From Shewanella maritima (GTDB taxonomy: Bacteria > Pseudomonadota > Gammaproteobacteria > Enterobacterales > Shewanellaceae), in the NCBI RefSeq assembly GCF_004295345.1, contig NZ_CP036200.1, positions 2,588,501 through 2,652,500 of the forward strand: DNA of 64,000 nt, in the 5' to 3' direction. The notes beneath the pieces were generated by a model that was not told the origin of the DNA, did no database searches, and saw only the letters and a program-made list of their open reading frames with translations. A program made the translations under genes and the position numbers. Below are positions 1 through 64,000 of the stretch, piece by piece (within the stretch, counting starts at the first letter, position 1; each line of letters opens with the position of its first letter).

Positions 1-3000
1 AGCGTTCCTGCAAATACCCATATTGATGTTTATAAGGACTTACAGTTTTTGTTTAATTTTCTTGATAACGACAAGCTCAACGAATTGAGCGATAAACTCA
101 AATCCATGTTCGATGATAACGCAGAGCAAGCAAAAGCGAGTGTGGCAACCAAGTCATCTACCCCGAGTCACCAAACCGCCCAAGTAAAACCTAGTGCCGA
201 ACAGCCAACTGCTGAAGATAAGGTGCATGTTGCTACCGCTGAGTACAGTAATTTAGATGTTTCAAGCTTTCTACCTTCAGATACGCCAACTAAAAGTACT
301 ACAACTAAAAAGAATAGAAAATCAATGGCTTTTACCGATTTGCAATCAGCTTATGCCGAGCTAGATAACGCTTCAAAGCATATCATTCAAGAACTTGCCG
401 TAATGGCAGCGGCTAAATACTTTACTGAAAATAGTGACAGCACTCATGAAGACATGGGTTCTGCCAAGGTTGTTGATGATAAAGCGCTGCTTGGTGCCTT
501 TTTAGCCAGTAGACCTTTGTTAAATGCATTGGCAGAGCGCTTTGGGTGCCAGCACTACCAAATCGTGTTCCCACCAGTTGTGTATGAGCAAAGGTTACAG
601 CTAGAGCAAGTCGCCGAGACCCGTAGCTTTGGCGAGCCGACGACAACCTGGTATCAATTGGCAAAACGCAATGCTCCCAAATTAAGATTTCCGCAAATAA
701 TAAAGGAATGTTTGCTTAGTGCTATATCTGCCGATGGCAAGCTCGACGTAGCGGAGTTTGTTGATAGTCTTTGCAATAGCAATATTGCCTTATTTGAGCT
801 GCTTAAGCAGCAAAACCAGGTCGCCAACCGCCTGATAAATTCAGCGCAAACTAGTCAACGAATGAAAAAGGCGTTGGCTGATAAAGTGATTGGTCAGTCT
901 TATGCGATTGAGCAGTTATGCCAGGGGTATTTAAGCTCATGTATTGAAACTCATAGCGGGCCAAGAGCGATTTATACTTTTCTTGGACCATCTGGTGTAG
1001 GTAAAACCTATTTGGCTACCGAGTTTATCGATGAGCTAAACGCGTGTGAAGGCAGTGGCTACCAGTATAAGATGTTTAAGATGGAAGGTTATTGCGATAA
1101 GCGCGATCCATCAAAGTTATTTGGTAGTGGTATTCAGTACATAGATGCTAGCTTAGGAACCTTAACCTCTTTTGTTCGTGCTAACCCTCGCAGCGTGTTG
1201 ATTTTTGATGAAATAGAAAAAGCTCACCCCAATGTGATTCAGTCGTTATTGTCGGTGCTGGATAGCGGTATTGCTAAAGACAATACCAGTCAGGAAGATG
1301 TCGACTTCAGTCAGTGCTTTATCTTGTTCACATCTAATCTAGGCCAGGACTTACTTGCAAGTAAGCCGCAAAACAAACAGCTCAGTGTGTTTGACGTGCT
1401 ATCTAGCTCAGTGGCAAATGGCAGTAATACCCGATTATCGCCAGAGTTTATTAACCGTCTGGCAAAAGGTAACGCAGTAATGTTCTCACCATTAAAGGTG
1501 AATCATTTATTGGCGTTAGCCGAACGCAGTCTGCGGTCGAGTCAAGAGCAAAAAGGGTTGAGTTATCATTGGCCTGAAAACTTTGCCAGTTTTATGCTTA
1601 AAACCATGGCGCCTGATTTATCAGTGCGCAGACTTAACGGCCGTTTGTCACAGCTGCAATCACAACTGCTTACTCAAGGTGCAAGCCTGTTAGATGCCAA
1701 CAGATCTGAGCTTGAGATTACCGTTGATGTCGAGACGAAGCCGTTAATGGAGCCCTGTCAGCCAAGTATTCTGGTACTCGACGACGACCCTAGAGTATTT
1801 AGTGCGTTAAATGAATTACCAGCAGAGTACAACTGTCACCTGTGCGACGAGCCGACTCAGTTATCGGCCCTGGTAAGTCAGGTTCGCCCTGACGTGTTAT
1901 TACTTGATTTACAACTCGTTGAAAAACTAGGTCAACCACTAGATAGCTATTTAGCGCAGCATTTAGCTGATGTACCGCTAATGCCTATTTTTACCTACCA
2001 GCTGCTATCAGGTTATGAAACACATAAGCCTACAGGGGCTGATGTGCTTGCCAGTTGTCATGATATTCGTGAACACTTTAATCTCATCCCGGCACAAGAA
2101 AACTGGCTGACTAGTATGCTGACTGTTGTGAGTGATGAGTTGCATATGGAGCGAAGCTTGCAGCAAATGCAGCGCAGGAACTTGCAGCTCGATTACCAAT
2201 TAACAATGCAGTCATCGACGAGCGGGTTAAGTGTATGCTATCACGAGCTAGGCTATGTGCAGCAAGTGCAAAGTCAGGATGTCCGCTGTGACGAGCTATT
2301 TAGTCATGATGTGCCCACAGAAACGCTAGCCGATGTTGTTGGGCTAGAGCGTGCGAAAGATCGTTTAACTCAGGTATTGCAGTGGCTTAAGTCGCCACAC
2401 CAGCTTGCCGCGTACAATGTCAAACCTCCGAGTGGTTTCTTGTTTGCCGGTCCATCTGGCACTGGAAAAACCTTGCTGGCAAGAGCCCTTGCTGGCGAAA
2501 GCCAGTTGCCTTTCTTTAGTGTGTCATCATCAAGCATATCTGCGTCGCATTCAGGTGGCAGTGCTGACAATATTAAAAAACTGTTTGCTGCAGCGAGGCG
2601 CTATGCTCCATCAATAGTGTTTATTGATGAAATAGATGCTATCGCGGGGCAAAGAACAAGTGGCGAAAGCAGTGCTGATAAAGACCGTAACCTAACGGTT
2701 AATGCCTTGCTCACTGAAATGGATGGCTTTGATCAGTCTGCCGGGCAAGTGTTTGTTATGGCTGCGACCAACTTACCAGAGTTATTAGACTCCGCCTTGA
2801 TGCGTCCTGGGCGCTTTGATGAAACCATTTATTGTGACTTACCTAATAGTGCCGCAAGAAATGCGTTCTTTAAACGCTTTGCAGATAAATACCAATTACC
2901 CCTAAGTGATGAGTTGCTTATCGACTTGGTAAGTGCGTCGCGTGGCATGTCGGCAGCGCAAATTGAGCAGGTTTTCAGAGAGACAATCTATAGCGCAGTT

Positions 3001-3633
3001 AGCGAGGGCAAAGAAGTGACTTTTGCCAACTTGCAACAAACCATGATCCGGGTTAGTTACGGCACTCCGTCTGAAAATATTTCGATGTCGGATGAGGAGA
3101 AAAAACGCACAGCGTATCATGAAGCAGGGCACTTGTTGGTCTCAAAGCTGTTGTTCCCAAATCGTGAAGTAGACTTTGTTACCATTGAACCCCGCAATCA
3201 AGCGTTAGGGTTTGTGGCTCTGCGACCAAGTGAAAGCTATGAAAGCTTGTCTAAAACCACAGCTATGTCGCACCTTGAAGTTATGCTCGCGGGACGCATG
3301 GCTGAGAAAATTCTAACCGGTAATAGTGACGAGGTGAGTGCTGGTGCCAGTAATGACATTGAAAAAGCCACTAACCTAGCCATGCACGTGATTTACGAAG
3401 CTGGGCTAGATGAAGAGTTGGGGCCGCTTAATATCAAGCTATTAACCCGCTATGAGGAAAGTGACTTATTGTTGCAAGCTCAGCAAAGCGTACGCAACTG
3501 GCTAGTGACCGCCGAGCAAAGTGTCGAGCTTCGTTTAGTCAGCCATAAGCCTTTGCTTGATAAAATCGCTGATGCGCTAACTACTCATGAGTCATTGTTA
3601 GCTGAGCAAATTAATGCTTTGTTTGAAGATTAA
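1..3633 (+). CDS. Clp-like AAA+ / receiver-like / FtsH-like AAA+ M41 protease fusion, 5' partial
   Basis: The frame is open from base 1 to the stop at 3633. Numbering from the TTG at 49, the protein has a low-complexity Ser/Thr/Lys N-terminus (about 20-95) and a helical region (95-280). A Clp D2-type AAA+ domain follows: Walker A GPSGVGKT 313-320, Walker B IFDEIEKAHP from 385, sensor-1 N430, PEFINR arginine finger 465-470. A receiver-like domain has acidic residues 578-580, D620 as phosphoacceptor candidate and no clear conserved Lys. After a coiled-coil-like linker comes an FtsH-type AAA+ domain (Walker A 801-808, D860-E861, MRPGRFD) and an M41 peptidase (HEAGH 1024-1028, third zinc ligand D1103). 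No transmembrane segment is visible. Inferred role: a soluble ATP-dependent protease or remodelling factor under signal input. TTG 49 with AAGGA upstream could be a start, but upstream codons read as protein, so the true start is probably outside the window. I do not know a characterised homologue. Confidence 0.82.
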   Translation, partial: SVPANTHIDVYKDLQFLFNFLDNDKLNELSDKLKSMFDDNAEQAKASVATKSSTPSHQTAQVKPSAEQPTAEDKVHVATAEYSNLDVSSFLPSDTPTKSTTTKKNRKSMAFTDLQSAYAELDNASKHIIQELAVMAAAKYFTENSDSTHEDMGSAKVVDDKALLGAFLASRPLLNALAERFGCQHYQIVFPPVVYEQRLQLEQVAETRSFGEPTTTWYQLAKRNAPKLRFPQIIKECLLSAISADGKLDVAEFVDSLCNSNIALFELLKQQNQVANRLINSAQTSQRMKKALADKVIGQSYAIEQLCQGYLSSCIETHSGPRAIYTFLGPSGVGKTYLATEFIDELNACEGSGYQYKMFKMEGYCDKRDPSKLFGSGIQYIDASLGTLTSFVRANPRSVLIFDEIEKAHPNVIQSLLSVLDSGIAKDNTSQEDVDFSQCFILFTSNLGQDLLASKPQNKQLSVFDVLSSSVANGSNTRLSPEFINRLAKGNAVMFSPLKVNHLLALAERSLRSSQEQKGLSYHWPENFASFMLKTMAPDLSVRRLNGRLSQLQSQLLTQGASLLDANRSELEITVDVETKPLMEPCQPSILVLDDDPRVFSALNELPAEYNCHLCDEPTQLSALVSQVRPDVLLLDLQLVEKLGQPLDSYLAQHLADVPLMPIFTYQLLSGYETHKPTGADVLASCHDIREHFNLIPAQENWLTSMLTVVSDELHMERSLQQMQRRNLQLDYQLTMQSSTSGLSVCYHELGYVQQVQSQDVRCDELFSHDVPTETLADVVGLERAKDRLTQVLQWLKSPHQLAAYNVKPPSGFLFAGPSGTGKTLLARALAGESQLPFFSVSSSSISASHSGGSADNIKKLFAAARRYAPSIVFIDEIDAIAGQRTSGESSADKDRNLTVNALLTEMDGFDQSAGQVFVMAATNLPELLDSALMRPGRFDETIYCDLPNSAARNAFFKRFADKYQLPLSDELLIDLVSASRGMSAAQIEQVFRETIYSAVSEGKEVTFANLQQTMIRVSYGTPSENISMSDEEKKRTAYHEAGHLLVSKLLFPNREVDFVTIEPRNQALGFVALRPSESYESLSKTTAMSHLEVMLAGRMAEKILTGNSDEVSAGASNDIEKATNLAMHVIYEAGLDEELGPLNIKLLTRYEESDLLLQAQQSVRNWLVTAEQSVELRLVSHKPLLDKIADALTTHESLLAEQINALFED

Positions 3634-3673
3634 CTTACGAAAAGGCGTTCATTCTCCCTCAAAGTAAAATGGT

Positions 3674-3719
3674 AAGTCCTAGCAGCATTATTGCATCGCG
3701 CCTGCTAGGGCTTTGTTTT
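3674..3719 (+). terminator. Intrinsic terminator after the AAA+ protease gene
   Basis: CCTAGCAG (3678-3685) pairs with CTGCTAGG (3702-3709). Four further outer pairs include one G-U. The loop is 16 nt and a T-rich tail follows. The large loop makes it only moderately convincing. Confidence 0.55.
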
Positions 3720-3766
3720 ACAATAACCGCTAAGTTTATCCGTCTATTCAGCAAAGGCAGCCTTTC

Positions 3767-4780
3767 ATGCCCGTCTCTTTACAGCAATACAATACTCTAG
3801 GGCTAGCGCAGTCATGCCAAGCACTAGAAGTCATTGAGTCTAAATCACAGTTAGTCACAGCGTGCCAGCAGCTCAAAGTAAACAATACGCCTATGTTGAT
3901 ATTAGGCGGTGGCAGCAACGTGATTTTAACCGCTGATTTTGCTGGCACATGCCTACAAATGAATAGCAAAGGCATAGAAGTTCATCAGGTTGACGGCGGT
4001 GTAGAGTTGATGGTGCAGGCGGGTGAAGACTGGCATCAATTAGTCGAGTTTTGCTTAGCGCATGGTTATTACGGCCTAGAGAATCTGGCGTTGATCCCGG
4101 GCACCGTTGGCGCGGCGCCAATTCAAAATATTGGGGCGTATGGCCTCGAGTTAAGCCAGTTTTGTCGCTCTGTCGAGTATCTAGACCTTGAGTCGCTCAC
4201 TTTCAAAACGCTAAATAACAGTCAGTGCGAGTTTGCCTACCGAGATTCGGTTTTCAAGCATCAGTTAAAAGAAAAGGCGATCATTAGCGCTGTGACCTTG
4301 TTTATCCCCAATGATTGGCAACCGAACCTGAGTTATGGTCCGCTAACTCATTTAATCGGTACAGATGTTAGCGCTAAGCAGGTATTTGATTGTGTGTGCG
4401 CAACGCGCATGAGTAAGCTGCCCGACCCTAAAGTGCTGGGTAATGTCGGCAGCTTTTTTAAAAATCCGATTATTGATGGGCAACAGTTTGCTGAGTTAAA
4501 ACAGCGGTTTGACGGGATTGTCGGCTATGAGCAAGACAACGGTTCGGTGAAAGTTGCTGCCGGTTGGTTAATCGATAATGCGGGTTTGAAGGGGTATCAG
4601 CAAGGTGCAGTCGGTGTTCATCATCAACAAGCGTTAGTGCTAGTGAATTTGGGTGGTGCAAACGGCGCGGATATCCGCGCTTTGGCGCATTACGTTGTTG
4701 AGGTCGTCGAACGTAAGTTTGCTATTCGTTTACATGCAGAGCCGAGAGTGTTTGGCGAACAAGGAGAGATAAGCCTATGA
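3767..4780 (+). CDS. murB: UDP-N-acetylenolpyruvoylglucosamine reductase
   Basis: MurB is the cytoplasmic FAD-dependent reductase that uses NADPH to convert UDP-GlcNAc-enolpyruvate to UDP-MurNAc in peptidoglycan synthesis. The 337-residue protein has the FAD-binding segment LGGGSNVIL near residue 45 and the GLENLALIPGTVGAAP block. The catalytic residues fall at the same numbers as in E. coli: R159 (YRDS), S229 (NVGSFF) and E325 (HAEPRVFG). It is therefore a type I enzyme of normal length. The ATG at 3767 has an AAAGG-like ribosome site. The stop overlaps the start of birA by 4 bp (ATGA), so the two are translationally coupled, as in E. coli. Confidence 0.97.
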   Translation: MPVSLQQYNTLGLAQSCQALEVIESKSQLVTACQQLKVNNTPMLILGGGSNVILTADFAGTCLQMNSKGIEVHQVDGGVELMVQAGEDWHQLVEFCLAHGYYGLENLALIPGTVGAAPIQNIGAYGLELSQFCRSVEYLDLESLTFKTLNNSQCEFAYRDSVFKHQLKEKAIISAVTLFIPNDWQPNLSYGPLTHLIGTDVSAKQVFDCVCATRMSKLPDPKVLGNVGSFFKNPIIDGQQFAELKQRFDGIVGYEQDNGSVKVAAGWLIDNAGLKGYQQGAVGVHHQQALVLVNLGGANGADIRALAHYVVEVVERKFAIRLHAEPRVFGEQGEISL

Positions 4781-5739
4781 GTAACCAACATTGGTCGAGA
4801 AAGCGACAAATCTTACAATTATTAAGTGCGCAGCGTTTTGTATCAGGTGAGACCATTGCCAAGCATATAGGCTTAAGCCGAGGCGCGGTTAATCAGCATA
4901 TTGATGCGATGGCTGAATATGGTATCGATATATATAGCGTTAAGGGTAAAGGTTATCAGCTAGCATCTGCGGTGAGCCTGATTGACGAGGCTGAGCTTAT
5001 TGCCAACATCGATAAGCGTTGCTTTTATTTTGATGAAATTGACAGTACCAATGCTTTTGTTATGGGTCATGCTGCTGAGCTGGCAAGCGGCGACTTTTGT
5101 GTTGCTGAGTATCAGTCGCAAGGGCGAGGGCGTCGAGGGCGCGCATGGCAATCGCCATACGGACATCATTTATATACCTCACTATTTTGGCGTAGCCAGT
5201 TAGCGCCTCAGCAATTAATGGGGCTAAGCCTAGTGGTTGGCTGCGCGTTGGTTAAGGTGCTACAGGATTTTGGGGTGACTGAGCTAGGGCTTAAATGGCC
5301 AAATGACATCTATCTTGAAGGGCGTAAGCTCGCGGGTGTGCTGGTGGAGCTTGGGCAAAATCAAACTCAAGGCGTTGAGTTAGTTATTGGTATTGGCTTA
5401 AACATGAATATGCCAGCGACTCAGGGAAATCAAATTGATCAACCTTGGAGTGACTTGTCGCATCTTGATAAGAGCATGAGTAAAACCCAACTGCTGATCG
5501 CGCTGCATAAACAGCTAACTTGTGATTTACGTGAGTTTGAGGCGAATGGCTTGGCAAGCTTTATTGAGCGTTGGAATCAGGCTGATTTATTTATGCAAAA
5601 GCAGGTTAAACTATTGATGGCGCCGAATGAAGTTCATGGTGTTTATCATGGCATTGATAATCAAGGTGCTGTGGTACTTGAAACTGAAGCTGGTATGAAG
5701 AGCTTTATTGGCGGCGAGATCACTCTGCGTTCAAACTAA
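4777..5739 (+). CDS. birA: Bifunctional biotin-[acetyl-CoA-carboxylase] ligase / biotin operon repressor
   Basis: BirA makes biotinyl-5'-AMP, transfers biotin to AccB, and represses the bio operon when charged. The 320 residues match E. coli BirA (321). There is an N-terminal winged helix-turn-helix (about 1-60, GETIAKHIGLSRGAVNQHI). The catalytic domain has the ATP/biotin loop GRGRRGRAW near 115 and KWPNDIYLEGRKLAGVLVE near 170. A small C-terminal SH3-like domain follows. The DNA-binding domain marks it as the regulatory type, not ligase only. It starts inside the murB stop and is followed by a strong two-way terminator facing coaA. Confidence 0.96.
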   Translation: MSNQHWSRKRQILQLLSAQRFVSGETIAKHIGLSRGAVNQHIDAMAEYGIDIYSVKGKGYQLASAVSLIDEAELIANIDKRCFYFDEIDSTNAFVMGHAAELASGDFCVAEYQSQGRGRRGRAWQSPYGHHLYTSLFWRSQLAPQQLMGLSLVVGCALVKVLQDFGVTELGLKWPNDIYLEGRKLAGVLVELGQNQTQGVELVIGIGLNMNMPATQGNQIDQPWSDLSHLDKSMSKTQLLIALHKQLTCDLREFEANGLASFIERWNQADLFMQKQVKLLMAPNEVHGVYHGIDNQGAVVLETEAGMKSFIGGEITLRSN

Positions 5740-5775
5740 AGCTCGTGGGTTAGATAAGTTCGTGGCTCAGATAAA

Positions 5776-5805
5776 CAAAAGGCGCTGAAATTTGAGCGCC
5801 TTTTG
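5776..5805. terminator. Bidirectional terminator between birA and coaA
   Basis: An 11-bp perfect stem, CAAAAGGCGCT (5776-5786) with its complement at 5795-5805, has an 8-nt loop. T-rich flanks on both strands let it serve the convergent genes birA and coaA. Confidence 0.85.
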
Positions 5806-5822
5806 TATTTGTGGATGTCGCG

Positions 5823-6773
5823 TTATTTTTTCAATAACACTTTATCCATTAGATGGTTGGCACCTTTGGTCAAGATCAAATCCGCGCGCTCGCGGGTTGG
5901 CAAAATATTGAGCTTTAAGTTAGGGCCGTTGATGGTATCCCAAATATTAGCAGCAATGGCGTTGGCCTCGGCATCTGTCAGCTTCGAGTAGTGGTTAAAG
6001 TATGACTTAGGGTTAGCAAATGCCCCTTGTCTAAATTGCAAGAAACGCTGCATGTACCACTCTTTCAATAGTGACTCTTCAGCATCTACATAAATAGAGA
6101 AATCAACAAAATCAGACACAAACGGTTTGCGCGACTCGACTAAGGTATCGGCATCGGTTTGCAACACGTTTAAACCTTCAAGAATAAGAATATCTGGTTG
6201 GCGAATAGGTTGGTGCTCGTCGTGACGGCGGTCATAAGTGACGTGAGAGTACAAGGGTGCAAGCACTTCATCATGGCCAGCTTTGACATCGGCAATAAAC
6301 TGACTGAGCATTTTCTTATCGTAACTTTCGGGGAAGCCTTTACGCTTCATTAAGCCTTTGCGTTTGAGGTCTGCTAGCGGGTACAAAAAGCCGTCAGTGG
6401 TAACTAAGTCAACCTTTGGGTGCTGTGGCCAGCGTTGCAGTAGTGTTTGCAAGATACGGGCTGTAGTGCTTTTACCTACGGCGACACTGCCTGAGATACT
6501 AATAATGTAAGGACTGTGGTCGACTTTATGATCTAAGAATTGGTTAAGCACGAAACTACGTTGCTGTTTAGCATCGATGATCAGGTTAAGTAGTCGACTT
6601 AACGGCAAATAGATGTCTGTAACTTCAGCTAATGAAAGTTGCTCGTTCATGCCTTGCAGGTCAACCAGCTCAGTTTCGCTCAAAGTAAGCGGCACCGATT
6701 GGCGTAACTCTGCCCATTGTTCGCGATCGAAACGATGAAACAAGGCTTGTTGGATGCTATTAGTTGTATTCAT
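5823..6773 (-). CDS. coaA: Type I pantothenate kinase
   Basis: CoaA phosphorylates pantothenate, the first and controlling step of coenzyme A synthesis in the cytoplasm. The P-loop [12 protein letters not shown], the N-terminal [10 protein letters not shown] block and LPLSRLLNL identify the type I (E. coli) family. The start chosen is the ATG at 6773. It gives 316 residues, the E. coli length, and has AAGGA six bases upstream. An in-frame Met 18 codons upstream would add residues not found in the family. It is convergent with birA. The intergenic region to the tRNAs (6774-6948) holds a 7-bp hairpin at 6834-6853 and an A/T-rich stretch but no other gene. Confidence 0.95.
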
Positions 6774-6948
6774 GACCATTCCTTCGATTAGGTTGGCACA
6801 GTACCGCAAAACCATTAAGCGAAACAATAGTTAGCCTTGATTTGCCTCAAGGCCGATAGAAATTTGTGCATAAATGTGCGGAATTACCAACAACAAGCGT
6901 AAAAAAACACCGTTTGAGTGGTTTTTTCGGTTTTTTTTAATTTTATAG

Positions 6949-6977
6949 TTGCACTCAGCGCCACATTTACCTAATAT
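6949..6977 (+). promoter_or_regulatory. Sigma70 promoter of the tRNA(-tufB) operon
   Basis: TTGCAC (6949-6954), a 17-bp spacer and TAATAT (6972-6977). The first tRNA begins 18 bases after the -10 box, so the 5' leader would be only about 10 nt. A long T/A-rich stretch upstream could act as an UP element. Confidence 0.7.
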
Positions 6978-6995
6978 CCGTTTCCGAAATGACAC

Positions 6996-7071
<76 letters not shown>

Positions 7072-7078
7072 TTTTACT

Positions 7079-7163
7079 GGAGGGGTTCCCGAGTGGCCAA
7101 AGGGATCAGACTGTAAATCTGACGGCTCAGCCTTCGAAGGTTCGAATCCTTCTCCCTCCACCA
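7079..7163 (+). tRNA. tyrU: tRNA-Tyr (anticodon GTA)
   Basis: An 85-nt class II tRNA with a long variable arm (GCTCAGCCTTCGAAGG region). The anticodon loop is CTGTAAA, and CCA is encoded. It starts 7 nt after tRNA-Thr. Confidence 0.97.
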
Positions 7164-7199
7164 TTTTTTTAAGGCAGTTAGGTAGCCTTAGCAGGTTCC

Positions 7200-7273
7200 G
7201 CGGATGTCGTATAATGGTATTACTCCAGCCTTCCAAGCTGATAACGCGGGTTCGATTCCCGCCATCCGCTCCA
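7200..7273 (+). tRNA. glyT: tRNA-Gly (anticodon TCC)
   Basis: A 74-nt cloverleaf with acceptor GCGGATG/CATCCGC, anticodon loop CTTCCAA and encoded CCA. In E. coli a tRNA-Thr(GGT) gene follows at this position. Here none is found before tufB. Confidence 0.97.
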
Positions 7274-7356
7274 AATTGCTATCAAGATTAAATTAAACTT
7301 TAATCTTATCAGCACCTCCCCTGTTATATGCTAAGCTTAACTTCCAAAAAATAACT

Positions 7357-7388
7357 GATTCGATGTCATTATATGCGTCGGATTTTTT
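7357..7388 (+). terminator. Possible attenuator between tRNA cluster and tufB
   Basis: ATTCGATG (7358-7365) can pair with CGTCGGAT (7376-7383) using two G-U pairs, and a run of six T follows directly. It lies 50 nt before tufB, so it may cut tRNA transcripts partway or regulate tufB. A second AT-rich hairpin lies at 7284-7307 (9-bp stem). Neither is strong thermodynamically. Confidence 0.4.
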
Positions 7389-7435
7389 CTATATCTGTTT
7401 TTGCACGACCAAAGATTCTGGATTGAGGCGATATC

Positions 7436-8620
7436 ATGGCAAAAGAAAAATTTGAACGTAGTAAGCCGCACGTAAACGTGGGCACAATTGGTCACGTTGA
7501 CCATGGTAAAACTACTCTAACAGCGGCTATCTCTGCAGTATTAACTAAAGCATACGGCGGTGAGACTAAAGATTTCGCACAAATCGATAACGCTCCAGAA
7601 GAGCGTGAGCGTGGTATTACAATTAATACTTCTCACATCGAATATGATACTCCAACTCGTCACTACGCACACGTAGACTGCCCAGGTCACGCGGATTATG
7701 TTAAAAACATGATTACTGGTGCTGCACAGATGGACGGCGCAATCTTAGTAGTAGCAGCGACTGATGGCCCAATGCCACAGACTCGTGAGCACATCCTGCT
7801 TTCACGTCAGGTTGGTGTACCTTTCATCATCGTATTCATGAACAAATGTGACATGGTTGACGATGAAGAACTACTAGAACTAGTAGAAATGGAAGTTCGT
7901 GAACTTCTATCTGAGTACGACTTCCCAGGTGATGACCTACCAGTTATCCAAGGTTCTGCACTAGGCGCACTAAACGGTGAAGCTCAGTGGGAAGAGAAAG
8001 TAATCGAGCTTGCAGAAGCTTTAGATACTTACATCCCAGAGCCAGAGCGTGACATCGACAAGCCATTCCTACTACCGATTGAAGACGTATTCTCAATCCA
8101 AGGTCGTGGTACTGTAGTAACAGGTCGTGTTGAGCGTGGTATCATCACAGTAGGTGACGACGTAGAAATCGTTGGTATCAAAGACACTACAACTACAACT
8201 TGTACAGGTGTAGAAATGTTCCGTAAGCTGCTTGACGAAGGTCGTGCAGGTGAGAACTGTGGTGTACTACTACGTGGTACTAAGCGTGACGAAGTTGAGC
8301 GTGGTCAAGTACTAGCTAAGCCAGGTACAATCACTCCTCACACTTCTTTCGAATCAGAAGTATACGTACTATCTAAAGATGAAGGTGGTCGTCACACTCC
8401 ATTCTTCAAAGGTTACCGTCCACAGTTCTACTTCCGTACAACTGACGTAACAGGTACTATCGAGCTACCAGAAGGCGTAGAAATGGTAATGCCAGGTGAC
8501 AACATCAAGATGAATGTTACCCTAATTTACCCAATCGCGATGGACGAAGGTCTACGTTTCGCAATCCGTGAAGGTGGCCGCACAGTAGGTGCTGGTGTTG
8601 TAGCTAAAATCGTCGACTAA
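7436..8620 (+). CDS. tufB: Elongation factor Tu (copy next to tRNAs)
   Basis: EF-Tu is the GTPase that delivers aminoacyl-tRNA to the ribosomal A site. The 394 residues show G1 GHVDHGKTT (about 19-27), the switch I region RGITI, G3 DCPGH, G4 NKCD and the C-terminal beta-barrel domains. The protein is identical to the second copy at 24177-25361. The DNA also matches, including the stretch after the stop up to and including the terminator. This points to gene conversion between the copies. It starts with ATG (the other copy uses GTG), after GAGGCG. It lies downstream of three tRNA genes, the tufB position in E. coli. Confidence 0.98.
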
Positions 8621-8642
8621 TTTCGACAATTAAGTTACTGAG

Positions 8643-8668
8643 AAAAGGAAGCTTCGGCTTCCTTTTTT
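8643..8668 (+). terminator. Intrinsic terminator of tufB
   Basis: GGAAGC-TTCG-GCTTCC with flanking A and T runs (8643-8668) and a stable cUUCGg tetraloop. The tufA terminator has the same bases. Confidence 0.92.
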
Positions 8669-8729
8669 GTTTAGGGTGAAAAAATTGGTGCTTTTTCACA
8701 TTTTGTTGCCTCTACAAGCTAAGGTGTAG

Positions 8730-8758
8730 TTGCGAACAAAGTTGAATAAGAATACAAT
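8730..8758 (+). promoter_or_regulatory. Sigma70 promoter for secE-nusG
   Basis: TTGCGA (8730-8735), a 17-bp spacer and TACAAT (8753-8758), 120 bases upstream of secE. Confidence 0.6.
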
Positions 8759-8877
8759 CTATGGCCGATTTTTGACCCTGCGCGGCGCTTTATTTCGAAA
8801 TTATTGAGTTACTAGTTTAGTAAGCCTTTAATTTACCAAGTTTGAGCGTAGGGCGTAGTAAGTAACGGAAATAACCG

Positions 8878-9249
8878 ATGACAACAAATACTGAAAACCA
8901 GAGCAATTCTCTGGATCTTGTAAAGTGGGGCATTGCAGTGCTACTTATCGCAGCTGCAGTTATTGGTAACCAATACTTTGGTGAGGCCAGTGTCGTTGCC
9001 CGCGCAGCAGCTGTTATTGTGACATTCGCAATTGCTGCTTTTATTGCTGCACAAACAGTTAAAGGTAAAGAAGCGCTAACTTTTGCTAAAGAAGCGCATA
9101 TTGAAGTACGTAAAGTGGTATGGCCAACACGCCAAGAAGCGCGTAACACGACACTTATCGTACTAGCAGCAACAGGTGTTGTTGCATTAATCCTTTGGGG
9201 ATTAGATGCAGTGTTGCTGCGAATCGTTAATTTCATTACTGGCGTATAG
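8878..9249 (+). CDS. secE: Protein translocase subunit SecE
   Basis: SecE is the essential inner-membrane subunit that clamps SecY in the SecYEG channel. The 123 residues show three hydrophobic segments (about 15-33, 40-58, 96-118). The conserved amphipathic stretch before the last helix contains EVRKVVWPTRQEA, the SecE signature. This is the three-helix form found in enteric-like bacteria (127 residues in E. coli). ATG at 8878. nusG follows after 9 nt, the standard secE-nusG pair. Confidence 0.96.
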   Translation: MTTNTENQSNSLDLVKWGIAVLLIAAAVIGNQYFGEASVVARAAAVIVTFAIAAFIAAQTVKGKEALTFAKEAHIEVRKVVWPTRQEARNTTLIVLAATGVVALILWGLDAVLLRIVNFITGV

Positions 9250-9258
9250 GCATTAAAC

Positions 9259-9810
9259 ATGACTGAAGCTACTGAAGCGAAAAAAAGATGGTATGTGATT
9301 CAAGCATTCTCTGGCTATGAAGGTCGAGTATGTAAGACACTGCTTGAGCATATCAAAATGCACAACATGGAAGACTACTTTGGTGAAGTATTAGTACCGA
9401 CTGAAGAAGTAGTAGAAATGCGTGCAGGTCAACGCCGTAAGAGTGAGCGTAAGTTCTTCCCTGGCTATGTATTAGTCCAAATGGAAATGAACGACGAAAG
9501 CTGGCACTTAGTGAAGAGCGTACCACGTGTAATGGGCTTCATTGGCGGTACTTCTGACCGTCCAGCGCCGATTTCAGATAAAGAAGCAAATGCAATTCTT
9601 CAACGCTTAGAAGAAACGACCGAGTCGCCAACACATCGCGTGATGTTTGAACCAGGTGAAGTTGTTCGCGTATGTGATGGCCCATTTGCTGACTTCAATG
9701 GCACCATTGAAGAAGTTGATTATGACAAGAGCCGCGTGAAGGTGTCTGTTATGATCTTCGGCCGCTCAACTCCCGTTGAGTTGGACTTTAGTCAGATTGA
9801 AAAAAGCTGA
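9259..9810 (+). CDS. nusG: Transcription termination/antitermination protein NusG
   Basis: NusG binds RNA polymerase, increases elongation rate, supports Rho termination and links polymerase to the ribosome through S10. The 183 residues have an N-terminal NGN domain ([23 protein letters not shown]) and a C-terminal KOW domain (about 125-183, [16 protein letters not shown]). Length matches E. coli (181). It is read with secE. The next gene, rplK, has its own promoter in the 129-bp gap. Confidence 0.97.
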
Positions 9811-9833
9811 TTAAAATAAAAGCAAATTAAAGA

Positions 9834-9862
9834 TTGTTTGCGGGTGTGGATTTTTATATAAT
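9834..9862 (+). promoter_or_regulatory. Sigma70 promoter for rplKA
   Basis: TTGTTT (9834-9839), a 17-bp spacer and a perfect TATAAT (9857-9862). It is followed by an 80-nt leader to rplK. Confidence 0.7.
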
Positions 9863-9896
9863 CCGCACCCGTTGTTTTCAGGGGAGCAAGTCGGCA

Positions 9897-9922
9897 TTGG
9901 GCTGATGAGCGTTTGAACCCAA
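9897..9922 (+). promoter_or_regulatory. Possible ribosomal protein L1 autoregulatory site
   Basis: TTGGG (9897-9901) can pair with CCCAA (9918-9922) around an asymmetric interior containing TGATGAGCG, just before the rplK ribosome site. In E. coli L1 represses rplKA by binding this leader. The match here is by position and rough fold only. Confidence 0.35.
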
Positions 9923-9939
9923 ATAGAGGAAATGTCGAC

Positions 9940-10368
9940 ATGGCAAAGAAAATTGAAGGCTATATTAAGCTACAAGTAGCAGCCGGTGCTGCAAACCCGT
10001 CGCCACCAGTTGGTCCAGCTCTGGGTCAGAAAGGTCTAAACATCATGGAATTCTGTAAGGCGTTCAACGCTCGTACAGAAAAATTCGAGAAAGGTATGCC
10101 GATCCCTGTTGTGATCACTGCATACAATGACCGTTCTTTCACTTTCGAAACTAAGACTCCACCTGCGTCTTTCCTACTGCTTAAAGCAGCTGGTCTGAAG
10201 TCTGGTTCTGGCCGTCCTAACACTGAAAAAGTGGGAACTATCAAGCGTAGCGCTGTTCAGGAAATTGCTGAAACTAAAGCCGCTGATATGACTGGTGCTG
10301 ATATTGAAGCAATGATGCGTTCAATTGAAGGTACTGCACGTTCAATGGGTTTGGTAGTAGAGGACTAA
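9940..10368 (+). CDS. rplK: 50S ribosomal protein L11
   Basis: L11 forms the GTPase-associated centre with 23S rRNA and L10, and is needed for stringent-factor sensing. The 142 residues equal E. coli length. The proline-rich N-terminal switch ([14 protein letters not shown]) contacts thiostrepton and EF-G. The C-terminal RNA-binding domain ends in SMGLVVED. The start is the ATG at 9940, with AGAGGA 9 nt upstream and the family N-terminus [14 protein letters not shown] 27 bp upstream would only add non-conserved residues. Confidence 0.97.
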
Positions 10369-10372
10369 TATA

Positions 10373-11074
10373 ATGGCAAAGCTAACTAAGCGCATGCGCG
10401 TAATCCGCGAAAAAGTTGAAGCAACTAAAAGCTACGAAATGAACGAAGCTGTTGCTCTACTTAAAGAATTAGCAACTGCTAAATTCGTTGAGAGTGTTGA
10501 CGTTGCCGTTAACCTAGGTATCGATCCACGTAAATCTGACCAAAACGTTCGTGGTGCTACTGTACTACCACACGGTACTGGTCGTGACATCCGCGTTGCG
10601 GTATTCACACAAGGTGCAAACGCTGATGCTGCTAAAGAAGCAGGCGCTGAACTTGTAGGTATGGACGATCTAGCTGCTCAAGTTAAAGCTGGCGAAATGA
10701 ACTTCGACGTAGTTATCGCATCTCCAGATGCAATGCGCGTTGTTGGTCAACTAGGTCAAGTATTAGGTCCACGTGGTCTAATGCCTAACCCTAAGACTGG
10801 TACTGTAACGCCTAACGTTGCAGAAGCAGTTAAGAACGCTAAAGCTGGTCAAGTTCGTTACCGTAACGACAAGAACGGTATTATCCACACTACTATCGGT
10901 AAAGTGGATTTCACCGCTGAACAGCTTAAAGAAAACTTAGAAGCACTTGTTGGCGCTCTGAAGAAGGCTAAGCCTGCTTCTGCTAAAGGTGTTTACGTCA
11001 AGAAAGTTAGCATCTCTACCACTATGGGTGCAGGTGTTGCTGTTGACCAAGCTTCTTTAACTGAAGTTAAGTAA
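10373..11074 (+). CDS. rplA: 50S ribosomal protein L1
   Basis: L1 forms the mobile L1 stalk that guides E-site tRNA release, and acts as translational repressor of its own operon. The 233 residues carry [15 protein letters not shown] at the N-terminus, the [15 protein letters not shown] signature near 123 and GIIHTTIGK. The gap to rplK is 4 nt with hardly any Shine-Dalgarno sequence. This suggests translation coupled to rplK, which is how L1 control of both genes works in E. coli. Confidence 0.97.
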
Positions 11075-11097
11075 TATACAAGGGGCGTAAATTAGCG

Positions 11098-11103
11098 TAT
11101 AAT
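11098..11103 (+). promoter_or_regulatory. Probable -10 box of the rplJL-rpoBC promoter
   Basis: A perfect TATAAT lies 24 nt after the rplA stop. The -35 region (around 11075-11080) is poor. The position matches the strong rplJ promoter of E. coli. Confidence 0.45.
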
Positions 11104-11169
11104 TCGCGCTCCTTGTGGGTTGAAGCTGGTAAGTGACGATTAAATCGACATAAATCAGCTTCCGTCCAA

Positions 11170-11265
11170 GACCGCAGGTGTTATTCAAACGACTAACTTA
11201 ATTCCCTGCGTAGACGGTGTCAGGCCCCAGATAAGAATTTTTATTCTGCTGGAAATCTGCACCGT
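11170..11265 (+). promoter_or_regulatory. rplJ leader, L10(L12)4 autoregulatory RNA
   Basis: The gap 11075-11339 is a structured mRNA leader. CGCAGG and CCTGCG (about 11173 and 11205) pair, and ACGGTG (11214-11219) pairs with CACCGT (11260-11265) enclosing CAGGCCCCAGA and GCTGGAAATCTG. This resembles the known L10 leader in which the L10-L12 complex blocks rplJ translation. A further hairpin, CTAGGG/CCCTAG, lies just before the rplJ ribosome site. Confidence 0.65.
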
Positions 11266-11339
11266 AAGTAGCTAAGTACATTAGTATTTAGTTGGTTAAT
11301 ACTAGGGATAGCCCTAGGTAGAATCCAGGAGTAAAGCCA

Positions 11340-11837
11340 ATGGCATTAAGACTCGAAGACAAAAAGGCAATTGTTGCTGAAGTCAACGAAGCTGCCAAAG
11401 GTGCACTTTCTGCAGTTGTTGCCGATTCACGCGGTGTAACTGTAGGCGCTATGACTGCTCTACGTAAGTCAGCTCGCGAAAATGGTGTATTCGTACGTGT
11501 AGTACGTAACACACTTGCTCGCCGTGCTGTTGAAGGTACTGATTTTGAGTGCCTAGTAGAAACATTCACTGGCCCAACTTTAATTGCATTCTCAAACGAG
11601 CACCCAGGTGCTGCAGCGCGTCTTCTTAAAGACTTCGCTAAAGAGCAAGAGCAGTTTGAAGTTAAAGGTGCAGCATTTGAAGGGGAACTAATCCCTGCAG
11701 CTGATATTGATCGTTTAGCGAAACTACCAACTTACGACGAAGCACTAGCTCAGTTAATGATGACTATGAAAGAAGCATCTGCTGGCAAGTTCGTACGTAC
11801 TTTGGCTGCCCTACGCGATCAGAAAGAAGCAGCTTAA
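11340..11837 (+). CDS. rplJ: 50S ribosomal protein L10
   Basis: L10 anchors the L7/L12 dimers on the ribosome and, with them, represses its own mRNA. The 165 residues equal the E. coli length. The N-terminal rRNA-binding part has [15 protein letters not shown] and [12 protein letters not shown]. The C-terminal helix that holds L12 begins near 135 ([15 protein letters not shown]). It has a good AGGAG ribosome site at the end of a long structured leader. rplL follows after 54 nt. Confidence 0.97.
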
Positions 11838-11891
11838 TTTTACATTAGCCGCTTAATTAAATTGAATTCAGAACAATAGGAAATATTTCTA

Positions 11892-12260
11892 ATGTCTATC
11901 ACTAAAGATCAAATCTTAGAAGCCTTTGCAGAAATGTCTGTAATGGAAGTTGTTGAACTAATCGAAGCAATGGAAGAGAAATTCGGTGTTTCTGCTGCCG
12001 CTGCTGCTGTAGCTGTAGGCGGTGACGCTGGTGCAGCTGCTGCTGAACAAACAGAGTTCGACGTAGTTCTTACTTCACACGGTGCTAACAAAGTTGCTGT
12101 TATTAAAGCACTACGTGGCGCTACAGGTCTAGGCCTGAAAGAAGCTAAAGGCATGGCTGAATCTTGCCCAGTACCAGTTAAAGAAGGTATCAGCAAAGAA
12201 GAAGCTGAAGCTCTTAAAGCTGATCTAGAAGCAGCTGGCGCTGAAGTTGAACTTAAGTAA
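11892..12260 (+). CDS. rplL: 50S ribosomal protein L7/L12
   Basis: L7/L12 is the multicopy stalk protein that recruits translation GTPases. The 122 residues show the dimerising N-terminal domain (1-30), an Ala/Gly-rich hinge (about 35-52) and the C-terminal domain, where [20 protein letters not shown] binds EF-Tu and EF-G. The ribosome site AATAGGAAATATT is strong, fitting its higher copy number. A terminator-like attenuator separates it from rpoB. Confidence 0.97.
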
Positions 12261-12300
12261 TCTATACTTATAGTTCAGTCACCCATTAATTTGGGTGAGG

Positions 12301-12330
12301 GCTGACGGTTTTTTGACCGTCAGCTTTTTT
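12301..12330 (+). terminator. Attenuator between rplL and rpoB
   Basis: GCTGACGGT (12301-12309) pairs perfectly with ACCGTCAGC (12316-12324), followed by six T. In E. coli a partial terminator here lowers rpoBC output relative to ribosomal proteins. The same role is inferred. Confidence 0.85.
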
Positions 12331-12494
12331 GCGCTTTAAGCGCAGGCGATTTTTTTTCACCGTTTATCGCCAATTATTAGCAGTCCCTAGCAGAGATTAC
12401 TGGTTAGGTTCTTGCATCAACGGTGATGGGCAAACGTGCTGATTTAATTAAGTTTATTTCAGTCTTGGTCACATCTCGTAAGCAGAGGAAACCC

Positions 12495-15400
12495 ATGGTT
12501 TACTCCTATTCTGAAAAGAAGCGTATTCGCAAAGACTTTGGTAAGCGTCCTAAAGTTCTGGACATCCCTTACCTACTGTCTATCCAGTTAGACTCTTTTA
12601 AGAAGTTCACCGATCAAGACCCTACGGGTGAACGTGGCTTAGAAGCCGCATTCCGTAGCGTTTTTCCTATCAAGAGCTTTTCTGGCTATAGTGAGCTGCA
12701 ATATGTCAGCTACAAGCTAGGTGAGCCAGTTTTTGATGTGAAAGAATGTCAGATCCGCGGTGTTACCTATTCAGCGCCATTACGCGTAAAACTACGCATG
12801 GTACTGTTTGACCGTGAAGCTGCTGCTGGTACTGTAAAAGATATCAAAGAGCAAGAAGTCTATATGGGTGACATCCCATTAATGACTGAAAATGGTACTT
12901 TCGTTATCAATGGTACTGAACGTGTAATTGTTTCTCAGTTACACCGTAGTCCGGGTGTATTCTTCGATCACGACCGTGGTAAAACCCACTCTTCAGGTAA
13001 GGTGCTGTATAACGCACGTATTATTCCTTACCGTGGTTCATGGTTGGATTTCGAATTCGATCCAAAAGATGCATTATTCGTACGTATTGACCGTCGTCGT
13101 AAACTACCTGCGACTATCATTCTGCGCGCATTGGAATACTCGACTCAAGAAATTCTAGACTTATTCTTCGAACGCACTGAGTTCAAGATTAAGAAAGACT
13201 CATTAGTGATGAAGCTAGTTCCTGATCGCCTACGTGGTGAAACTTCTAGCTTTGACATTAAAGATTCTGAAGGCAATACGCTAGTTGAAGCGGGTCGCCG
13301 TGTTACTGCACGTCACATTCGCCAGCTAGAGAAAACTAACACAACAGATCTTGAAGTACCAGTTGAGTACATCGTTGGTAAGTTTGCTGCGCAAGATTAC
13401 ATCGACGAAGATACTGGTGAAGTATTAGTTTCAGCAAATGCCGAAATCACTTTAGAAGACCTAGCTAAGCTTTCATTAGCAGGCATCAAAGCCGTTGACA
13501 CTCTGTTTATCAATGACCTTGATCACGGTGCTTACATTGCTGACACCCTACGTATCGATTCAACAACTAACCGCCTAGAAGCGCTAGTTGAAATCTATCG
13601 TATGATGCGCCCTGGTGAGCCACCAACCAAGGAAGCGGCAGAAAGCTTATTCCAAAACCTATTCTTCAGCGACGAGCGTTATGACCTATCTAAAGTAGGT
13701 CGTATGAAGTTCAACCGTCGTCTAGAAATGGCTGAAGATGAAGGCGAAGGCATTCTGTCTAAAGAAGACATCGTTGCGGTAATGAAGAAAATCATTGATA
13801 TTCGCAATGGTTTCGACGAAGTCGATGATATCGACCACCTTGGTAACCGTCGTATTCGCTCTGTGGGCGAAATGGCAGAAAACCAATTCCGCGTTGGTCT
13901 AGTTCGTGTTGAGCGTGCTGTTCGTGAGCGTCTATCTTTAGGCGACCTAAACGAGCTAATGCCACAAGACCTAATTAACGCTAAGCCAATTTCTGCGGCA
14001 GTGAAAGAATTCTTCGGCTCTTCACAGCTGTCTCAGTTCATGGACCAAAATAACCCGCTATCAGAAGTGACGCACAAGCGTCGTATTTCTGCATTAGGCC
14101 CAGGTGGTTTGACTCGTGAACGTGCTGGCTTCGAAGTACGTGACGTACACCCGACTCACTATGGTCGTCTATGTCCGATTGAAACACCTGAAGGTCCAAA
14201 CATTGGTTTGATCAACTCTTTGGCAAGTTTCGCACGTACTAACTCATACGGTTTCCTAGAAACACCTTACCGCAAAGTGGTAGACGGTGTGATCACTGAC
14301 GAAGTGGAATACTTGTCAGCGATTGAAGAAGGTCGTTATGTTATTGCACAGGCAAACATTGAAGTTGATAAGAACGGCCGCATGGTTGAAGAGCAGATTG
14401 CATGTCGTCACAAAGGTGAATCTACCTTTATGCGCGCAGCTGACATTCAATACATGGACGTTTCGCCACAACAGATTATTTCTGTTGCTGCTTCATTGAT
14501 TCCGTTCCTAGAACACGATGACGCGAACCGTGCATTGATGGGTGCGAACATGCAACGTCAGGCTGTACCAACACTAAGCGCTGAAAAGCCATTAGTCGGT
14601 ACGGGTATTGAGCGTGCATTGGCTGTTGACTCAGGCGTAGTTGTTGCTGCTAAACGTGGCGGTGTAATCGACTATGTTGATGCTAGCCGCATCGTAGTTA
14701 AAGTAAATGAAGACGAGCTTACTCCAGGTGAAGCGGGTATCGACATTTACAACCTAACTAAGTACACCCGTTCGAACCAAAACACTTGTATCAACCAACG
14801 TCCACGTTGTTTCGTTGGTGAGCCAGTGGTTCGTGGTGACGTACTAGCTGACGGTCCTTCAACTGACTTAGGTGATTTGGCACTTGGCCAAAACATGCGT
14901 ATCGCATTCATGCCTTGGAACGGTTACAACTTTGAGGATTCGATCCTTATTTCTGAGCGCGTAGCGCAAGAAGACCGTTTCACGACTATTCACATCCAAG
15001 AGCTGTCATGTATTGCACGTGATACTAAACTTGGTAGTGAAGAAATCACAGCTGATATTCCAAACGTAGGTGAGTCTGCTCTGTCTAAACTAGACGAGTC
15101 AGGTATCGTTTACATTGGTGCAGAAGTGAAAGGTGGCGATATTCTAGTAGGTAAAGTGACACCTAAAGGTGAAACTCAGCTTACTCCAGAAGAGAAGTTA
15201 CTTCGTGCTATCTTCGGTGAAAAAGCGTCTGACGTTAAAGACAGCTCGCTACGTGTACCTAACTCAGTAAAAGGTACCATCATCGACGTTCAAGTCTTCA
15301 CCCGTGACGGTGTTGAAAAAGACAAGCGCGCACTAGAAATTGAAGAAATGCACGTAAGCCAAGCTCGTAAAGACTTAGGCGAAGAGTTCAAGATCCTTGA

Positions 15401-16526
15401 AGAAGGTGTCTTAGACCGTGCACGTAACTTGTTACTGTCTGCTGGTTTCTCTGAAGCAAAACTTGCTGAGATCCCACGTAAAGACGTGTTAATCCAAGTT
15501 ATTGACGACGAAGCGAAACAAACTGAACTTGAGCAGTTAGCTGAGCAGCACGAAGAGCTAAAAGCTGACTTTGATAAGAAGTTTGAAATCAAGCGTCGTA
15601 AGATCACTCAAGGTGATGACTTAGCACCTGGCGTACTGAAGATTGTTAAGGTTTACCTAGCAGTTAAACGTACTATCCAACCTGGTGATAAGATGGCTGG
15701 TCGTCACGGTAACAAAGGTGTTATCTCGAAGATCTGTCCTATTGAAGATATGCCATACGATGAAACTGGTAACCCAGTAGACATCGTCCTGAACCCGCTG
15801 GGTGTACCATCGCGTATGAACATCGGTCAGGTACTTGAAGTTCACATGGGCGCAGCTGCTAAAGGCATTGGTAACCGTATTACCGAAATGCTTGAAGAGC
15901 AACGCGAACTTGCTGAGCTACGTGGCTATATCAAAGAAGTTTATGAGTTAGGTGATGAAGTTCAACAGAAAGTTGACATCGACTCATTCTCTGATGATGA
16001 AGTTGTACGTCTTGCCAAACACCTGAAATCTGGTCTGCCAATCGCAACACCAGCATTCGACGGTGCTAAAGAGAAAGAGATCAAGCAAATGCTTGAACTT
16101 GCAGGCTTACCATCTTCAGGCCAGCTTCGTTTATTCGATGGCCGCACTGGTAACGAATTTGAGCGTGAAGTAACTGTTGGTTACATGTACATGCTTAAAC
16201 TGAACCACTTAGTTGATGACAAGATGCACGCCCGTTCTACCGGTTCGTACAGCTTGGTTACTCAGCAGCCTCTGGGCGGTAAAGCTCAGTTCGGTGGTCA
16301 GCGTTTCGGTGAGATGGAAGTATGGGCACTTGAAGCATACGGTGCCGCTTATACTCTTCAAGAAATGCTTACAGTTAAGTCGGATGACGTTAACGGTCGT
16401 ACTCAGATGTATAAGAACATCGTCGACGGTAACCATCAGATGCAACCTGGCATGCCAGAGTCCTTCAACGTATTGCTGAAGGAGATCCGTTCACTGGGTA
16501 TTAATATCGAGTTGGATCAAGAGTAA
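12495..16526 (+). CDS. rpoB: DNA-directed RNA polymerase subunit beta
   Basis: Beta forms half of the polymerase active-site cleft and the rifampicin pocket. The 1343 residues compare with 1342 in E. coli. The start is the ATG at 12495 ([24 protein letters not shown] upstream), because the earlier in-frame Met at 12423 adds residues without family counterpart. The rifampicin cluster [19 protein letters not shown] is wild type, with D517, H527 and S532 equal to E. coli D516, H526 and S531. Later conserved blocks include [12 protein letters not shown] near 1070 and the C-terminal [18 protein letters not shown]. It is expressed with rplJL through the attenuator and followed by rpoC. Confidence 0.98.
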
Positions 16527-16560
16527 GCATCGCTCTTAAGCAATGTTTTGGTAACCTAAC

Positions 16561-16605
16561 GGTGCTTCGCCCCGTGCGAAGCACCCGGTTTAACTCCTTC
16601 AGGAG
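16561..16605 (+). promoter_or_regulatory. Hairpins in the rpoB-rpoC gap
   Basis: A 9-bp stem GGTGCTTCG/CGAAGCACC (16561-16585) lacks a T run, so it is not a terminator. Beside it CTCC (16594-16597) can pair with GGAG (16602-16605), which covers the rpoC ribosome site. Either could set RNA processing or translation of rpoC. Confidence 0.4.
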
Positions 16606-16611
16606 AGAAAC

Positions 16612-19600
16612 GTGAAAGACTTATTAAAGTTTCTTAAACAGCAAAGCAAGACTGAAGAATTTAACGGTATTAAAATTGGTCTAGCATCGCCAGACCTCAT
16701 CCGTTCTTGGTCTTTTGGTGAAGTTAAAAAGCCAGAAACCATTAACTACCGTACATTCAAGCCTGAGCGTGAAGGTTTGTTCTGTGCGCGTATCTTCGGT
16801 CCTGTGAAAGATTACGAATGTTTGTGTGGTAAATACAAACGTCTTAAGCACCGTGGTGTAATTTGTGAGAAGTGTGGTGTAGAAGTTACCCAGACTAAAG
16901 TACGTCGTGAGCGTATGGGTCACATTGAACTGGCTAGCCCAGTTGCACACATCTGGTTCTTAAAGTCACTTCCGTCTCGTATTGGCTTAATGCTAGATAT
17001 GACTTTACGTGACATTGAGCGCGTACTGTACTTTGAATCATTTGTTGTTATCGAGCCAGGCATGACCTCGCTTGAGCGCGGCCAAATGCTAACGGAAGAG
17101 ACGTACTTAGACGCACTAGAAGAGTATGGTGATGAGTTTGAAGCTAAAATGGGTGCTGAAGCCGTTTTAGACTTACTACGTGGTATTGATTTAGAAGAGC
17201 AAATCGAGCAAATGCGCGAAGAGCTACCTTCAATCAATTCAGAAACTCGTCGCAAGAAAGTGACTAAGCGCCTGAAACTGATGGAAGCATTCTACCAATC
17301 TGGCAACAAGCCAGAGTGGATGATCCTGAAAGTACTACCGGTTCTACCACCTGATCTACGTCCGCTAGTTCCACTAGATGGTGGACGTTTTGCGACGTCT
17401 GATCTTAATGACCTATACCGTCGTGTGATTAACCGTAACAACCGTCTAAAACGCCTATTAGACCTAGCTGCTCCAGACATCATCGTACGTAACGAAAAAC
17501 GTATGCTGCAAGAGTCTGTTGATGCGCTATTAGATAATGGTCGTCGTGGTCGTGCAATTACAGGTTCAAACAAGCGTCCTCTGAAATCTCTTGCTGATAT
17601 GATCAAGGGTAAGCAAGGTCGTTTCCGTCAAAACCTACTTGGTAAGCGTGTTGACTACTCAGGCCGTTCGGTAATTACCGTAGGTCCTACTCTACGTTTA
17701 CACCAGTGTGGTCTTCCTAAGAAGATGGCACTTGAGCTATTCAAACCATTCATCTATGGCAAGTTAGAAGGCCGTGGTCTAGCGACTACGATCAAAGCCG
17801 CTAAGAAAATGGTTGAGCGTGAGCAAGCAGAAGTTTGGGATGTTTTAGACGAAGTAATTCGTGAACACCCAGTGATGCTTAACCGTGCACCAACACTTCA
17901 CAGACTTGGTATTCAAGCATTTGAGCCAGTACTGATTGAAGGTAAAGCAATCCAACTTCACCCGCTTGTATGTGCGGCGTATAACGCTGACTTCGACGGT
18001 GACCAAATGGCGGTACACGTACCATTAACGTTAGAAGCGCAATTAGAAGCGCGTGCGTTGATGATGTCTACCAACAACATTCTGTCACCAGCAAACGGTG
18101 AGCCGGTAATCACTCCGTCTCAAGACGTTGTATTAGGTCTGTACTACACCAGCCGTGAATGCATTAACGGTAAAGGTGAAGGCATGGCATTCGCTTCTGT
18201 AGCAGAAGTTGAAAAAGCTTATGCAACAGGTGCAGCTGGGCTTCACGCTCGCATTAAAGTACGTCTAAACGAAGTAAGCATTGATGATAACGGTGAGAAG
18301 ACAACTTCTACTCGTATCGTTGATACTACTGTAGGTCGTGCATTGCTATCGCTTATCTTACCTGAAGGTCTATCTTTCGACCTTGTTAACCAAAACATGG
18401 GTAAGAAGCAGATCTCGAAACTACTGAACACTTGTTACCGTCAACTAGGTCTTAAAGATACTGTTATCTTTGCTGACCAATTGATGTACACAGGTTTCCG
18501 TTTCGCGACTATCTCGGGTGCTTCTGTTGGTATTAACGACATGGAAATCCCAGCTGAGAAGTACACCCTTGTTGCTGACGCAGAAGCTGAAGTACGTGAA
18601 ATTCAAGAGCAGTTCCAATCTGGTCTTGTAACCGCGGGTGAGCGTTACAACAAAGTGATCGATATCTGGGCAAGCGCGAATGAGAAAGTTTCTAAAGCGA
18701 TGATGGACAACCTGTCTACCGAGACAGTGATTAACCGTGATGGCGAAGAAGAAACTCAAGCTTCATTCAACAGCATCTACATGATGGCTGACTCAGGCGC
18801 ACGTGGTAGTGCTGCTCAGATCCGTCAGCTAGCTGGTATGCGTGGTCTGATGGCGAAGCCAGATGGTTCTATCATTGAAACGCCGATTGTGGCGAACTTC
18901 CGTGAAGGTCTAAACGTACTTCAGTACTTTATTTCTACTCACGGTGCGCGTAAAGGTCTTGCCGATACTGCATTGAAGACAGCGAACTCGGGTTACCTAA
19001 CTCGTCGTCTAGTAGACGTTGCACAAGACTTAGTGGTTATTGAAGAAGACTGTGGCGTAGAACACGGTCTAACAATGAAGCCGCTAATTGAAGGTGGTGA
19101 CGTTGTTGAGCCACTACGTGAGCGTGTACTTGGTCGTGTTGTTGCTCAAGACGTACTTAAGCCTGGTACTGATGAAGTACTTGCACCACGTAATACTCTG
19201 CTTGACGAGAAGTGGTGTGACAAGCTTGAAGAAAACAGCGTCGATGAAGTTGTTGTACGTAGCGTAATTACTTGTGAAACAGACTTCGGTGTGTGTGCTA
19301 AGTGTTACGGCCGTGACTTGGCTCGTGGTCATATTATTAACCACGGTGAAGCAATTGGTGTTGTGGCTGCTCAGTCGATTGGTGAGCCAGGTACACAGCT
19401 TACCATGCGTACCTTCCACATTGGTGGTGCGGCATCGCGTGCTTCTGCTGAGAACAATGTTCAAGTTAAGAACGCAGGTACACTTAAGCTGCATAATGCT
19501 AAATACGTTAGCAATGTTGACGGCAAATTGGTTATTGTTTCTCGTTCAAGCGAGCTGGCTGTTATTGATGAGCTGGGCCGTGAGAAAGAGCGTTACAAGG

Positions 19601-20829
19601 TTCCTTACGGTACCGTGCTTGAGAAGCAAGAGGGTAGTGAACTAGCAGCTGGCGAAATCATCGCTAACTGGGATCCACATACTCACCCAATTATCTCTGA
19701 AGTTGCAGGTAGCGTTAAGTTCGTAGACATGATTGAAGGTGTCACGATGACACGTCAAACAGACGAACTAACCGGTCTTTCTTCTGTTGTAGTACTAGAC
19801 GTAGGTGCTCGTACTTCAGCAGGTAAAGAGATGCGCCCAGCTATCCGCCTTGTTGATGCTGACGGTAATGACTTAATGATCCCTGGAACTGAAATTCCAG
19901 CTCAATACTTCTTACCAGGTAACGCGATTGTTTCGAAAGACGATAACGCGCAAATCAACATTGGTGATACGTTAGCGCGTATGCCACAAGAGTCTTCTAA
20001 GACTCGCGATATTACCGGTGGTCTACCGCGCGTTGCAGACTTGTTCGAAGCGCGTAAGCCAAAAGAGCCTGCAATTCTTGCAGAAATCTCAGGTACTATC
20101 TCGTTCGGTAAAGAGACTAAAGGTAAGCGTCGTCTGGTAATCACTCCAGCAGATGGCGGTGATCAGTACGAAGAGATGATCCCTAAATGGCGTAACCTAA
20201 ACGTGTTCGAAGGTGAAAAAGTTGAACGCGGTGAGGTGATTGCAGATGGTCCAGAAGCAGCACATGACATTTTACGTCTGCGCGGCATCCACCATGTAGC
20301 CAACTACATTGTGAACGAAGTTCAAGATGTATACCGTCTACAGGGTGTAAAGATCAACGACAAGCACATTGAGGTTATCATCCGTCAGATGCTACGCAAG
20401 TGTCTAATTACAGACGCTGGCGACAGTGAGTTCCTAGAAGGCGAACAAGCTGAAGTATCTCGCGTGAAGATTGCTAACCGTGAGCTTGAAGCTCAAGGCA
20501 AGCAACCTGCTAAGTTTGAGCGTGAACTACTTGGTATTACCAAAGCTTCTTTGGCAACTGAGTCATTCATCTCAGCAGCATCGTTCCAAGAAACGACTCG
20601 CGTACTGACTGAAGCTGCCGTTGGTGGTAAGAGCGATCAATTACGCGGTCTGAAAGAGAACGTGATTGTAGGTCGTCTGATCCCAGCGGGTACTGGTTAC
20701 TCTTATCATAAGAACCGCAACGAAGAACGCACTACAGGTGCTGACCAAGTTGAGGCTCCTGCAGTAACCGCTAGCGAAGCTGAGCAGAACCTAGCAGATC
20801 TACTTAACTTGGCCGGAAGCCAGGATTAA
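16612..20829 (+). CDS. rpoC: DNA-directed RNA polymerase subunit beta'
   Basis: Beta' carries the catalytic magnesium site of RNA polymerase. The 1405 residues compare with 1407 in E. coli. They include the N-terminal zinc site ([19 protein letters not shown], about 70-88), the NADFDGDQM metal-binding motif with aspartates 460, 462 and 464 (E. coli numbers), the bridge-helix region and the second zinc site (CAKCYGRD). The start codon is GTG at 16612 after AGGAGAG. Met at this position begins the conserved [12 protein letters not shown] strong terminator follows at once. Confidence 0.98.
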
Positions 20830-20843
20830 GTGATCAAAATGTG

Positions 20844-20872
20844 AAAAAAAGGCGCCTTAGGCGCCTTTTTTT
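20844..20872 (+). terminator. Intrinsic terminator of the rplJL-rpoBC operon
   Basis: Seven A, GGCGCC, a TTA loop, GGCGCC and seven T. This is a textbook terminator 15 nt after rpoC. Confidence 0.95.
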
Positions 20873-20902
20873 ATGTTATTTCGATCAAAAGTTGTCTATT
20901 TC

Positions 20903-20931
20903 TTGACAGGCTGCGATTACCTTTCTAAAAT
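20903..20931 (+). promoter_or_regulatory. Sigma70 promoter of the str operon
   Basis: Consensus TTGACA (20903-20908), a 17-bp spacer and TAAAAT (20926-20931) with a GC-rich CCGCG discriminator, 73 nt before rpsL. Confidence 0.82.
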
Positions 20932-21003
20932 TCCGCGTCCCACCATAGTGGGATATAGATTTTTCACACCTAATTGTTGAGTATTCAACTGTCGGAGCTA
21001 TAC

Positions 21004-21378
21004 ATGTCAACTGTAAACCAGTTGGTACGTAAGCCACGCTCGCCGCAAGTCAAAAAGACTAACGTGCCAGCGTTGAACGCGTGCCCACAAAAACGTGGTG
21101 TTTGTACTCGTGTGTACACTACAACACCTAAAAAACCTAACTCTGCACTACGTAAAGTAGCTCGTGTGCGTCTAACTAACGGTTTCGAAGTAACTTCGTA
21201 CATCGGTGGTGAAGGCCATAACTTGCAAGAACACAGTGTAATCCTAATCCGTGGTGGTCGTGTTAAAGACTTACCTGGTGTGCGTTACCACACTGTTCGT
21301 GGCGCATTAGACTGTGCTGGCGTGACTACTCGTCGCCAAGGCCGCTCTAAGTACGGTGCTAAGCGTCCTAAGTCTTAA
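21004..21378 (+). CDS. rpsL: 30S ribosomal protein S12
   Basis: S12 sits at the decoding centre and is the streptomycin-accuracy protein. The 124 residues equal E. coli length, with [13 protein letters not shown] (Lys 43 and 44 counting Met) and KDLPGVRYH intact, so no streptomycin-resistance change is visible. The start is the ATG at 21004 after GGAG. An upstream in-frame codon would add ten residues absent from the family. It is the first gene of the str operon. Confidence 0.97.
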
Positions 21379-21458
21379 CGTATCCCGTTAAAGTAAGGCC
21401 AAGCTAATTTAATTGACATTCCAGTTTTGGAAATACCTGAAGCATACGGAGAATTGAT

Positions 21459-21929
21459 ATGCCAAGACGTCGCGTTGTAGGACAACGTAAAATCCTACCA
21501 GATCCAAAGTTCCAAAGTGAGTTGCTGGCTAAGTTCATCAACGTCATTATGCAGGACGGCAAAAAGTCGACTGCTGAAAAAATTATCTACAAGGCACTAG
21601 ATGTTGTTGCTGACAAAAAAGGCGAAGAGCACCTAGTAATCCTTGAAGCAGCACTTGAGAATGTTCGCCCATCAGTCGAGGTTAAATCTCGTCGTGTTGG
21701 TGGTTCAACATATCAAGTACCATGTGAAGTTCGTCCAGTGCGTCGTAACGCACTAGCGATGCGCTGGTTAGTTGAAGCTGCTCGCAAGCGTGGTGAAAAA
21801 TCTATGGCTCTACGTCTAGCAGGTGAAATGCTAGACGCATCTGAAAACAAAGGTACTGCTGTTAAGAAGCGTGAAGACGTGCATCGCATGGCTGAAGCTA
21901 ACAAAGCCTTTGCTCATTACCGTTGGTAA
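21459..21929 (+). CDS. rpsG: 30S ribosomal protein S7
   Basis: S7 initiates assembly of the 30S head and, in E. coli, represses the str operon by binding the rpsL-rpsG gap. The 156 residues begin [18 protein letters not shown] and contain the conserved [16 protein letters not shown] block. The ribosome site ACGGAGAA is good. The 80-nt gap from rpsL could hold the S7 site, but I cannot identify it with confidence. A GC-rich hairpin follows the stop. Confidence 0.97.
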
Positions 21930-21933
21930 TATG

Positions 21934-21959
21934 ATGAGGCGGGCATTTGCCCGCCTCAT
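21934..21959 (+). promoter_or_regulatory. Strong hairpin between rpsG and fusA
   Basis: ATGAGGCGGGC (21934-21944) pairs perfectly with 21949-21959 around a 4-nt loop. The tail ATTGTTGATATTT is not a clean T run, so a leaky attenuator or RNA stability element is more likely than a full terminator. Confidence 0.5.
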
Positions 21960-22009
21960 ATTGTTGATATTTACTAAAGCAGCATGCTTTAGTTGAGAGG
22001 GTATAAAAA

Positions 22010-24106
22010 GTGGCTCGTACAACCCCAATTGAGCGTTATCGTAATATCGGTATTGTTGCTCATGTGGATGCAGGTAAAACTACCACAACAGAACGTGTTC
22101 TGTTCTATACCGGTTTGTCTCATAAAATCGGTGAAGTGCACGACGGCGCCGCTACTACAGACTGGATGGTACAAGAGCAAGAGCGTGGTATTACTATCAC
22201 ATCTGCTGCTGTAACAGCATTCTGGCGTGGTATGGATGCTCAGTTCACTGAACATCGTATTAATATCATCGATACCCCAGGTCACGTTGACTTCACCATT
22301 GAGGTGGAGCGTTCATTACGTGTGCTTGATGGCGCTGTAGTTGTATTCTGCGGCTCATCAGGTGTAGAACCTCAGTCAGAGACTGTTTGGCGTCAAGCCA
22401 ACAAGTATGAAGTACCACGCATTGTGTTCGTTAACAAAATGGACCGAGCAGGTGCTGACTTTGACAGCGTGATCGACCAAATCCGTAACCGCTTAGGTGC
22501 TAACTGTGTACCAATTCAATTGAATATTGGTGCCGAAGAGCATTTCAAAGGCGTTATTGATTTGATTAAGATGAAAGCGATTAACTGGTCTGAAGAAGAT
22601 CAGGGTGTATCTTTCTCTTATGAAGAAATTCCCGCAGATCTCTTGGACAAAGCTCAAGAGATGCATGAGTACCTTGTCGAAAGTGCCGCTGAAGCTTCTG
22701 ATGAACTGATGGACAAATACCTTGAAGAAGGTGAGCTATCAGAGCAAGAAATCAAGCAAGCACTACGTCAACGTGTCATCAACAACGAAATCGTACTAGC
22801 TACCTGTGGTTCTGCATTTAAGAACAAAGGTGTACAAGCGGTACTTGATGCTGTTGTTGACTTCTTGCCTGCTCCCATTGACGTACCTGCTATTAAAGGT
22901 GTTGATATGGATGAGAACGAAGTTGAACGTCCATCTGACGACAACGCACCTTTCTCATCGCTGGCATTTAAGATTGCAACTGACCCGTTCGTGGGCACAC
23001 TTACCTTTATCCGCGTATATTCGGGTGTACTAGAAACTGGTGCATCGGTATACAACTCAGTGAAGCAAAAACGTGAGCGTATCGGTCGTATCGTGCAAAT
23101 GCATGCTAATGACCGTACTGAGCTGAAAGAAGTTCGAGCTGGCGATATTGCTGCTGCGATTGGTCTAAAGGAAGTCACCACGGGTGATACTTTATGCGAC
23201 AACGATCAAAAAGTAATACTTGAGCGAATGGAGTTTCCAGAGCCAGTTATTACCATTGCCGTTGAGCCGCGCTCAAAAGCTGACCAAGACAAAATGGCGA
23301 TTGCACTGCAGAAACTTGCTGCAGAAGATCCGTCATTCCGTGTTGAGACAGATGAAGAGACCGCTCAAACACTGATCTCTGGTATGGGTGAATTACACTT
23401 GGACATCATCGTTGACCGTATGCGTCGCGAATTCAGTGTTGAGTGTAATGTTGGTAAACCACAAGTGGCTTACCGCGAAACTATCCGTGACAGCGTCGAA
23501 GTGGAAGGTAAATTCGTACGCCAATCTGGTGGTCGTGGCCAATTTGGTCATGTATGGCTAAAACTAGAGCCTCTAGAAGAGGGCGCTGGCTACGAATTTG
23601 TTAACGAAATTGTTGGTGGTGTAGTTCCACGTGAGTACATTCCGGCAGTTGACAAAGGTATTCAAGAGCAAATGAAGAACGGCGTATTAGCTAGTTATCC
23701 TGTTCTTGATGTGAAGGTCACCCTATATGATGGTTCATACCATGATGTAGACTCTAATGAGATGGCTTTCAAGATTGCTGGTTCAATGGGCTTTAAGAAG
23801 GGCGCACTAGAAGCTAACCCTGTATTGCTCGAACCATGCATGAAAGTTGAAGTAACTACACCTGAAGATTACATGGGTGACGTTGTGGGCGACCTCAACA
23901 GACGTCGTGGTATCATTGAAGGTATGGACGATGGCATCGGTGGTGTTAAAATAGTCCGCTCAGTAGTACCTTTAGCTGAAATGTTTGGTTATGCAACCGA
24001 CCTACGAAGTGCTACACAAGGTCGCGCTTCATACTCTATGGAGTTTTTGAAGTACGATGAAGCACCAAGTAACGTTGCAAAAGCGATTATCGAATCACGT
24101 ACTTAG
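22010..24106 (+). CDS. fusA: Elongation factor G
   Basis: EF-G drives ribosomal translocation with GTP and helps recycle ribosomes. The 698 residues (704 in E. coli) show G1 [13 protein letters not shown] (about 17-29), [17 protein letters not shown] and [10 protein letters not shown], then domains II to V with a conserved GRGQFGHV block. The start is GTG at 22010 after GAGAGGG. It follows rpsG and precedes tufA, the canonical str operon order. Confidence 0.97.
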
Positions 24107-24176
24107 GAATTAAGTACACATTTAATTGTTATATGGCCCGCATAACGGGCACTTCTGAAAAGAAAGGATATATATC

Positions 24177-25361
24177 GTGGCAAAAGAAAAATTTGAACGT
24201 AGTAAGCCGCACGTAAACGTGGGCACAATTGGTCACGTTGACCATGGTAAAACTACTCTAACAGCGGCTATCTCTGCAGTATTAACTAAAGCATACGGCG
24301 GTGAGACTAAAGATTTCGCACAAATCGATAACGCTCCAGAAGAGCGTGAGCGTGGTATTACAATTAATACTTCTCACATCGAATATGATACTCCAACTCG
24401 TCACTACGCACACGTAGACTGCCCAGGTCACGCGGATTATGTTAAAAACATGATTACTGGTGCTGCACAGATGGACGGCGCAATCTTAGTAGTAGCAGCG
24501 ACTGATGGCCCAATGCCACAGACTCGTGAGCACATCCTGCTTTCACGTCAGGTTGGTGTACCTTTCATCATCGTATTCATGAACAAATGTGACATGGTTG
24601 ACGATGAAGAACTACTAGAACTAGTAGAAATGGAAGTTCGTGAACTTCTATCTGAGTACGACTTCCCAGGTGATGACCTACCAGTTATCCAAGGTTCTGC
24701 ACTAGGCGCACTAAACGGTGAAGCTCAGTGGGAAGAGAAAGTAATCGAGCTTGCAGAAGCTTTAGATACTTACATCCCAGAGCCAGAGCGTGACATCGAC
24801 AAGCCATTCCTACTACCGATTGAAGACGTATTCTCAATCCAAGGTCGTGGTACTGTAGTAACAGGTCGTGTTGAGCGTGGTATCATCACAGTAGGTGACG
24901 ACGTAGAAATCGTTGGTATCAAAGACACTACAACTACAACTTGTACAGGTGTAGAAATGTTCCGTAAGCTGCTTGACGAAGGTCGTGCAGGTGAGAACTG
25001 TGGTGTACTACTACGTGGTACTAAGCGTGACGAAGTTGAGCGTGGTCAAGTACTAGCTAAGCCAGGTACAATCACTCCTCACACTTCTTTCGAATCAGAA
25101 GTATACGTACTATCTAAAGATGAAGGTGGTCGTCACACTCCATTCTTCAAAGGTTACCGTCCACAGTTCTACTTCCGTACAACTGACGTAACAGGTACTA
25201 TCGAGCTACCAGAAGGCGTAGAAATGGTAATGCCAGGTGACAACATCAAGATGAATGTTACCCTAATTTACCCAATCGCGATGGACGAAGGTCTACGTTT
25301 CGCAATCCGTGAAGGTGGCCGCACAGTAGGTGCTGGTGTTGTAGCTAAAATCGTCGACTAA
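24177..25361 (+). CDS. tufA: Elongation factor Tu (str-operon copy)
   Basis: Second EF-Tu gene, with a protein sequence identical to the copy at 7436-8620 over all 394 residues. By reading, the DNA also matches from the second base of the start codon to 50 bases past the stop, with the only visible difference at the first base (GTG here, ATG there). The ribosome site AAAGGA is at 24163-24168. A small hairpin, GCCCG/CGGGC, lies at about 24136-24150 in the fusA-tufA gap. It is the last gene of the str operon and ends in its own terminator. Confidence 0.98.
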
Positions 25362-25383
25362 TTTCGACAATTAAGTTACTGAG

Positions 25384-25409
25384 AAAAGGAAGCTTCGGCT
25401 TCCTTTTTT
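25384..25409 (+). terminator. Intrinsic terminator of the str operon
   Basis: Same GGAAGC-TTCG-GCTTCC hairpin with T run as after tufB. It closes the duplicated block. Confidence 0.92.
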
Positions 25410-25427
25410 GTTGCCTGAAATTTGTGT

Positions 25428-25455
25428 TTGCTAAATCCAACTATCCGTGTAGAAT
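25428..25455 (+). promoter_or_regulatory. Possible upstream promoter of the S10 operon
   Basis: TTGCTA (25428-25433), a 16-bp spacer and TAGAAT (25450-25455), followed by GCGCTCC. It is one of two candidates in the 387-bp gap before rpsJ. Confidence 0.45.
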
Positions 25456-25600
25456 GCGCTCCACATTTTTACAGATGCTGTAACGCTAATTTACAAGCGC
25501 CGTAAAGTTACGACGTGCAAGTTTACTCTGACCCAAAGTTACTAAACCAAAGTCAGTAAAACTTAGCTGAATTAGTTTGCAGATAATTTGTGCAGTGGGC

Positions 25601-25628
25601 TTGATCTCTGACTTTAAGTCTGTATAAT
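25601..25628 (+). promoter_or_regulatory. Main promoter of the S10 operon
   Basis: TTGATC (25601-25606), a 16-bp spacer and a perfect TATAAT (25623-25628). The predicted start falls about where an 18-bp perfect palindrome begins (25636). Confidence 0.65.
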
Positions 25629-25635
25629 TGCCCTC

Positions 25636-25772
25636 CTCTGAACATGTTCAGAGATAAATTAAGTGTAGAAACATTGGTTTCTACATATTCATAGGGACTC
25701 CGATAGGGAGTCTAACGGTTAAATCATCTCGCTCTGCTTTCCCATGAGGAAACTGCTAGAGGGTGATTTTTT
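25636..25772 (+). promoter_or_regulatory. rpsJ leader: S10 operon leader with L4-type attenuator
   Basis: The leader folds into successive hairpins. There is a perfect 18-bp palindrome (25636-25653), a TGTAGAAAC/GTTTCTACA stem (about 25664-25685) and GACTCC/GGAGTC. Last comes a long hairpin 25721-25769, with TTTCC/GGAAA at its tip and AAATCA/TGATTT at its base, ending in a T run to 25772. This is the layout of the E. coli S10 leader, where L4 causes transcription to stop at the last hairpin and also blocks translation. Confidence 0.75.
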
Positions 25773-25787
25773 ATGTGTCCAATTTAG

Positions 25788-26111
<324 letters not shown>

Positions 26112-26138
26112 TTGAGATCCTTAGAAGAGGTTTGAGAG

Positions 26139-26777
26139 ATGGCTATCGGTCTTATTGGTCGTAAAGTGGGTATGACCCGCATCTTCACTGAAGATGGTGC
26201 GTCTATCCCTGTAACTGTAATTGAGGTTGCTGGCAACCGCGTTGCTCAAGTGAAAACTTTAGAGAACGACGGCTACCGTGCACTTCAGTTAACTACAGGT
26301 ACCAAAAAAGCCAATCGCATCACTAAAGCAGAAGCAGGTCACTTTGCCAAGGGCGGTGTAGAAGCCGGTCGTGGTTTATGGGAAATGCGTCTAGCAGACG
26401 GTGAAGGCGAAGGCATTGAAGTTGGTGCTGAGCTAAATGTTGATATTTTCGCAGACGTAGCGAAAGTAGACGTTACTGGTCAGTCTAAGGGTAAAGGTTT
26501 CCAAGGCGGTATTAAGCGTTGGAATTTCCGTACTCAAGACGCGACTCACGGTAACTCATTGGCGCACCGCGCGAATGGTTCTATCGGTCAGAACCAAACG
26601 CCAGGTCGCGTATTCAAAGGCAAAAAGATGTCAGGCCACATGGGTGCTGAGCAAGTAACGACTCAAAATCTACACGTTGTACGTGTTGATGCAGAGCGTA
26701 ACTTACTTCTAGTACGTGGTGCTGTACCAGGCGCTACTAATGGCGACCTGATCATCAAGCCTGCTGTTAAAGCTTAA
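26139..26777 (+). CDS. rplC: 50S ribosomal protein L3
   Basis: L3 is an early assembly protein whose long loop reaches toward the peptidyl transferase centre. The 212 residues (209 in E. coli) begin [16 protein letters not shown]. The loop has [15 protein letters not shown], then [21 protein letters not shown] near 150, where the methylated Gln lies. An AGAGG ribosome site precedes it. The gaps on both sides are short. Confidence 0.97.
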
Positions 26778-26794
26778 GGTCTGAGGAGATAGTA

Positions 26795-27400
26795 ATGGAA
26801 TTGGTATTGAAAGACGCTCAAAGCGCTCTTGAAGTTTCCGAAACTACCTTCGGCCAGGACTTTAACGAGGCTCTGGTTCATCAGGTAGTTGTAGCGTACG
26901 CTGCTAACGCACGTCAGGGCACTCGTGCTCAAAAGACTCGTGCAGAAGTAAAAGGCTCTGGTAAAAAGCCTTGGCGTCAAAAAGGTACTGGCCGTGCACG
27001 TGCCGGTAGCGTAAAAGGCCCAATCTGGCGTGGTGGTGGCGTATCTTTCGCTGCTAAGCCACAAGAGCATGGCCAAAAAGTTAACAAGAAGATGTACCGT
27101 GGTGCTCTTAAGAGCATTCTTTCTGAATTGGTACGTCAAGAGCGTTTAGTTGTTGTTGAATCTTTCGGCGTTGAAGCTCCTAAAACTAAAGAGCTAAAAG
27201 CTAAGCTTAAAGATCTTCAATTAGACGACGTTCTAATTGTTACTGCAGAAGTTGATGAGAACCTATTCTTAGCGGCTCGCAACTTATACAAAGTTGACGT
27301 ACGTGACGTAGCGGGTCTAGACCCAGTTAGTCTAATCGCGTTCAACACTGTTTTAGTTACTGCTGACGCAGTGAAGCAAATCGAGGAGATGCTAGCATGA
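26795..27400 (+). CDS. rplD: 50S ribosomal protein L4
   Basis: L4 lines the exit tunnel and is the autogenous repressor of the S10 operon, acting on the leader described at 25636-25772. The 201 residues equal E. coli length. The tunnel loop contains [15 protein letters not shown] near 65, followed by [10 protein letters not shown]. The stop overlaps the rplW start by 4 bp. Confidence 0.97.
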
Positions 27401-27696
27401 TCACCGAAGAACGTTTGCTAAAAGTTATTCTTGCTCCGCATATCTCTGAAAAGAGCACTATCGAAGCTGAGAAAAACAACACTGTAGTTTTCCGCGTAGC
27501 AATCGATGCAACTAAAGCAGAGATTAAAGCTGCAGTAGCGAAGCTATTTGAAGTTGAAGTTGATTCAGTTCGCACTCTAGTTAACAAAGGCAAAACTAAG
27601 CGCACTGGTGGCCGTGCAGGTCGTCGTAGCGATTGGAAAAAAGCTTATGTAACTCTAGCTGCTGGTGCTGACATCGATTTCGTCGGCGCTGAGTAA
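27397..27696 (+). CDS. rplW: 50S ribosomal protein L23
   Basis: L23 sits at the tunnel exit and docks trigger factor and SRP. The 99 residues show the conserved [16 protein letters not shown]-terminus, [22 protein letters not shown] and a C-terminal beta strand. It begins inside the rplD stop (ATGA overlap), so translation is coupled. Confidence 0.96.
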
Positions 27697-27712
27697 GCAA
27701 AGGAGAATTATC

Positions 27713-28537
27713 ATGGCAGTTATTAAGTGTAAGCCAACCTCTGCTGGTCGTCGCCACGTTGTTAAAGTGGTAAACACTGACCTGCATAAAGGTAAGCCTT
27801 TTGCTGGCCTGCTGGCGAAAAAGTCTAAAAGTGGTGGCCGTAACAATACTGGCCGTATCACTGTTCGTCACGTTGGTGGTGGACACAAGCAGCACTACCG
27901 TCTAATCGACTTTAAGCGCGATAAAGATGGTATCCCTGCAAAAATCGAACGTCTTGAGTACGATCCAAACCGTACAGCGCACATCGCGCTAGTATTGTAC
28001 GCAGACGGTGAGCGTCGTTACATCCTTGCTGCTAAAGGCATGCAAGCTGGTGACGCAATCCAATCTGGTATCGATGCAGAAATCAAGACTGGTAACGCTA
28101 TGCCGTTACGCAACATTCCAGTAGGTAGTGTTGTTCACGCGGTAGAAATGAAGCCTGGTAAAGGTGCTCAGATCGCTCGTTCAGCTGGTGCTTATGTACA
28201 AGTTGTAGCGCGTGACGGTGCTTATGCAACTCTACGTCTTCGCTCTGGCGAAATGCGTAAAGTTCCAGTTGATTGCCGCGCGACATTCGGTGAAGTTGGT
28301 AATGCCGAGCACATGCTACGCCAGTTAGGTAAAGCTGGTGCTAAGCGCTGGAGAGGCGTACGCCCTACAGTTCGTGGTGTTGCAATGAACCCGGTAGACC
28401 ATCCACACGGTGGTGGTGAAGGCCGTACTTCTGGTGGCCGTCACCCTGTATCACCATGGGGTGTTCCAACTAAGGGTTACAAAACTCGTAGCAACAAACG
28501 CACTGACAAGTACATCGTACGTCGTCGTAATAAATAG
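27713..28537 (+). CDS. rplB: 50S ribosomal protein L2
   Basis: L2 is needed for subunit joining and for peptidyl transferase centre structure. The 274 residues (273 in E. coli) start at the ATG at 27713 ([17 protein letters not shown]) with AAGGAG upstream. An in-frame codon 48 bp earlier lies inside rplW and is not conserved. The C-terminal [15 protein letters not shown] includes the critical His of the family. Confidence 0.97.
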
Positions 28538-28540
28538 TAA

Positions 28541-28831
<291 letters not shown>

Positions 28832-28846
28832 TACGGGAGAAATAAG

Positions 28847-29179
28847 ATGGAAGTTTTAGCTAAACATCGTTTTGCTCGTACGTCAGCGCAGAAGGCCCGT
28901 CTGGTTGCTGATCAAATCCGTGGTCTGCCTGTATCTAAGGCGCTAGAGATTTTGACTTTCAGCCCTAAGAAAGCCGCCGTACTAGTTAAAAAAGTACTTG
29001 ACTCAGCTATCGCAAACGCCGAGCACAACGAAGGTGCAGATATCGATGAGCTTAAAGTTGGTAAAGTTTTCGTTGACGAAGGCCCAACTATGAAGCGTAT
29101 CATGCCTCGTGCTAAAGGCCGCGCTGATCGTATCATGAAGCGTACCAGCCACATCACTGTGGTTGTATCAGATCGCTAG
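28847..29179 (+). CDS. rplV: 50S ribosomal protein L22
   Basis: L22 has a long hairpin in the exit tunnel involved in macrolide sensitivity and stalling. The 110 residues equal E. coli length. They begin [23 protein letters not shown], and the tip loop [18 protein letters not shown] has no deletion of the kind known from erythromycin-resistant strains. Confidence 0.97.
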
Positions 29180-29191
29180 GAGAAGAGAGCA

Positions 29192-29881
29192 ATGGGACAG
29201 AAAGTACATCCTAATGGTATCCGTCTGGGTATCACCAAGCCTTGGATCTCTACCTGGTACGCAGATAAGTCAGATTATGCAGATAATCTGAACAGCGACT
29301 GGGAAGTGCGCCAATACTTAACTGAAAAGTTAAAGGCTGCATCAGTATCTAAGATCGTTATCGAACGCCCAGCGAAAAGCATCCGCGTTACTATTCACAC
29401 TGCCCGTCCAGGTGTTGTGATTGGTAAGAAAGGTGAAGACGTTGAAGTATTACGTGCACACGTGTCTAAAATCACTGGCACTACTGCTCAAATCAACATC
29501 GCTGAAATCCGTAAGCCTGAATTAGACGCTAAGTTAGTTGCTGACTCTATCGCTCAGCAATTAGAACGCCGTGTAATGTTCCGTCGCGCTATGAAGCGTG
29601 CGGTACAAAACGCAATGCGCATCGGTGCCCAAGGTATCAAAGTTGAAGTGAGTGGCCGTCTAGGTGGCGCTGAAATCGCACGTTCTGAGTGGTATCGTGA
29701 AGGTCGTGTACCTCTACATACTCTACGTGCTGATATCGACTATTCAACTGCTGAATCTCACACTCAATACGGTGTGATTGGTATTAAAGTTTGGATCTTC
29801 AAAGGTGAAGTTCTAGACGGTACTATTCCAGCACTAGAAGAGCCGAAGCAGCAACCTAAGCGTAAGCCTCGTGGTAAATAG
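29192..29881 (+). CDS. rpsC: 30S ribosomal protein S3
   Basis: S3 forms part of the mRNA entry helicase with S4 and S5. The 229 residues (233 in E. coli) start [14 protein letters not shown]. They contain the KH-domain GxxG loop in [13 protein letters not shown] and a C-terminal lysine-rich tail ([11 protein letters not shown]). Confidence 0.97.
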
Positions 29882-29892
29882 GAGAGCCGGTA

Positions 29893-30303
29893 ATGCTGCA
29901 ACCTAAACGTATGAAGTTTCGCAAGATGTTCAAAGGCCGCAACCGCGGTCTAGCGAACGGCACTGAAGTTAGCTTCGGTGAGTTCGGTCTTAAAGCAGTT
30001 GGCCGCGGCCGTTTAACTGCTCGTCAGATCGAATCTGCGCGTCGTGCAATGACACGTCACATTAAACGTCAAGGGCAAATTTGGATCCGAGTTTTCCCTG
30101 ACAAGCCTATTACCTCTAAGCCTCTTGAAGTGCGTATGGGTAAAGGTAAAGGTAACGTTGAATACTGGGTATGTCAGATTCAACCTGGTAAGGTTCTTTA
30201 TGAGATGAATGGCGTTTCTGAAGAGTTAGCTCGTGAAGCTTTCACTTTAGCAGCTGCTAAACTTCCTATTAAGACTACCTTCGTAACTAAGACGGTGATG
30301 TAA
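29893..30303 (+). CDS. rplP: 50S ribosomal protein L16
   Basis: L16 lies near the A site and organises 23S helices 38 and 89. The 136 residues equal E. coli length. They begin [19 protein letters not shown] and hold the conserved Arg of [13 protein letters not shown]. The stop shares one base with the rpmC start (TAATG). Confidence 0.97.
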
Positions 30304-30494
30304 TGAAAGCGAGCGAACTAAGAGAAAAGAGCGTTGAAGAACTTAACGCTGAATTACTTGGTCTGCTGCGTGAGCAGTTTAACCTGCGTATGCAACACGC
30401 TACTGGTCAATTGAGTCAAACTCATCAATTGAAACAAGTGCGTCGTAACATTGCACGTGTTAAGACCATTATTACTTCTAAGGCAGGTGCGTAA
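30303..30494 (+). CDS. rpmC: 50S ribosomal protein L29
   Basis: L29 is a small helical protein at the tunnel exit next to L23. The 63 residues match E. coli length. The pattern [19 protein letters not shown] and [21 protein letters not shown], with the second part as a helical hairpin, fixes the family. Its start and stop each overlap a neighbouring gene by one base. Confidence 0.96.
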
Positions 30495-30742
30495 TGTCTG
30501 ATAAAATCCGTACTTTGCAAGGTAAAGTAATTAGCAACAAAATGGACAAGTCTATTACTGTTGCTATTGAGCGCCAAGTGAAACACCCAATCTATGGGAA
30601 ATACATCAAGCGCACTACTAAGATCCATGCACATGACGAAACAAATCAGTGTAATGAAGGTGACGTAGTGGCAATTAGCCAGTGTCGTCCTCTTTCTAAG
30701 ACTAAGTCTTGGACCCTGGTTGAAGTAGTATCAAAAGCCTAA
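30494..30742 (+). CDS. rpsQ: 30S ribosomal protein S17
   Basis: S17 is a primary 16S-binding OB-fold protein in the 30S body. The 82 residues (84 in E. coli) have [35 protein letters not shown] and the conserved [19 protein letters not shown] end. It is the last gene of the S10 operon and is followed by a terminator. Confidence 0.97.
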
Positions 30743-30761
30743 TATTTCATTAGGTTAACCG

Positions 30762-30798
30762 AAACGGCTCCAAAAACTTGGGGCCGTTTGTTTTTTTT
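30762..30798 (+). terminator. Intrinsic terminator of the S10 operon
   Basis: AAACGGCTCC (30762-30771) pairs with GGGGCCGTTT (30780-30789) with one G-U, followed by eight T. Confidence 0.9.
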
Positions 30799-30821
30799 CC
30801 CTATGCAACCTCATTATGTGG

Positions 30822-30830
30822 TGTTATACT
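30822..30830 (+). promoter_or_regulatory. Extended -10 promoter of the spc operon
   Basis: TGTTATACT gives an extended -10 (TGn plus TATACT 30825-30830). The -35 region is weak. It lies 90 nt before rplN, where E. coli has the strong spc promoter. Confidence 0.6.
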
Positions 30831-30922
30831 TGCGCGCCATTTTCGAGTAATTGTACTCAAAATGGTCAAGTTAATGTCCCAATAGTGGGAATTTGTGTAG
30901 TAACGATAGCGGAGCACTTGAA

Positions 30923-31291
30923 ATGATCCAAATGCAATCGACTCTTGACGTCGCATGTAACAGTGGCGCACGCAGAGTTCAGTGTATTAAGGTCTTGGGT
31001 GGCTCTCATCGTCGTTATGCCGGTATCGGCGACATCATCAAAGTTTCTGTTAAAGAAGCAATTCCTCGCGCTAAAGCGAAGAAAGGTGATGTATATAACG
31101 CGGTGGTAGTCCGTACTAAGAAAGGCGTACGTCGTCCAGACGGTTCTGTCATTCGCTTCGATCGGAATGCAGCGGTATTGCTTAATGCTAACCTTGCACC
31201 GATTGGTACTCGTATCTTTGGACCAGTGACACGTGAATTGCGTACTGAGCAGTTCATGAAAATTGTCTCGCTGGCACCTGAAGTACTGTAA
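30923..31291 (+). CDS. rplN: 50S ribosomal protein L14
   Basis: L14 forms inter-subunit bridges with 16S rRNA and binds silencing factor RsfS. The 122 residues start at the ATG at 30923 ([22 protein letters not shown] upstream). An earlier in-frame GTG-like start would add ten unconserved residues. Conserved GGSHRRYAG and the C-terminal TRELR and ISLAPEVL-like end are present. It is the first gene of the spc operon. Confidence 0.97.
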
Positions 31292-31302
31292 GGAGCTTCA
31301 AA

Positions 31303-31617
31303 ATGGCAGCAAAAATCCGTCGTGAAGACGAAGTAATTGTATTAGCAGGTAAAGACAAGGGTAAACGCGGTAAAGTTTCTCAAGTCCTACCTACTGGTAA
31401 ATTGATTGTTGAAGGCATCAATCTTGTTAAGAAGCACCAAAAGCCAAACCCACAACTGGGTGAGACTGGTGGTGTTATCGAGAAAGAAGCGCCTATTCAA
31501 GCATCAAACGTAGCGATCTTTAACCAAGCCACAGGCAAGGCAGATCGTGTTGGTTTCCGATTTGAAGACGGCAAAAAAGTTCGTTTCTTTAAGTCGAACA
31601 GTGAACTCGTTAAGTAA
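31303..31617 (+). CDS. rplX: 50S ribosomal protein L24
   Basis: L24 is one of the two proteins that start 50S assembly. The 104 residues equal E. coli length, with the KOW motif [15 protein letters not shown] and the [11 protein letters not shown] loop. An AAGGAG ribosome site precedes it. Confidence 0.97.
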
Positions 31618-31665
31618 TTTGGAGTAAACGATGGCGAAACTGCATGATAAATACAAAGAGACTGT
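31608..31665 (+). promoter_or_regulatory. Possible S8 repressor site at the rplX-rplE junction
   Basis: The rplE start region (GTAATTTGGAGTA, then CGATGGCGAAACTGCATGA) closely resembles, from memory, the E. coli spc mRNA site bound by S8. The outer stem pairs less well here than in E. coli, so the call is tentative. Confidence 0.35.
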
Positions 31666-32170
31666 TATTGCAGAACTTTCTAAGAAGTTCGAATATACCA
31701 GTGTCATGCAAGTCCCTCGGATTGAAAAAATCACCCTTAACATGGGTGTTGGTGAAGCTGTAGCAGACAAAAAAGTTATGGAGCACGCGCTTCGTGACAT
31801 GACTGCAATCGCTGGCCAAAAACCAGTTGTAACTGTAGCTCGTAAATCAGTTGCTGGTTTTAAAATCCGTGAAGGCTACCCGATTGGCTGTAAAGTTACC
31901 CTACGCGGTGAGCGTATGTGGGAATTCTTAGAGCGTTTAGTTGACATTGCAATCCCACGTATTCGTGACTTCCGTGGCCTAAGCGCAAAAGCGTTTGACG
32001 GTCGTGGTAACTACGCAATGGGCGTGCGTGAGCAGATCATCTTCCCAGAAATCGATTACGATAAAATCGATAAGATTCGTGGTATGGATATTGTTATCAC
32101 TACTACTGCGAAGAATGACGAAGAAGGTCGTGCTTTGTTAGACGCTTTTAACTTCCCATTTAAGAAATAA
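31631..32170 (+). CDS. rplE: 50S ribosomal protein L5
   Basis: L5 binds 5S rRNA and contacts P-site tRNA in the central protuberance. The 179 residues equal E. coli length. They begin [16 protein letters not shown] and contain the [13 protein letters not shown] signature and [18 protein letters not shown]. The start may lie inside the S8 control site. Confidence 0.97.
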
Positions 32171-32180
32171 GGGTAGCATA

Positions 32181-32486
32181 ATGGCAAAATCATCTATGAA
32201 AGCACGTGAAGCAAAGCGTGCGAAGCTAGTAGCTCAATATGCTGAAAAGCGTTTAGCTCTTAAAGCACTAATTGCACACCCAGACACTTCTGAAGAAGAT
32301 CGTTGGGATGCAGTGCTTAAGTTGCAAGCACTACCTCGTGATTCTAGCGCGTCGCGTCAACGCAACCGCTGTAATCAAACTGGTCGCCCACATGGTTACC
32401 TACGTAAGTTCGGCCTAAGCCGTATCAAATTACGTGAAGCTACCATGCGCGGTGAAGTTCCTGGTCTGCGTAAGGCCAGCTGGTAA
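32181..32486 (+). CDS. rpsN: 30S ribosomal protein S14 (zinc-independent form)
   Basis: S14 is a late-assembling head protein. The 101-residue protein is the long form without the CxxC-CxxC zinc ribbon of the short S14. The conserved core is [20 protein letters not shown] with the end [10 protein letters not shown], as in E. coli (101 residues). Confidence 0.97.
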
Positions 32487-32510
32487 GCACTTGTCACGGA
32501 GTAAGCTAAT

Positions 32511-32903
32511 ATGAGCATGCAAGATCCTATTGCGGATATGTTAACCCGTATTCGTAACGGCCAAGCTGCTAACCACGTATCTGTAAAGATGCCTTCAGCT
32601 AAGTTAAAAGTAGCAATCGCGAAATTACTTAAAGACGAAGGTTTCATTACTGACTACGCCGTAGCAGATGAGGCTAAGCCTGAATTAGAAATCACTTTAA
32701 AGTATTTCCAAGGCAAACCAGTCGTTGAGACTATCCAGCGCGTAAGTCGCCCAGGTCTTCGTATTTACAAAGGTAAAGACGAACTTCCTAAGGTGATGGG
32801 CGGTCTGGGTATCGCAATTGTTTCCACTTCTAAAGGCTTGATGACTGATCGTGCCGCCCGCCAACAAGGCACGGGTGGTGAGGTTATCTGCTACGTAGCG
32901 TAA
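32511..32903 (+). CDS. rpsH: 30S ribosomal protein S8
   Basis: S8 nucleates the 30S platform and represses the spc operon. The 130 residues equal E. coli length. They have [18 protein letters not shown] at the start and the C-terminal signature [20 protein letters not shown] that binds helix 21 and the spc mRNA. Confidence 0.97.
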
Positions 32904-32913
32904 GGAGTTAGTA

Positions 32914-33447
32914 ATGTCTCGTGTTGCAAAAGCACCAGTCACTATCCCTGCAGGCGTAGAGGTGACTTTAAACGAACAGACTCTTACTGTTAAAGGCAGC
33001 AAAGGTAGTCTGACTCGAGTAATCAATGATGCAGTCATTGTTAAAGTTGAAGATGCACAAATCACCTTCGGTCCAGTTGAAGGCGCAGTTAACGCTTGGG
33101 CTCAAGCAGGTACTGCACGTGCATTAGTAAACAACATGGTTGTTGGTGTATCTCAAGGTTTCGAGAAGAAGCTAAAGCTAGTTGGTGTTGGTTACCGTGC
33201 GAAAGTACAAGGTAACGGTATCGACCTTACTTTAGGTTTCTCGCACCCACTAGTGCACGAACTACCGGAAGGCGTAAAAGCAGAATGTCCTAGCCAAACT
33301 GATATCACCCTTTCAGGTGTTGATAAGCAGTTAATCGGCCAAGTTGCTGCTGAAATTCGCGGCTACCGTCCACCAGAGCCTTACAAAGGTAAAGGTGTTC
33401 GCTATGCAGACGAACAAGTACGCCGTAAAGAGGCTAAGAAGAAGTAG
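32914..33447 (+). CDS. rplF: 50S ribosomal protein L6
   Basis: L6 supports the factor-binding region near the sarcin-ricin loop. The 177 residues equal E. coli length. Two repeated L6 domains are seen (about 1-82 and 83-177). The C-terminal signature [18 protein letters not shown] is present. AGGAG precedes it. Confidence 0.97.
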
Positions 33448-33457
33448 GTAACGCGAT

Positions 33458-33808
33458 ATGGATAAGAAAACATCTCGCTTACGTCGCGCTACTCGTGCAC
33501 GTAAGAAGATCCAAGAGCTAGGCGTGAACCGTCTGGTTGTACATCGTACACCACGTCACATTTATGCTCAGGTGATCAATCCTGAAGCTCAGGTGGTTGT
33601 AGCTGCTTCAACTGTTGAAAAAGCGGTTGCAGAGCAACTTAAGAGTACCGGTAACGTAGACGCGGCAAAAGCAATTGGTAAATTAGTTGCTGAGCGTGCG
33701 ATCGAAAAAGGCGTAGCAACTGTTGCGTTTGACCGTTCTGGTTTCAAGTATCACGGTCGTGTGGCTGCATTAGCAGACGCTGCTCGTGAAGCTGGCCTGA
33801 AGTTCTAA
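33458..33808 (+). CDS. rplR: 50S ribosomal protein L18
   Basis: L18 binds 5S rRNA in the central protuberance with L5. The 116 residues (117 in E. coli) begin [21 protein letters not shown]. They contain [11 protein letters not shown] and end with [24 protein letters not shown] residues typical of the family. Confidence 0.97.
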
Positions 33809-33820
33809 GGGGTTATAAAA

Positions 33821-34324
33821 ATGGCTAAATTAGAAGCTCAGCAAAAAGACGATCTGCAAGAAAAACTGATTGCAGTAAATCGTGTTTCTAAAGTAGTTAA
33901 GGGCGGTCGTATCTTTAGCTTCACAGCACTAACTGTAGTGGGTGATGGTAACGGTAAGGTTGGCTATGGCTACGGTAAAGCACGTGAAGTTCCAGCTGCT
34001 ATTCAAAAAGCAATGGAAAAAGCACGTCGCAACATGGTTACTGTTGAACTGAACGGTGGTACTTTACATCACCCAGTTAAAGGTCGTCATACTGGTTCGC
34101 GTGTATACATGCAGCCAGCATCGGAAGGTACTGGTATTATTGCCGGTGGCGCAATGCGTGCCGTACTTGAAGTAGCAGGCGTTCATAACGTTCTGTCTAA
34201 AGCATACGGTTCTACTAACCCGATCAACATCGTTCGCGCAACTGTAGATGCGTTGGTGCACATGAAGTCACCAGCTCAAATCGCAGCTAAGCGTGGCCTG
34301 AATGTTGATGAAATTCGGGGGTAA
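33821..34324 (+). CDS. rpsE: 30S ribosomal protein S5
   Basis: S5 is part of the mRNA entry site and the accuracy centre. The 167 residues equal E. coli length. The dsRNA-binding-like N-terminal domain has [20 protein letters not shown], followed by [20 protein letters not shown]. The spectinomycin loop residues VKGGR read as wild type. Confidence 0.97.
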
Positions 34325-34330
34325 TGCACG

Positions 34331-34510
34331 ATGGCTAACACAATTAAAGTAACACAGACTAAAAGCAGCATCGGTCGCTTACCAAAGCACCGCGCTTGCT
34401 TGCTAGGCTTAGGTCTACGTCGTATTAATCACACTGTTGAAGTAGAAGATACTCCTTCTGTTCGCGGTATGATTAACAAGGTTTACTACATGGTTAAGGT
34501 GGAGGGTTAA
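34331..34510 (+). CDS. rpmD: 50S ribosomal protein L30
   Basis: A short gene encoding 59 residues, the E. coli length. The translation begins [20 protein letters not shown], followed by [15 protein letters not shown] and ending YYMVKVEG, the bacterial L30 pattern. L30 is a small 50S surface protein. It lies 6 nt after rpsE and 3 nt before rplO, its fixed place in the spc operon. Confidence 0.96.
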
Positions 34511-34513
34511 TAA

Positions 34514-34948
34514 ATGCGTTTAAATACTCTTTCTCCAGCTGCAGGTTCAAAATCTGCACCTAAGCGTGTAGGTCGTGGTATCGGTTCTGGTCTAGGTAAG
34601 ACTGCTGGTCGTGGTCACAAGGGACAAAAGTCTCGTAGTGGCGGTGGCGTACGCGTAGGTTTTGAAGGTGGTCAAATGCCACTTAAAATCCGTCTACCTA
34701 AATTCGGTTTTACCTCACGTAAAGCTTTGGTAACGGCTGAAGTTCGCTTGAGCGAACTAGCAAAAGTTAACGGTGATGTGATCGACTTAAACGCTCTGAA
34801 AGATGCGAATGTAATTACTCGCAACATCCAGTTTGCTAAAATCGTTCTTTCAGGTACCATTGAGCGCCCAGTGACCGTAAAAGGTCTTAAGGTAACCAAA
34901 GGTGCACGTGCAGCTGTAGAAGCTGCCGGCGGTAAGATCGAGGAATAA
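34514..34948 (+). CDS. rplO: 50S ribosomal protein L15
   Basis: L15 is a late 50S assembly protein with a long basic extension. The 144 residues equal E. coli length. They start [13 protein letters not shown], then the basic [17 protein letters not shown] stretch and [19 protein letters not shown]. The C-terminal globular domain ends in AGGKIEE. Confidence 0.97.
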
Positions 34949-34955
34949 TACGTCG

Positions 34956-36296
34956 ATGGCAAAACCAGGACTTGATTTAAAAAGCGCGAAAGGCGGCTTA
35001 TCTGAATTGAAAGCCCGTCTTCTGTTCGTGATTGGTGCAATTATCGTCTTTAGAGCCGGTTCGTTTGTACCAATTCCTGGTATTGACGCAGCTGTATTAG
35101 CCGAATTGTTTGCACAGCAAAAAGACACCATCTTGGGCATGTTTAACATGTTCTCAGGTGGTGCTTTAGAGCGTGCTTCTATCTTTGCATTAGGTATCAT
35201 GCCGTATATTTCGGCATCGATTATCATGCAGTTATTGACTGTTGTGCATCCAGCCCTTGCCGAACTGAAAAAGGAAGGCGAGTCTGGACGTAAGAAAATT
35301 AGTCAGTACACAAGATACGGTACATTAGTACTAGGTACGCTCCAATCAGTTGGTATTGCAACAGGTCTACCGAACCTGATGCCTGGCTTAGTTGCTAATC
35401 CAGGCCCAGCGTTCTACTTCGTTGCGATTGTGAGCTTAGTAACAGGAACCATGTTCCTGATGTGGCTAGGTGAGCAAATTACCGAGCGTGGTATTGGTAA
35501 TGGTATCTCGATTCTTATTTTCGCAGGTATTGTTGCTGGTTTACCATCGGCTATCGGCCAAACGGCTGAGCAAGCGCGTCAAGGTGACTTGAATGTTTTG
35601 CTACTATTGCTACTAGCGGTAATCGTATTTGCTGTAACTTATTTGGTAGTGTTTGTTGAGCGTGGTCAACGTCGTATTGTCGTTAACTATGCAAAGCGTC
35701 AGCAGGGCCGTAAGGTGTTTGCTGCTCAAAGCACGCACTTACCATTAAAAGTGAACATGGCTGGTGTAATCCCGCCTATTTTCGCGTCAAGCATTATTTT
35801 GTTCCCAGGCACACTGGCTCAGTGGTTTGGTCAAAATGAGTCGATGTCTTGGTTAAGTGATTTCGCATTAGCGGTGTCACCAGGCCAGCCACTGTACTCA
35901 CTGCTTTACGCGGTTGCGATTATCTTCTTCTGTTTCTTCTATACTGCGTTGGTATTTAACCCACGTGAGACAGCAGACAACTTGAAGAAAAGTGGTGCAT
36001 TCATTCCAGGTATCCGTCCGGGTGAACAGACCTCGCGTTACATTGATAAAGTAATGACCCGCCTAACTTTGGCTGGCGCTATTTACATTACCTTTATCTG
36101 TTTAATTCCGGAGTTCATGTTAATTGCATGGCAAGTACAGTTCTATTTTGGCGGTACTTCACTACTAATTATCGTAGTTGTAATCATGGACTTCATGGCT
36201 CAGGTTCAGACCCATATGATGTCTCATCAGTATGAGTCTGTTATGAAGAAAGCTAATCTTGTGAACAAAGCGAATTTAGATCGCTTTGGTAAATAA
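34956..36296 (+). CDS. secY: Protein translocase subunit SecY
   Basis: SecY is the channel subunit of the SecYEG inner-membrane translocon. The 446 residues (443 in E. coli) have about ten hydrophobic segments, the first near 22-40. [15 protein letters not shown] is in TM2, [10 protein letters not shown] in TM4 and the conserved cytosolic loop, and [13 protein letters not shown] in TM7. It is placed after rplO, as in all proteobacterial spc operons, and pairs functionally with secE at 8878. Confidence 0.97.
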
Positions 36297-36318
36297 GATT
36301 GCTTAACGGAGTGATGAA

Positions 36319-36432
36319 ATGAAAGTTCGAGCTTCCGTGAAGAAGATCTGCCGTAACTGCAAGATCGTCAAACGTAGCGGCGTTGTTCGCGTGATTTGTG
36401 TTGAACCTAAACACAAACAGCGTCAAGGCTAG
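36319..36432 (+). CDS. rpmJ: 50S ribosomal protein L36 (zinc-binding form)
   Basis: A short gene for 37 residues starting [20 protein letters not shown]. Cys11, Cys14, Cys27 and His32 form the zinc knuckle of the C+ type, one residue shorter than E. coli L36 in the last loop. The ATG at 36319 has ACGGAG upstream. It is the last gene of the spc operon and is followed by a GC-rich hairpin before the alpha operon leader. Confidence 0.95.
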
Positions 36433-36440
36433 AAAAAAGT

Positions 36441-36465
36441 TGGTCAGCCCTGTCCGGGCTGACCA
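36441..36465 (+). promoter_or_regulatory. Hairpin between spc and alpha operons
   Basis: TGGTCAGCCC (36441-36450) pairs perfectly with 36456-36465 around a 5-nt loop. A six-A run precedes it but AAAATATTG follows, so there is no T run on the plus strand. It is more likely a leaky or processing element than a terminator. Confidence 0.5.
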
Positions 36466-36473
36466 AAATATTG

Positions 36474-36560
36474 TTTGCAAATTTGTCGTCTGTCGAGTAT
36501 CCTTTCGGGCTTTTCGCAGATGACCTTTAACATTTAAGGAGTGCATAGTGGCCCGTATCG
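36474..36560 (+). promoter_or_regulatory. Alpha operon ribosome-binding-site pseudoknot (S4 target)
   Basis: The leader keeps the conserved pieces of the alpha-operon RNA: TTTGCAAATTTG, GAGTATCCTTTCGGGCTTTTC, then TAAGGAGTGCATAGTGGCCCG around the GTG start of rpsM. In E. coli S4 traps this pseudoknot and represses rpsM, rpsK, rpsD and rplQ. Confidence 0.8.
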
Positions 36561-36904
36561 CTGGCATTAACATTCCTGATCAAAAGCATACAGTCATTGC
36601 ATTGACTGCTATCTTCGGTATTGGACGTACGCGCGCAAAAGCAATTTGTGCTGCTACTTCAATCGCTGAAGACGCTAAGATCAAGGAATTGAGCGAAGCT
36701 CAAATCGACACCCTACGCGAAGAAGTTGCCAAATACGAAGTAGAAGGTGACTTACGTCGTGAGATTTCTATGAACATCAAGCGTCTTATGGACCTTGGTT
36801 GTTACCGTGGTCTCCGCCATCGTCGTAGCCTGCCTCTTCGTGGGCAACGTACTAAGACCAATGCGCGTACGCGTAAAGGTCCACGTAAACCAATTAGAAA
36901 GTAA
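36548..36904 (+). CDS. rpsM: 30S ribosomal protein S13
   Basis: S13 lies at the head of the 30S subunit and bridges to the 50S. The 118 residues equal E. coli length. They begin [14 protein letters not shown] from a GTG codon, as in E. coli, inside the S4-regulated pseudoknot. The C-terminal [17 protein letters not shown] contacts P-site tRNA. Confidence 0.97.
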
Positions 36905-36921
36905 CGGGAAGGTAAACCAAA

Positions 36922-37314
36922 ATGGCTAAAGTTCCGTCACGTTCTCCGCGTAAGCGCGTACGTAAACAGGTTGCAGATGGCATGGCTCATATCCATGCGT
37001 CTTTCAACAACACAATCGTAACCATTACCGATCGTCAAGGTAATGCTTTATCTTGGGCTACCTCAGGTGGTTCTGGTTTCCGTGGTTCACGTAAATCAAC
37101 CCCATTTGCTGCACAGGTTGCAGCAGAGCGTGCAGGTGTTGCCGCACAAGATTATGGTGTTAAAAACCTTGAAGTTTTTGTGAAGGGTCCAGGTCCAGGA
37201 CGTGAATCAGCGATTCGCGCACTGAACGCAGTTGGTTATAAAATTACCAACATTACTGATGTGACACCTATCCCTCACAATGGTTGTCGTCCACCTAAAA
37301 AACGTCGTGTATAA
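36922..37314 (+). CDS. rpsK: 30S ribosomal protein S11
   Basis: S11 forms the platform near the mRNA exit. The 130 residues (129 in E. coli) contain [19 protein letters not shown] and the signature [14 protein letters not shown], and end in [13 protein letters not shown], which carries the Asn-Gly site of isoaspartate formation. Confidence 0.97.
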
Positions 37315-37343
37315 CAGCGTTATAGGATAGTTGGAGAAAGATC

Positions 37344-37964
37344 ATGGCAAGATACTTGGGTCCTAAGCTCAAGCTCAGCCGCCGAGAAGGTACTGACCTT
37401 TTCTTAAAAAGCGGTGTGAGAGCAATCGATTCGAAGTGTAAGCTTGAAGCTGCACCAGGACAACACGGCGCTCGTAAGCCTCGTTTGTCTGAGTACGGTT
37501 TACAATTACGCGAGAAACAAAAAGTTCGTCGTATTTACGGTGTGCTAGAAAAGCAATTCCGTAACTACTATAAAGAAGCTGCACGTCTAAAAGGTAATAC
37601 TGGTGAAAACCTATTACAACTTTTAGAAGTACGCCTAGATAACGTTGTTTATCGTATGGGTTTTGGTGCTACTCGTGCAGAATCACGTCAGCTAGTAAGC
37701 CATAAAGCAGTTATGGTTAACGGTCGTGTTGTTAACATTCCGTCATTCAAAGTGTCTGCGAATGATGTTGTAAGCATCCGTGAAAAATCACGCAACCAAG
37801 CTCGTATCAAAGCGGCTTTAGAAGTTGCTGGTCAACGCGAAAAGCCTACTTGGGTAGAAGTCGACAATGCGAAAATGGAAGGTGCTTTCAAGCGTCTACC
37901 AGAACGTAGCGATTTGTCTGCGGATATTAACGAACAGCTGATCGTCGAGCTTTACTCTAAGTAA
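37344..37964 (+). CDS. rpsD: 30S ribosomal protein S4
   Basis: S4 starts 30S assembly and represses the alpha operon. The 206 residues equal E. coli length. They have [19 protein letters not shown], the [24 protein letters not shown]4 domain region near 95-118 and a long C-terminal domain. It lacks the zinc cysteines found in some S4 variants. Confidence 0.97.
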
Positions 37965-37988
37965 AGCTAACAAACAAGAGAGGACACA

Positions 37989-38978
37989 ATGCAGGGTTCT
38001 GTTACAGAATTTCTTAAACCGCGTCTCGTTGATATTGAGCAGGTTAATTCAACACGCGCTAAAGTTACACTAGAGCCATTAGAACGTGGTTTTGGCCATA
38101 CCTTAGGTAACGCGTTGCGTCGCATCCTATTATCATCAATGCCAGGCTGTGCTGTCACAGAGGTGGAAATTGATGGTGTGCTGCACGAATACAGCAGCAA
38201 GGAAGGCGTGCAAGAAGATATCCTTGAAATACTACTAAACCTTAAAGGTTTAGCAGTAACAATTGAGGGTAAAGATGAAGCTTTACTTACCCTAAGTAAG
38301 TCAGGCGCAGGCCCTGTTACAGCAGCAGATATTACTCATGACGGCGATGTAGCTGTTATGAATCCGGATCATGTTATCTGTCATTTGACTGGTAATCATG
38401 ACATTAGCATGCGTATTCGCGTTGAGCGTGGTCGCGGTTATGTTCCAGCTTCGGCTCGTGCACAAACTGAAGACGATGATCGCCCAATCGGTCGCTTGCT
38501 AGTAGACGCTTCTTTCTCACCAGTAGCTCGCATTGCTTACAATGTAGAAGCTGCTCGTGTTGAACAGCGCACTGACTTAGATAAACTCGTTATCGATATG
38601 ACAACCAATGGTACTATCGATCCTGAGGAAGCTATCCGTCGCTCAGCAACTATCCTAGCTGAACAGCTAGATGCGTTTGTTGAACTACGTGATGTGACTG
38701 AGCAGCCGCCAGAAGAAGTTAAACCGGAGTTTGACCCAATTCTGTTGCGTCCTGTCGACGATTTAGAGCTAACCGTACGTTCGGCTAACTGTTTGAAAGC
38801 CGAAGCGATTCATTACATCGGAGATCTAGTACAGCGCACTGAAGTTGAGCTGCTTAAGACTCCTAACTTAGGTAAGAAGTCTCTTACTGAAATTAAGGAT
38901 GTGTTAGCGTCTCGCGGACTGTCGTTAGGTATGCGTCTAGAAAACTGGCCACCGGCTAGTTTAGCAGACGACCTATAA
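37989..38978 (+). CDS. rpoA: DNA-directed RNA polymerase subunit alpha
   Basis: Alpha dimerises to begin RNA polymerase assembly and binds UP elements and activators. The 329 residues equal E. coli length. The N-terminal domain has [18 protein letters not shown] near 33-50. The C-terminal domain has [19 protein letters not shown] near 255-273, holding the Arg265 equivalent for DNA contact, and [16 protein letters not shown]. It sits between rpsD and rplQ as usual. Confidence 0.98.
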
Positions 38979-39018
38979 GTTCTCAGGTTAGTACAGATTT
39001 AGGTATAAGGATTAGGTC

Positions 39019-39414
39019 ATGCGCCATCGTAAGAGTGGTCGTCAACTGAACCGCAACAGCAGTCATCGTCAAGCTATGTTCCGTAACATGGCTGGCTCAC
39101 TAGTTCGTCATGAGATCATCAAGACAACTGTAGCTAAAGCGAAAGAACTGCGTAGCGTAGTTGAGCCTCTAATAACACTAGCTAAAGTAGACAGCGTTGC
39201 AAACCGCCGTTTAGCTTTCGCTCGTACCCGCGACGCTGAAGTTGTAGGTAAGTTATTCACAGAATTGGGTCCACGCTTCCAGGAACGTCCTGGTGGTTAC
39301 ACTCGTATTCTTAAATGCGGTCTTCGTACCGGTGATAAAGCCCCAATGGCTTACATCGAGTTAGTAGGTCGTCCAGAAGTTGCTGAAACTGAAGAAGTAG
39401 AAGCAGCTGAGTAA
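39019..39414 (+). CDS. rplQ: 50S ribosomal protein L17
   Basis: L17 is located near the tunnel exit. The 131 residues (127 in E. coli) begin [20 protein letters not shown] and end with an acidic tail ([14 protein letters not shown]) that is slightly longer than in E. coli. It is the last gene of the alpha operon. Confidence 0.97.
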
Positions 39415-39431
39415 TACTTAGTATTACATTG

Positions 39432-39460
39432 AAAAAACCGAGCTTAGGCTCGGTTTTTTT
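39432..39460 (+). terminator. Intrinsic terminator of the alpha operon
   Basis: Six A, CCGAGC, a TTAG loop, GCTCGG and seven T, 17 nt after rplQ. Confidence 0.93.
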
Positions 39461-39639
39461 ATGCCCAAAATTTGTTGCGCGCTATCAGCTTTTGCCTCTG
39501 GATTAGTCCCAGCTAGCTCAACCCCAGTTGCTGTTCTTTTGGTTATTAAACCCGAATTAACCCGCTTGTCATCTTATTGTCCTTGCTTTTACCGAGTGCC
39601 TTGCCTAAGTTACTAGCACTTGCTTTATAGGGAGCCGTA

Positions 39640-40917
39640 ATGAAAGTTGAAATGATCTGCACTGGTGAAGAGGTGCTGTTGGGCCAAATTGTCGATACTA
39701 ACGCAGCGTGGGTTGCCAATGCGCTGATGGATATTGGCATTGAAATGCAACATAGGGTTACCGTTGGCGACCGCATGCAAGACCTAGTTGATGCTTTTCG
39801 TGAGCGTAGTCAGCATGCTGATGTCATCATTGTTAATGGCGGATTAGGTCCAACAACGGATGACATGTCAGCTGCCGCTATGGCAACCGCTAAGGGTGAA
39901 CAATTAGTCGAGAATAAAGAGTGGATATCCCGTCTTGAGGCCTGGTATCAGCGAAGTGGCAGGCAGATGCCTGAAAGTAATCGTAAACAAGCCTTGCTTC
40001 CCCAGTCTGCTGTTATGGTAGATAACCCTGTAGGTACCGCCTGCGGCTTTCGAGTTAAACTGAATAATGCCTGGTTATTCTTCACCCCTGGTGTACCATT
40101 CGAGCTTAAGCAGATGATAAATGAGCAGTTTATTCCGTTTATTCAGAACGAGCTCGGAGCCAAAACCAACACCAAGATCACTAAGCTGTTAACCATAGGT
40201 CAGGGAGAATCCGCACTGCAAGACCAATTATCAACGCTGTCGTTGCCCGACGGAATTGAGTTAGGCTACCGCTCCTCAATGCCTCATATTGACGTTAAGA
40301 TTTTCGCCCGTGGTGACCAAGCAATCAACAAGCTCGCTAAGGTGACAAAAGTTATTAAAGCAAATCTAGGAGATGTCGTGGTGGCTACCGAGCGCGCAAC
40401 CCTTGCTGAGGAGATCCATCACCGTTTGTTCCAATCAGGCATAAGCTTGGCGTTAGCTGAGTCTTGTACCGGAGGCTTGCTCGCCAGCCAGCTAGTCGAT
40501 TTTCCTGGTAGCTCTTCCTATTTGCATCATGGGCTAGTTACCTATAGTAATGAGTCTAAAGTGCAGTTACTTGGGGTGAAGCCACAAACCTTGGATGATC
40601 ATGGTGCAGTGTCGATAAAAACGGTTGAGGAAATGGCCGAAGGCGTTCGAGGTCTACTTGATAGTGATTACGCGTTAGCTACTAGCGGTATCGCAGGCCC
40701 TGATGGTGGGACCGATGAAAAGCCAGTTGGCACAGTAGCAATCGCATTAGCTGTTAAGGGTGGCGGCGTTCACAGCCAAATGCTTAAGTTCCCAATTAAG
40801 AAACGAGATATTATTCGCGGTGTGAGCGCTGCGGTAGCCTACGATATGCTGCGTAGAGCCTTGTTAGGTGAAGCGGTTATTGTCGATTACCCATCGTATT
40901 ATCGCTATCCAAAGTAG
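39640..40917 (+). CDS. cinA: CinA family protein, NMN amidohydrolase (PncC) domain
   Basis: The 425 residues hold an N-terminal molybdopterin-binding-like domain (about 1-170, [29 protein letters not shown]). The C-terminal PncC domain (about 258-420) has the catalytic serine motif AESCTGG at S275 and [10 protein letters not shown]. PncC deamidates nicotinamide mononucleotide in the pyridine nucleotide cycle. The N-terminal domain acts as an ADP-ribose pyrophosphatase in some CinA proteins. The start is the ATG at 39640 with AGGGAG upstream. It is alone, between the alpha operon terminator and a convergent lipoprotein gene. The 222-bp gap before it shows no other gene. Confidence 0.93.
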
Positions 40918-41016
40918 CCAATATCTAGGCTAAAGCGGTATAGATGGTGTCCTAAGCAATATAGATAGCGATGTAAGTAACATAGCTAGGCAGTGCAGTG
41001 TTTAGTCACAGCTTAG

Positions 41017-41568
41017 CTAAAATTTAATGACAATTTTACCTTTCTCGACTTTAATCTCTTCCGCGAATTTTGCCATTAATGCTTGATTGCTATCGCGTTC
41101 GTCTAGGGTGTAGACAGGCTGCGTTTGTAAAAAACTGCTGACGAAATTGATTAACTGAGGTGAGATCTGTTTAAGTGCGTTTTCGACTTCTTTTGGCTCA
41201 GCGCTCACCTCGGTCATGTTTAGCCCTCGCAAGTAAATACTCTTTGAGGATTTTTCGTACCAAGGCGTTGCCTCAAAAGTTAACGTTAACCTTGCAGACA
41301 AAGGCATCAGCGGATTATTGACCGACACCTTGGCATTGGCGGTTAACGCCATAATGTCAGGCTTATCACCTAAGCTTACTTCCATGTCATTGAGGTTAAT
41401 CGACATACCAATTAAACGGTTGCCCTGATTGACCTCAAAGTGCATTTCTTTGTTTAAGTGCTTCTCTATCTCACGCTCGCTAATACTGTATTGGCTAGCA
41501 CAGCCAGCCAATACAGATAAGCTTGCGATAGTTAACCATTTAGCGAGGTGCTGTAGCGGTAAACCCAT
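41017..41568 (-). CDS. DUF1439 lipoprotein, YceB-like
   Basis: The 183-residue protein has a lipoprotein signal with lipobox LAGC (Cys23). The mature part is rich in beta pattern, containing YSISEREIEKHLNKEMHFE and a repeat-like alternation of hydrophobic residues. This resembles the DUF1439 family of E. coli YceB, an outer-membrane-directed lipoprotein of unknown role, possibly lipid binding. It is convergent with cinA (99-bp gap without clear terminator) and lies 38 bp downstream of ppc on the same strand, so it may be read from the ppc promoter. Function not known. Confidence 0.75.
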   Translation of the reverse strand: MGLPLQHLAKWLTIASLSVLAGCASQYSISEREIEKHLNKEMHFEVNQGNRLIGMSINLNDMEVSLGDKPDIMALTANAKVSVNNPLMPLSARLTLTFEATPWYEKSSKSIYLRGLNMTEVSAEPKEVENALKQISPQLINFVSSFLQTQPVYTLDERDSNQALMAKFAEEIKVEKGKIVIKF

Positions 41569-41606
41569 AGATTAGCCCTTACTCCTTAGCGCTTTATCTT
41601 TAAAAG

Positions 41607-44255
41607 CTAGCCAGTGTTACGCATACCTGCCGCTACACCCGCGATGGTGAGCATCAGCGCTAATTGTACATTGTCAGAAGGTGACTCTTCTTTACGAGTA
41701 CGAGCTAACAGCTCGGTCTGTAAGAAGTTTAGCGGATCAATGTAAGGATTACGCAATTTCACCGATTCCTGGTTCCATGGCGTGTGCGACATTAACTCGT
41801 CAGACTCAGTGAGTGACAACACAGTTTCAATGCCTTGACGTAAACGGTCTCGTAGCTTCTTACCTAATGGTCGTAACGATTCCTCTACTAGACTGCGCTC
41901 ATAGTACTTGGCAAGATTGGGCTCCGCTTTCATGTACACCATCTCTAGCATAGACAAGCGTGTTTCGAAGAATGGCCATTGTGATTGCATTTCTTGTAGT
42001 AATTGCTTCTCACCACGCCCCATTGCCGCTTGTAGTGCTTCTCCTGCGCCTAACCAGGCTGGCAGCATCAAACGGTTCTGTGACCAGGCAAAAATCCAAG
42101 GGATTGCACGTAGGCTTTCAATACCGCCATCAATTCTGCGTTTAGCTGGGCGACTACCTAACGGCAGTTTGCCGAGTTCAACTTCAGGGGTTGCGCTGCG
42201 GAAATAAGGTACGAAGTCTTTTTCGCCGCGTACAATGCCGCGATAAGCATCAACAGATTCAGCGGCAATGCGCTCGATACATTCACGCCAGTGAGCTTTA
42301 GGCTCTGGAGGTGGTAGCAAAGTCGCTTCCATCACGGCTGAGGTATAAAGCGCGAGTGACTGCACTGCAAGTTTTGGTAGACCAAACTTAAATCGGATCA
42401 TCTCACCTTGTTCAGTTACGCGAATGCGACCATCTACTGAGCCAGGTGGCTGAGATAGAATCGCTTTGTGTGCCGGTCCACCGCCGCGACCAATTGAGCC
42501 ACCACGACCGTGGAATAGCATTAGTTTTACATCTGCTTTTTTACACACTTCTACAAGCTGCTCTTGAGCACGATATTGTGCCCAGGCCGCAGCCATCACA
42601 CCGGCATCTTTAGCAGAGTCAGAATAACCAATCATGACTTCTTGCATGCCTTTGGTATAGCCGCGATACCAGTCAATGTCTAACAGTGCGGTAATACAAT
42701 CAGCTGCGCCAGTTAGGTCATCTAAGGTTTCAAATAGCGGCACCACGCGCATAGGGTGTTGGCAACCACTTTCTTTTAGAAGTAGCAGCACTGCAAGAAC
42801 ATCAGACGGATTACTTGCCATTGAAATTACATATGAACCAAGCGCGTTGGCAGGCTGCTTAGCCACGAGTTTGCAAGTGGCCAGTACTTCGGCTACTTCT
42901 TCACTTGGTTGCCAGGTTGCAGGAATAAGCGGGCGTTTACCCGTTAGCTCGCGCAGCAAAAATGCCTGCTTTTCTGACTCATCCCAATGGTTATAGTCAC
43001 CCATACCCAGGTAGCGCGTAAGCTCTGCGACAACGTCGCTGTGACGCTCAGCATCCTGCCTGATATCTAGGCGCAGCATATGGATGCCAAAACAACTTAG
43101 GCGGCGCAGCATATCAAGTAGTAAGCCATTGGCAATTAAACGCATTCCACAGTCGCACAGGCTGGTGTACAGCATCAATAGCGGCTTGTGTAAGTCATCA
43201 AATTGCCAAATGAGTTCACTGGTATCAGCATCTGGGTGATGACCGTCAATACGCTCATTTAAGTAGTCGATGGTCGCTCTTAGTTTGCAGCGTAGCTCGC
43301 GCAGCACGTCACGGTATGGCTCCATGCTGTTATTCGTGGCAGCGAGTAACTCGTCATTCGCTTGCTCCATCGACAGATCGCTGATTAAAGTGACGACATC
43401 TTTTAGATAGAGTCTTGCAGCTGCGTGACGATTACGCAGTAACACTTCTTCAGTGACTTTAGCGGTGACAAACGGGTTGCCATCGCGGTCGCCACCCATC
43501 CAGCTTGAGAATTTGACTGGGCAGATATCGATTGGCAACTGTTCGCCAATGCGCTGCTCAAGCTGATCGCTGAGTTGGCGCAGAAAATCAGGTATTGCGT
43601 GCCATAAAGACGACTCAATCGTGCTTAAACCCCAACGAGCCTCATCAACTGGTGTTGGTCGCTCGTGGCGGATTTCATTGGTGTGCCAGATCTGAGCGAT
43701 GAGCTGACGCAATCGCAAATTAGATTGCTTGCGTTCACGGTCTGTCAGTTGTGGGTTTTCTTGTTCGGTCAAGCAGTCGACTACAGATGAGTATTTTTGA
43801 ATTAAGGTGCGACGTGAAATTTCAGTTGGGTGAGCTGTCAGTACTAAGTCAATATTAAGCTCGCTTAAGCAGTGCAGTACGTCGTCTTTGTCAAAGTTGG
43901 TGTTAAGTACGCGTCCAAGTAACTGCTCCACAGGATCGGGCACACAGACAAGCTCGTCACAGTTTCGGCTAATAGTATGGAACTGCTCGGCTAGGTTTGC
44001 TAAGTTGAGGAACTGATTGAATGCTTTAGCAAATGGGACTAACTCTTCGTCGGGAAGCGAGGTTAACAGTGCCAGCATTTGTTCTCTAGCGGCTTCATCA
44101 CCCTGGCGTGACTGTTTGGCTAAAATACGGATCTGTTCTACTTTTTCTAAAAATGCAGGCCCGAGGTGACTTTGCATGGTTTCACCAAGAATTTGACCTA
44201 AGTTACCTACATTTGATCTCAGCGAGGCGTACATATCCGCTGTTTCAGTTGTCAT
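41607..44255 (-). CDS. ppc: Phosphoenolpyruvate carboxylase
   Basis: Ppc adds bicarbonate to PEP to make oxaloacetate, replenishing the TCA cycle. The 882 residues (883 in E. coli) keep the active-site segments [14 protein letters not shown] (His near 137), [10 protein letters not shown] (catalytic Lys), [14 protein letters not shown] and the C-terminal MRNTG. The start is the ATG at 44255 ([17 protein letters not shown]), where GGGGAAG precedes it. A start 36 bp upstream would add residues outside the family. It is separated from argE by 147 bp containing a 9-bp hairpin at 44388-44411 without a T run. Confidence 0.97.
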
Positions 44256-44402
44256 AAAGACTTCCCCAAAAAATAAACCTTCCCTGAACAATAACCATCG
44301 CAGCGAATTGGGTCAATAACTAATCAATCTATCTTGAAATAAAATTTCGTTAGATTGTTACAGTTTTAGCAATTGCTCAACAACTGAATTCAATAAGCTG
44401 GG

Positions 44403-45554
44403 TTATTGAATACAGGCTTGATAGATGAGTTTTTTAAGTAGCTCAACTGTAGGCTTCATATATTCCAGTCCAATGAACTCATCAGGTTGGTGAGCCTGCT
44501 CAATACTACCCGGACCAAGTACCAAAGTCTGGCAACCAAGTTGCTTAATATAGGGCGCTTCGGTGGCATAGTTGACCACTTCTGCTTGCTTACCTGCCAC
44601 TTGTTCAACAATTTTGGTCCATTCATCATTTGCACTACCGGCAAAAGGCTCAGAGCCAGGATAAAGTGTGCTGATGCTGACACTGCCAGGATATTGTTTA
44701 GAGATGTCTTCAAGATAGTTGATCACCATTTGCTCTAGTTCAATTAAAGGCATACCGGGTAAGGGCCTTAAATCAATGTGTAAGTCACAACAGCCACAGA
44801 TTCTATTTGCCGCATCACCGCCATGAATACTGCCAAAGTTCATGGTTGGGTAGGGCACGCTAAAGGCATCTTCGCGATAGTTCTCTGCCAAATGTTGTTT
44901 GAGTTTGAGCAATTGCCCAATCACCAAGTGCATAATTTCAATGGAATTGAGCCCTTTAGCCGGATCGGATGAATGACCGCTGCGACCGATGATCTTAATT
45001 CCCTGCGCCAAATGGCCTTTGTGCATATATACAGGTTTCAAACTGGTTGGCTCGCCGATGATGGCGTAATCAGGTTTGATTTCGGTGGAGTTAGCAAATG
45101 CCTTGGCGCCATTCATGGTGGTTTCTTCATCTGCGCTGGCAAAAATAGTCAGTGGTCTTTTGAACTCATTAATAGGTAGGTCTTTCAAGGCTTCAAGCAC
45201 TAATGCGAAAAAGCCTTTCATATCGCAAGTACCTAAGCCATACCAACGATTATCTCGCTCGGTAAGCGTGAATGGGTCATGGCTCCAACGCCCTTCATCA
45301 AACGGAACTGTATCAGTATGCCCCGCGAGTAATAAACCTCCATCACCTTGACCTAAGCGGGCAATCAAATTGTGCTTCTCGCGGGTATTTGCCACCTCGG
45401 GGCTAGTACACTCAAACCCTAAGTCATTAAACCAGCTTTGTAGCAAATCTATCACTGGTTTATTGCTGATATCTTCAGCCGATTCTAATGAGCTGATTGA
45501 TGGGGTAGCGATCAATTCACTAAAGCTTGTTTTAAGATCTGGCAGCTTACTCAT
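44403..45554 (-). CDS. argE: Acetylornithine deacetylase
   Basis: ArgE hydrolyses N-acetylornithine to ornithine, the fifth step of the linear arginine pathway. The 383 residues equal E. coli length. They show the M20 metallopeptidase pattern: GHTDTVPFD near 80, the DMKGFFA segment, the catalytic Glu in SADEETT and the GHSSDP block. It is divergent from argC, and the gap has ARG-box-like sites close to its start. The presence of argE indicates the linear, not cyclic, route. Confidence 0.95.
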   Translation of the reverse strand: MSKLPDLKTSFSELIATPSISSLESAEDISNKPVIDLLQSWFNDLGFECTSPEVANTREKHNLIARLGQGDGGLLLAGHTDTVPFDEGRWSHDPFTLTERDNRWYGLGTCDMKGFFALVLEALKDLPINEFKRPLTIFASADEETTMNGAKAFANSTEIKPDYAIIGEPTSLKPVYMHKGHLAQGIKIIGRSGHSSDPAKGLNSIEIMHLVIGQLLKLKQHLAENYREDAFSVPYPTMNFGSIHGGDAANRICGCCDLHIDLRPLPGMPLIELEQMVINYLEDISKQYPGSVSISTLYPGSEPFAGSANDEWTKIVEQVAGKQAEVVNYATEAPYIKQLGCQTLVLGPGSIEQAHQPDEFIGLEYMKPTVELLKKLIYQACIQ

Positions 45555-45563
45555 GAAATCTCC

Positions 45564-45602
45564 GTAAAATATTTATTCAAAAATATTGCATAAGTATAAA
45601 GT
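45564..45602. promoter_or_regulatory. Tandem ARG-box-like ArgR sites, argE-argC gap
   Basis: Two 18-bp sites 3 bp apart, the ArgR hexamer spacing. The first core, AAAAT-ATTT-ATTCA (45566-45579), matches one half of the consensus TGAAT-wwww-ATTCA well. The second, TGCAT-AAGT-ATAAA (45587-45600), matches the other half better. They lie 10 bp from the argE start, upstream of argC. The remaining 45603-45799 is an argC leader with a possible TTTCGCC/GGCGAAA stem at 45707-45748. Confidence 0.55.
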
Positions 45603-45799
45603 TATGATAGTCTAGCAAACACTTAATAGCACTACCATAACCCCGATAGTAAAAATGAAAACAAACACCAGTACAGTTAGCTACAACAATTTGCGTTTTT
45701 ATCTGATTTCGCCTTTCCGTCGACGATAAGTAGTCACCTTGGGCGAAAGCCTATTGCTCCATTGTTCACTTTTAACATGACACTTATAAGAAAAGATCT

Positions 45800-46780
45800 A
45801 TGAAAAATATCGCAATTATTGGTGCTAGCGGTTATACCGGTGCCCAAATTACTCAGTTGATCAACGCTGATGCTAACCTTGATATTCAGGGTATCTACGT
45901 CTCAGAAGCAAGCCTTGATAAATACAAGCCGCTTAGCGAGCTTTATCCTTCTTATCAAGATATTAGTCTAAAACTGCAGCCACTTACCCAGCAGGCAAAA
46001 CAGCATATTATTGCAACGGCCGATGCCGTGGTACTCGCGACAGATCATGCGGTGAGTCTCGCTTTGGCTGCCGAGTTTCATGCGCAAAAGCTCGCCGTGT
46101 TCGACTTAAGCGGCGCATATCGTTTTGAAGATGCGGCGCAATACCCTAAGTGGTATGGCTTTGAACATACGCAGCCGCAACTGCTTGCTCAGGCGGTATA
46201 TGGACTTGCCGAATGGAATAAAGAGCAAATTACCCAATCGTCTATGGTTGCAGTGCCTGGCTGCTACCCAACCGCATCGCTGCTGGCACTAAAACCGTTA
46301 ACCGATTTATTTGCCGGCAGTTTACCGGTTATCAATGCCGTTAGTGGAGTAACAGGAGCTGGGCGTAAGGCGCAGCTACATACGAGTTTTTGTGAAGTTA
46401 GCCTGACACCTTACGGCGTACTTGGGCACAGGCATCAACCTGAAATCGCCACCCAACTGGGTCATGAGGTGATTTTCACCCCGCATCTTGGCAACTTCAA
46501 ACGTGGTATTTTAGCCACTATTACGGTGCAGCTAAAAGCGGACACCACAGCTGAGCAAATTGCTAAAGCTTTTAGTGTTTATGACGATGAGCCGTTAGTT
46601 CATGTAAAGCAAAACCTATTCCCGAAAGTTGATGATGTGGTGCATACCACTCAGTGTCACATCGGTTGGAAATATGATGCCAACAACCATCATATTGTGA
46701 TTGCTAGCGCGATTGACAACCTCATGAAAGGTGCTGCGAGCCAAGGACTGCAGTGCATTAAAATTCACTTTGGGCTTTAA
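45800..46780 (+). CDS. argC: N-acetyl-gamma-glutamyl-phosphate reductase
   Basis: ArgC reduces N-acetylglutamyl phosphate to the semialdehyde with NADPH. The 326 residues show the dinucleotide site [15 protein letters not shown] at the N-terminus and the active-site cysteine in [15 protein letters not shown] (near 155), followed by [11 protein letters not shown]. It is the first gene of argCBFG, after AAAAGATCT with a modest ribosome site. argB follows after 9 nt. Confidence 0.96.
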
Positions 46781-46789
46781 GGTAATCAC

Positions 46790-47569
46790 ATGAATAAAAC
46801 AAATACATTAGTGATTAAAGTCGGTGGTGCTTTGCTGCAGCAACCGCAAGCCATGGCAAATTTGATGGCTGCTTTGAAGTCGATGATTGCCGCGGGGCAA
46901 CATGTGGTGTTAGTGCACGGTGGCGGTTGTCTAGTTGATGAGCAGTTACTGGCTAATGGTAAGCAAACAGTAAAGTTAAATGGTTTACGGGTTACCCCTG
47001 AAGATCAAATCGACATTGTTGTAGGAGCGCTGGCGGGTACTAGCAATAAGTTGTTGCAAGGTGCAGCTATTAAAGCGGGTGTGACTGCAGTAGGAATGAG
47101 CTTAACTGACGGTCAAAGCGTTTCAGCCAAGATTAAAGCTAAGGAGCTAGGCTTAGTGGGCGAAGTTGTGCCAGGTAATCCAGCTTATCTACAGTTTATG
47201 TTATCACAGGGCTGGTTGCCTATATGTAGCTCGATAGCAATTGATGAGCATGGTAATCGCCTTAACGTCAATGCCGACCAAGCTGCAGCCGCTATTGCAC
47301 AATTACTGGATGCTACCTTGGTATTGTTGTCAGACGTACCAGGCGTGCTCGATGCGTCACGCTCATTAATCCCATTTTTAAACCAACAACAAATTAGCCA
47401 GCTTGTGTCAGATGGCGTGATTGAGAAGGGAATGAAGGTAAAAGTTGAGGCGGCATTAGACGTGGCTCAGCAATCTGGCATTGCCGTAAACATCGCATCA
47501 TGGAAAGACACCCAAGCACTTATTGGTTTTGCTAACGGCGTTAGCCTTGGCACTCAGATCCAACCTTAG
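46790..47569 (+). CDS. argB: Acetylglutamate kinase
   Basis: ArgB phosphorylates N-acetylglutamate. The 259 residues are close to E. coli length (258). They hold the amino-acid kinase motifs VIKVGGALL near 9 and VLVHGGG near 39-45, and NVNADQAAAAIAQLL. It has no N-terminal helix of the arginine-sensitive hexameric kinases, so feedback control probably rests on the synthase step. The gap to argF is 11 nt. Confidence 0.96.
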   Translation: MNKTNTLVIKVGGALLQQPQAMANLMAALKSMIAAGQHVVLVHGGGCLVDEQLLANGKQTVKLNGLRVTPEDQIDIVVGALAGTSNKLLQGAAIKAGVTAVGMSLTDGQSVSAKIKAKELGLVGEVVPGNPAYLQFMLSQGWLPICSSIAIDEHGNRLNVNADQAAAAIAQLLDATLVLLSDVPGVLDASRSLIPFLNQQQISQLVSDGVIEKGMKVKVEAALDVAQQSGIAVNIASWKDTQALIGFANGVSLGTQIQP

Positions 47570-47580
47570 GAGATACCACA

Positions 47581-48486
47581 ATGAATCATCTTCTTTCGAT
47601 TAAAGACTTAACTCAAAGCCAATTGCTACAACTGTTGGCTCTGGCAAAGCAAATTAAGGCGAACCCACAAGGGTATGCACAAGCATTAGCAGGCAAAAGC
47701 GTTGTCATGCTATTTGAAAAGCCGTCTCTGCGAACCCGAGTTAGTTTTGATATCGGCATTAATAAGCTAGGTGGTCATGCGCTTTATCTTGATCAACAAA
47801 ATGGTGCGTTAGGTAAGCGCGAGCCGGTATCAGACTTTGCTAGCAATATTTCATGTTGGGCTGATGCAATTGTGGCGCGAACCTTTGCTCACTCAACTAT
47901 CGAGCAGTTGGCTGAGCATGGCACAGTGCCGGTGATCAATGCGCTGTCAGATATGTATCACCCATGCCAAGGGCTTGCAGACTTTCTCAGTTTGTCAGAA
48001 ATGTTTGATGACTTAAGCAAGGTGAAGCTTGCTTACATAGGTGATGGCAACAATGTGACCCATTCACTGATGTATGGCGCGGCATTACTCGGTGTGCAAA
48101 TGACAGTTGTTTGCCCTAAAGGGCATTTCCCTGATGGTCAGGTTGTGTGTGAAGCGCAGCAAATCGCTGCCGAGCACGGCGGTAAGTTAGTACTAACATC
48201 AGATATTAATGAGCTTGGCGAGCAGGATGCGATTTACACCGATACCTGGATTTCGATGGGCGATAGTACCCCAATGGCTGAAATTGAAGCTAAGTTTAAG
48301 CCATATCAAGTGACTGAAGAGTTAATGCAAGGTGCAGGTGCCAACTACTTTATGCATTGCTTACCGGCCTACCGTGAGGTTGAGGCGACTGCCGCTGTGG
48401 TTGATGGCGAAGGTTCACTGATATTACGTCAAGCGGAAAACCGCATGCACGCGCAAAACGCGGTATTGGTGACCTTACTCGGGTAA
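47581..48486 (+). CDS. argF: Ornithine carbamoyltransferase
   Basis: ArgF makes citrulline from ornithine and carbamoyl phosphate. The 301 residues are the short anabolic form, shorter than E. coli ArgF (334). Visible motifs are SLRTR (carbamoyl phosphate site, near 50), MYHPCQGLADFLSL with HPxQ (near 120-133), the SMG ornithine loop DTWISMGD and the catalytic HCLPAYR (near 260). It lies in the operon between argB and argG. Confidence 0.95.
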   Translation: MNHLLSIKDLTQSQLLQLLALAKQIKANPQGYAQALAGKSVVMLFEKPSLRTRVSFDIGINKLGGHALYLDQQNGALGKREPVSDFASNISCWADAIVARTFAHSTIEQLAEHGTVPVINALSDMYHPCQGLADFLSLSEMFDDLSKVKLAYIGDGNNVTHSLMYGAALLGVQMTVVCPKGHFPDGQVVCEAQQIAAEHGGKLVLTSDINELGEQDAIYTDTWISMGDSTPMAEIEAKFKPYQVTEELMQGAGANYFMHCLPAYREVEATAAVVDGEGSLILRQAENRMHAQNAVLVTLLG

Positions 48487-48568
48487 CACTCAGCGTAAAT
48501 TAGTTAACCCGTAAATTAGATTGAAACAAATTACATACGTTAAAAAGATTAAAGTTAGGAACAGCAAC

Positions 48569-49792
48569 ATGGCAATTAAGCAACACGATAATGATGTGAA
48601 AAAGGTAGTACTTGCTTACTCTGGTGGCCTTGATACCTCAGCGATTATTCCCTGGTTAAAAGAAACCTATAACAACTGTGAGATCGTCGCCTTTTGCGCA
48701 GATGTGGGTCAAGGTGATGAAGAGTTAGAAGGTTTGCATGAAAAGGCAATCGCTTCAGGTGCTTCTGAATGCTATATCGTCGATTTAAAAGAAGAGTTAG
48801 TCGCTGATTATATTTACCCGACCATTGCCACTGGCGCCATTTACGAGGGTACTTATTTATTGGGTACCTCAATGGCAAGACCAATTATCGCCAAGGCTCA
48901 GGTCGAGGTTGCGCGTAAAGTCGGCGCAGATGCCGTATGTCATGGCTGTACTGGTAAGGGCAACGATCAGGTGCGTTTTGAAGGCTGTTTTGCGGCATTA
49001 GCGCCTGATTTAAGAGTTATCGCTCCATGGCGCGAATGGTCGATGGTTAGCCGTGAAGACCTGCTTGATTACTTAGCTGAGCGCAACATTGCGACTACGG
49101 CTTCTGCAACTAAGATTTATAGCCGTGATGCTAACGCTTGGCATATTTCCCATGAAGGCGGCGAGTTAGAAGATCCATGGAATGAGCCAACGAAAGAAGT
49201 ATGGACCATGACGGTAGCGCCTGAAGATGCGCCTAATGAGCCTGAATATGTATCGCTGACGTTAGAGCAGGGCAAAGTGACCCAGGTAAATGGTGAGAGC
49301 CTAACGCCTTATGGAGCATTAATGGCACTTAACGAGATTGCCGGTAGGCATGGCGTCGGGCGTATTGATATTACCGAAAACCGTTTAGTGGGTATGAAGT
49401 CTCGTGGTTGCTACGAAACGCCGGGTGGCACTGTGATGTTTGCCGCGCTCAGAGCAATTGAAGAGTTGGTGCTAGATAAAACCAGCCGCGAATGGCGTGA
49501 ACAAGTTGGCGCGCAAATGGCGCATCTAGTGTATGACGGTCGCTGGTTTACACCTTTGTGTGAGTCATTACTTGGGGCGTCTAAGCCGTTAGCAGATTTA
49601 ATTAACGGTGAAGTGGTATTAAAGCTTTATAAAGGTCAAGCAAGCGCGGTGAAGAAGCGCTCGCCAAACAGTTTATATTCAGAAGAGTTTGCCACTTTTG
49701 GTGAAGATGAGGTTTATAACCAAAAAGATGCAGAAGGCTTTATCCGTCTCTACTCATTGGCCAGCCGAATTCGTGCATTAAACACCAAATAA
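48569..49792 (+). CDS. argG: Argininosuccinate synthase
   Basis: ArgG joins citrulline and aspartate with ATP. The 407 residues show the PP-loop ATP motif [14 protein letters not shown] near 13-26, the [15 protein letters not shown] block and [11 protein letters not shown]. The start is the ATG at 48569 after TTAGGA. The in-frame codon at 48521 gives 16 extra unconserved residues. An intrinsic terminator follows it, before argH. Confidence 0.96.
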
Positions 49793-49814
49793 CCCTTAAC
49801 GCATTATTTGCAAG

Positions 49815-49846
49815 AACGGGGCTACTTATGAGCCCCGTTTGTTTTT
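49815..49846 (+). terminator. Terminator between argG and argH
   Basis: AACGGGGCT (49815-49823) pairs with AGCCCCGTT (49831-49839), followed by TGTTTTT. It lies 23 nt after argG inside the arg cluster. Confidence 0.82.
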
Positions 49847-49905
49847 AGTTACCAGAGTTTAGCTACAAGAAGTATAGCAACCAGATTACTTAAGAGGACA
49901 ACACA

Positions 49906-51273
49906 ATGGCATTATGGGGTGGCAGATTCCAAGGTGAAAGCAGTGCTTTGTTTAAGCAATTCAACGACTCATTACCGATTGATTACCGCTTGTTCGAGCA
50001 TGATGTCGTTGGTTCGATTGCTTGGGCTGATGCTATTGCCAGCGTGGGCATTATTACCGAGCAAGAATGTGCTGATTTAAAACAAGCACTAAATGAGCTG
50101 CTTCAAGAGTTTGCTGATAAACCAGAGCAAATAGCAAGCCATGGTGCAGAGGATATTCATAGCTATGTTGAGCAACAGCTAATTGCCAAGGTTGGTGATT
50201 TAGGCAAAAAACTGCACACAGGTCGTTCACGTAACGATCAAGTCGCTACTGACTTGAAGCTATGGTGTAAAGCTCAGGGTGAATCGCTACTGGCTAAGTT
50301 AGGGACTTTACACGCAGAGCTATTGGCACTTGCCGAGCGTGAAGTTGACGCTGTAATGCCTGGGTATACCCATTTACAACGGGCGCAACCTGTTACCTTC
50401 GGCCATTGGTGCTTGGCTTATGTCGAGATGTTTGAGCGGGATATTAGCCGCTTACAAGATGCACTAAAACGTGCGGATACTTGCCCGCTAGGTAGTGGCG
50501 CACTTGCTGGCACGGCTTACAGTATGGACCGTTATGCAATTGCTGCAGCACTGAACTTTAGCGGCCCAACACTCAATAGTCTAGATACGGTGTCAGACAG
50601 AGATCATGTTGTCGAGCTATGCAGCAGCGCATCGATCAGCATGATGCATCTAAGCCGTATGGCAGAAGACTTAATCTTCTTTAACTCAGGTGAAGCTAAC
50701 TTTATTTCGCTAGCTGATAATGTCACGTCTGGCTCATCACTAATGCCGCAAAAGAAAAACCCCGATGCATTAGAGTTGGTGCGTGGTAAAACGGGTCGGG
50801 TTTATGGCGCGCTGGTGGGCATTTTAACTACCATGAAAGCATTGCCGCTTGCTTACAACAAAGATATGCAAGAAGACAAAGAGGGCTTGTTTGATGTGGT
50901 AGACACCTGGTCTATTTGTTTAGATATGACTGCACTTGTGTTGTCGGGCTTATCAGTTAACCGTCCGCAAGCATTGCAAGCGGCGCAGCAAGGTTATGCT
51001 AATGCAACTGAGCTAGCTGATTATTTGGTGGCTAAAGGCATGCCATTTAGGGAAGCCCACCATGTTGTCGGTGAGGTTGTTGTATTTGCTATCAACCAGC
51101 AAAAGGCGATTGAGCAACTTTCGGTTGCTGAGTTGAAGCAGTTTGCAGAGCTAATTGATGATGATGTGTATCAAGACCTGACAATTGAAGAGTGTTTAGC
51201 TAAGCGTGACGTATTAGGCGGCACAGCTGTCAATCAGGTCAAAGCCGCGATAGCAACAAAGCTCGGTCAGTAA
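49906..51273 (+). CDS. argH: Argininosuccinate lyase
   Basis: ArgH cleaves argininosuccinate to arginine and fumarate, the last step. The 455 residues match E. coli (457) and show the fumarase-superfamily signature [12 protein letters not shown] near 278-289, [13 protein letters not shown] near 105 and [11 protein letters not shown]. It lacks the fused C-terminal acetyltransferase domain of the ArgH-ArgA type found in Vibrio relatives. It lies 113 bp after argG with a terminator between, so it needs read-through or its own promoter. Confidence 0.96.
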
Positions 51274-51344
51274 GAGCGCTCAACGCAGATAACGCCCTAT
51301 TATAGGGGCATCTGTTTCAGGTGCATCTGTACATCATTAAATGC

Positions 51345-51380
51345 AAAAGCCATAGCAACCTGCGTTGCTATGGCTTTTTT
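51345..51380. terminator. Bidirectional terminator after argH
   Basis: A 15-bp perfect stem, AAAAGCCATAGCAAC (51345-51359) with its complement at 51364-51378, has a CTGC loop, and T runs lie on both strands. It serves argH and the convergent gene at 51430. Confidence 0.94.
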
Positions 51381-51429
51381 GTATCTTGCTAAGAGCTATG
51401 ATGATTGCTTGTGATTGTTATGGCTAGAG

Positions 51430-52071
51430 CTACTGCTTAATAAAGTCGTAACCTGCTTTCACCGCGCCCCAAACCTGCTCTCCACTGGCATCAAAGCCGC
51501 GATCCCAGCTCATAATGCTATCTGCGGTAACTGTTACTTCAGAGGTGGCATAGCTTGCACCGCGCAGTTTACTTTTACATTCGTCAGCTTTGGTTGAGCC
51601 AATGTACGCTGCGCTGTCTGCTGACCAGGTTAGGTAAACAGTACACCCTTGCTTTTCAGTCAAATCTTTAGGGCTTAATTTACCTAGTGGATTGGTGTCT
51701 AGGTAATCGCCGGCATAGTCTTTTGGGTTGGCAAAGGTGTATACCTTGCTGGCAAATTCTGTTTCTGAAATAGCGCTTATCTCATATACCCGCTGACGAT
51801 ACGGCTCTTTTAAGTGAGTGGCAGCCGCTTGCTCAACATACAGCCAGGTTGATTTTTCTGATGGCCAAATCTGCACCATATTCAAATGGATATTAAAGAA
51901 GTCTTTGTCATCAATTGACTGTTGTTCACTGGTAAAATGGCCTTGCATCCAGCCAAGTAGTCGAGCTTGGTTTTCTTGAGTGAGATCAGCTGCATTAGCT
52001 TGTGATACAGAGGTGATTAGCGCGCAATTAGCAATACCGATTGCCATCACTGTTTTTGAAAAAAGTGTCAC
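51430..52071 (-). CDS. Secreted CpcT/CpeT-family protein
   Basis: A GTG start at 52071 (AAGGGAG upstream) gives 213 residues with a signal peptide ending near SQANA. A longer frame up to 52209 has no ribosome site and no signal. The mature part has LLGWMQGHFTSEQQ, a segment with VQIWP, then WLYVEQAAA, PYRQRVYEI and later a Cys pair (EKQGCTVYLTW, ADECKSKL). This is the pattern of the CpcT/CpeT family, known in cyanobacteria as bilin lyases for phycobiliproteins. Homologues in non-phototrophs have no assigned function. Nothing around it suggests bilin chemistry, so I infer a periplasmic protein that keeps the CpeT barrel for another ligand. Confidence 0.7.
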   Translation of the reverse strand: MTLFSKTVMAIGIANCALITSVSQANAADLTQENQARLLGWMQGHFTSEQQSIDDKDFFNIHLNMVQIWPSEKSTWLYVEQAAATHLKEPYRQRVYEISAISETEFASKVYTFANPKDYAGDYLDTNPLGKLSPKDLTEKQGCTVYLTWSADSAAYIGSTKADECKSKLRGASYATSEVTVTADSIMSWDRGFDASGEQVWGAVKAGYDFIKQ

Positions 52072-52217
52072 AGGAACTCCCTTCCAATTGTTTAAATTGC
52101 AGCCAACGGTAAACAAATTTGAGGCTATAGGCAAGGGTGCGTAGCAAAACTGACACGTAATCATTGATTTAAAGAGGATTTGGCTAGGAAGCACAGTCAG
52201 TGGTAACAACTTACAAA

Positions 52218-52242
52218 AAAGCCAGTCGTGATGACTGGCTTT
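52218..52242 (-). terminator. Terminator of the ccmABCDE operon
   Basis: AAAGCCAGTC (52218-52227) pairs with GACTGGCTTT (52233-52242). On the minus strand the stem is followed by a T run, 22 nt after ccmE. Confidence 0.88.
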
Positions 52243-52264
52243 GTAGATTGAAACTCATATGAGT

Positions 52265-52762
52265 TTAGTAAGACTTTTTCTCACCTTGCTGCTCACTGTA
52301 GTCAAGCTTGTTATGGCCTTGACCCATAGCTTCAGCTACTTCTGGTGGCATATAGTTTTCGTCATGCTTCGCCAGTACTTCGGTTGCTTCTACTTTACCT
52401 GGCTCGATTAAGATACCCTGGGCAACAATACCTTGTCCTTCACGGAACAGATCTGGTAGTAGGTCATCGAAAGTCACCATGATAGCGCCGCCAAATGAGT
52501 CATGAATTTCGAACTCAACGTGCAGGCTGTCAGGATCACGAACTAGTGTACCTACTGTTACCATACCACCTACGCGGATACGTTGACCGATTTCAGGTTT
52601 AACACCCGTGTCTTGCTTACCGTTAACAATTTCATACGGTGTGAAGAATAGGTTTAGATTTGAGTTTAGAGCATATAGCAATAACGATGCGACAACGGCA
52701 ACACCACCAATTAAAGATAAGGCTAGTGCGAGTCGCTTTTTACGTCTTGGATTTAGGTTCAC
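52265..52762 (-). CDS. ccmE: Cytochrome c maturation heme chaperone CcmE
   Basis: CcmE binds heme covalently in the periplasm and passes it to CcmF for attachment to apocytochrome. The 165 residues have one N-terminal membrane anchor (about 10-31), an OB-fold domain with IRVGGMV, and the heme-binding LAKHDENY with His133 and Tyr137. The GTG start overlaps the ccmD stop by 4 bp. The tail after residue 140 is hydrophilic, as in the family. Confidence 0.96.
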
Positions 52763-52962
52763 TGTTTGTTACCTCTTGATTCTTTAAGTCTGGCTTCACG
52801 AGCGATTTTGGTCGCGATTTCTGAAAGCACAGCACGTTTTCTGCGTGCGCTGGCAACAATCAAAATTGCCAAGCTAGAGAAGGTGACACCGTATGCAAGC
52901 CAGACATAAAAGCCGTAGCCGCCCATATTGAAAAAGTCGCTGATAGAGTCAAACTGGATCAT
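52759..52962 (-). CDS. ccmD: Heme exporter protein CcmD
   Basis: CcmD is a small membrane protein that helps release holo-CcmE from the CcmABCD complex. The chosen ATG at 52962 gives 67 residues ([21 protein letters not shown]), with one transmembrane helix about 14-38 and a basic cytoplasmic tail. The start overlaps the ccmC stop by 4 bp (ATGA). A longer frame to 52998 would overlap ccmC by 40 bp and is less likely. Confidence 0.9.
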
Positions 52963-53705
52963 TTGGCTACCTCTTGTGTTGCTAGCGCGCGAACCCACGG
53001 GCGCATGCCATTGCGGGCTAAGATTTCACTGCGGAAACGAACTAGGGTTACCGCGCCAATCATCATACCGAAACCAAAGATGTTGATGAGAAGCGGCATT
53101 AGCATTTCCATCGGCATTGTTGATTCTTCGGTGATCTTAATGGTTGCTGGTTGGTGCAAGCTGCTCCACCATTCCACTGAGTACTTGATAATTGGAATAT
53201 TAATCACACCAACGATAGCTAAAATACCAGCAGCGCGAGCAGCTAGGACCTTGTCTTCAAATGATGCGTATAGTGCAATAACACCTAAGTACAAGAATAG
53301 CAGGACTAACTCAGAGGTTAGGCGTGCATCCCAAACCCACCAAGTTCCCCACATTGGCTTGCCCCAAGTTGCGCCGGTAAATAGTGCAATAAACGTCACT
53401 ACCGCACCGATAGGAGCGATAGATGCTGCAGCCCAGTCAGCTGCCTTAATTTGCCAAACCAGACCAATAAATGACGCTGTTGCCATACCCATGTAGGCCG
53501 CCATTGACATAGATGCAGCAGGCACGTGGATAAAGATAATGCGATAGCTGTCGCCTTGTTGGTAGTCAGTTGGTGCAAACAATAAGCCCCAAGTTGTACC
53601 TACACCAATAAGTGCGATTGCTAAACAAGCAAACCAAGGTAGTAACTTGCCTGCGAGATTATATGAACGCTCTGGATCAGCGTATGAATTAAGCCATTTC
53701 CACAT
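52959..53705 (-). CDS. ccmC: Heme transport protein CcmC
   Basis: CcmC presents heme to CcmE. The 248 residues have six hydrophobic segments, the tryptophan-rich WWD motif WGTWWVWDARLTSELVL (near 120), and the conserved His in FIHVPAA and in WWSSLHQPATI flanking it, the heme ligands of the family. It is adjacent to ccmB with no gap. Confidence 0.96.
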   Translation of the reverse strand: MWKWLNSYADPERSYNLAGKLLPWFACLAIALIGVGTTWGLLFAPTDYQQGDSYRIIFIHVPAASMSMAAYMGMATASFIGLVWQIKAADWAAASIAPIGAVVTFIALFTGATWGKPMWGTWWVWDARLTSELVLLFLYLGVIALYASFEDKVLAARAAGILAIVGVINIPIIKYSVEWWSSLHQPATIKITEESTMPMEMLMPLLINIFGFGMMIGAVTLVRFRSEILARNGMRPWVRALATQEVAK

Positions 53706-54392
53706 TTAGTTTGTACTCACTCGTAATGAAGCGCCAATAGCAATTGGAGCCAAAATTAAAGAACCAGCCAACATTGCGCCTATGATGGCAAGGTGACCAG
53801 TGTAAGGTAAATTCATTCCTGCGGCATCAATCGCGCTGGTGGCAAAAATTAGCACCGGAATATACAGCGGTAGAATTAACAAGCTGAGTAATACGCCGCC
53901 TTTTCTTAAGCCTACAGTTAGTGCAACACCAATGGCACCCAGCAAAGATAATACCGGTGTACCCAAAGCTAGAGTTGCAATTAGCGCACCATAGCTATTG
54001 GTTTCAAGGTGTAATAACACTGCAAGTAATGGCGCAACTAAAATGAGTGGTACGCCAGTTAAAATCCAGTGAGCAAGTACTTTAGCTAATACCATTAAAG
54101 ACAACGGCTGCGGGCTAAGTAGCATTTGCTCTAAGCTACCGTCTGCAAAATCAGCTTTAAAAAGTCGCTCTAAAGACAGCATTGATGCGAGTAATGCTGC
54201 AACCCAAATAATACCTGGTGCGACGCGAGTTAGTACTTGTGGCTCAGGGCCGATACCTAATGGGAATAGGGTAACAACCATGATAAAAAACAATAATGGA
54301 TTAAAAATATCGCCGCGATGACGAATAGCAATTTTTATATCGCGTTTAAGTAGCGTAATAAAAGCGCTGGTGTAACTAATACCTCTATTCAT
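53706..54392 (-). CDS. ccmB: Heme exporter subunit CcmB
   Basis: CcmB is the membrane partner of the CcmA ATPase in the CcmABCD complex that releases heme-loaded CcmE. The 228 residues have about six hydrophobic segments. ALLASMLSLERLFKADFADGSLEQMLLSP is the cytosolic coupling region of the family, here named by its ends only (near 66-94). It lies 9 bp after ccmA. Confidence 0.93.
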   Translation of the reverse strand: MNRGISYTSAFITLLKRDIKIAIRHRGDIFNPLLFFIMVVTLFPLGIGPEPQVLTRVAPGIIWVAALLASMLSLERLFKADFADGSLEQMLLSPQPLSLMVLAKVLAHWILTGVPLILVAPLLAVLLHLETNSYGALIATLALGTPVLSLLGAIGVALTVGLRKGGVLLSLLILPLYIPVLIFATSAIDAAGMNLPYTGHLAIIGAMLAGSLILAPIAIGASLRVSTN

Positions 54393-54401
54393 TGCGATAC
54401 C

Positions 54402-55052
54402 TTATACAAAGCGATAATCGAGTCGGATTTTTCGTAGCTGCTCGTCGCTTACTACGCTCATATCCTGGTGAGTGGTAAGGATAACGCAACCACCAGACTC
54501 AGCGTGTTTGATAAATAGTCTTTCAAGCTCTTCCACGCCTTTCTTATCAATGGCCGTAAAAGGTTCGTCTAATATCCAAACGCGACAGTTGGTGTGCCAC
54601 AATCTTGCTAGGGCGGTACGTCTATGCTGCCCTGCAGACAAGTGACCAGCTAATGCATCTTCAAATCCACTCAGATTAACATTCGCAAGAATATCCGAGG
54701 TATCAAAGCCATCATAGCCGCTGATTCTTAAATTAAAGTTAAGGTTCTCTTCTGCAGTTAGCTCACTTTTAACGCCAGCAAGATGCCCCAGGTAGAGTAG
54801 GTCGTGGTTAAACTCATCGCGGCATCGAGTGATGTCTTGACCTTGATAATGTACCTCTCCCGCGTATGGGCGAGACAGTCCAGCGATGATACGTAAAAGA
54901 CTCGTTTTACCTGCACCATTTGGACCTTCAATCTGGACAATATCGCCCGCATGAATATCAAAACTGAGCTCATCAAATAGAATGCGCTCTTCACGAATAC
55001 AGGTTAATTCGTTGGCATGAACTAGCACGTTTGTTTGTGGTTTTTGTGTCAC
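54402..55052 (-). CDS. ccmA: Cytochrome c biogenesis ABC ATPase CcmA
   Basis: CcmA is the ATPase of the CcmABCD complex on the cytoplasmic face. The 216 residues hold Walker A GPNGAGKT (43-50), the signature variant [14 protein letters not shown] (near 132), Walker B VWILDEPF and a switch His in TTHQDMS. It is the first gene of the minus-strand ccmABCDE operon. The promoter must lie in the 322-bp gap to the cytochrome gene. Confidence 0.96.
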
Positions 55053-55374
55053 TTAGCCCTCGGTTTTCTGGTGAGGATGAATCGAAAAAGATACTAACAT
55101 AAAGCGATTTGCGGGTTTACCTTTGTTATCTTTTGTCTTTCAGCAATTTGACTTAGTTCCAATAACATTGACAAAGTTGGAACTTTTTCAACATTTTCTA
55201 ATATATTAATGATTTTGAGAATTTTGTCTTTTCTGCTAGGGGAAGGTGAGATTGTTATCACAAAAAGGTGAGTTTATTTGCAGTTTGTAGTATTCTTGCT
55301 GTGAAAAAGAGTCTGCCTCCGTAATTTAAGGCAGCCACAAGCCTTGTATTTATTACATTTAGGAACGCATAAAG
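55053..55374. other. Intergenic region, ccmA / cytochrome c5
   Basis: This gap between divergent genes holds no coding frame I can support. It has an inverted repeat AGTTCCAA (55155-55162) with TTGGAACT (55177-55184), followed by more T. It also has candidate plus-strand promoter boxes TTGACA (55168-55173) or TTGGAA (55177-55182) with TAATAT (55199-55204). The last 170 nt would be the leader of the cytochrome mRNA. Confidence 0.5.
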
Positions 55375-55668
55375 ATGAAAAAATTGTTAGCAATGTCTGC
55401 AGTAGCTGCTCTAACTTTGTCTGCAAATGTTTTTGCTCAGGATGGTGAGGCTGTTTATACCAAAGCATGTCAAGTATGCCATAGCATGGGTGTTGCAGGC
55501 GCTCCAAAAGCTCACGACGCTGCAGCTTGGGAACCACGCTTAGCTAAAGGTATGGACGCACTAATCGGTACAGTTAAGTCTGGTATGAATGCTATGCCAC
55601 CAGGTGGTATGTGTACTGACTGTAGTGATGAAGACTACAAAGCTGCTATCGAGTTCATGTCTAAGTAA
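55375..55668 (+). CDS. scyA: Periplasmic monoheme cytochrome c5
   Basis: The 97-residue protein has a signal peptide cleaved after FAQ-type residues near 21, one heme site CQVCH (Cys32, Cys35, His36) and Met74 in NAMPPGG as distal ligand. Cys80 and Cys83 form the extra disulfide of the c5 family. Cytochromes c5 carry electrons between membrane complexes and terminal oxidases or peroxidase. The Shewanella protein ScyA lies in the same context, from memory. A strong ribosome site region (AGGAACGC) precedes it. It sits between the two halves of the ccm cluster that matures it. Confidence 0.9.
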   Translation: MKKLLAMSAVAALTLSANVFAQDGEAVYTKACQVCHSMGVAGAPKAHDAAAWEPRLAKGMDALIGTVKSGMNAMPPGGMCTDCSDEDYKAAIEFMSK

Positions 55669-55689
55669 GATTTGACTTTGACGCTCTAA

Positions 55690-55718
55690 AAAAAACCGGC
55701 CAATTAGCCGGTTTTTTT
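55690..55718. terminator. Terminator between cytochrome c5 and ccmI
   Basis: AAAAAACCGGC, loop CAATTA, then GCCGGTTTTTTT (55707-55718). A and T runs on both sides make it usable by both convergent genes. Confidence 0.93.
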
Positions 55719-55813
55719 GTGGATTGTATTTGTAATAGTATTTGTGTTTGCCATGAAACAGCACCTGTTGTTGCTGTCTCTAATTACTGCACTTTTACTA
55801 TTGCACTATTTTG

Positions 55814-57085
55814 CTACTGCACTAGGGTATCTAGGGTCAGTGTGGTAGTGCCACCAACAGCAACGGCATCAATTTTACCTTGTAAGTCACCTGCTTGTGG
55901 CTTAACACTACCATGCTTTGAAAGTACCGCAATAATCTCTACTTCTCTAGCGCCGCTAAGTTTTACGTCACCACCCATCGATGTACTGTCATCTAAAGTA
56001 ATCGTCGCTGGTAAGCTATTAGCGCTGATCTTCGTTGCTGCCAGTGGCACTTTAGGGCCAGAAGTTGCGCGAGCAAATACAAAGATCATGTCAGTTGAGT
56101 CTACTTTGTCAGCAAGCTCTGCAGAAACTTCAATATTTACATCGACGGTTTTGTTGCCGCTAGCTTGAGCTTGTTTGTTCTTTAGTGGGTTGTGTGCGTC
56201 GTCATTTGGCATTGCACCCACGTCAGATTGCATACTCATTTTTGCAGATTGAATTGCGTTCATTAATGCGGTGCGGTCTACGTCTTGACGATCGCTATCT
56301 AAGATCATTTGCCATGCGTCAATCGCTTTTTGGTATTGAGCAGTAAAGAATGAGTCCATACCAATTAGCAGTAATGTTGACGGGTCTTGCGGGTCCATCG
56401 ACAATGATTGATCAATAATACCCTGGATTTTAGGGGTAATTTTTTGACCTGCAGCATAGTACATAGCGGTTGCTTTAGGCCCTAGTAGTTCTGCATGAGT
56501 ACCCACTAGCTCCATGACTTTATCAAATGCGGCAATTGCTTGATTGTACTGACCTGCTGAAATGTAGGCATGACCCAATGAGAACCATGCTTGGCTGTTT
56601 TCAGGCTCAGATTGAACCTGGGCTTCCATCATTTGCAGACGTTGAGCCATTACTTGTTCTTGAGTCATACCTTCATGTGGGCTGCGCTGTGCCTGAGGTG
56701 GGTTTGCTAACTCTTTATAAGCACCAAGCTCCTGGTAGAAGTAACCACATACACCGACAACAGCAACAGTCATGATTGTAGGCCAAAGTACGCTCTTTGG
56801 TTTAGCAACTTCGGTAAGCGAGTCATCACCTTCTTGCTTCATATCTTGAAGTAGGCTGATCTCTAGCTCTTTCTTAAGGGCATCGAACTCTCGCTGGTCC
56901 AATAGCTCTTCTGCTAGCTCTTGTTCCAATACGCCAAGACGTTCGTTAAATAGTTCTAGGTTGGTTTGTTTACGTACACCCGCTTCTTCAGCTTGCAGTA
57001 ACTTTTGCTGGCGGAAATGCGGGATCCAAATCATTAACAGGCTAATGAAAAGGGCAAGCGCGATAAAAATCCAAAATGTGGTCAT
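55814..57085 (-). CDS. ccmI: Cytochrome c biogenesis protein CcmI
   Basis: CcmI chaperones apocytochrome c for heme ligation by the CcmFHG complex. From the ATG at 57085 it has 423 residues; a GTG at 57100 would add five, and neither has a clear ribosome site. Two membrane helices (about 5-20 and 98-115) enclose a coiled-coil domain rich in Leu and Glu. A periplasmic TPR region follows (AWFSLGHAYISAGQYNQAIAAF), then a beta-rich C-terminal domain. In E. coli this part is fused to CcmH. Here it is separate and transcribed away from ccmF. Confidence 0.93.
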   Translation of the reverse strand: MTTFWIFIALALFISLLMIWIPHFRQQKLLQAEEAGVRKQTNLELFNERLGVLEQELAEELLDQREFDALKKELEISLLQDMKQEGDDSLTEVAKPKSVLWPTIMTVAVVGVCGYFYQELGAYKELANPPQAQRSPHEGMTQEQVMAQRLQMMEAQVQSEPENSQAWFSLGHAYISAGQYNQAIAAFDKVMELVGTHAELLGPKATAMYYAAGQKITPKIQGIIDQSLSMDPQDPSTLLLIGMDSFFTAQYQKAIDAWQMILDSDRQDVDRTALMNAIQSAKMSMQSDVGAMPNDDAHNPLKNKQAQASGNKTVDVNIEVSAELADKVDSTDMIFVFARATSGPKVPLAATKISANSLPATITLDDSTSMGGDVKLSGAREVEIIAVLSKHGSVKPQAGDLQGKIDAVAVGGTTTLTLDTLVQ

Positions 57086-57506
57086 TGTTTCAATATTCAC
57101 TTTTAGTTTAAAGGAAAAGCAGCAGTTTCCGCTTTGGCTTGAGAGGTAGATTATACGGAAAGATTATTCATTGAACAGTAATATACGTCAGAACTAAACC
57201 CAAAAATTGATAGTTGAGTGTTGGTTCACAGATCGAAACATAATGTAAAAATCGTCTGAAACTTAATACTGTGATGTGGGTCGTATGGGATGCAAATGTA
57301 AACATAAGTTTTTGTTGAAGTAAGTTAACATAATGAGACAAGTCACCCAGTTTTGCATCAAAATGGCAGACATTCGGCTTAGTTAACACTAAAATAATTT
57401 AAAATTCGTTTAAGCTAATGTGATTATATTTGCTTAGTTACGCATAGCGTTTTTGTGAGTTGAAAAACTCAAATTAACTTAGATCTCTGTAGATTAAGGA
57501 TCTCCC
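57086..57506. other. Intergenic region, ccmI / ccmF
   Basis: About 420 bp between divergent genes, AT-rich, with no supportable gene. Features seen are GTTAACATAATGAG at about 57325 and GTTAACACTAAAAT at about 57381, which resemble each other and loosely an ArcA-type direct repeat. There are also two TGTGA half sites (about 57270 and 57419) without matching second halves. Promoters for both operons must lie here, but no -35/-10 pair is convincing. Confidence 0.5.
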
Positions 57507-59477
57507 ATGATTCCAGAACTTGGACACTTTTCACTGATTATTGGATTGGCGTTTGCCTTTCTTCTAGCTAGTGTGCCATTGATAGGTTCGGCCCGTAAGG
57601 ACCCATATTTAGTGAGATTTGCATGGCCGCTTGCATACGGCATGTTCTTCTTTATTACTATTTCGGTCATCACCCTAGGTTACAGTTTTGCGGTTGATGA
57701 TTTCTCTGTTGCTTATGTAGCGCATCACTCTAACTCTCAGTTACCTATCTTCTTTAAGATTGCCGCCGTTTGGGGTGGTCACGAAGGTTCACTACTGTTC
57801 TGGGTGTTCTCGTTAACGGTATGGGCAGCTGCGGTAGCCATGTTTAGTAAAGGCTTAGAAGAAGTCTTTACCGCAAGGGTATTGTCAGTGCTGGCGATGA
57901 TCATTGTCGGTTTCACCTTGTTTATGATTCTGACTTCAAGCCCGTTCGAACGTTTATTTCCAATTCCTGCAGAGGGGCGTGACCTTAACCCTATGCTGCA
58001 AGACGTTGGTCTGATTTTCCATCCGCCAATGCTTTACCTAGGTTATGTAGGTTTTGCTGTTAGCTTTGCGTTTGCTATTGCAGCGTTAATGAGTGGTCGT
58101 TTAGATTCAGCTTGGGCACGTTGGTCTCGTCCTTGGACGCTAGCTGCTTGGGTATTCTTAACCGGCGGTATCTCATTAGGTTCTTGGTGGGCATATTACG
58201 AATTAGGCTGGGGCGGCTGGTGGTTCTGGGATCCAGTCGAAAACGCTTCATTTATGCCTTGGTTGATTGGTACAGCGTTAGTTCACTCACTTATTGTGAC
58301 TGAAAAACGCGGTGCATTCCGTAACTGGACAGTATTGCTATCTATTTTTGCATTCTCATTAAGCTTGCTGGGTACCTTTATTGTTCGTTCTGGTGTTTTA
58401 ACATCGGTTCACTCGTTCGCTGCAGACCCAAGTCGCGGTATGTTCATCCTATTACTGCTTGGTTTGGCAATTGGTGGCTCTTTAACCTTGTTCGCTTTCC
58501 GTGCAAGTGAAATGAGTAGCCCAGCGCGTTTTGAACTTAAGTCGAAAGAAACCATGCTTTTGGTTTGTAATGTGTTGCTAACGGTGGCGTGTGGTACGGT
58601 ATTACTTGGTACACTTTATCCGCTACTTATCGATGCATTGGGCATGGGTAAGATTTCTGTAGGACCTCCATACTTTAACGCTGTATTTGTACCAATCGTA
58701 CTTGTGCTATTTGGTTTTATGGGGATTGGTCCAATCATCCGCTGGAAGAAGTCTAAGCAAGGCGAGATTAAGCGTCAGCTACTTGTTCCTGCAATCGTTT
58801 CAGCTGTTGTTGGTCTAGCTACCCCATTCCTAATGGGCGGAGAGTTTAACCTTTGGGTTGTATTCGGTATTGGTACCGCGACGTGGATCACTTTGGCGTC
58901 AATTAAAGCGGCTTACAATATCTGTAAAACCAAAGATGGCGACTTTATGCTAAGCCGCTTGGGTCGTAGCCAGTTAGGTATGATTATTGCTCACCTTGGT
59001 ATCGCGATGTCTGTAGTTGGCGCAACCATGGTGTCGAACTACTCAGTTGAAAAGAGTGTTCGTATGGGCCCAGGTATTAGTCATGAGCTTGCGGGTTATA
59101 CCTTTAAGTACATTGAGACTAAGAATGTCGTTGGTCCTAACTACACTGCTAAACAAGGTCAGGTAGAAGTGTACAAAGGTGATGAGTATGTGACGCTGCT
59201 GCGTCCAGACCGTCGTCAGTATAATGTACGTACAATGGACATGACTGAAGCGGGTATTGATTGGGGCTTCTTCCGTGATTTATATATCACAATGGGTGAT
59301 CCTCTAAGCATGACTCAGTTTGCTGTTCGCCTTAACTACAAGCCATTTGTACGTTGGTTGTGGATCGGTTCAATCTTGATGATGGTCGGTGGTTTCCTAT
59401 CAGCATCTGATAAACGTTACCGTGTAAAAAAAGCAGCAACAGAAAAAGCTGCCAAAGATAATTTAGCCACAGCCTAA
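57507..59477 (+). CDS. ccmF: Heme lyase subunit CcmF
   Basis: CcmF takes heme from CcmE and attaches it to the CxxCH cysteines of apocytochromes. The 656 residues have about 15 hydrophobic segments, the WWD motif GWGGWWFWDPVENASFMPW (near 237-255), the conserved FHPPMLYLGYVG, and histidines in VAHHSNSQLP and VHSLIVTEKR regions. It starts the plus-strand ccmFGH operon. The ATG at 57507 has AAGGA upstream. Confidence 0.97.
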   Translation: MIPELGHFSLIIGLAFAFLLASVPLIGSARKDPYLVRFAWPLAYGMFFFITISVITLGYSFAVDDFSVAYVAHHSNSQLPIFFKIAAVWGGHEGSLLFWVFSLTVWAAAVAMFSKGLEEVFTARVLSVLAMIIVGFTLFMILTSSPFERLFPIPAEGRDLNPMLQDVGLIFHPPMLYLGYVGFAVSFAFAIAALMSGRLDSAWARWSRPWTLAAWVFLTGGISLGSWWAYYELGWGGWWFWDPVENASFMPWLIGTALVHSLIVTEKRGAFRNWTVLLSIFAFSLSLLGTFIVRSGVLTSVHSFAADPSRGMFILLLLGLAIGGSLTLFAFRASEMSSPARFELKSKETMLLVCNVLLTVACGTVLLGTLYPLLIDALGMGKISVGPPYFNAVFVPIVLVLFGFMGIGPIIRWKKSKQGEIKRQLLVPAIVSAVVGLATPFLMGGEFNLWVVFGIGTATWITLASIKAAYNICKTKDGDFMLSRLGRSQLGMIIAHLGIAMSVVGATMVSNYSVEKSVRMGPGISHELAGYTFKYIETKNVVGPNYTAKQGQVEVYKGDEYVTLLRPDRRQYNVRTMDMTEAGIDWGFFRDLYITMGDPLSMTQFAVRLNYKPFVRWLWIGSILMMVGGFLSASDKRYRVKKAATEKAAKDNLATA

Positions 59478-59495
59478 ATTTGTAACGGAGAAAGT

Positions 59496-60050
59496 ATGAA
59501 AAAGTTGGTGCTGTTTATACCTTTAGTCTTGTTTCTTGGTATGGGGATATTCCTATATCAGGGGTTATTCCTTAACCCACAGAAACTAGAATCAGCTTTG
59601 GAAGGTAAGCCCGTTCCGGCGTTCAAGCTCGAAAAGCTTGAAAACGCCAGTGAATTTATCACCAATGAAGATCTTAAAGGTCAGGTATCAGTATTAAACG
59701 TCTGGGCAACTTGGTGCCCAGCGTGTAAATACGAACACCCGTTCTTAATGATGCTAGCTCGCCAAAACATTATGCCTATCTATGGTATTAACTATCGTGA
59801 TGAGCGTGGCGCGGCAATTCGTGAATTAAGACGAGAAGGCGACCCATACGAGAAAAACATCTTCGATGTAGATGGCCGCTTAGGTCTAGATCTTGGGGTG
59901 TATGGTGCGCCTGAAACCTTCATTGTTGATCATAACGGCATCATTCGTTTCCGTTACGCAGGCCCAATCGATCAAAACATTTGGTCTGAGACTCTTTACC
60001 CTATGGTGAAGCAGCTACAAGCTGAAGCCAAGAAAGAAGGAGTATCTTAA
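59496..60050 (+). CDS. ccmG: Thiol:disulfide interchange protein CcmG (DsbE)
   Basis: CcmG is a membrane-anchored periplasmic thioredoxin that keeps apocytochrome cysteines reduced. The 184 residues have one N-terminal membrane helix (about 4-24) and the active site WATWCPACK with Cys74 and Cys77. The GVYGAPETF segment carries the cis-Pro. The stop shares one base with the ccmH start. Confidence 0.96.
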   Translation: MKKLVLFIPLVLFLGMGIFLYQGLFLNPQKLESALEGKPVPAFKLEKLENASEFITNEDLKGQVSVLNVWATWCPACKYEHPFLMMLARQNIMPIYGINYRDERGAAIRELRREGDPYEKNIFDVDGRLGLDLGVYGAPETFIVDHNGIIRFRYAGPIDQNIWSETLYPMVKQLQAEAKKEGVS

Positions 60051-60529
60051 TGCGCGCATTCGCGATAATAGTGAGTTTATGTTTGACCTTGTTTGTTGCC
60101 ACTCAAGTGGCAGCAACACCAGTAGACACTTATGAGTTTAAATCTGACAACAACCAAAAGCGTGCACTATCACTTGCGCACTCATTACGTTGCCCACAAT
60201 GTCAGAACCAGAACCTAATCGACTCAAATTCACCGGTAGCCCAAGATTTACGTCTTGAGGTTTACAAAATGGTGGACGAAGGTAAGAGTGACGATGAAAT
60301 CGTGAACTTCATGACAACACGTTACGGTGACTTTGTACTTTATAAGCCTAAGCTTGATTCTAAGACTTATATTTTATGGGGTGGTCCATTTGTGCTTCTA
60401 GCGATTGGTTTATTCGTTGCTCTAGTGTTTGTGCGTAAACAACGTAAAGCTGTTGAGATTGACCAAGGTTTATCTGAAGAAGACCAAAAACAACTCGACG
60501 AATTGCTTAATCGCAATAAAGACTCTTAA
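60050..60529 (+). CDS. ccmH: Cytochrome c maturation protein CcmH (short form)
   Basis: CcmH works with CcmG and CcmF in apocytochrome reduction. The 159 residues have a signal peptide, the redox motif RCPQCQNQ (Cys48, Cys51), the three-helix domain DLRLEVYKMVDEGKSDDEIV and one C-terminal membrane helix (about 105-125). This is the N-terminal half of E. coli CcmH. The CcmI half is a separate gene at 55814-57085. Confidence 0.95.
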   Translation: MRAFAIIVSLCLTLFVATQVAATPVDTYEFKSDNNQKRALSLAHSLRCPQCQNQNLIDSNSPVAQDLRLEVYKMVDEGKSDDEIVNFMTTRYGDFVLYKPKLDSKTYILWGGPFVLLAIGLFVALVFVRKQRKAVEIDQGLSEEDQKQLDELLNRNKDS

Positions 60530-60551
60530 CCATAATAAGCGTATTAAAAGA

Positions 60552-61181
60552 ATGAAGTTAATTCTTACCGCTATCTTATCTTTGACCCTGATGGTGAGTG
60601 TGCACAGCCATGCTTACCCAGGGATGAAGCCTAAAGAAGCTAAGCAGTCACAATCGACATTAGATAAAATCAATGTGTTGCCAACGCCGTTTCCCATTGA
60701 CTTGGTTGACTTCAGCAGTCTTGCTGGAGAACAAGTCGACTTTGAGGCATTTCGCGGTAAAGTGGTTGTGGTTAATATGTGGGCCACATGGTGTCCGCCT
60801 TGTGTACGTGAGCTGCCGGCACTTAAGCGTCTTGGCATAGCATTAAATAAAGAAGATTATGCACTAATCCCAATTTCAATTGATGCAGAAGGTGAACAAA
60901 TCGTGCAGCCATTTTTGCAATCTCTCGAAATGGGGGACTTTGTTTCTTATTTTGATCCGATGCAAAACTTAAGAGCTGTGTTCCCGCTCGAAACTATTCC
61001 AGCGACGTTTATTTTAAATGAACAAGGCGAGTTGGTAGCGTTCGTACGTAGTTATGTAGATTGGGATGACGAAAATGCGATTGAGTTTCTAGCCCAGTTT
61101 AGTTCGAAGACTAAAGTCGAAGATAATCAAGATCAAGCTAGTGATGCAGAAAGCCAGGCAGTAAAGGTTCAAGCTGAATAG
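60552..61181 (+). CDS. TlpA/ResA-like periplasmic thioredoxin
   Basis: The 209-residue protein has a signal peptide (MKLILTAILSLTLMVSVHSHA) and a thioredoxin fold with WATWCPPC (Cys81, Cys84). The Pro-rich cis-Pro region is LETIPATFIL. The C-terminal tail is acidic and Gln-rich. The ATG at 60552 is used, because the longer frame from 60429 would overlap ccmH out of phase. It lies 22 nt after ccmH, so it is very likely in the ccmFGH operon. It is a second candidate reductase next to CcmG, and its specific partner is unknown. Confidence 0.88.
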   Translation: MKLILTAILSLTLMVSVHSHAYPGMKPKEAKQSQSTLDKINVLPTPFPIDLVDFSSLAGEQVDFEAFRGKVVVVNMWATWCPPCVRELPALKRLGIALNKEDYALIPISIDAEGEQIVQPFLQSLEMGDFVSYFDPMQNLRAVFPLETIPATFILNEQGELVAFVRSYVDWDDENAIEFLAQFSSKTKVEDNQDQASDAESQAVKVQAE

Positions 61182-61215
61182 AATAATTACAGCTTAAATG
61201 ACACGCTAAATGTTT

Positions 61216-61261
61216 AAAAAAGATCGCTTTTGGTGAAATGATCGCCAAGCGGTCTTTTTTT
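61216..61261 (+). terminator. Terminator of the ccmFGH-tlpA operon
   Basis: GATCGC plus TTGGTG pairs with CGCCAA plus GCGGTC (with G-U pairs and a TT bulge), with an A run before and seven T after. Confidence 0.85.
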
Positions 61262-61284
61262 ATGGTTTAAATTACAAAAACAGC

Positions 61285-61312
61285 TTGCGCAAATAAATCT
61301 GCTCCCTATAAT
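61285..61312 (+). promoter_or_regulatory. rrn promoter P1
   Basis: TTGCGC (61285-61290), a 16-bp spacer and TATAAT (61307-61312) with a GC-rich GCGCTCCC discriminator, typical of rRNA promoters. Confidence 0.78.
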
Positions 61313-61480
61313 GCGCTCCCACTGACTTACAGGACGTAGGGAATGCCAAAGCTTGTCTGGAACAAGCTTGGTAGACACGGCGCAGCGGCCAGCACGAGGT
61401 GTAGGTTGCAAGTTCGACAGTTTGATTTGAAGGCATTTAAGCCACTCAAATCAAGGTGAAAAGAAAGTTTGAAAAAACAC

Positions 61481-61508
61481 TTGACGCCGAGATGGGAAAG
61501 CGTAGAAT
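61481..61508 (+). promoter_or_regulatory. rrn promoter P2
   Basis: TTGACG (61481-61486), a 16-bp spacer and TAGAAT (61503-61508), then ACGCAGCCC. It is about 240 bp before 16S. The 170 bp between the promoters holds a hairpin (AAGCTTG 61349-61355 with CAAGCTT 61363-61369) and no gene I can support. Confidence 0.8.
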
Positions 61509-61545
61509 ACGCAGCCCTGACCCGATGAGCCAAGCGCGAACGGGA

Positions 61546-61558
61546 TGCTCTTTAACAA
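61546..61558 (+). promoter_or_regulatory. rrn leader boxA antitermination site
   Basis: TGCTCTTTAACAA is the E. coli-type boxA bound by NusB-S10, placed between P2 and 16S. Confidence 0.85.
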
Positions 61559-61571
61559 TATGACAAGTATA

Positions 61572-61603
61572 TCTGTGTGGACATTCACAGAGCTTTAGAT
61601 TCG
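61572..61603 (+). other. Upstream strand of the pre-16S processing stem
   Basis: About 32 nt here can pair, with some G-U pairs, with 63302-63333 just after 16S. This closes the long stem normally cut by RNase III to release precursor 16S rRNA. Confidence 0.65.
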
Positions 61604-61745
61604 ACAGATTCACTTTCGAGTGAGTCACAAAATTTAAAACTCATTGATGTTCATACGACACAAGTTAATTTGAATTGATGATTCAGTTTAAATTGACGCA
61701 TGACAGTAGAATTCATTGAGTCGAACGAAAGTTCGTAAAAACTTT

Positions 61746-63295
<1,550 letters not shown>

Positions 63296-63611
63296 TCGAC
63301 ACGAATTTAGACTTTGTTGAGTGTTCACACAGATAACTTGTCGCTTCTTTTATAAGAAGTGAGAGTCAAATGCGCCGCGAGCCGGTTAGCATTGTTCTTT
63401 AACAATTTGGAAAGCTGATAGTATTTTTATGTGAAAACATAAAATGCGAAATAATTGAGTTCTCAAAACACTATTTAAGTGTCTTGAATATTCTAAAACT
63501 AAGGCGATACACATGAATGAGTTTACTCATTGGTGTGATTTATCAAATAAACCAGCTAGTCACCTATGTGGCTTGAATGACTTACATTAGTAAGACTCAT
63601 TTGGGTTGTAT
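63296..63611 (+). other. 16S-23S internal transcribed spacer without tRNA
   Basis: The 316-nt spacer holds the downstream strand of the pre-16S stem (63302-63333), a second boxA TGTTCTTTAACAA (63393-63405) and several AT-rich hairpins such as TTTTATGTG/CACATAAAA-like sequence near 63425-63445. I find no cloverleaf, so neither the Ile-Ala pair nor the Glu tRNA is present. Confidence 0.8.
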
Positions 63612-64000
63612 GGTTAAGTGACTAAGCGTATACGGTGGATGCCTTGGCAGTCAGAGGCGATGAAGGACGTAGTAACTTGCGAAAAGCGTTGGCGAGCTAG
63701 TAACAAGCATTTGAGTCAACGATGTCCGAATGGGGAAACCCAATTGCATAAGCAATTATCCTAACGTGAATACATAGCGTTAGGAGGCAAACCCGGGGAA
63801 CTGAAACATCTAAGTACCCGGAGGAAAAGAAATCAACCGAGATTCCCCTAGTAGCGGCGAGCGAACGGGGATTAGCCCTTAAGTCATTGGGGTGTTAGTG
63901 GAATGTGTTGGAAAGCACAGCGGCACAGGGTGATAGCCCCGTACATGAAAACTAACCAGTGATGAAATCGAGTAAGGCGGGACACGTGACATCCTGTCTG
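63612..64000 (+). rRNA. rrl: 23S ribosomal RNA, 5' part
   Basis: It starts GGTTAAGTGACTAAGCGTA, followed by CGGTGGATGCCTTGGCAGTC and GGCGATGAAGGACGT, the conserved 5' end of 23S. It continues past the window end, so only the first 389 nt are seen. Confidence 0.97.

Follow-up and report, generated by a model that had tools for sequence, protein, structure and literature searches.

AAA+ proteases usually combine one type of motor with a peptidase that works either in cis (FtsH, Lon) or in trans (ClpXP, ClpAP). In ClpA and ClpX, an IGF/IGL loop docks ClpP, while in FtsH a phenylalanine of the pore matters. The gene described here encodes a chain that has features of both types. With ClpA, ClpC, and ClpB (Hsp100), it shares a D2-type AAA+ module with Walker A and B, a pore tyrosine, and an arginine finger, and a Clp N-domain-like fold is predicted for it, but only one Clp-type AAA+ was found and the peptidase lies in cis. 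With FtsH, a membrane AAA+ protease of the M41 type, it shares the HExxH motif and the Asp ligand, but it lacks a transmembrane-like anchor and adds the Clp motor and N-domains. The anti-phage system IetAS, which includes a separate subtilisin-like S8 gene, resembles the chain in its FtsH-type AAA+ (139.9 bits to IetA in PADLOC; 120.9 bits against a cut-off of 510 for the NCBIfam model of anti-phage IteA/IetA), whereas the peptidase of our family is of M41 type and on the same chain. According to Kaur et al. 2020 (PMC7159879), FtsH ternary (vWA-MoxR) conflict systems have a protein with two FtsH-type AAA+ modules, the first of them inactive, with MoxR and vWA partners; these predicted conflict systems share the FtsH-type AAA+ with our family, which differs by its Clp D2 motor, receiver-like domain, and M41 peptidase.

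The window, i.e., the whole stretch of 64,000 nucleotides that we analyzed (G000:C1:2588501-2652500), belongs to a closed genome of one contig and 4,718,011 bases. Its first frame is stop-free, yet clipped at the 5′ end by the window edge (Table 1). In the parent genome, the stop-to-stop open frame comprises 1364 codons, and the likely start is an ATG 372 bases upstream of the window (L006:9629 = G000:C1:2588129) that fits the relatives and gives a predicted protein of 1334 residues, the same length as the nearest database entry; the window thus begins exactly at the codon for residue 125. From N to C terminus, the protein consists of an alpha/beta N-domain, a linker, a Clp N-domain-like fold, a Clp D2-type AAA+ module, a receiver-like domain, an FtsH-type AAA+ module, and an M41 peptidase. 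A first-pass annotation had described two different AAA+ motors and a protease in a single uninterrupted chain, and this description holds: The frame is unbroken, Pfam detects AAA_2 (114 bits), AAA (161 bits), and Peptidase_M41 (113 bits), all exceeding the cut-off, and the Clp- and FtsH-type hallmark strings that it listed are all present in the translation. It missed the N terminus outside the window, the Clp N-domain-like fold, the loss of the FtsH pore phenylalanine, and the neighborhoods of relatives. Its placement of the protein in the cytoplasm agrees with our prediction of a soluble chain, in which no transmembrane-like segment was found (maximum 19-residue hydropathy of 1.25 versus 2.3 for the FtsH of the same genome). 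Structure prediction yielded the Clp N-domain-like fold and a beta/alpha module at the position of the receiver, and residues 1-119 show a weak resemblance to chain A of 5x1e, the DotL-IcmS-IcmW complex. No second Clp-type AAA+ (Clp D1) was found in the chain by Pfam search.

Table 1. Window coordinates of the two-motor protease gene, its predicted domains and key residues, and its downstream neighbor.
Feature	Position	Strand	Remarks
Gene, 3′ 91%	1..3633	+	residues 125-1334 of 1334
End of N-terminal alpha/beta domain	1..153	+	whole domain residues 1-175, mostly outside window
Linker, low-confidence, probably disordered	154..339	+	residues 176-237; pLDDT <50 over residues 180-226
Clp N-domain-like helical domain	340..828	+	residues 238-400
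Clp D2-type AAA+ module	856..1698	+	residues 410-690
Clp module Walker A	985-1008	+	
Clp module pore Tyr504	1138-1140	+	
Clp module Walker B	1204-1221	+	
Clp module Arg finger R610	1456-1458	+	
Receiver-like domain	1750..2124	+	residues 708-832; acidic residues 718-720, D760, T789
Long helix and beta hairpin joining receiver-like domain to second motor	2104..2262	+	residues 826-878; structure model (model residues 688-711, 714-740)
FtsH-type AAA+ module	2296..3063	+	residues 890-1145
FtsH module Walker A	2449-2472	+	
FtsH module pore position 974	2548-2550	+	His, not Phe
FtsH module Walker B	2626-2637	+	
FtsH module Arg fingers		+	R1059 and R1062
M41 zinc peptidase	3085..3618	+	residues 1153-1330
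M41 HEAGH	3118-3132	+	
M41 third ligand D1243	3355-3357	+	
murB-like ORF, downstream neighbor	3767..4780	+	named by eye

A search of 5.8 billion proteins returned 1959 matches, and 68 rows with this layout were chosen among the best 120 of them; AAA, AAA_2, and Peptidase_M41 were all present in each of the 37 family members scanned with Pfam. In a tree of the FtsH module (n = 147: the 68 family rows, 50 other M41 proteins, and 29 FtsH of the window's bacterial family) that was built by a quick method and with long branches flagged, the family makes up one side of a branch with an SH-aLRT of 98. The divergences of the Clp and FtsH modules are strongly correlated (r 0.94), so the two modules have travelled together. 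The unusual architecture might be taken for two genes fused in annotation or assembly, a possibility that the first-pass annotation had itself raised, but the closed genome, the absence of a stop in the frame, the 68 database rows with the same layout, and the co-divergence of both modules make this vanishingly improbable, and we rejected it because the layout is conserved across the family in independent assemblies.

Outside the family, scores for the Clp part alone fall to about 113 bits, with named entries that are, with few exceptions, ClpC, ClpB, and Clp ATPase subunits. Above that drop, there are three family-like entries (P0121, P0120, and P0122, of 400, 734, and 429 aa), and no close stand-alone relative of the Clp part appeared in the protein search. 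P0122, from Vibrio hippocampi, has 46% identity to the Clp part alone and is perhaps a truncated or split relative. The first-pass annotation knew of no described family with both motors and a receiver and had named a characterized family of the same architecture as the decisive counter-evidence. A search of the open-licence literature (as distinct from subscription papers and preprints) turned up no account of such a protein, and among the best 25 NCBIfam matches listed, no characterized family reached its cut-off (FtsH_fam, 353 bits versus 600; TIGR models of ClpA and ClpB, 143 and 131 bits versus 993 and 1232). The soluble-looking proteins P0057, P0059, and P0067 likewise have several AAA+ domains followed by M41, but no layout of Clp D2 plus receiver was recognized in them, and they fall outside the family's branch of the tree. 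Together with P0062 and P0086, these large proteins, which carry three to six Walker A-like motifs and, except for P0086, where none was matched in the searched form, an HExxH near the end, apparently represent another unnamed class of soluble-looking multi-motor M41 proteins.

Judging by their residues, the two motors and the peptidase of the window's protein appear to have intact sites. The Walker B acids, the arginine fingers, HExxH, and the third, downstream Asp ligand are invariant in 68/68 rows, and all tested motor and peptidase residues, the M41 ligands included, are kept in the 24 locus copies tallied, a count that omits three further copies, among them L077_6, which is without HExxH and ends early, and L087_8 with its damaged Clp site. 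The two pores differ in their conservation. The aromatic residue of the Clp pore is Tyr or Phe in all 68 rows, whereas the pore Phe of the FtsH module is present in 2/68 (and absent from 66) compared to 29/29 FtsH of the same bacterial family. The position is occupied by His in 32 rows, as in the window's protein, by Tyr in 12, and by Trp in 3; 17/68 thus retain an aromatic residue different from His, and the pore loop aligns with a three-residue gap in 7/24 locus copies. A putative loss of grip by the FtsH ring is a tendency, not a rule. Since the Clp pore aromatic is kept while the FtsH pore Phe is mostly lost, it is probably the Clp ring that does the pulling. The ClpP-docking-like IGF/IGL tripeptide is missing in 59/68 rows, the window's protein included, and the remaining 9 have VGF directly ahead of SPEF, which points to the M41 domain in cis rather than ClpP as the peptidase.

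We propose a mechanism in which the chain would form a hexamer with two coaxial rings. Its N-terminal parts would select substrates, with the Clp N-domain-like helical domain of the structure model as a candidate receptor for substrate or adaptor, and the Clp ring would use its conserved pore tyrosine to grip and thread them. The FtsH ring, with its pore phenylalanine mostly lost, may serve mainly as a gate and as support for the zinc-peptidase chamber. A chain of this kind could also be a fused disaggregase-protease for heat or protein damage in which M41 receives the aggregates that the Clp part has extracted. Such a role would suit the Clp N-domain-like fold, the ClpB/ClpC-like D2, the ClpC/ClpB type of the nearest Clp-part relatives outside the family, and a DnaK/HscA-like plus HscB-like cluster recognized by eye beside the related copies L082 and L084. 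We nevertheless consider it improbable given that no Clp D1 domain was found in the chain by Pfam search, that the distribution of the gene is sporadic, and that no chaperone was recognized by eye among the few ORFs directly flanking the other copies.

The receiver-like domain is the weakest-supported part of the architecture, with evidence that is weak but consistent. Response_reg of Pfam matches with an E value of 0.002 and 18.4-18.6 bits, which is under its 30.2-bit cut-off, and a profile of 9 copies searched against the PDB found 28 chains at E ≤ 1, of which 20 are named response regulators (best E 0.014). The acidic residues, D760, and T/S789 are kept in the window's own subclade, and the phospho-acceptor Asp taken by itself is kept in 63/68 database rows. 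The acidic pair and this Asp occur together in 9/24 locus copies (the window's copy and 8 others) and not in the other 15, a part of these retaining just the Asp; two-component gating is therefore not general in the family. No conserved receiver lysine is evident in the family alignments. In the window's protein, the acidic pair, the Asp, and the T/S are present, with weak profile scores and a predicted beta/alpha module, and the lysine is not evident; the first-pass annotation's description of the protease as signal-gated is not supported in that form. From its residues, we read the domain as probably serving, across the wider family, mainly for structure or protein binding; phosphorylation would still be possible in the subclade of the window's copy. 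The protein might, on the other hand, be a regulated housekeeping or stress protease in which two-component phosphorylation of the receiver serves as the gate, with no relation to defense. In line with this are the residues of the window's copy and the 8 others, the widely kept Asp, the Ser/Thr-kinase-like and ECF-type sigma genes beside two copies (L049 and L073), and the solitary position of the window's copy among core-looking genes. The residue pattern of the 15 remaining locus copies, the lack of an evident conserved lysine, the very sporadic distribution, and a non-random linkage to TIR and DUF4062 genes (see below) argue against it and make phospho-gating unlikely, if less so than the disaggregase.

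Relatives recur in scattered, mostly marine bacteria, and the gene is accessory and sporadic. Matches that reach the Clp part were found in 2/152 genomes of the window's bacterial family, and two further genomes with a second match turned out to hold only partial Clp-like matches. With residues 1-880 as query (E ≤ 1e-45), relatives were detected in 5/394 genomes of the order, 1/369 of a class-wide sample (where the single carrier is the own genome), and 18/395 genomes of the family of G488, spanning 7/52 genera; the samples overlap, and the own genome is counted where listed. The phylogenetic spread that the first-pass annotation had wished to see is that of a real, conserved family with sporadic occurrence, and the gene has probably spread horizontally.

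The surroundings of the window's copy are ordinary-looking chromosomal genes, with a YeiH-like ORF upstream of it on the opposite strand outside the window (by eye) and no integrase recognized by eye in 9.6 kb upstream. The order of the ORFs called murB, birA, and coaA is kept in three relatives. The window's own genome has no DUF4062 and no TIR_2 match. Among the 24 loci at which neighborhoods were read, some other copies lie with TIR or DUF4062/STAND genes. In G1103, a TIR gene sits between two copies and a DUF4062/STAND gene comes after them, with ECF sigma and kinase genes ahead of the first copy. In G185, the gene adjoins a DUF4062/STAND gene, past which lies one with TrkA_N. In G048, it is preceded by phosphatase-like, sigma, and kinase genes; further upstream are a DUF4062/STAND gene and one that combines TrkA_N with a sub-threshold RyR match. 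In G1074, the neighbor is a TIR-NPHP3-TPR protein, and two genes on there is a gene whose TrkA_N and RyR matches are both sub-threshold. A TIR protein is adjacent in G1211. Across 22 carrier genomes, 3/4 DUF4062 genes and 5/12 TIR_2 genes (one match contains a stop) are located within 15 kb of a copy compared to 0.04 and 0.11 expected. This linkage is far above chance, with the qualification that the 15 kb were chosen after viewing some neighborhoods, that carriers are related, and that assemblies are fragmented. It concerns 5/22 carrier genomes, with neither gene type within 15 kb in the other 17; the window's copy is not among the linked ones.

At four loci, phage-type integrases are found no more than 6 kb away, and a transposase-like gene is adjacent at one. 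For the protein itself, PADLOC gave only partial, domain-level matches, and it left 4 of 10 neighbors without a match at E ≤ 1e-4. Beside two distant copies, it matched a type II restriction enzyme (L090:5194-7158, minus strand, 93.6 bits) and an IetA-like double-AAA protein (L087:5683-7788, minus strand, 133 bits). A subtilisin-like S8 gene lies near distant copies (L053:6070-7818 by Pfam, with homologues at L088:12433-14166 and L090:16994-18886), at L053 and L088 beside related lipoprotein-looking genes, and none was recognized by eye beside the window's copy. Some loci contain a second protein of the family. At L087:12220-15165 (minus strand), a 981-residue AAA_2, AAA, and M41 protein without the receiver-like stretch and with a damaged Clp site (FDDIEK, arginine finger lost) accompanies an intact copy and is possibly a paralogous subunit. 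Two copies lie near each other with other genes between them at L073 (4529-8434 and 12352-16206) and L079 (8196-11858 and 15408-18998), and hetero-oligomers are possible for these pairs. Related small proteins of 86-117 aa recur near the gene (L079:14950-15303, L086:14711-15064, L090:14049-14390, and L081:16840-17100). In several of the small-protein loci or their sister loci, neighbors of roughly 240-262 aa recur as well, and one of these has a DNA-binding match below threshold.

Taken together, we favor, with a probability of roughly 0.6, a soluble and self-contained ATP-dependent protease with two motors. Because the gene keeps company with NLR-like (TIR, DUF4062/STAND) genes in some bacteria, its most likely biology is defense or stress-triggered proteolysis, a role that is least certain where the copy stands alone, as in the window. 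For some relatives, a use in immunity is a hypothesis with support; for this copy, it is unproven. The more ambitious proposal of a new AAA+ protease class that unites two motors of different descent, in which a Clp ring pulls and a grip-less FtsH ring holds the peptidase, and which provides proteolysis for NLR-like (TIR, DUF4062/STAND) immune islands of marine Gammaproteobacteria, is tentative and in our view rather doubtful as a whole. The most defensible statement is that this is a new, two-motor variant of AAA+ protease. A natural chain of Clp followed by FtsH poses directly the question of how unlike motors divide unfolding and translocation, and it is useful for that question because the FtsH pore grip appears mostly lost while the ATPase site is kept. 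Should the linkage to TIR/STAND genes hold up, bacterial NLR-like systems would gain a processive unfolding protease.
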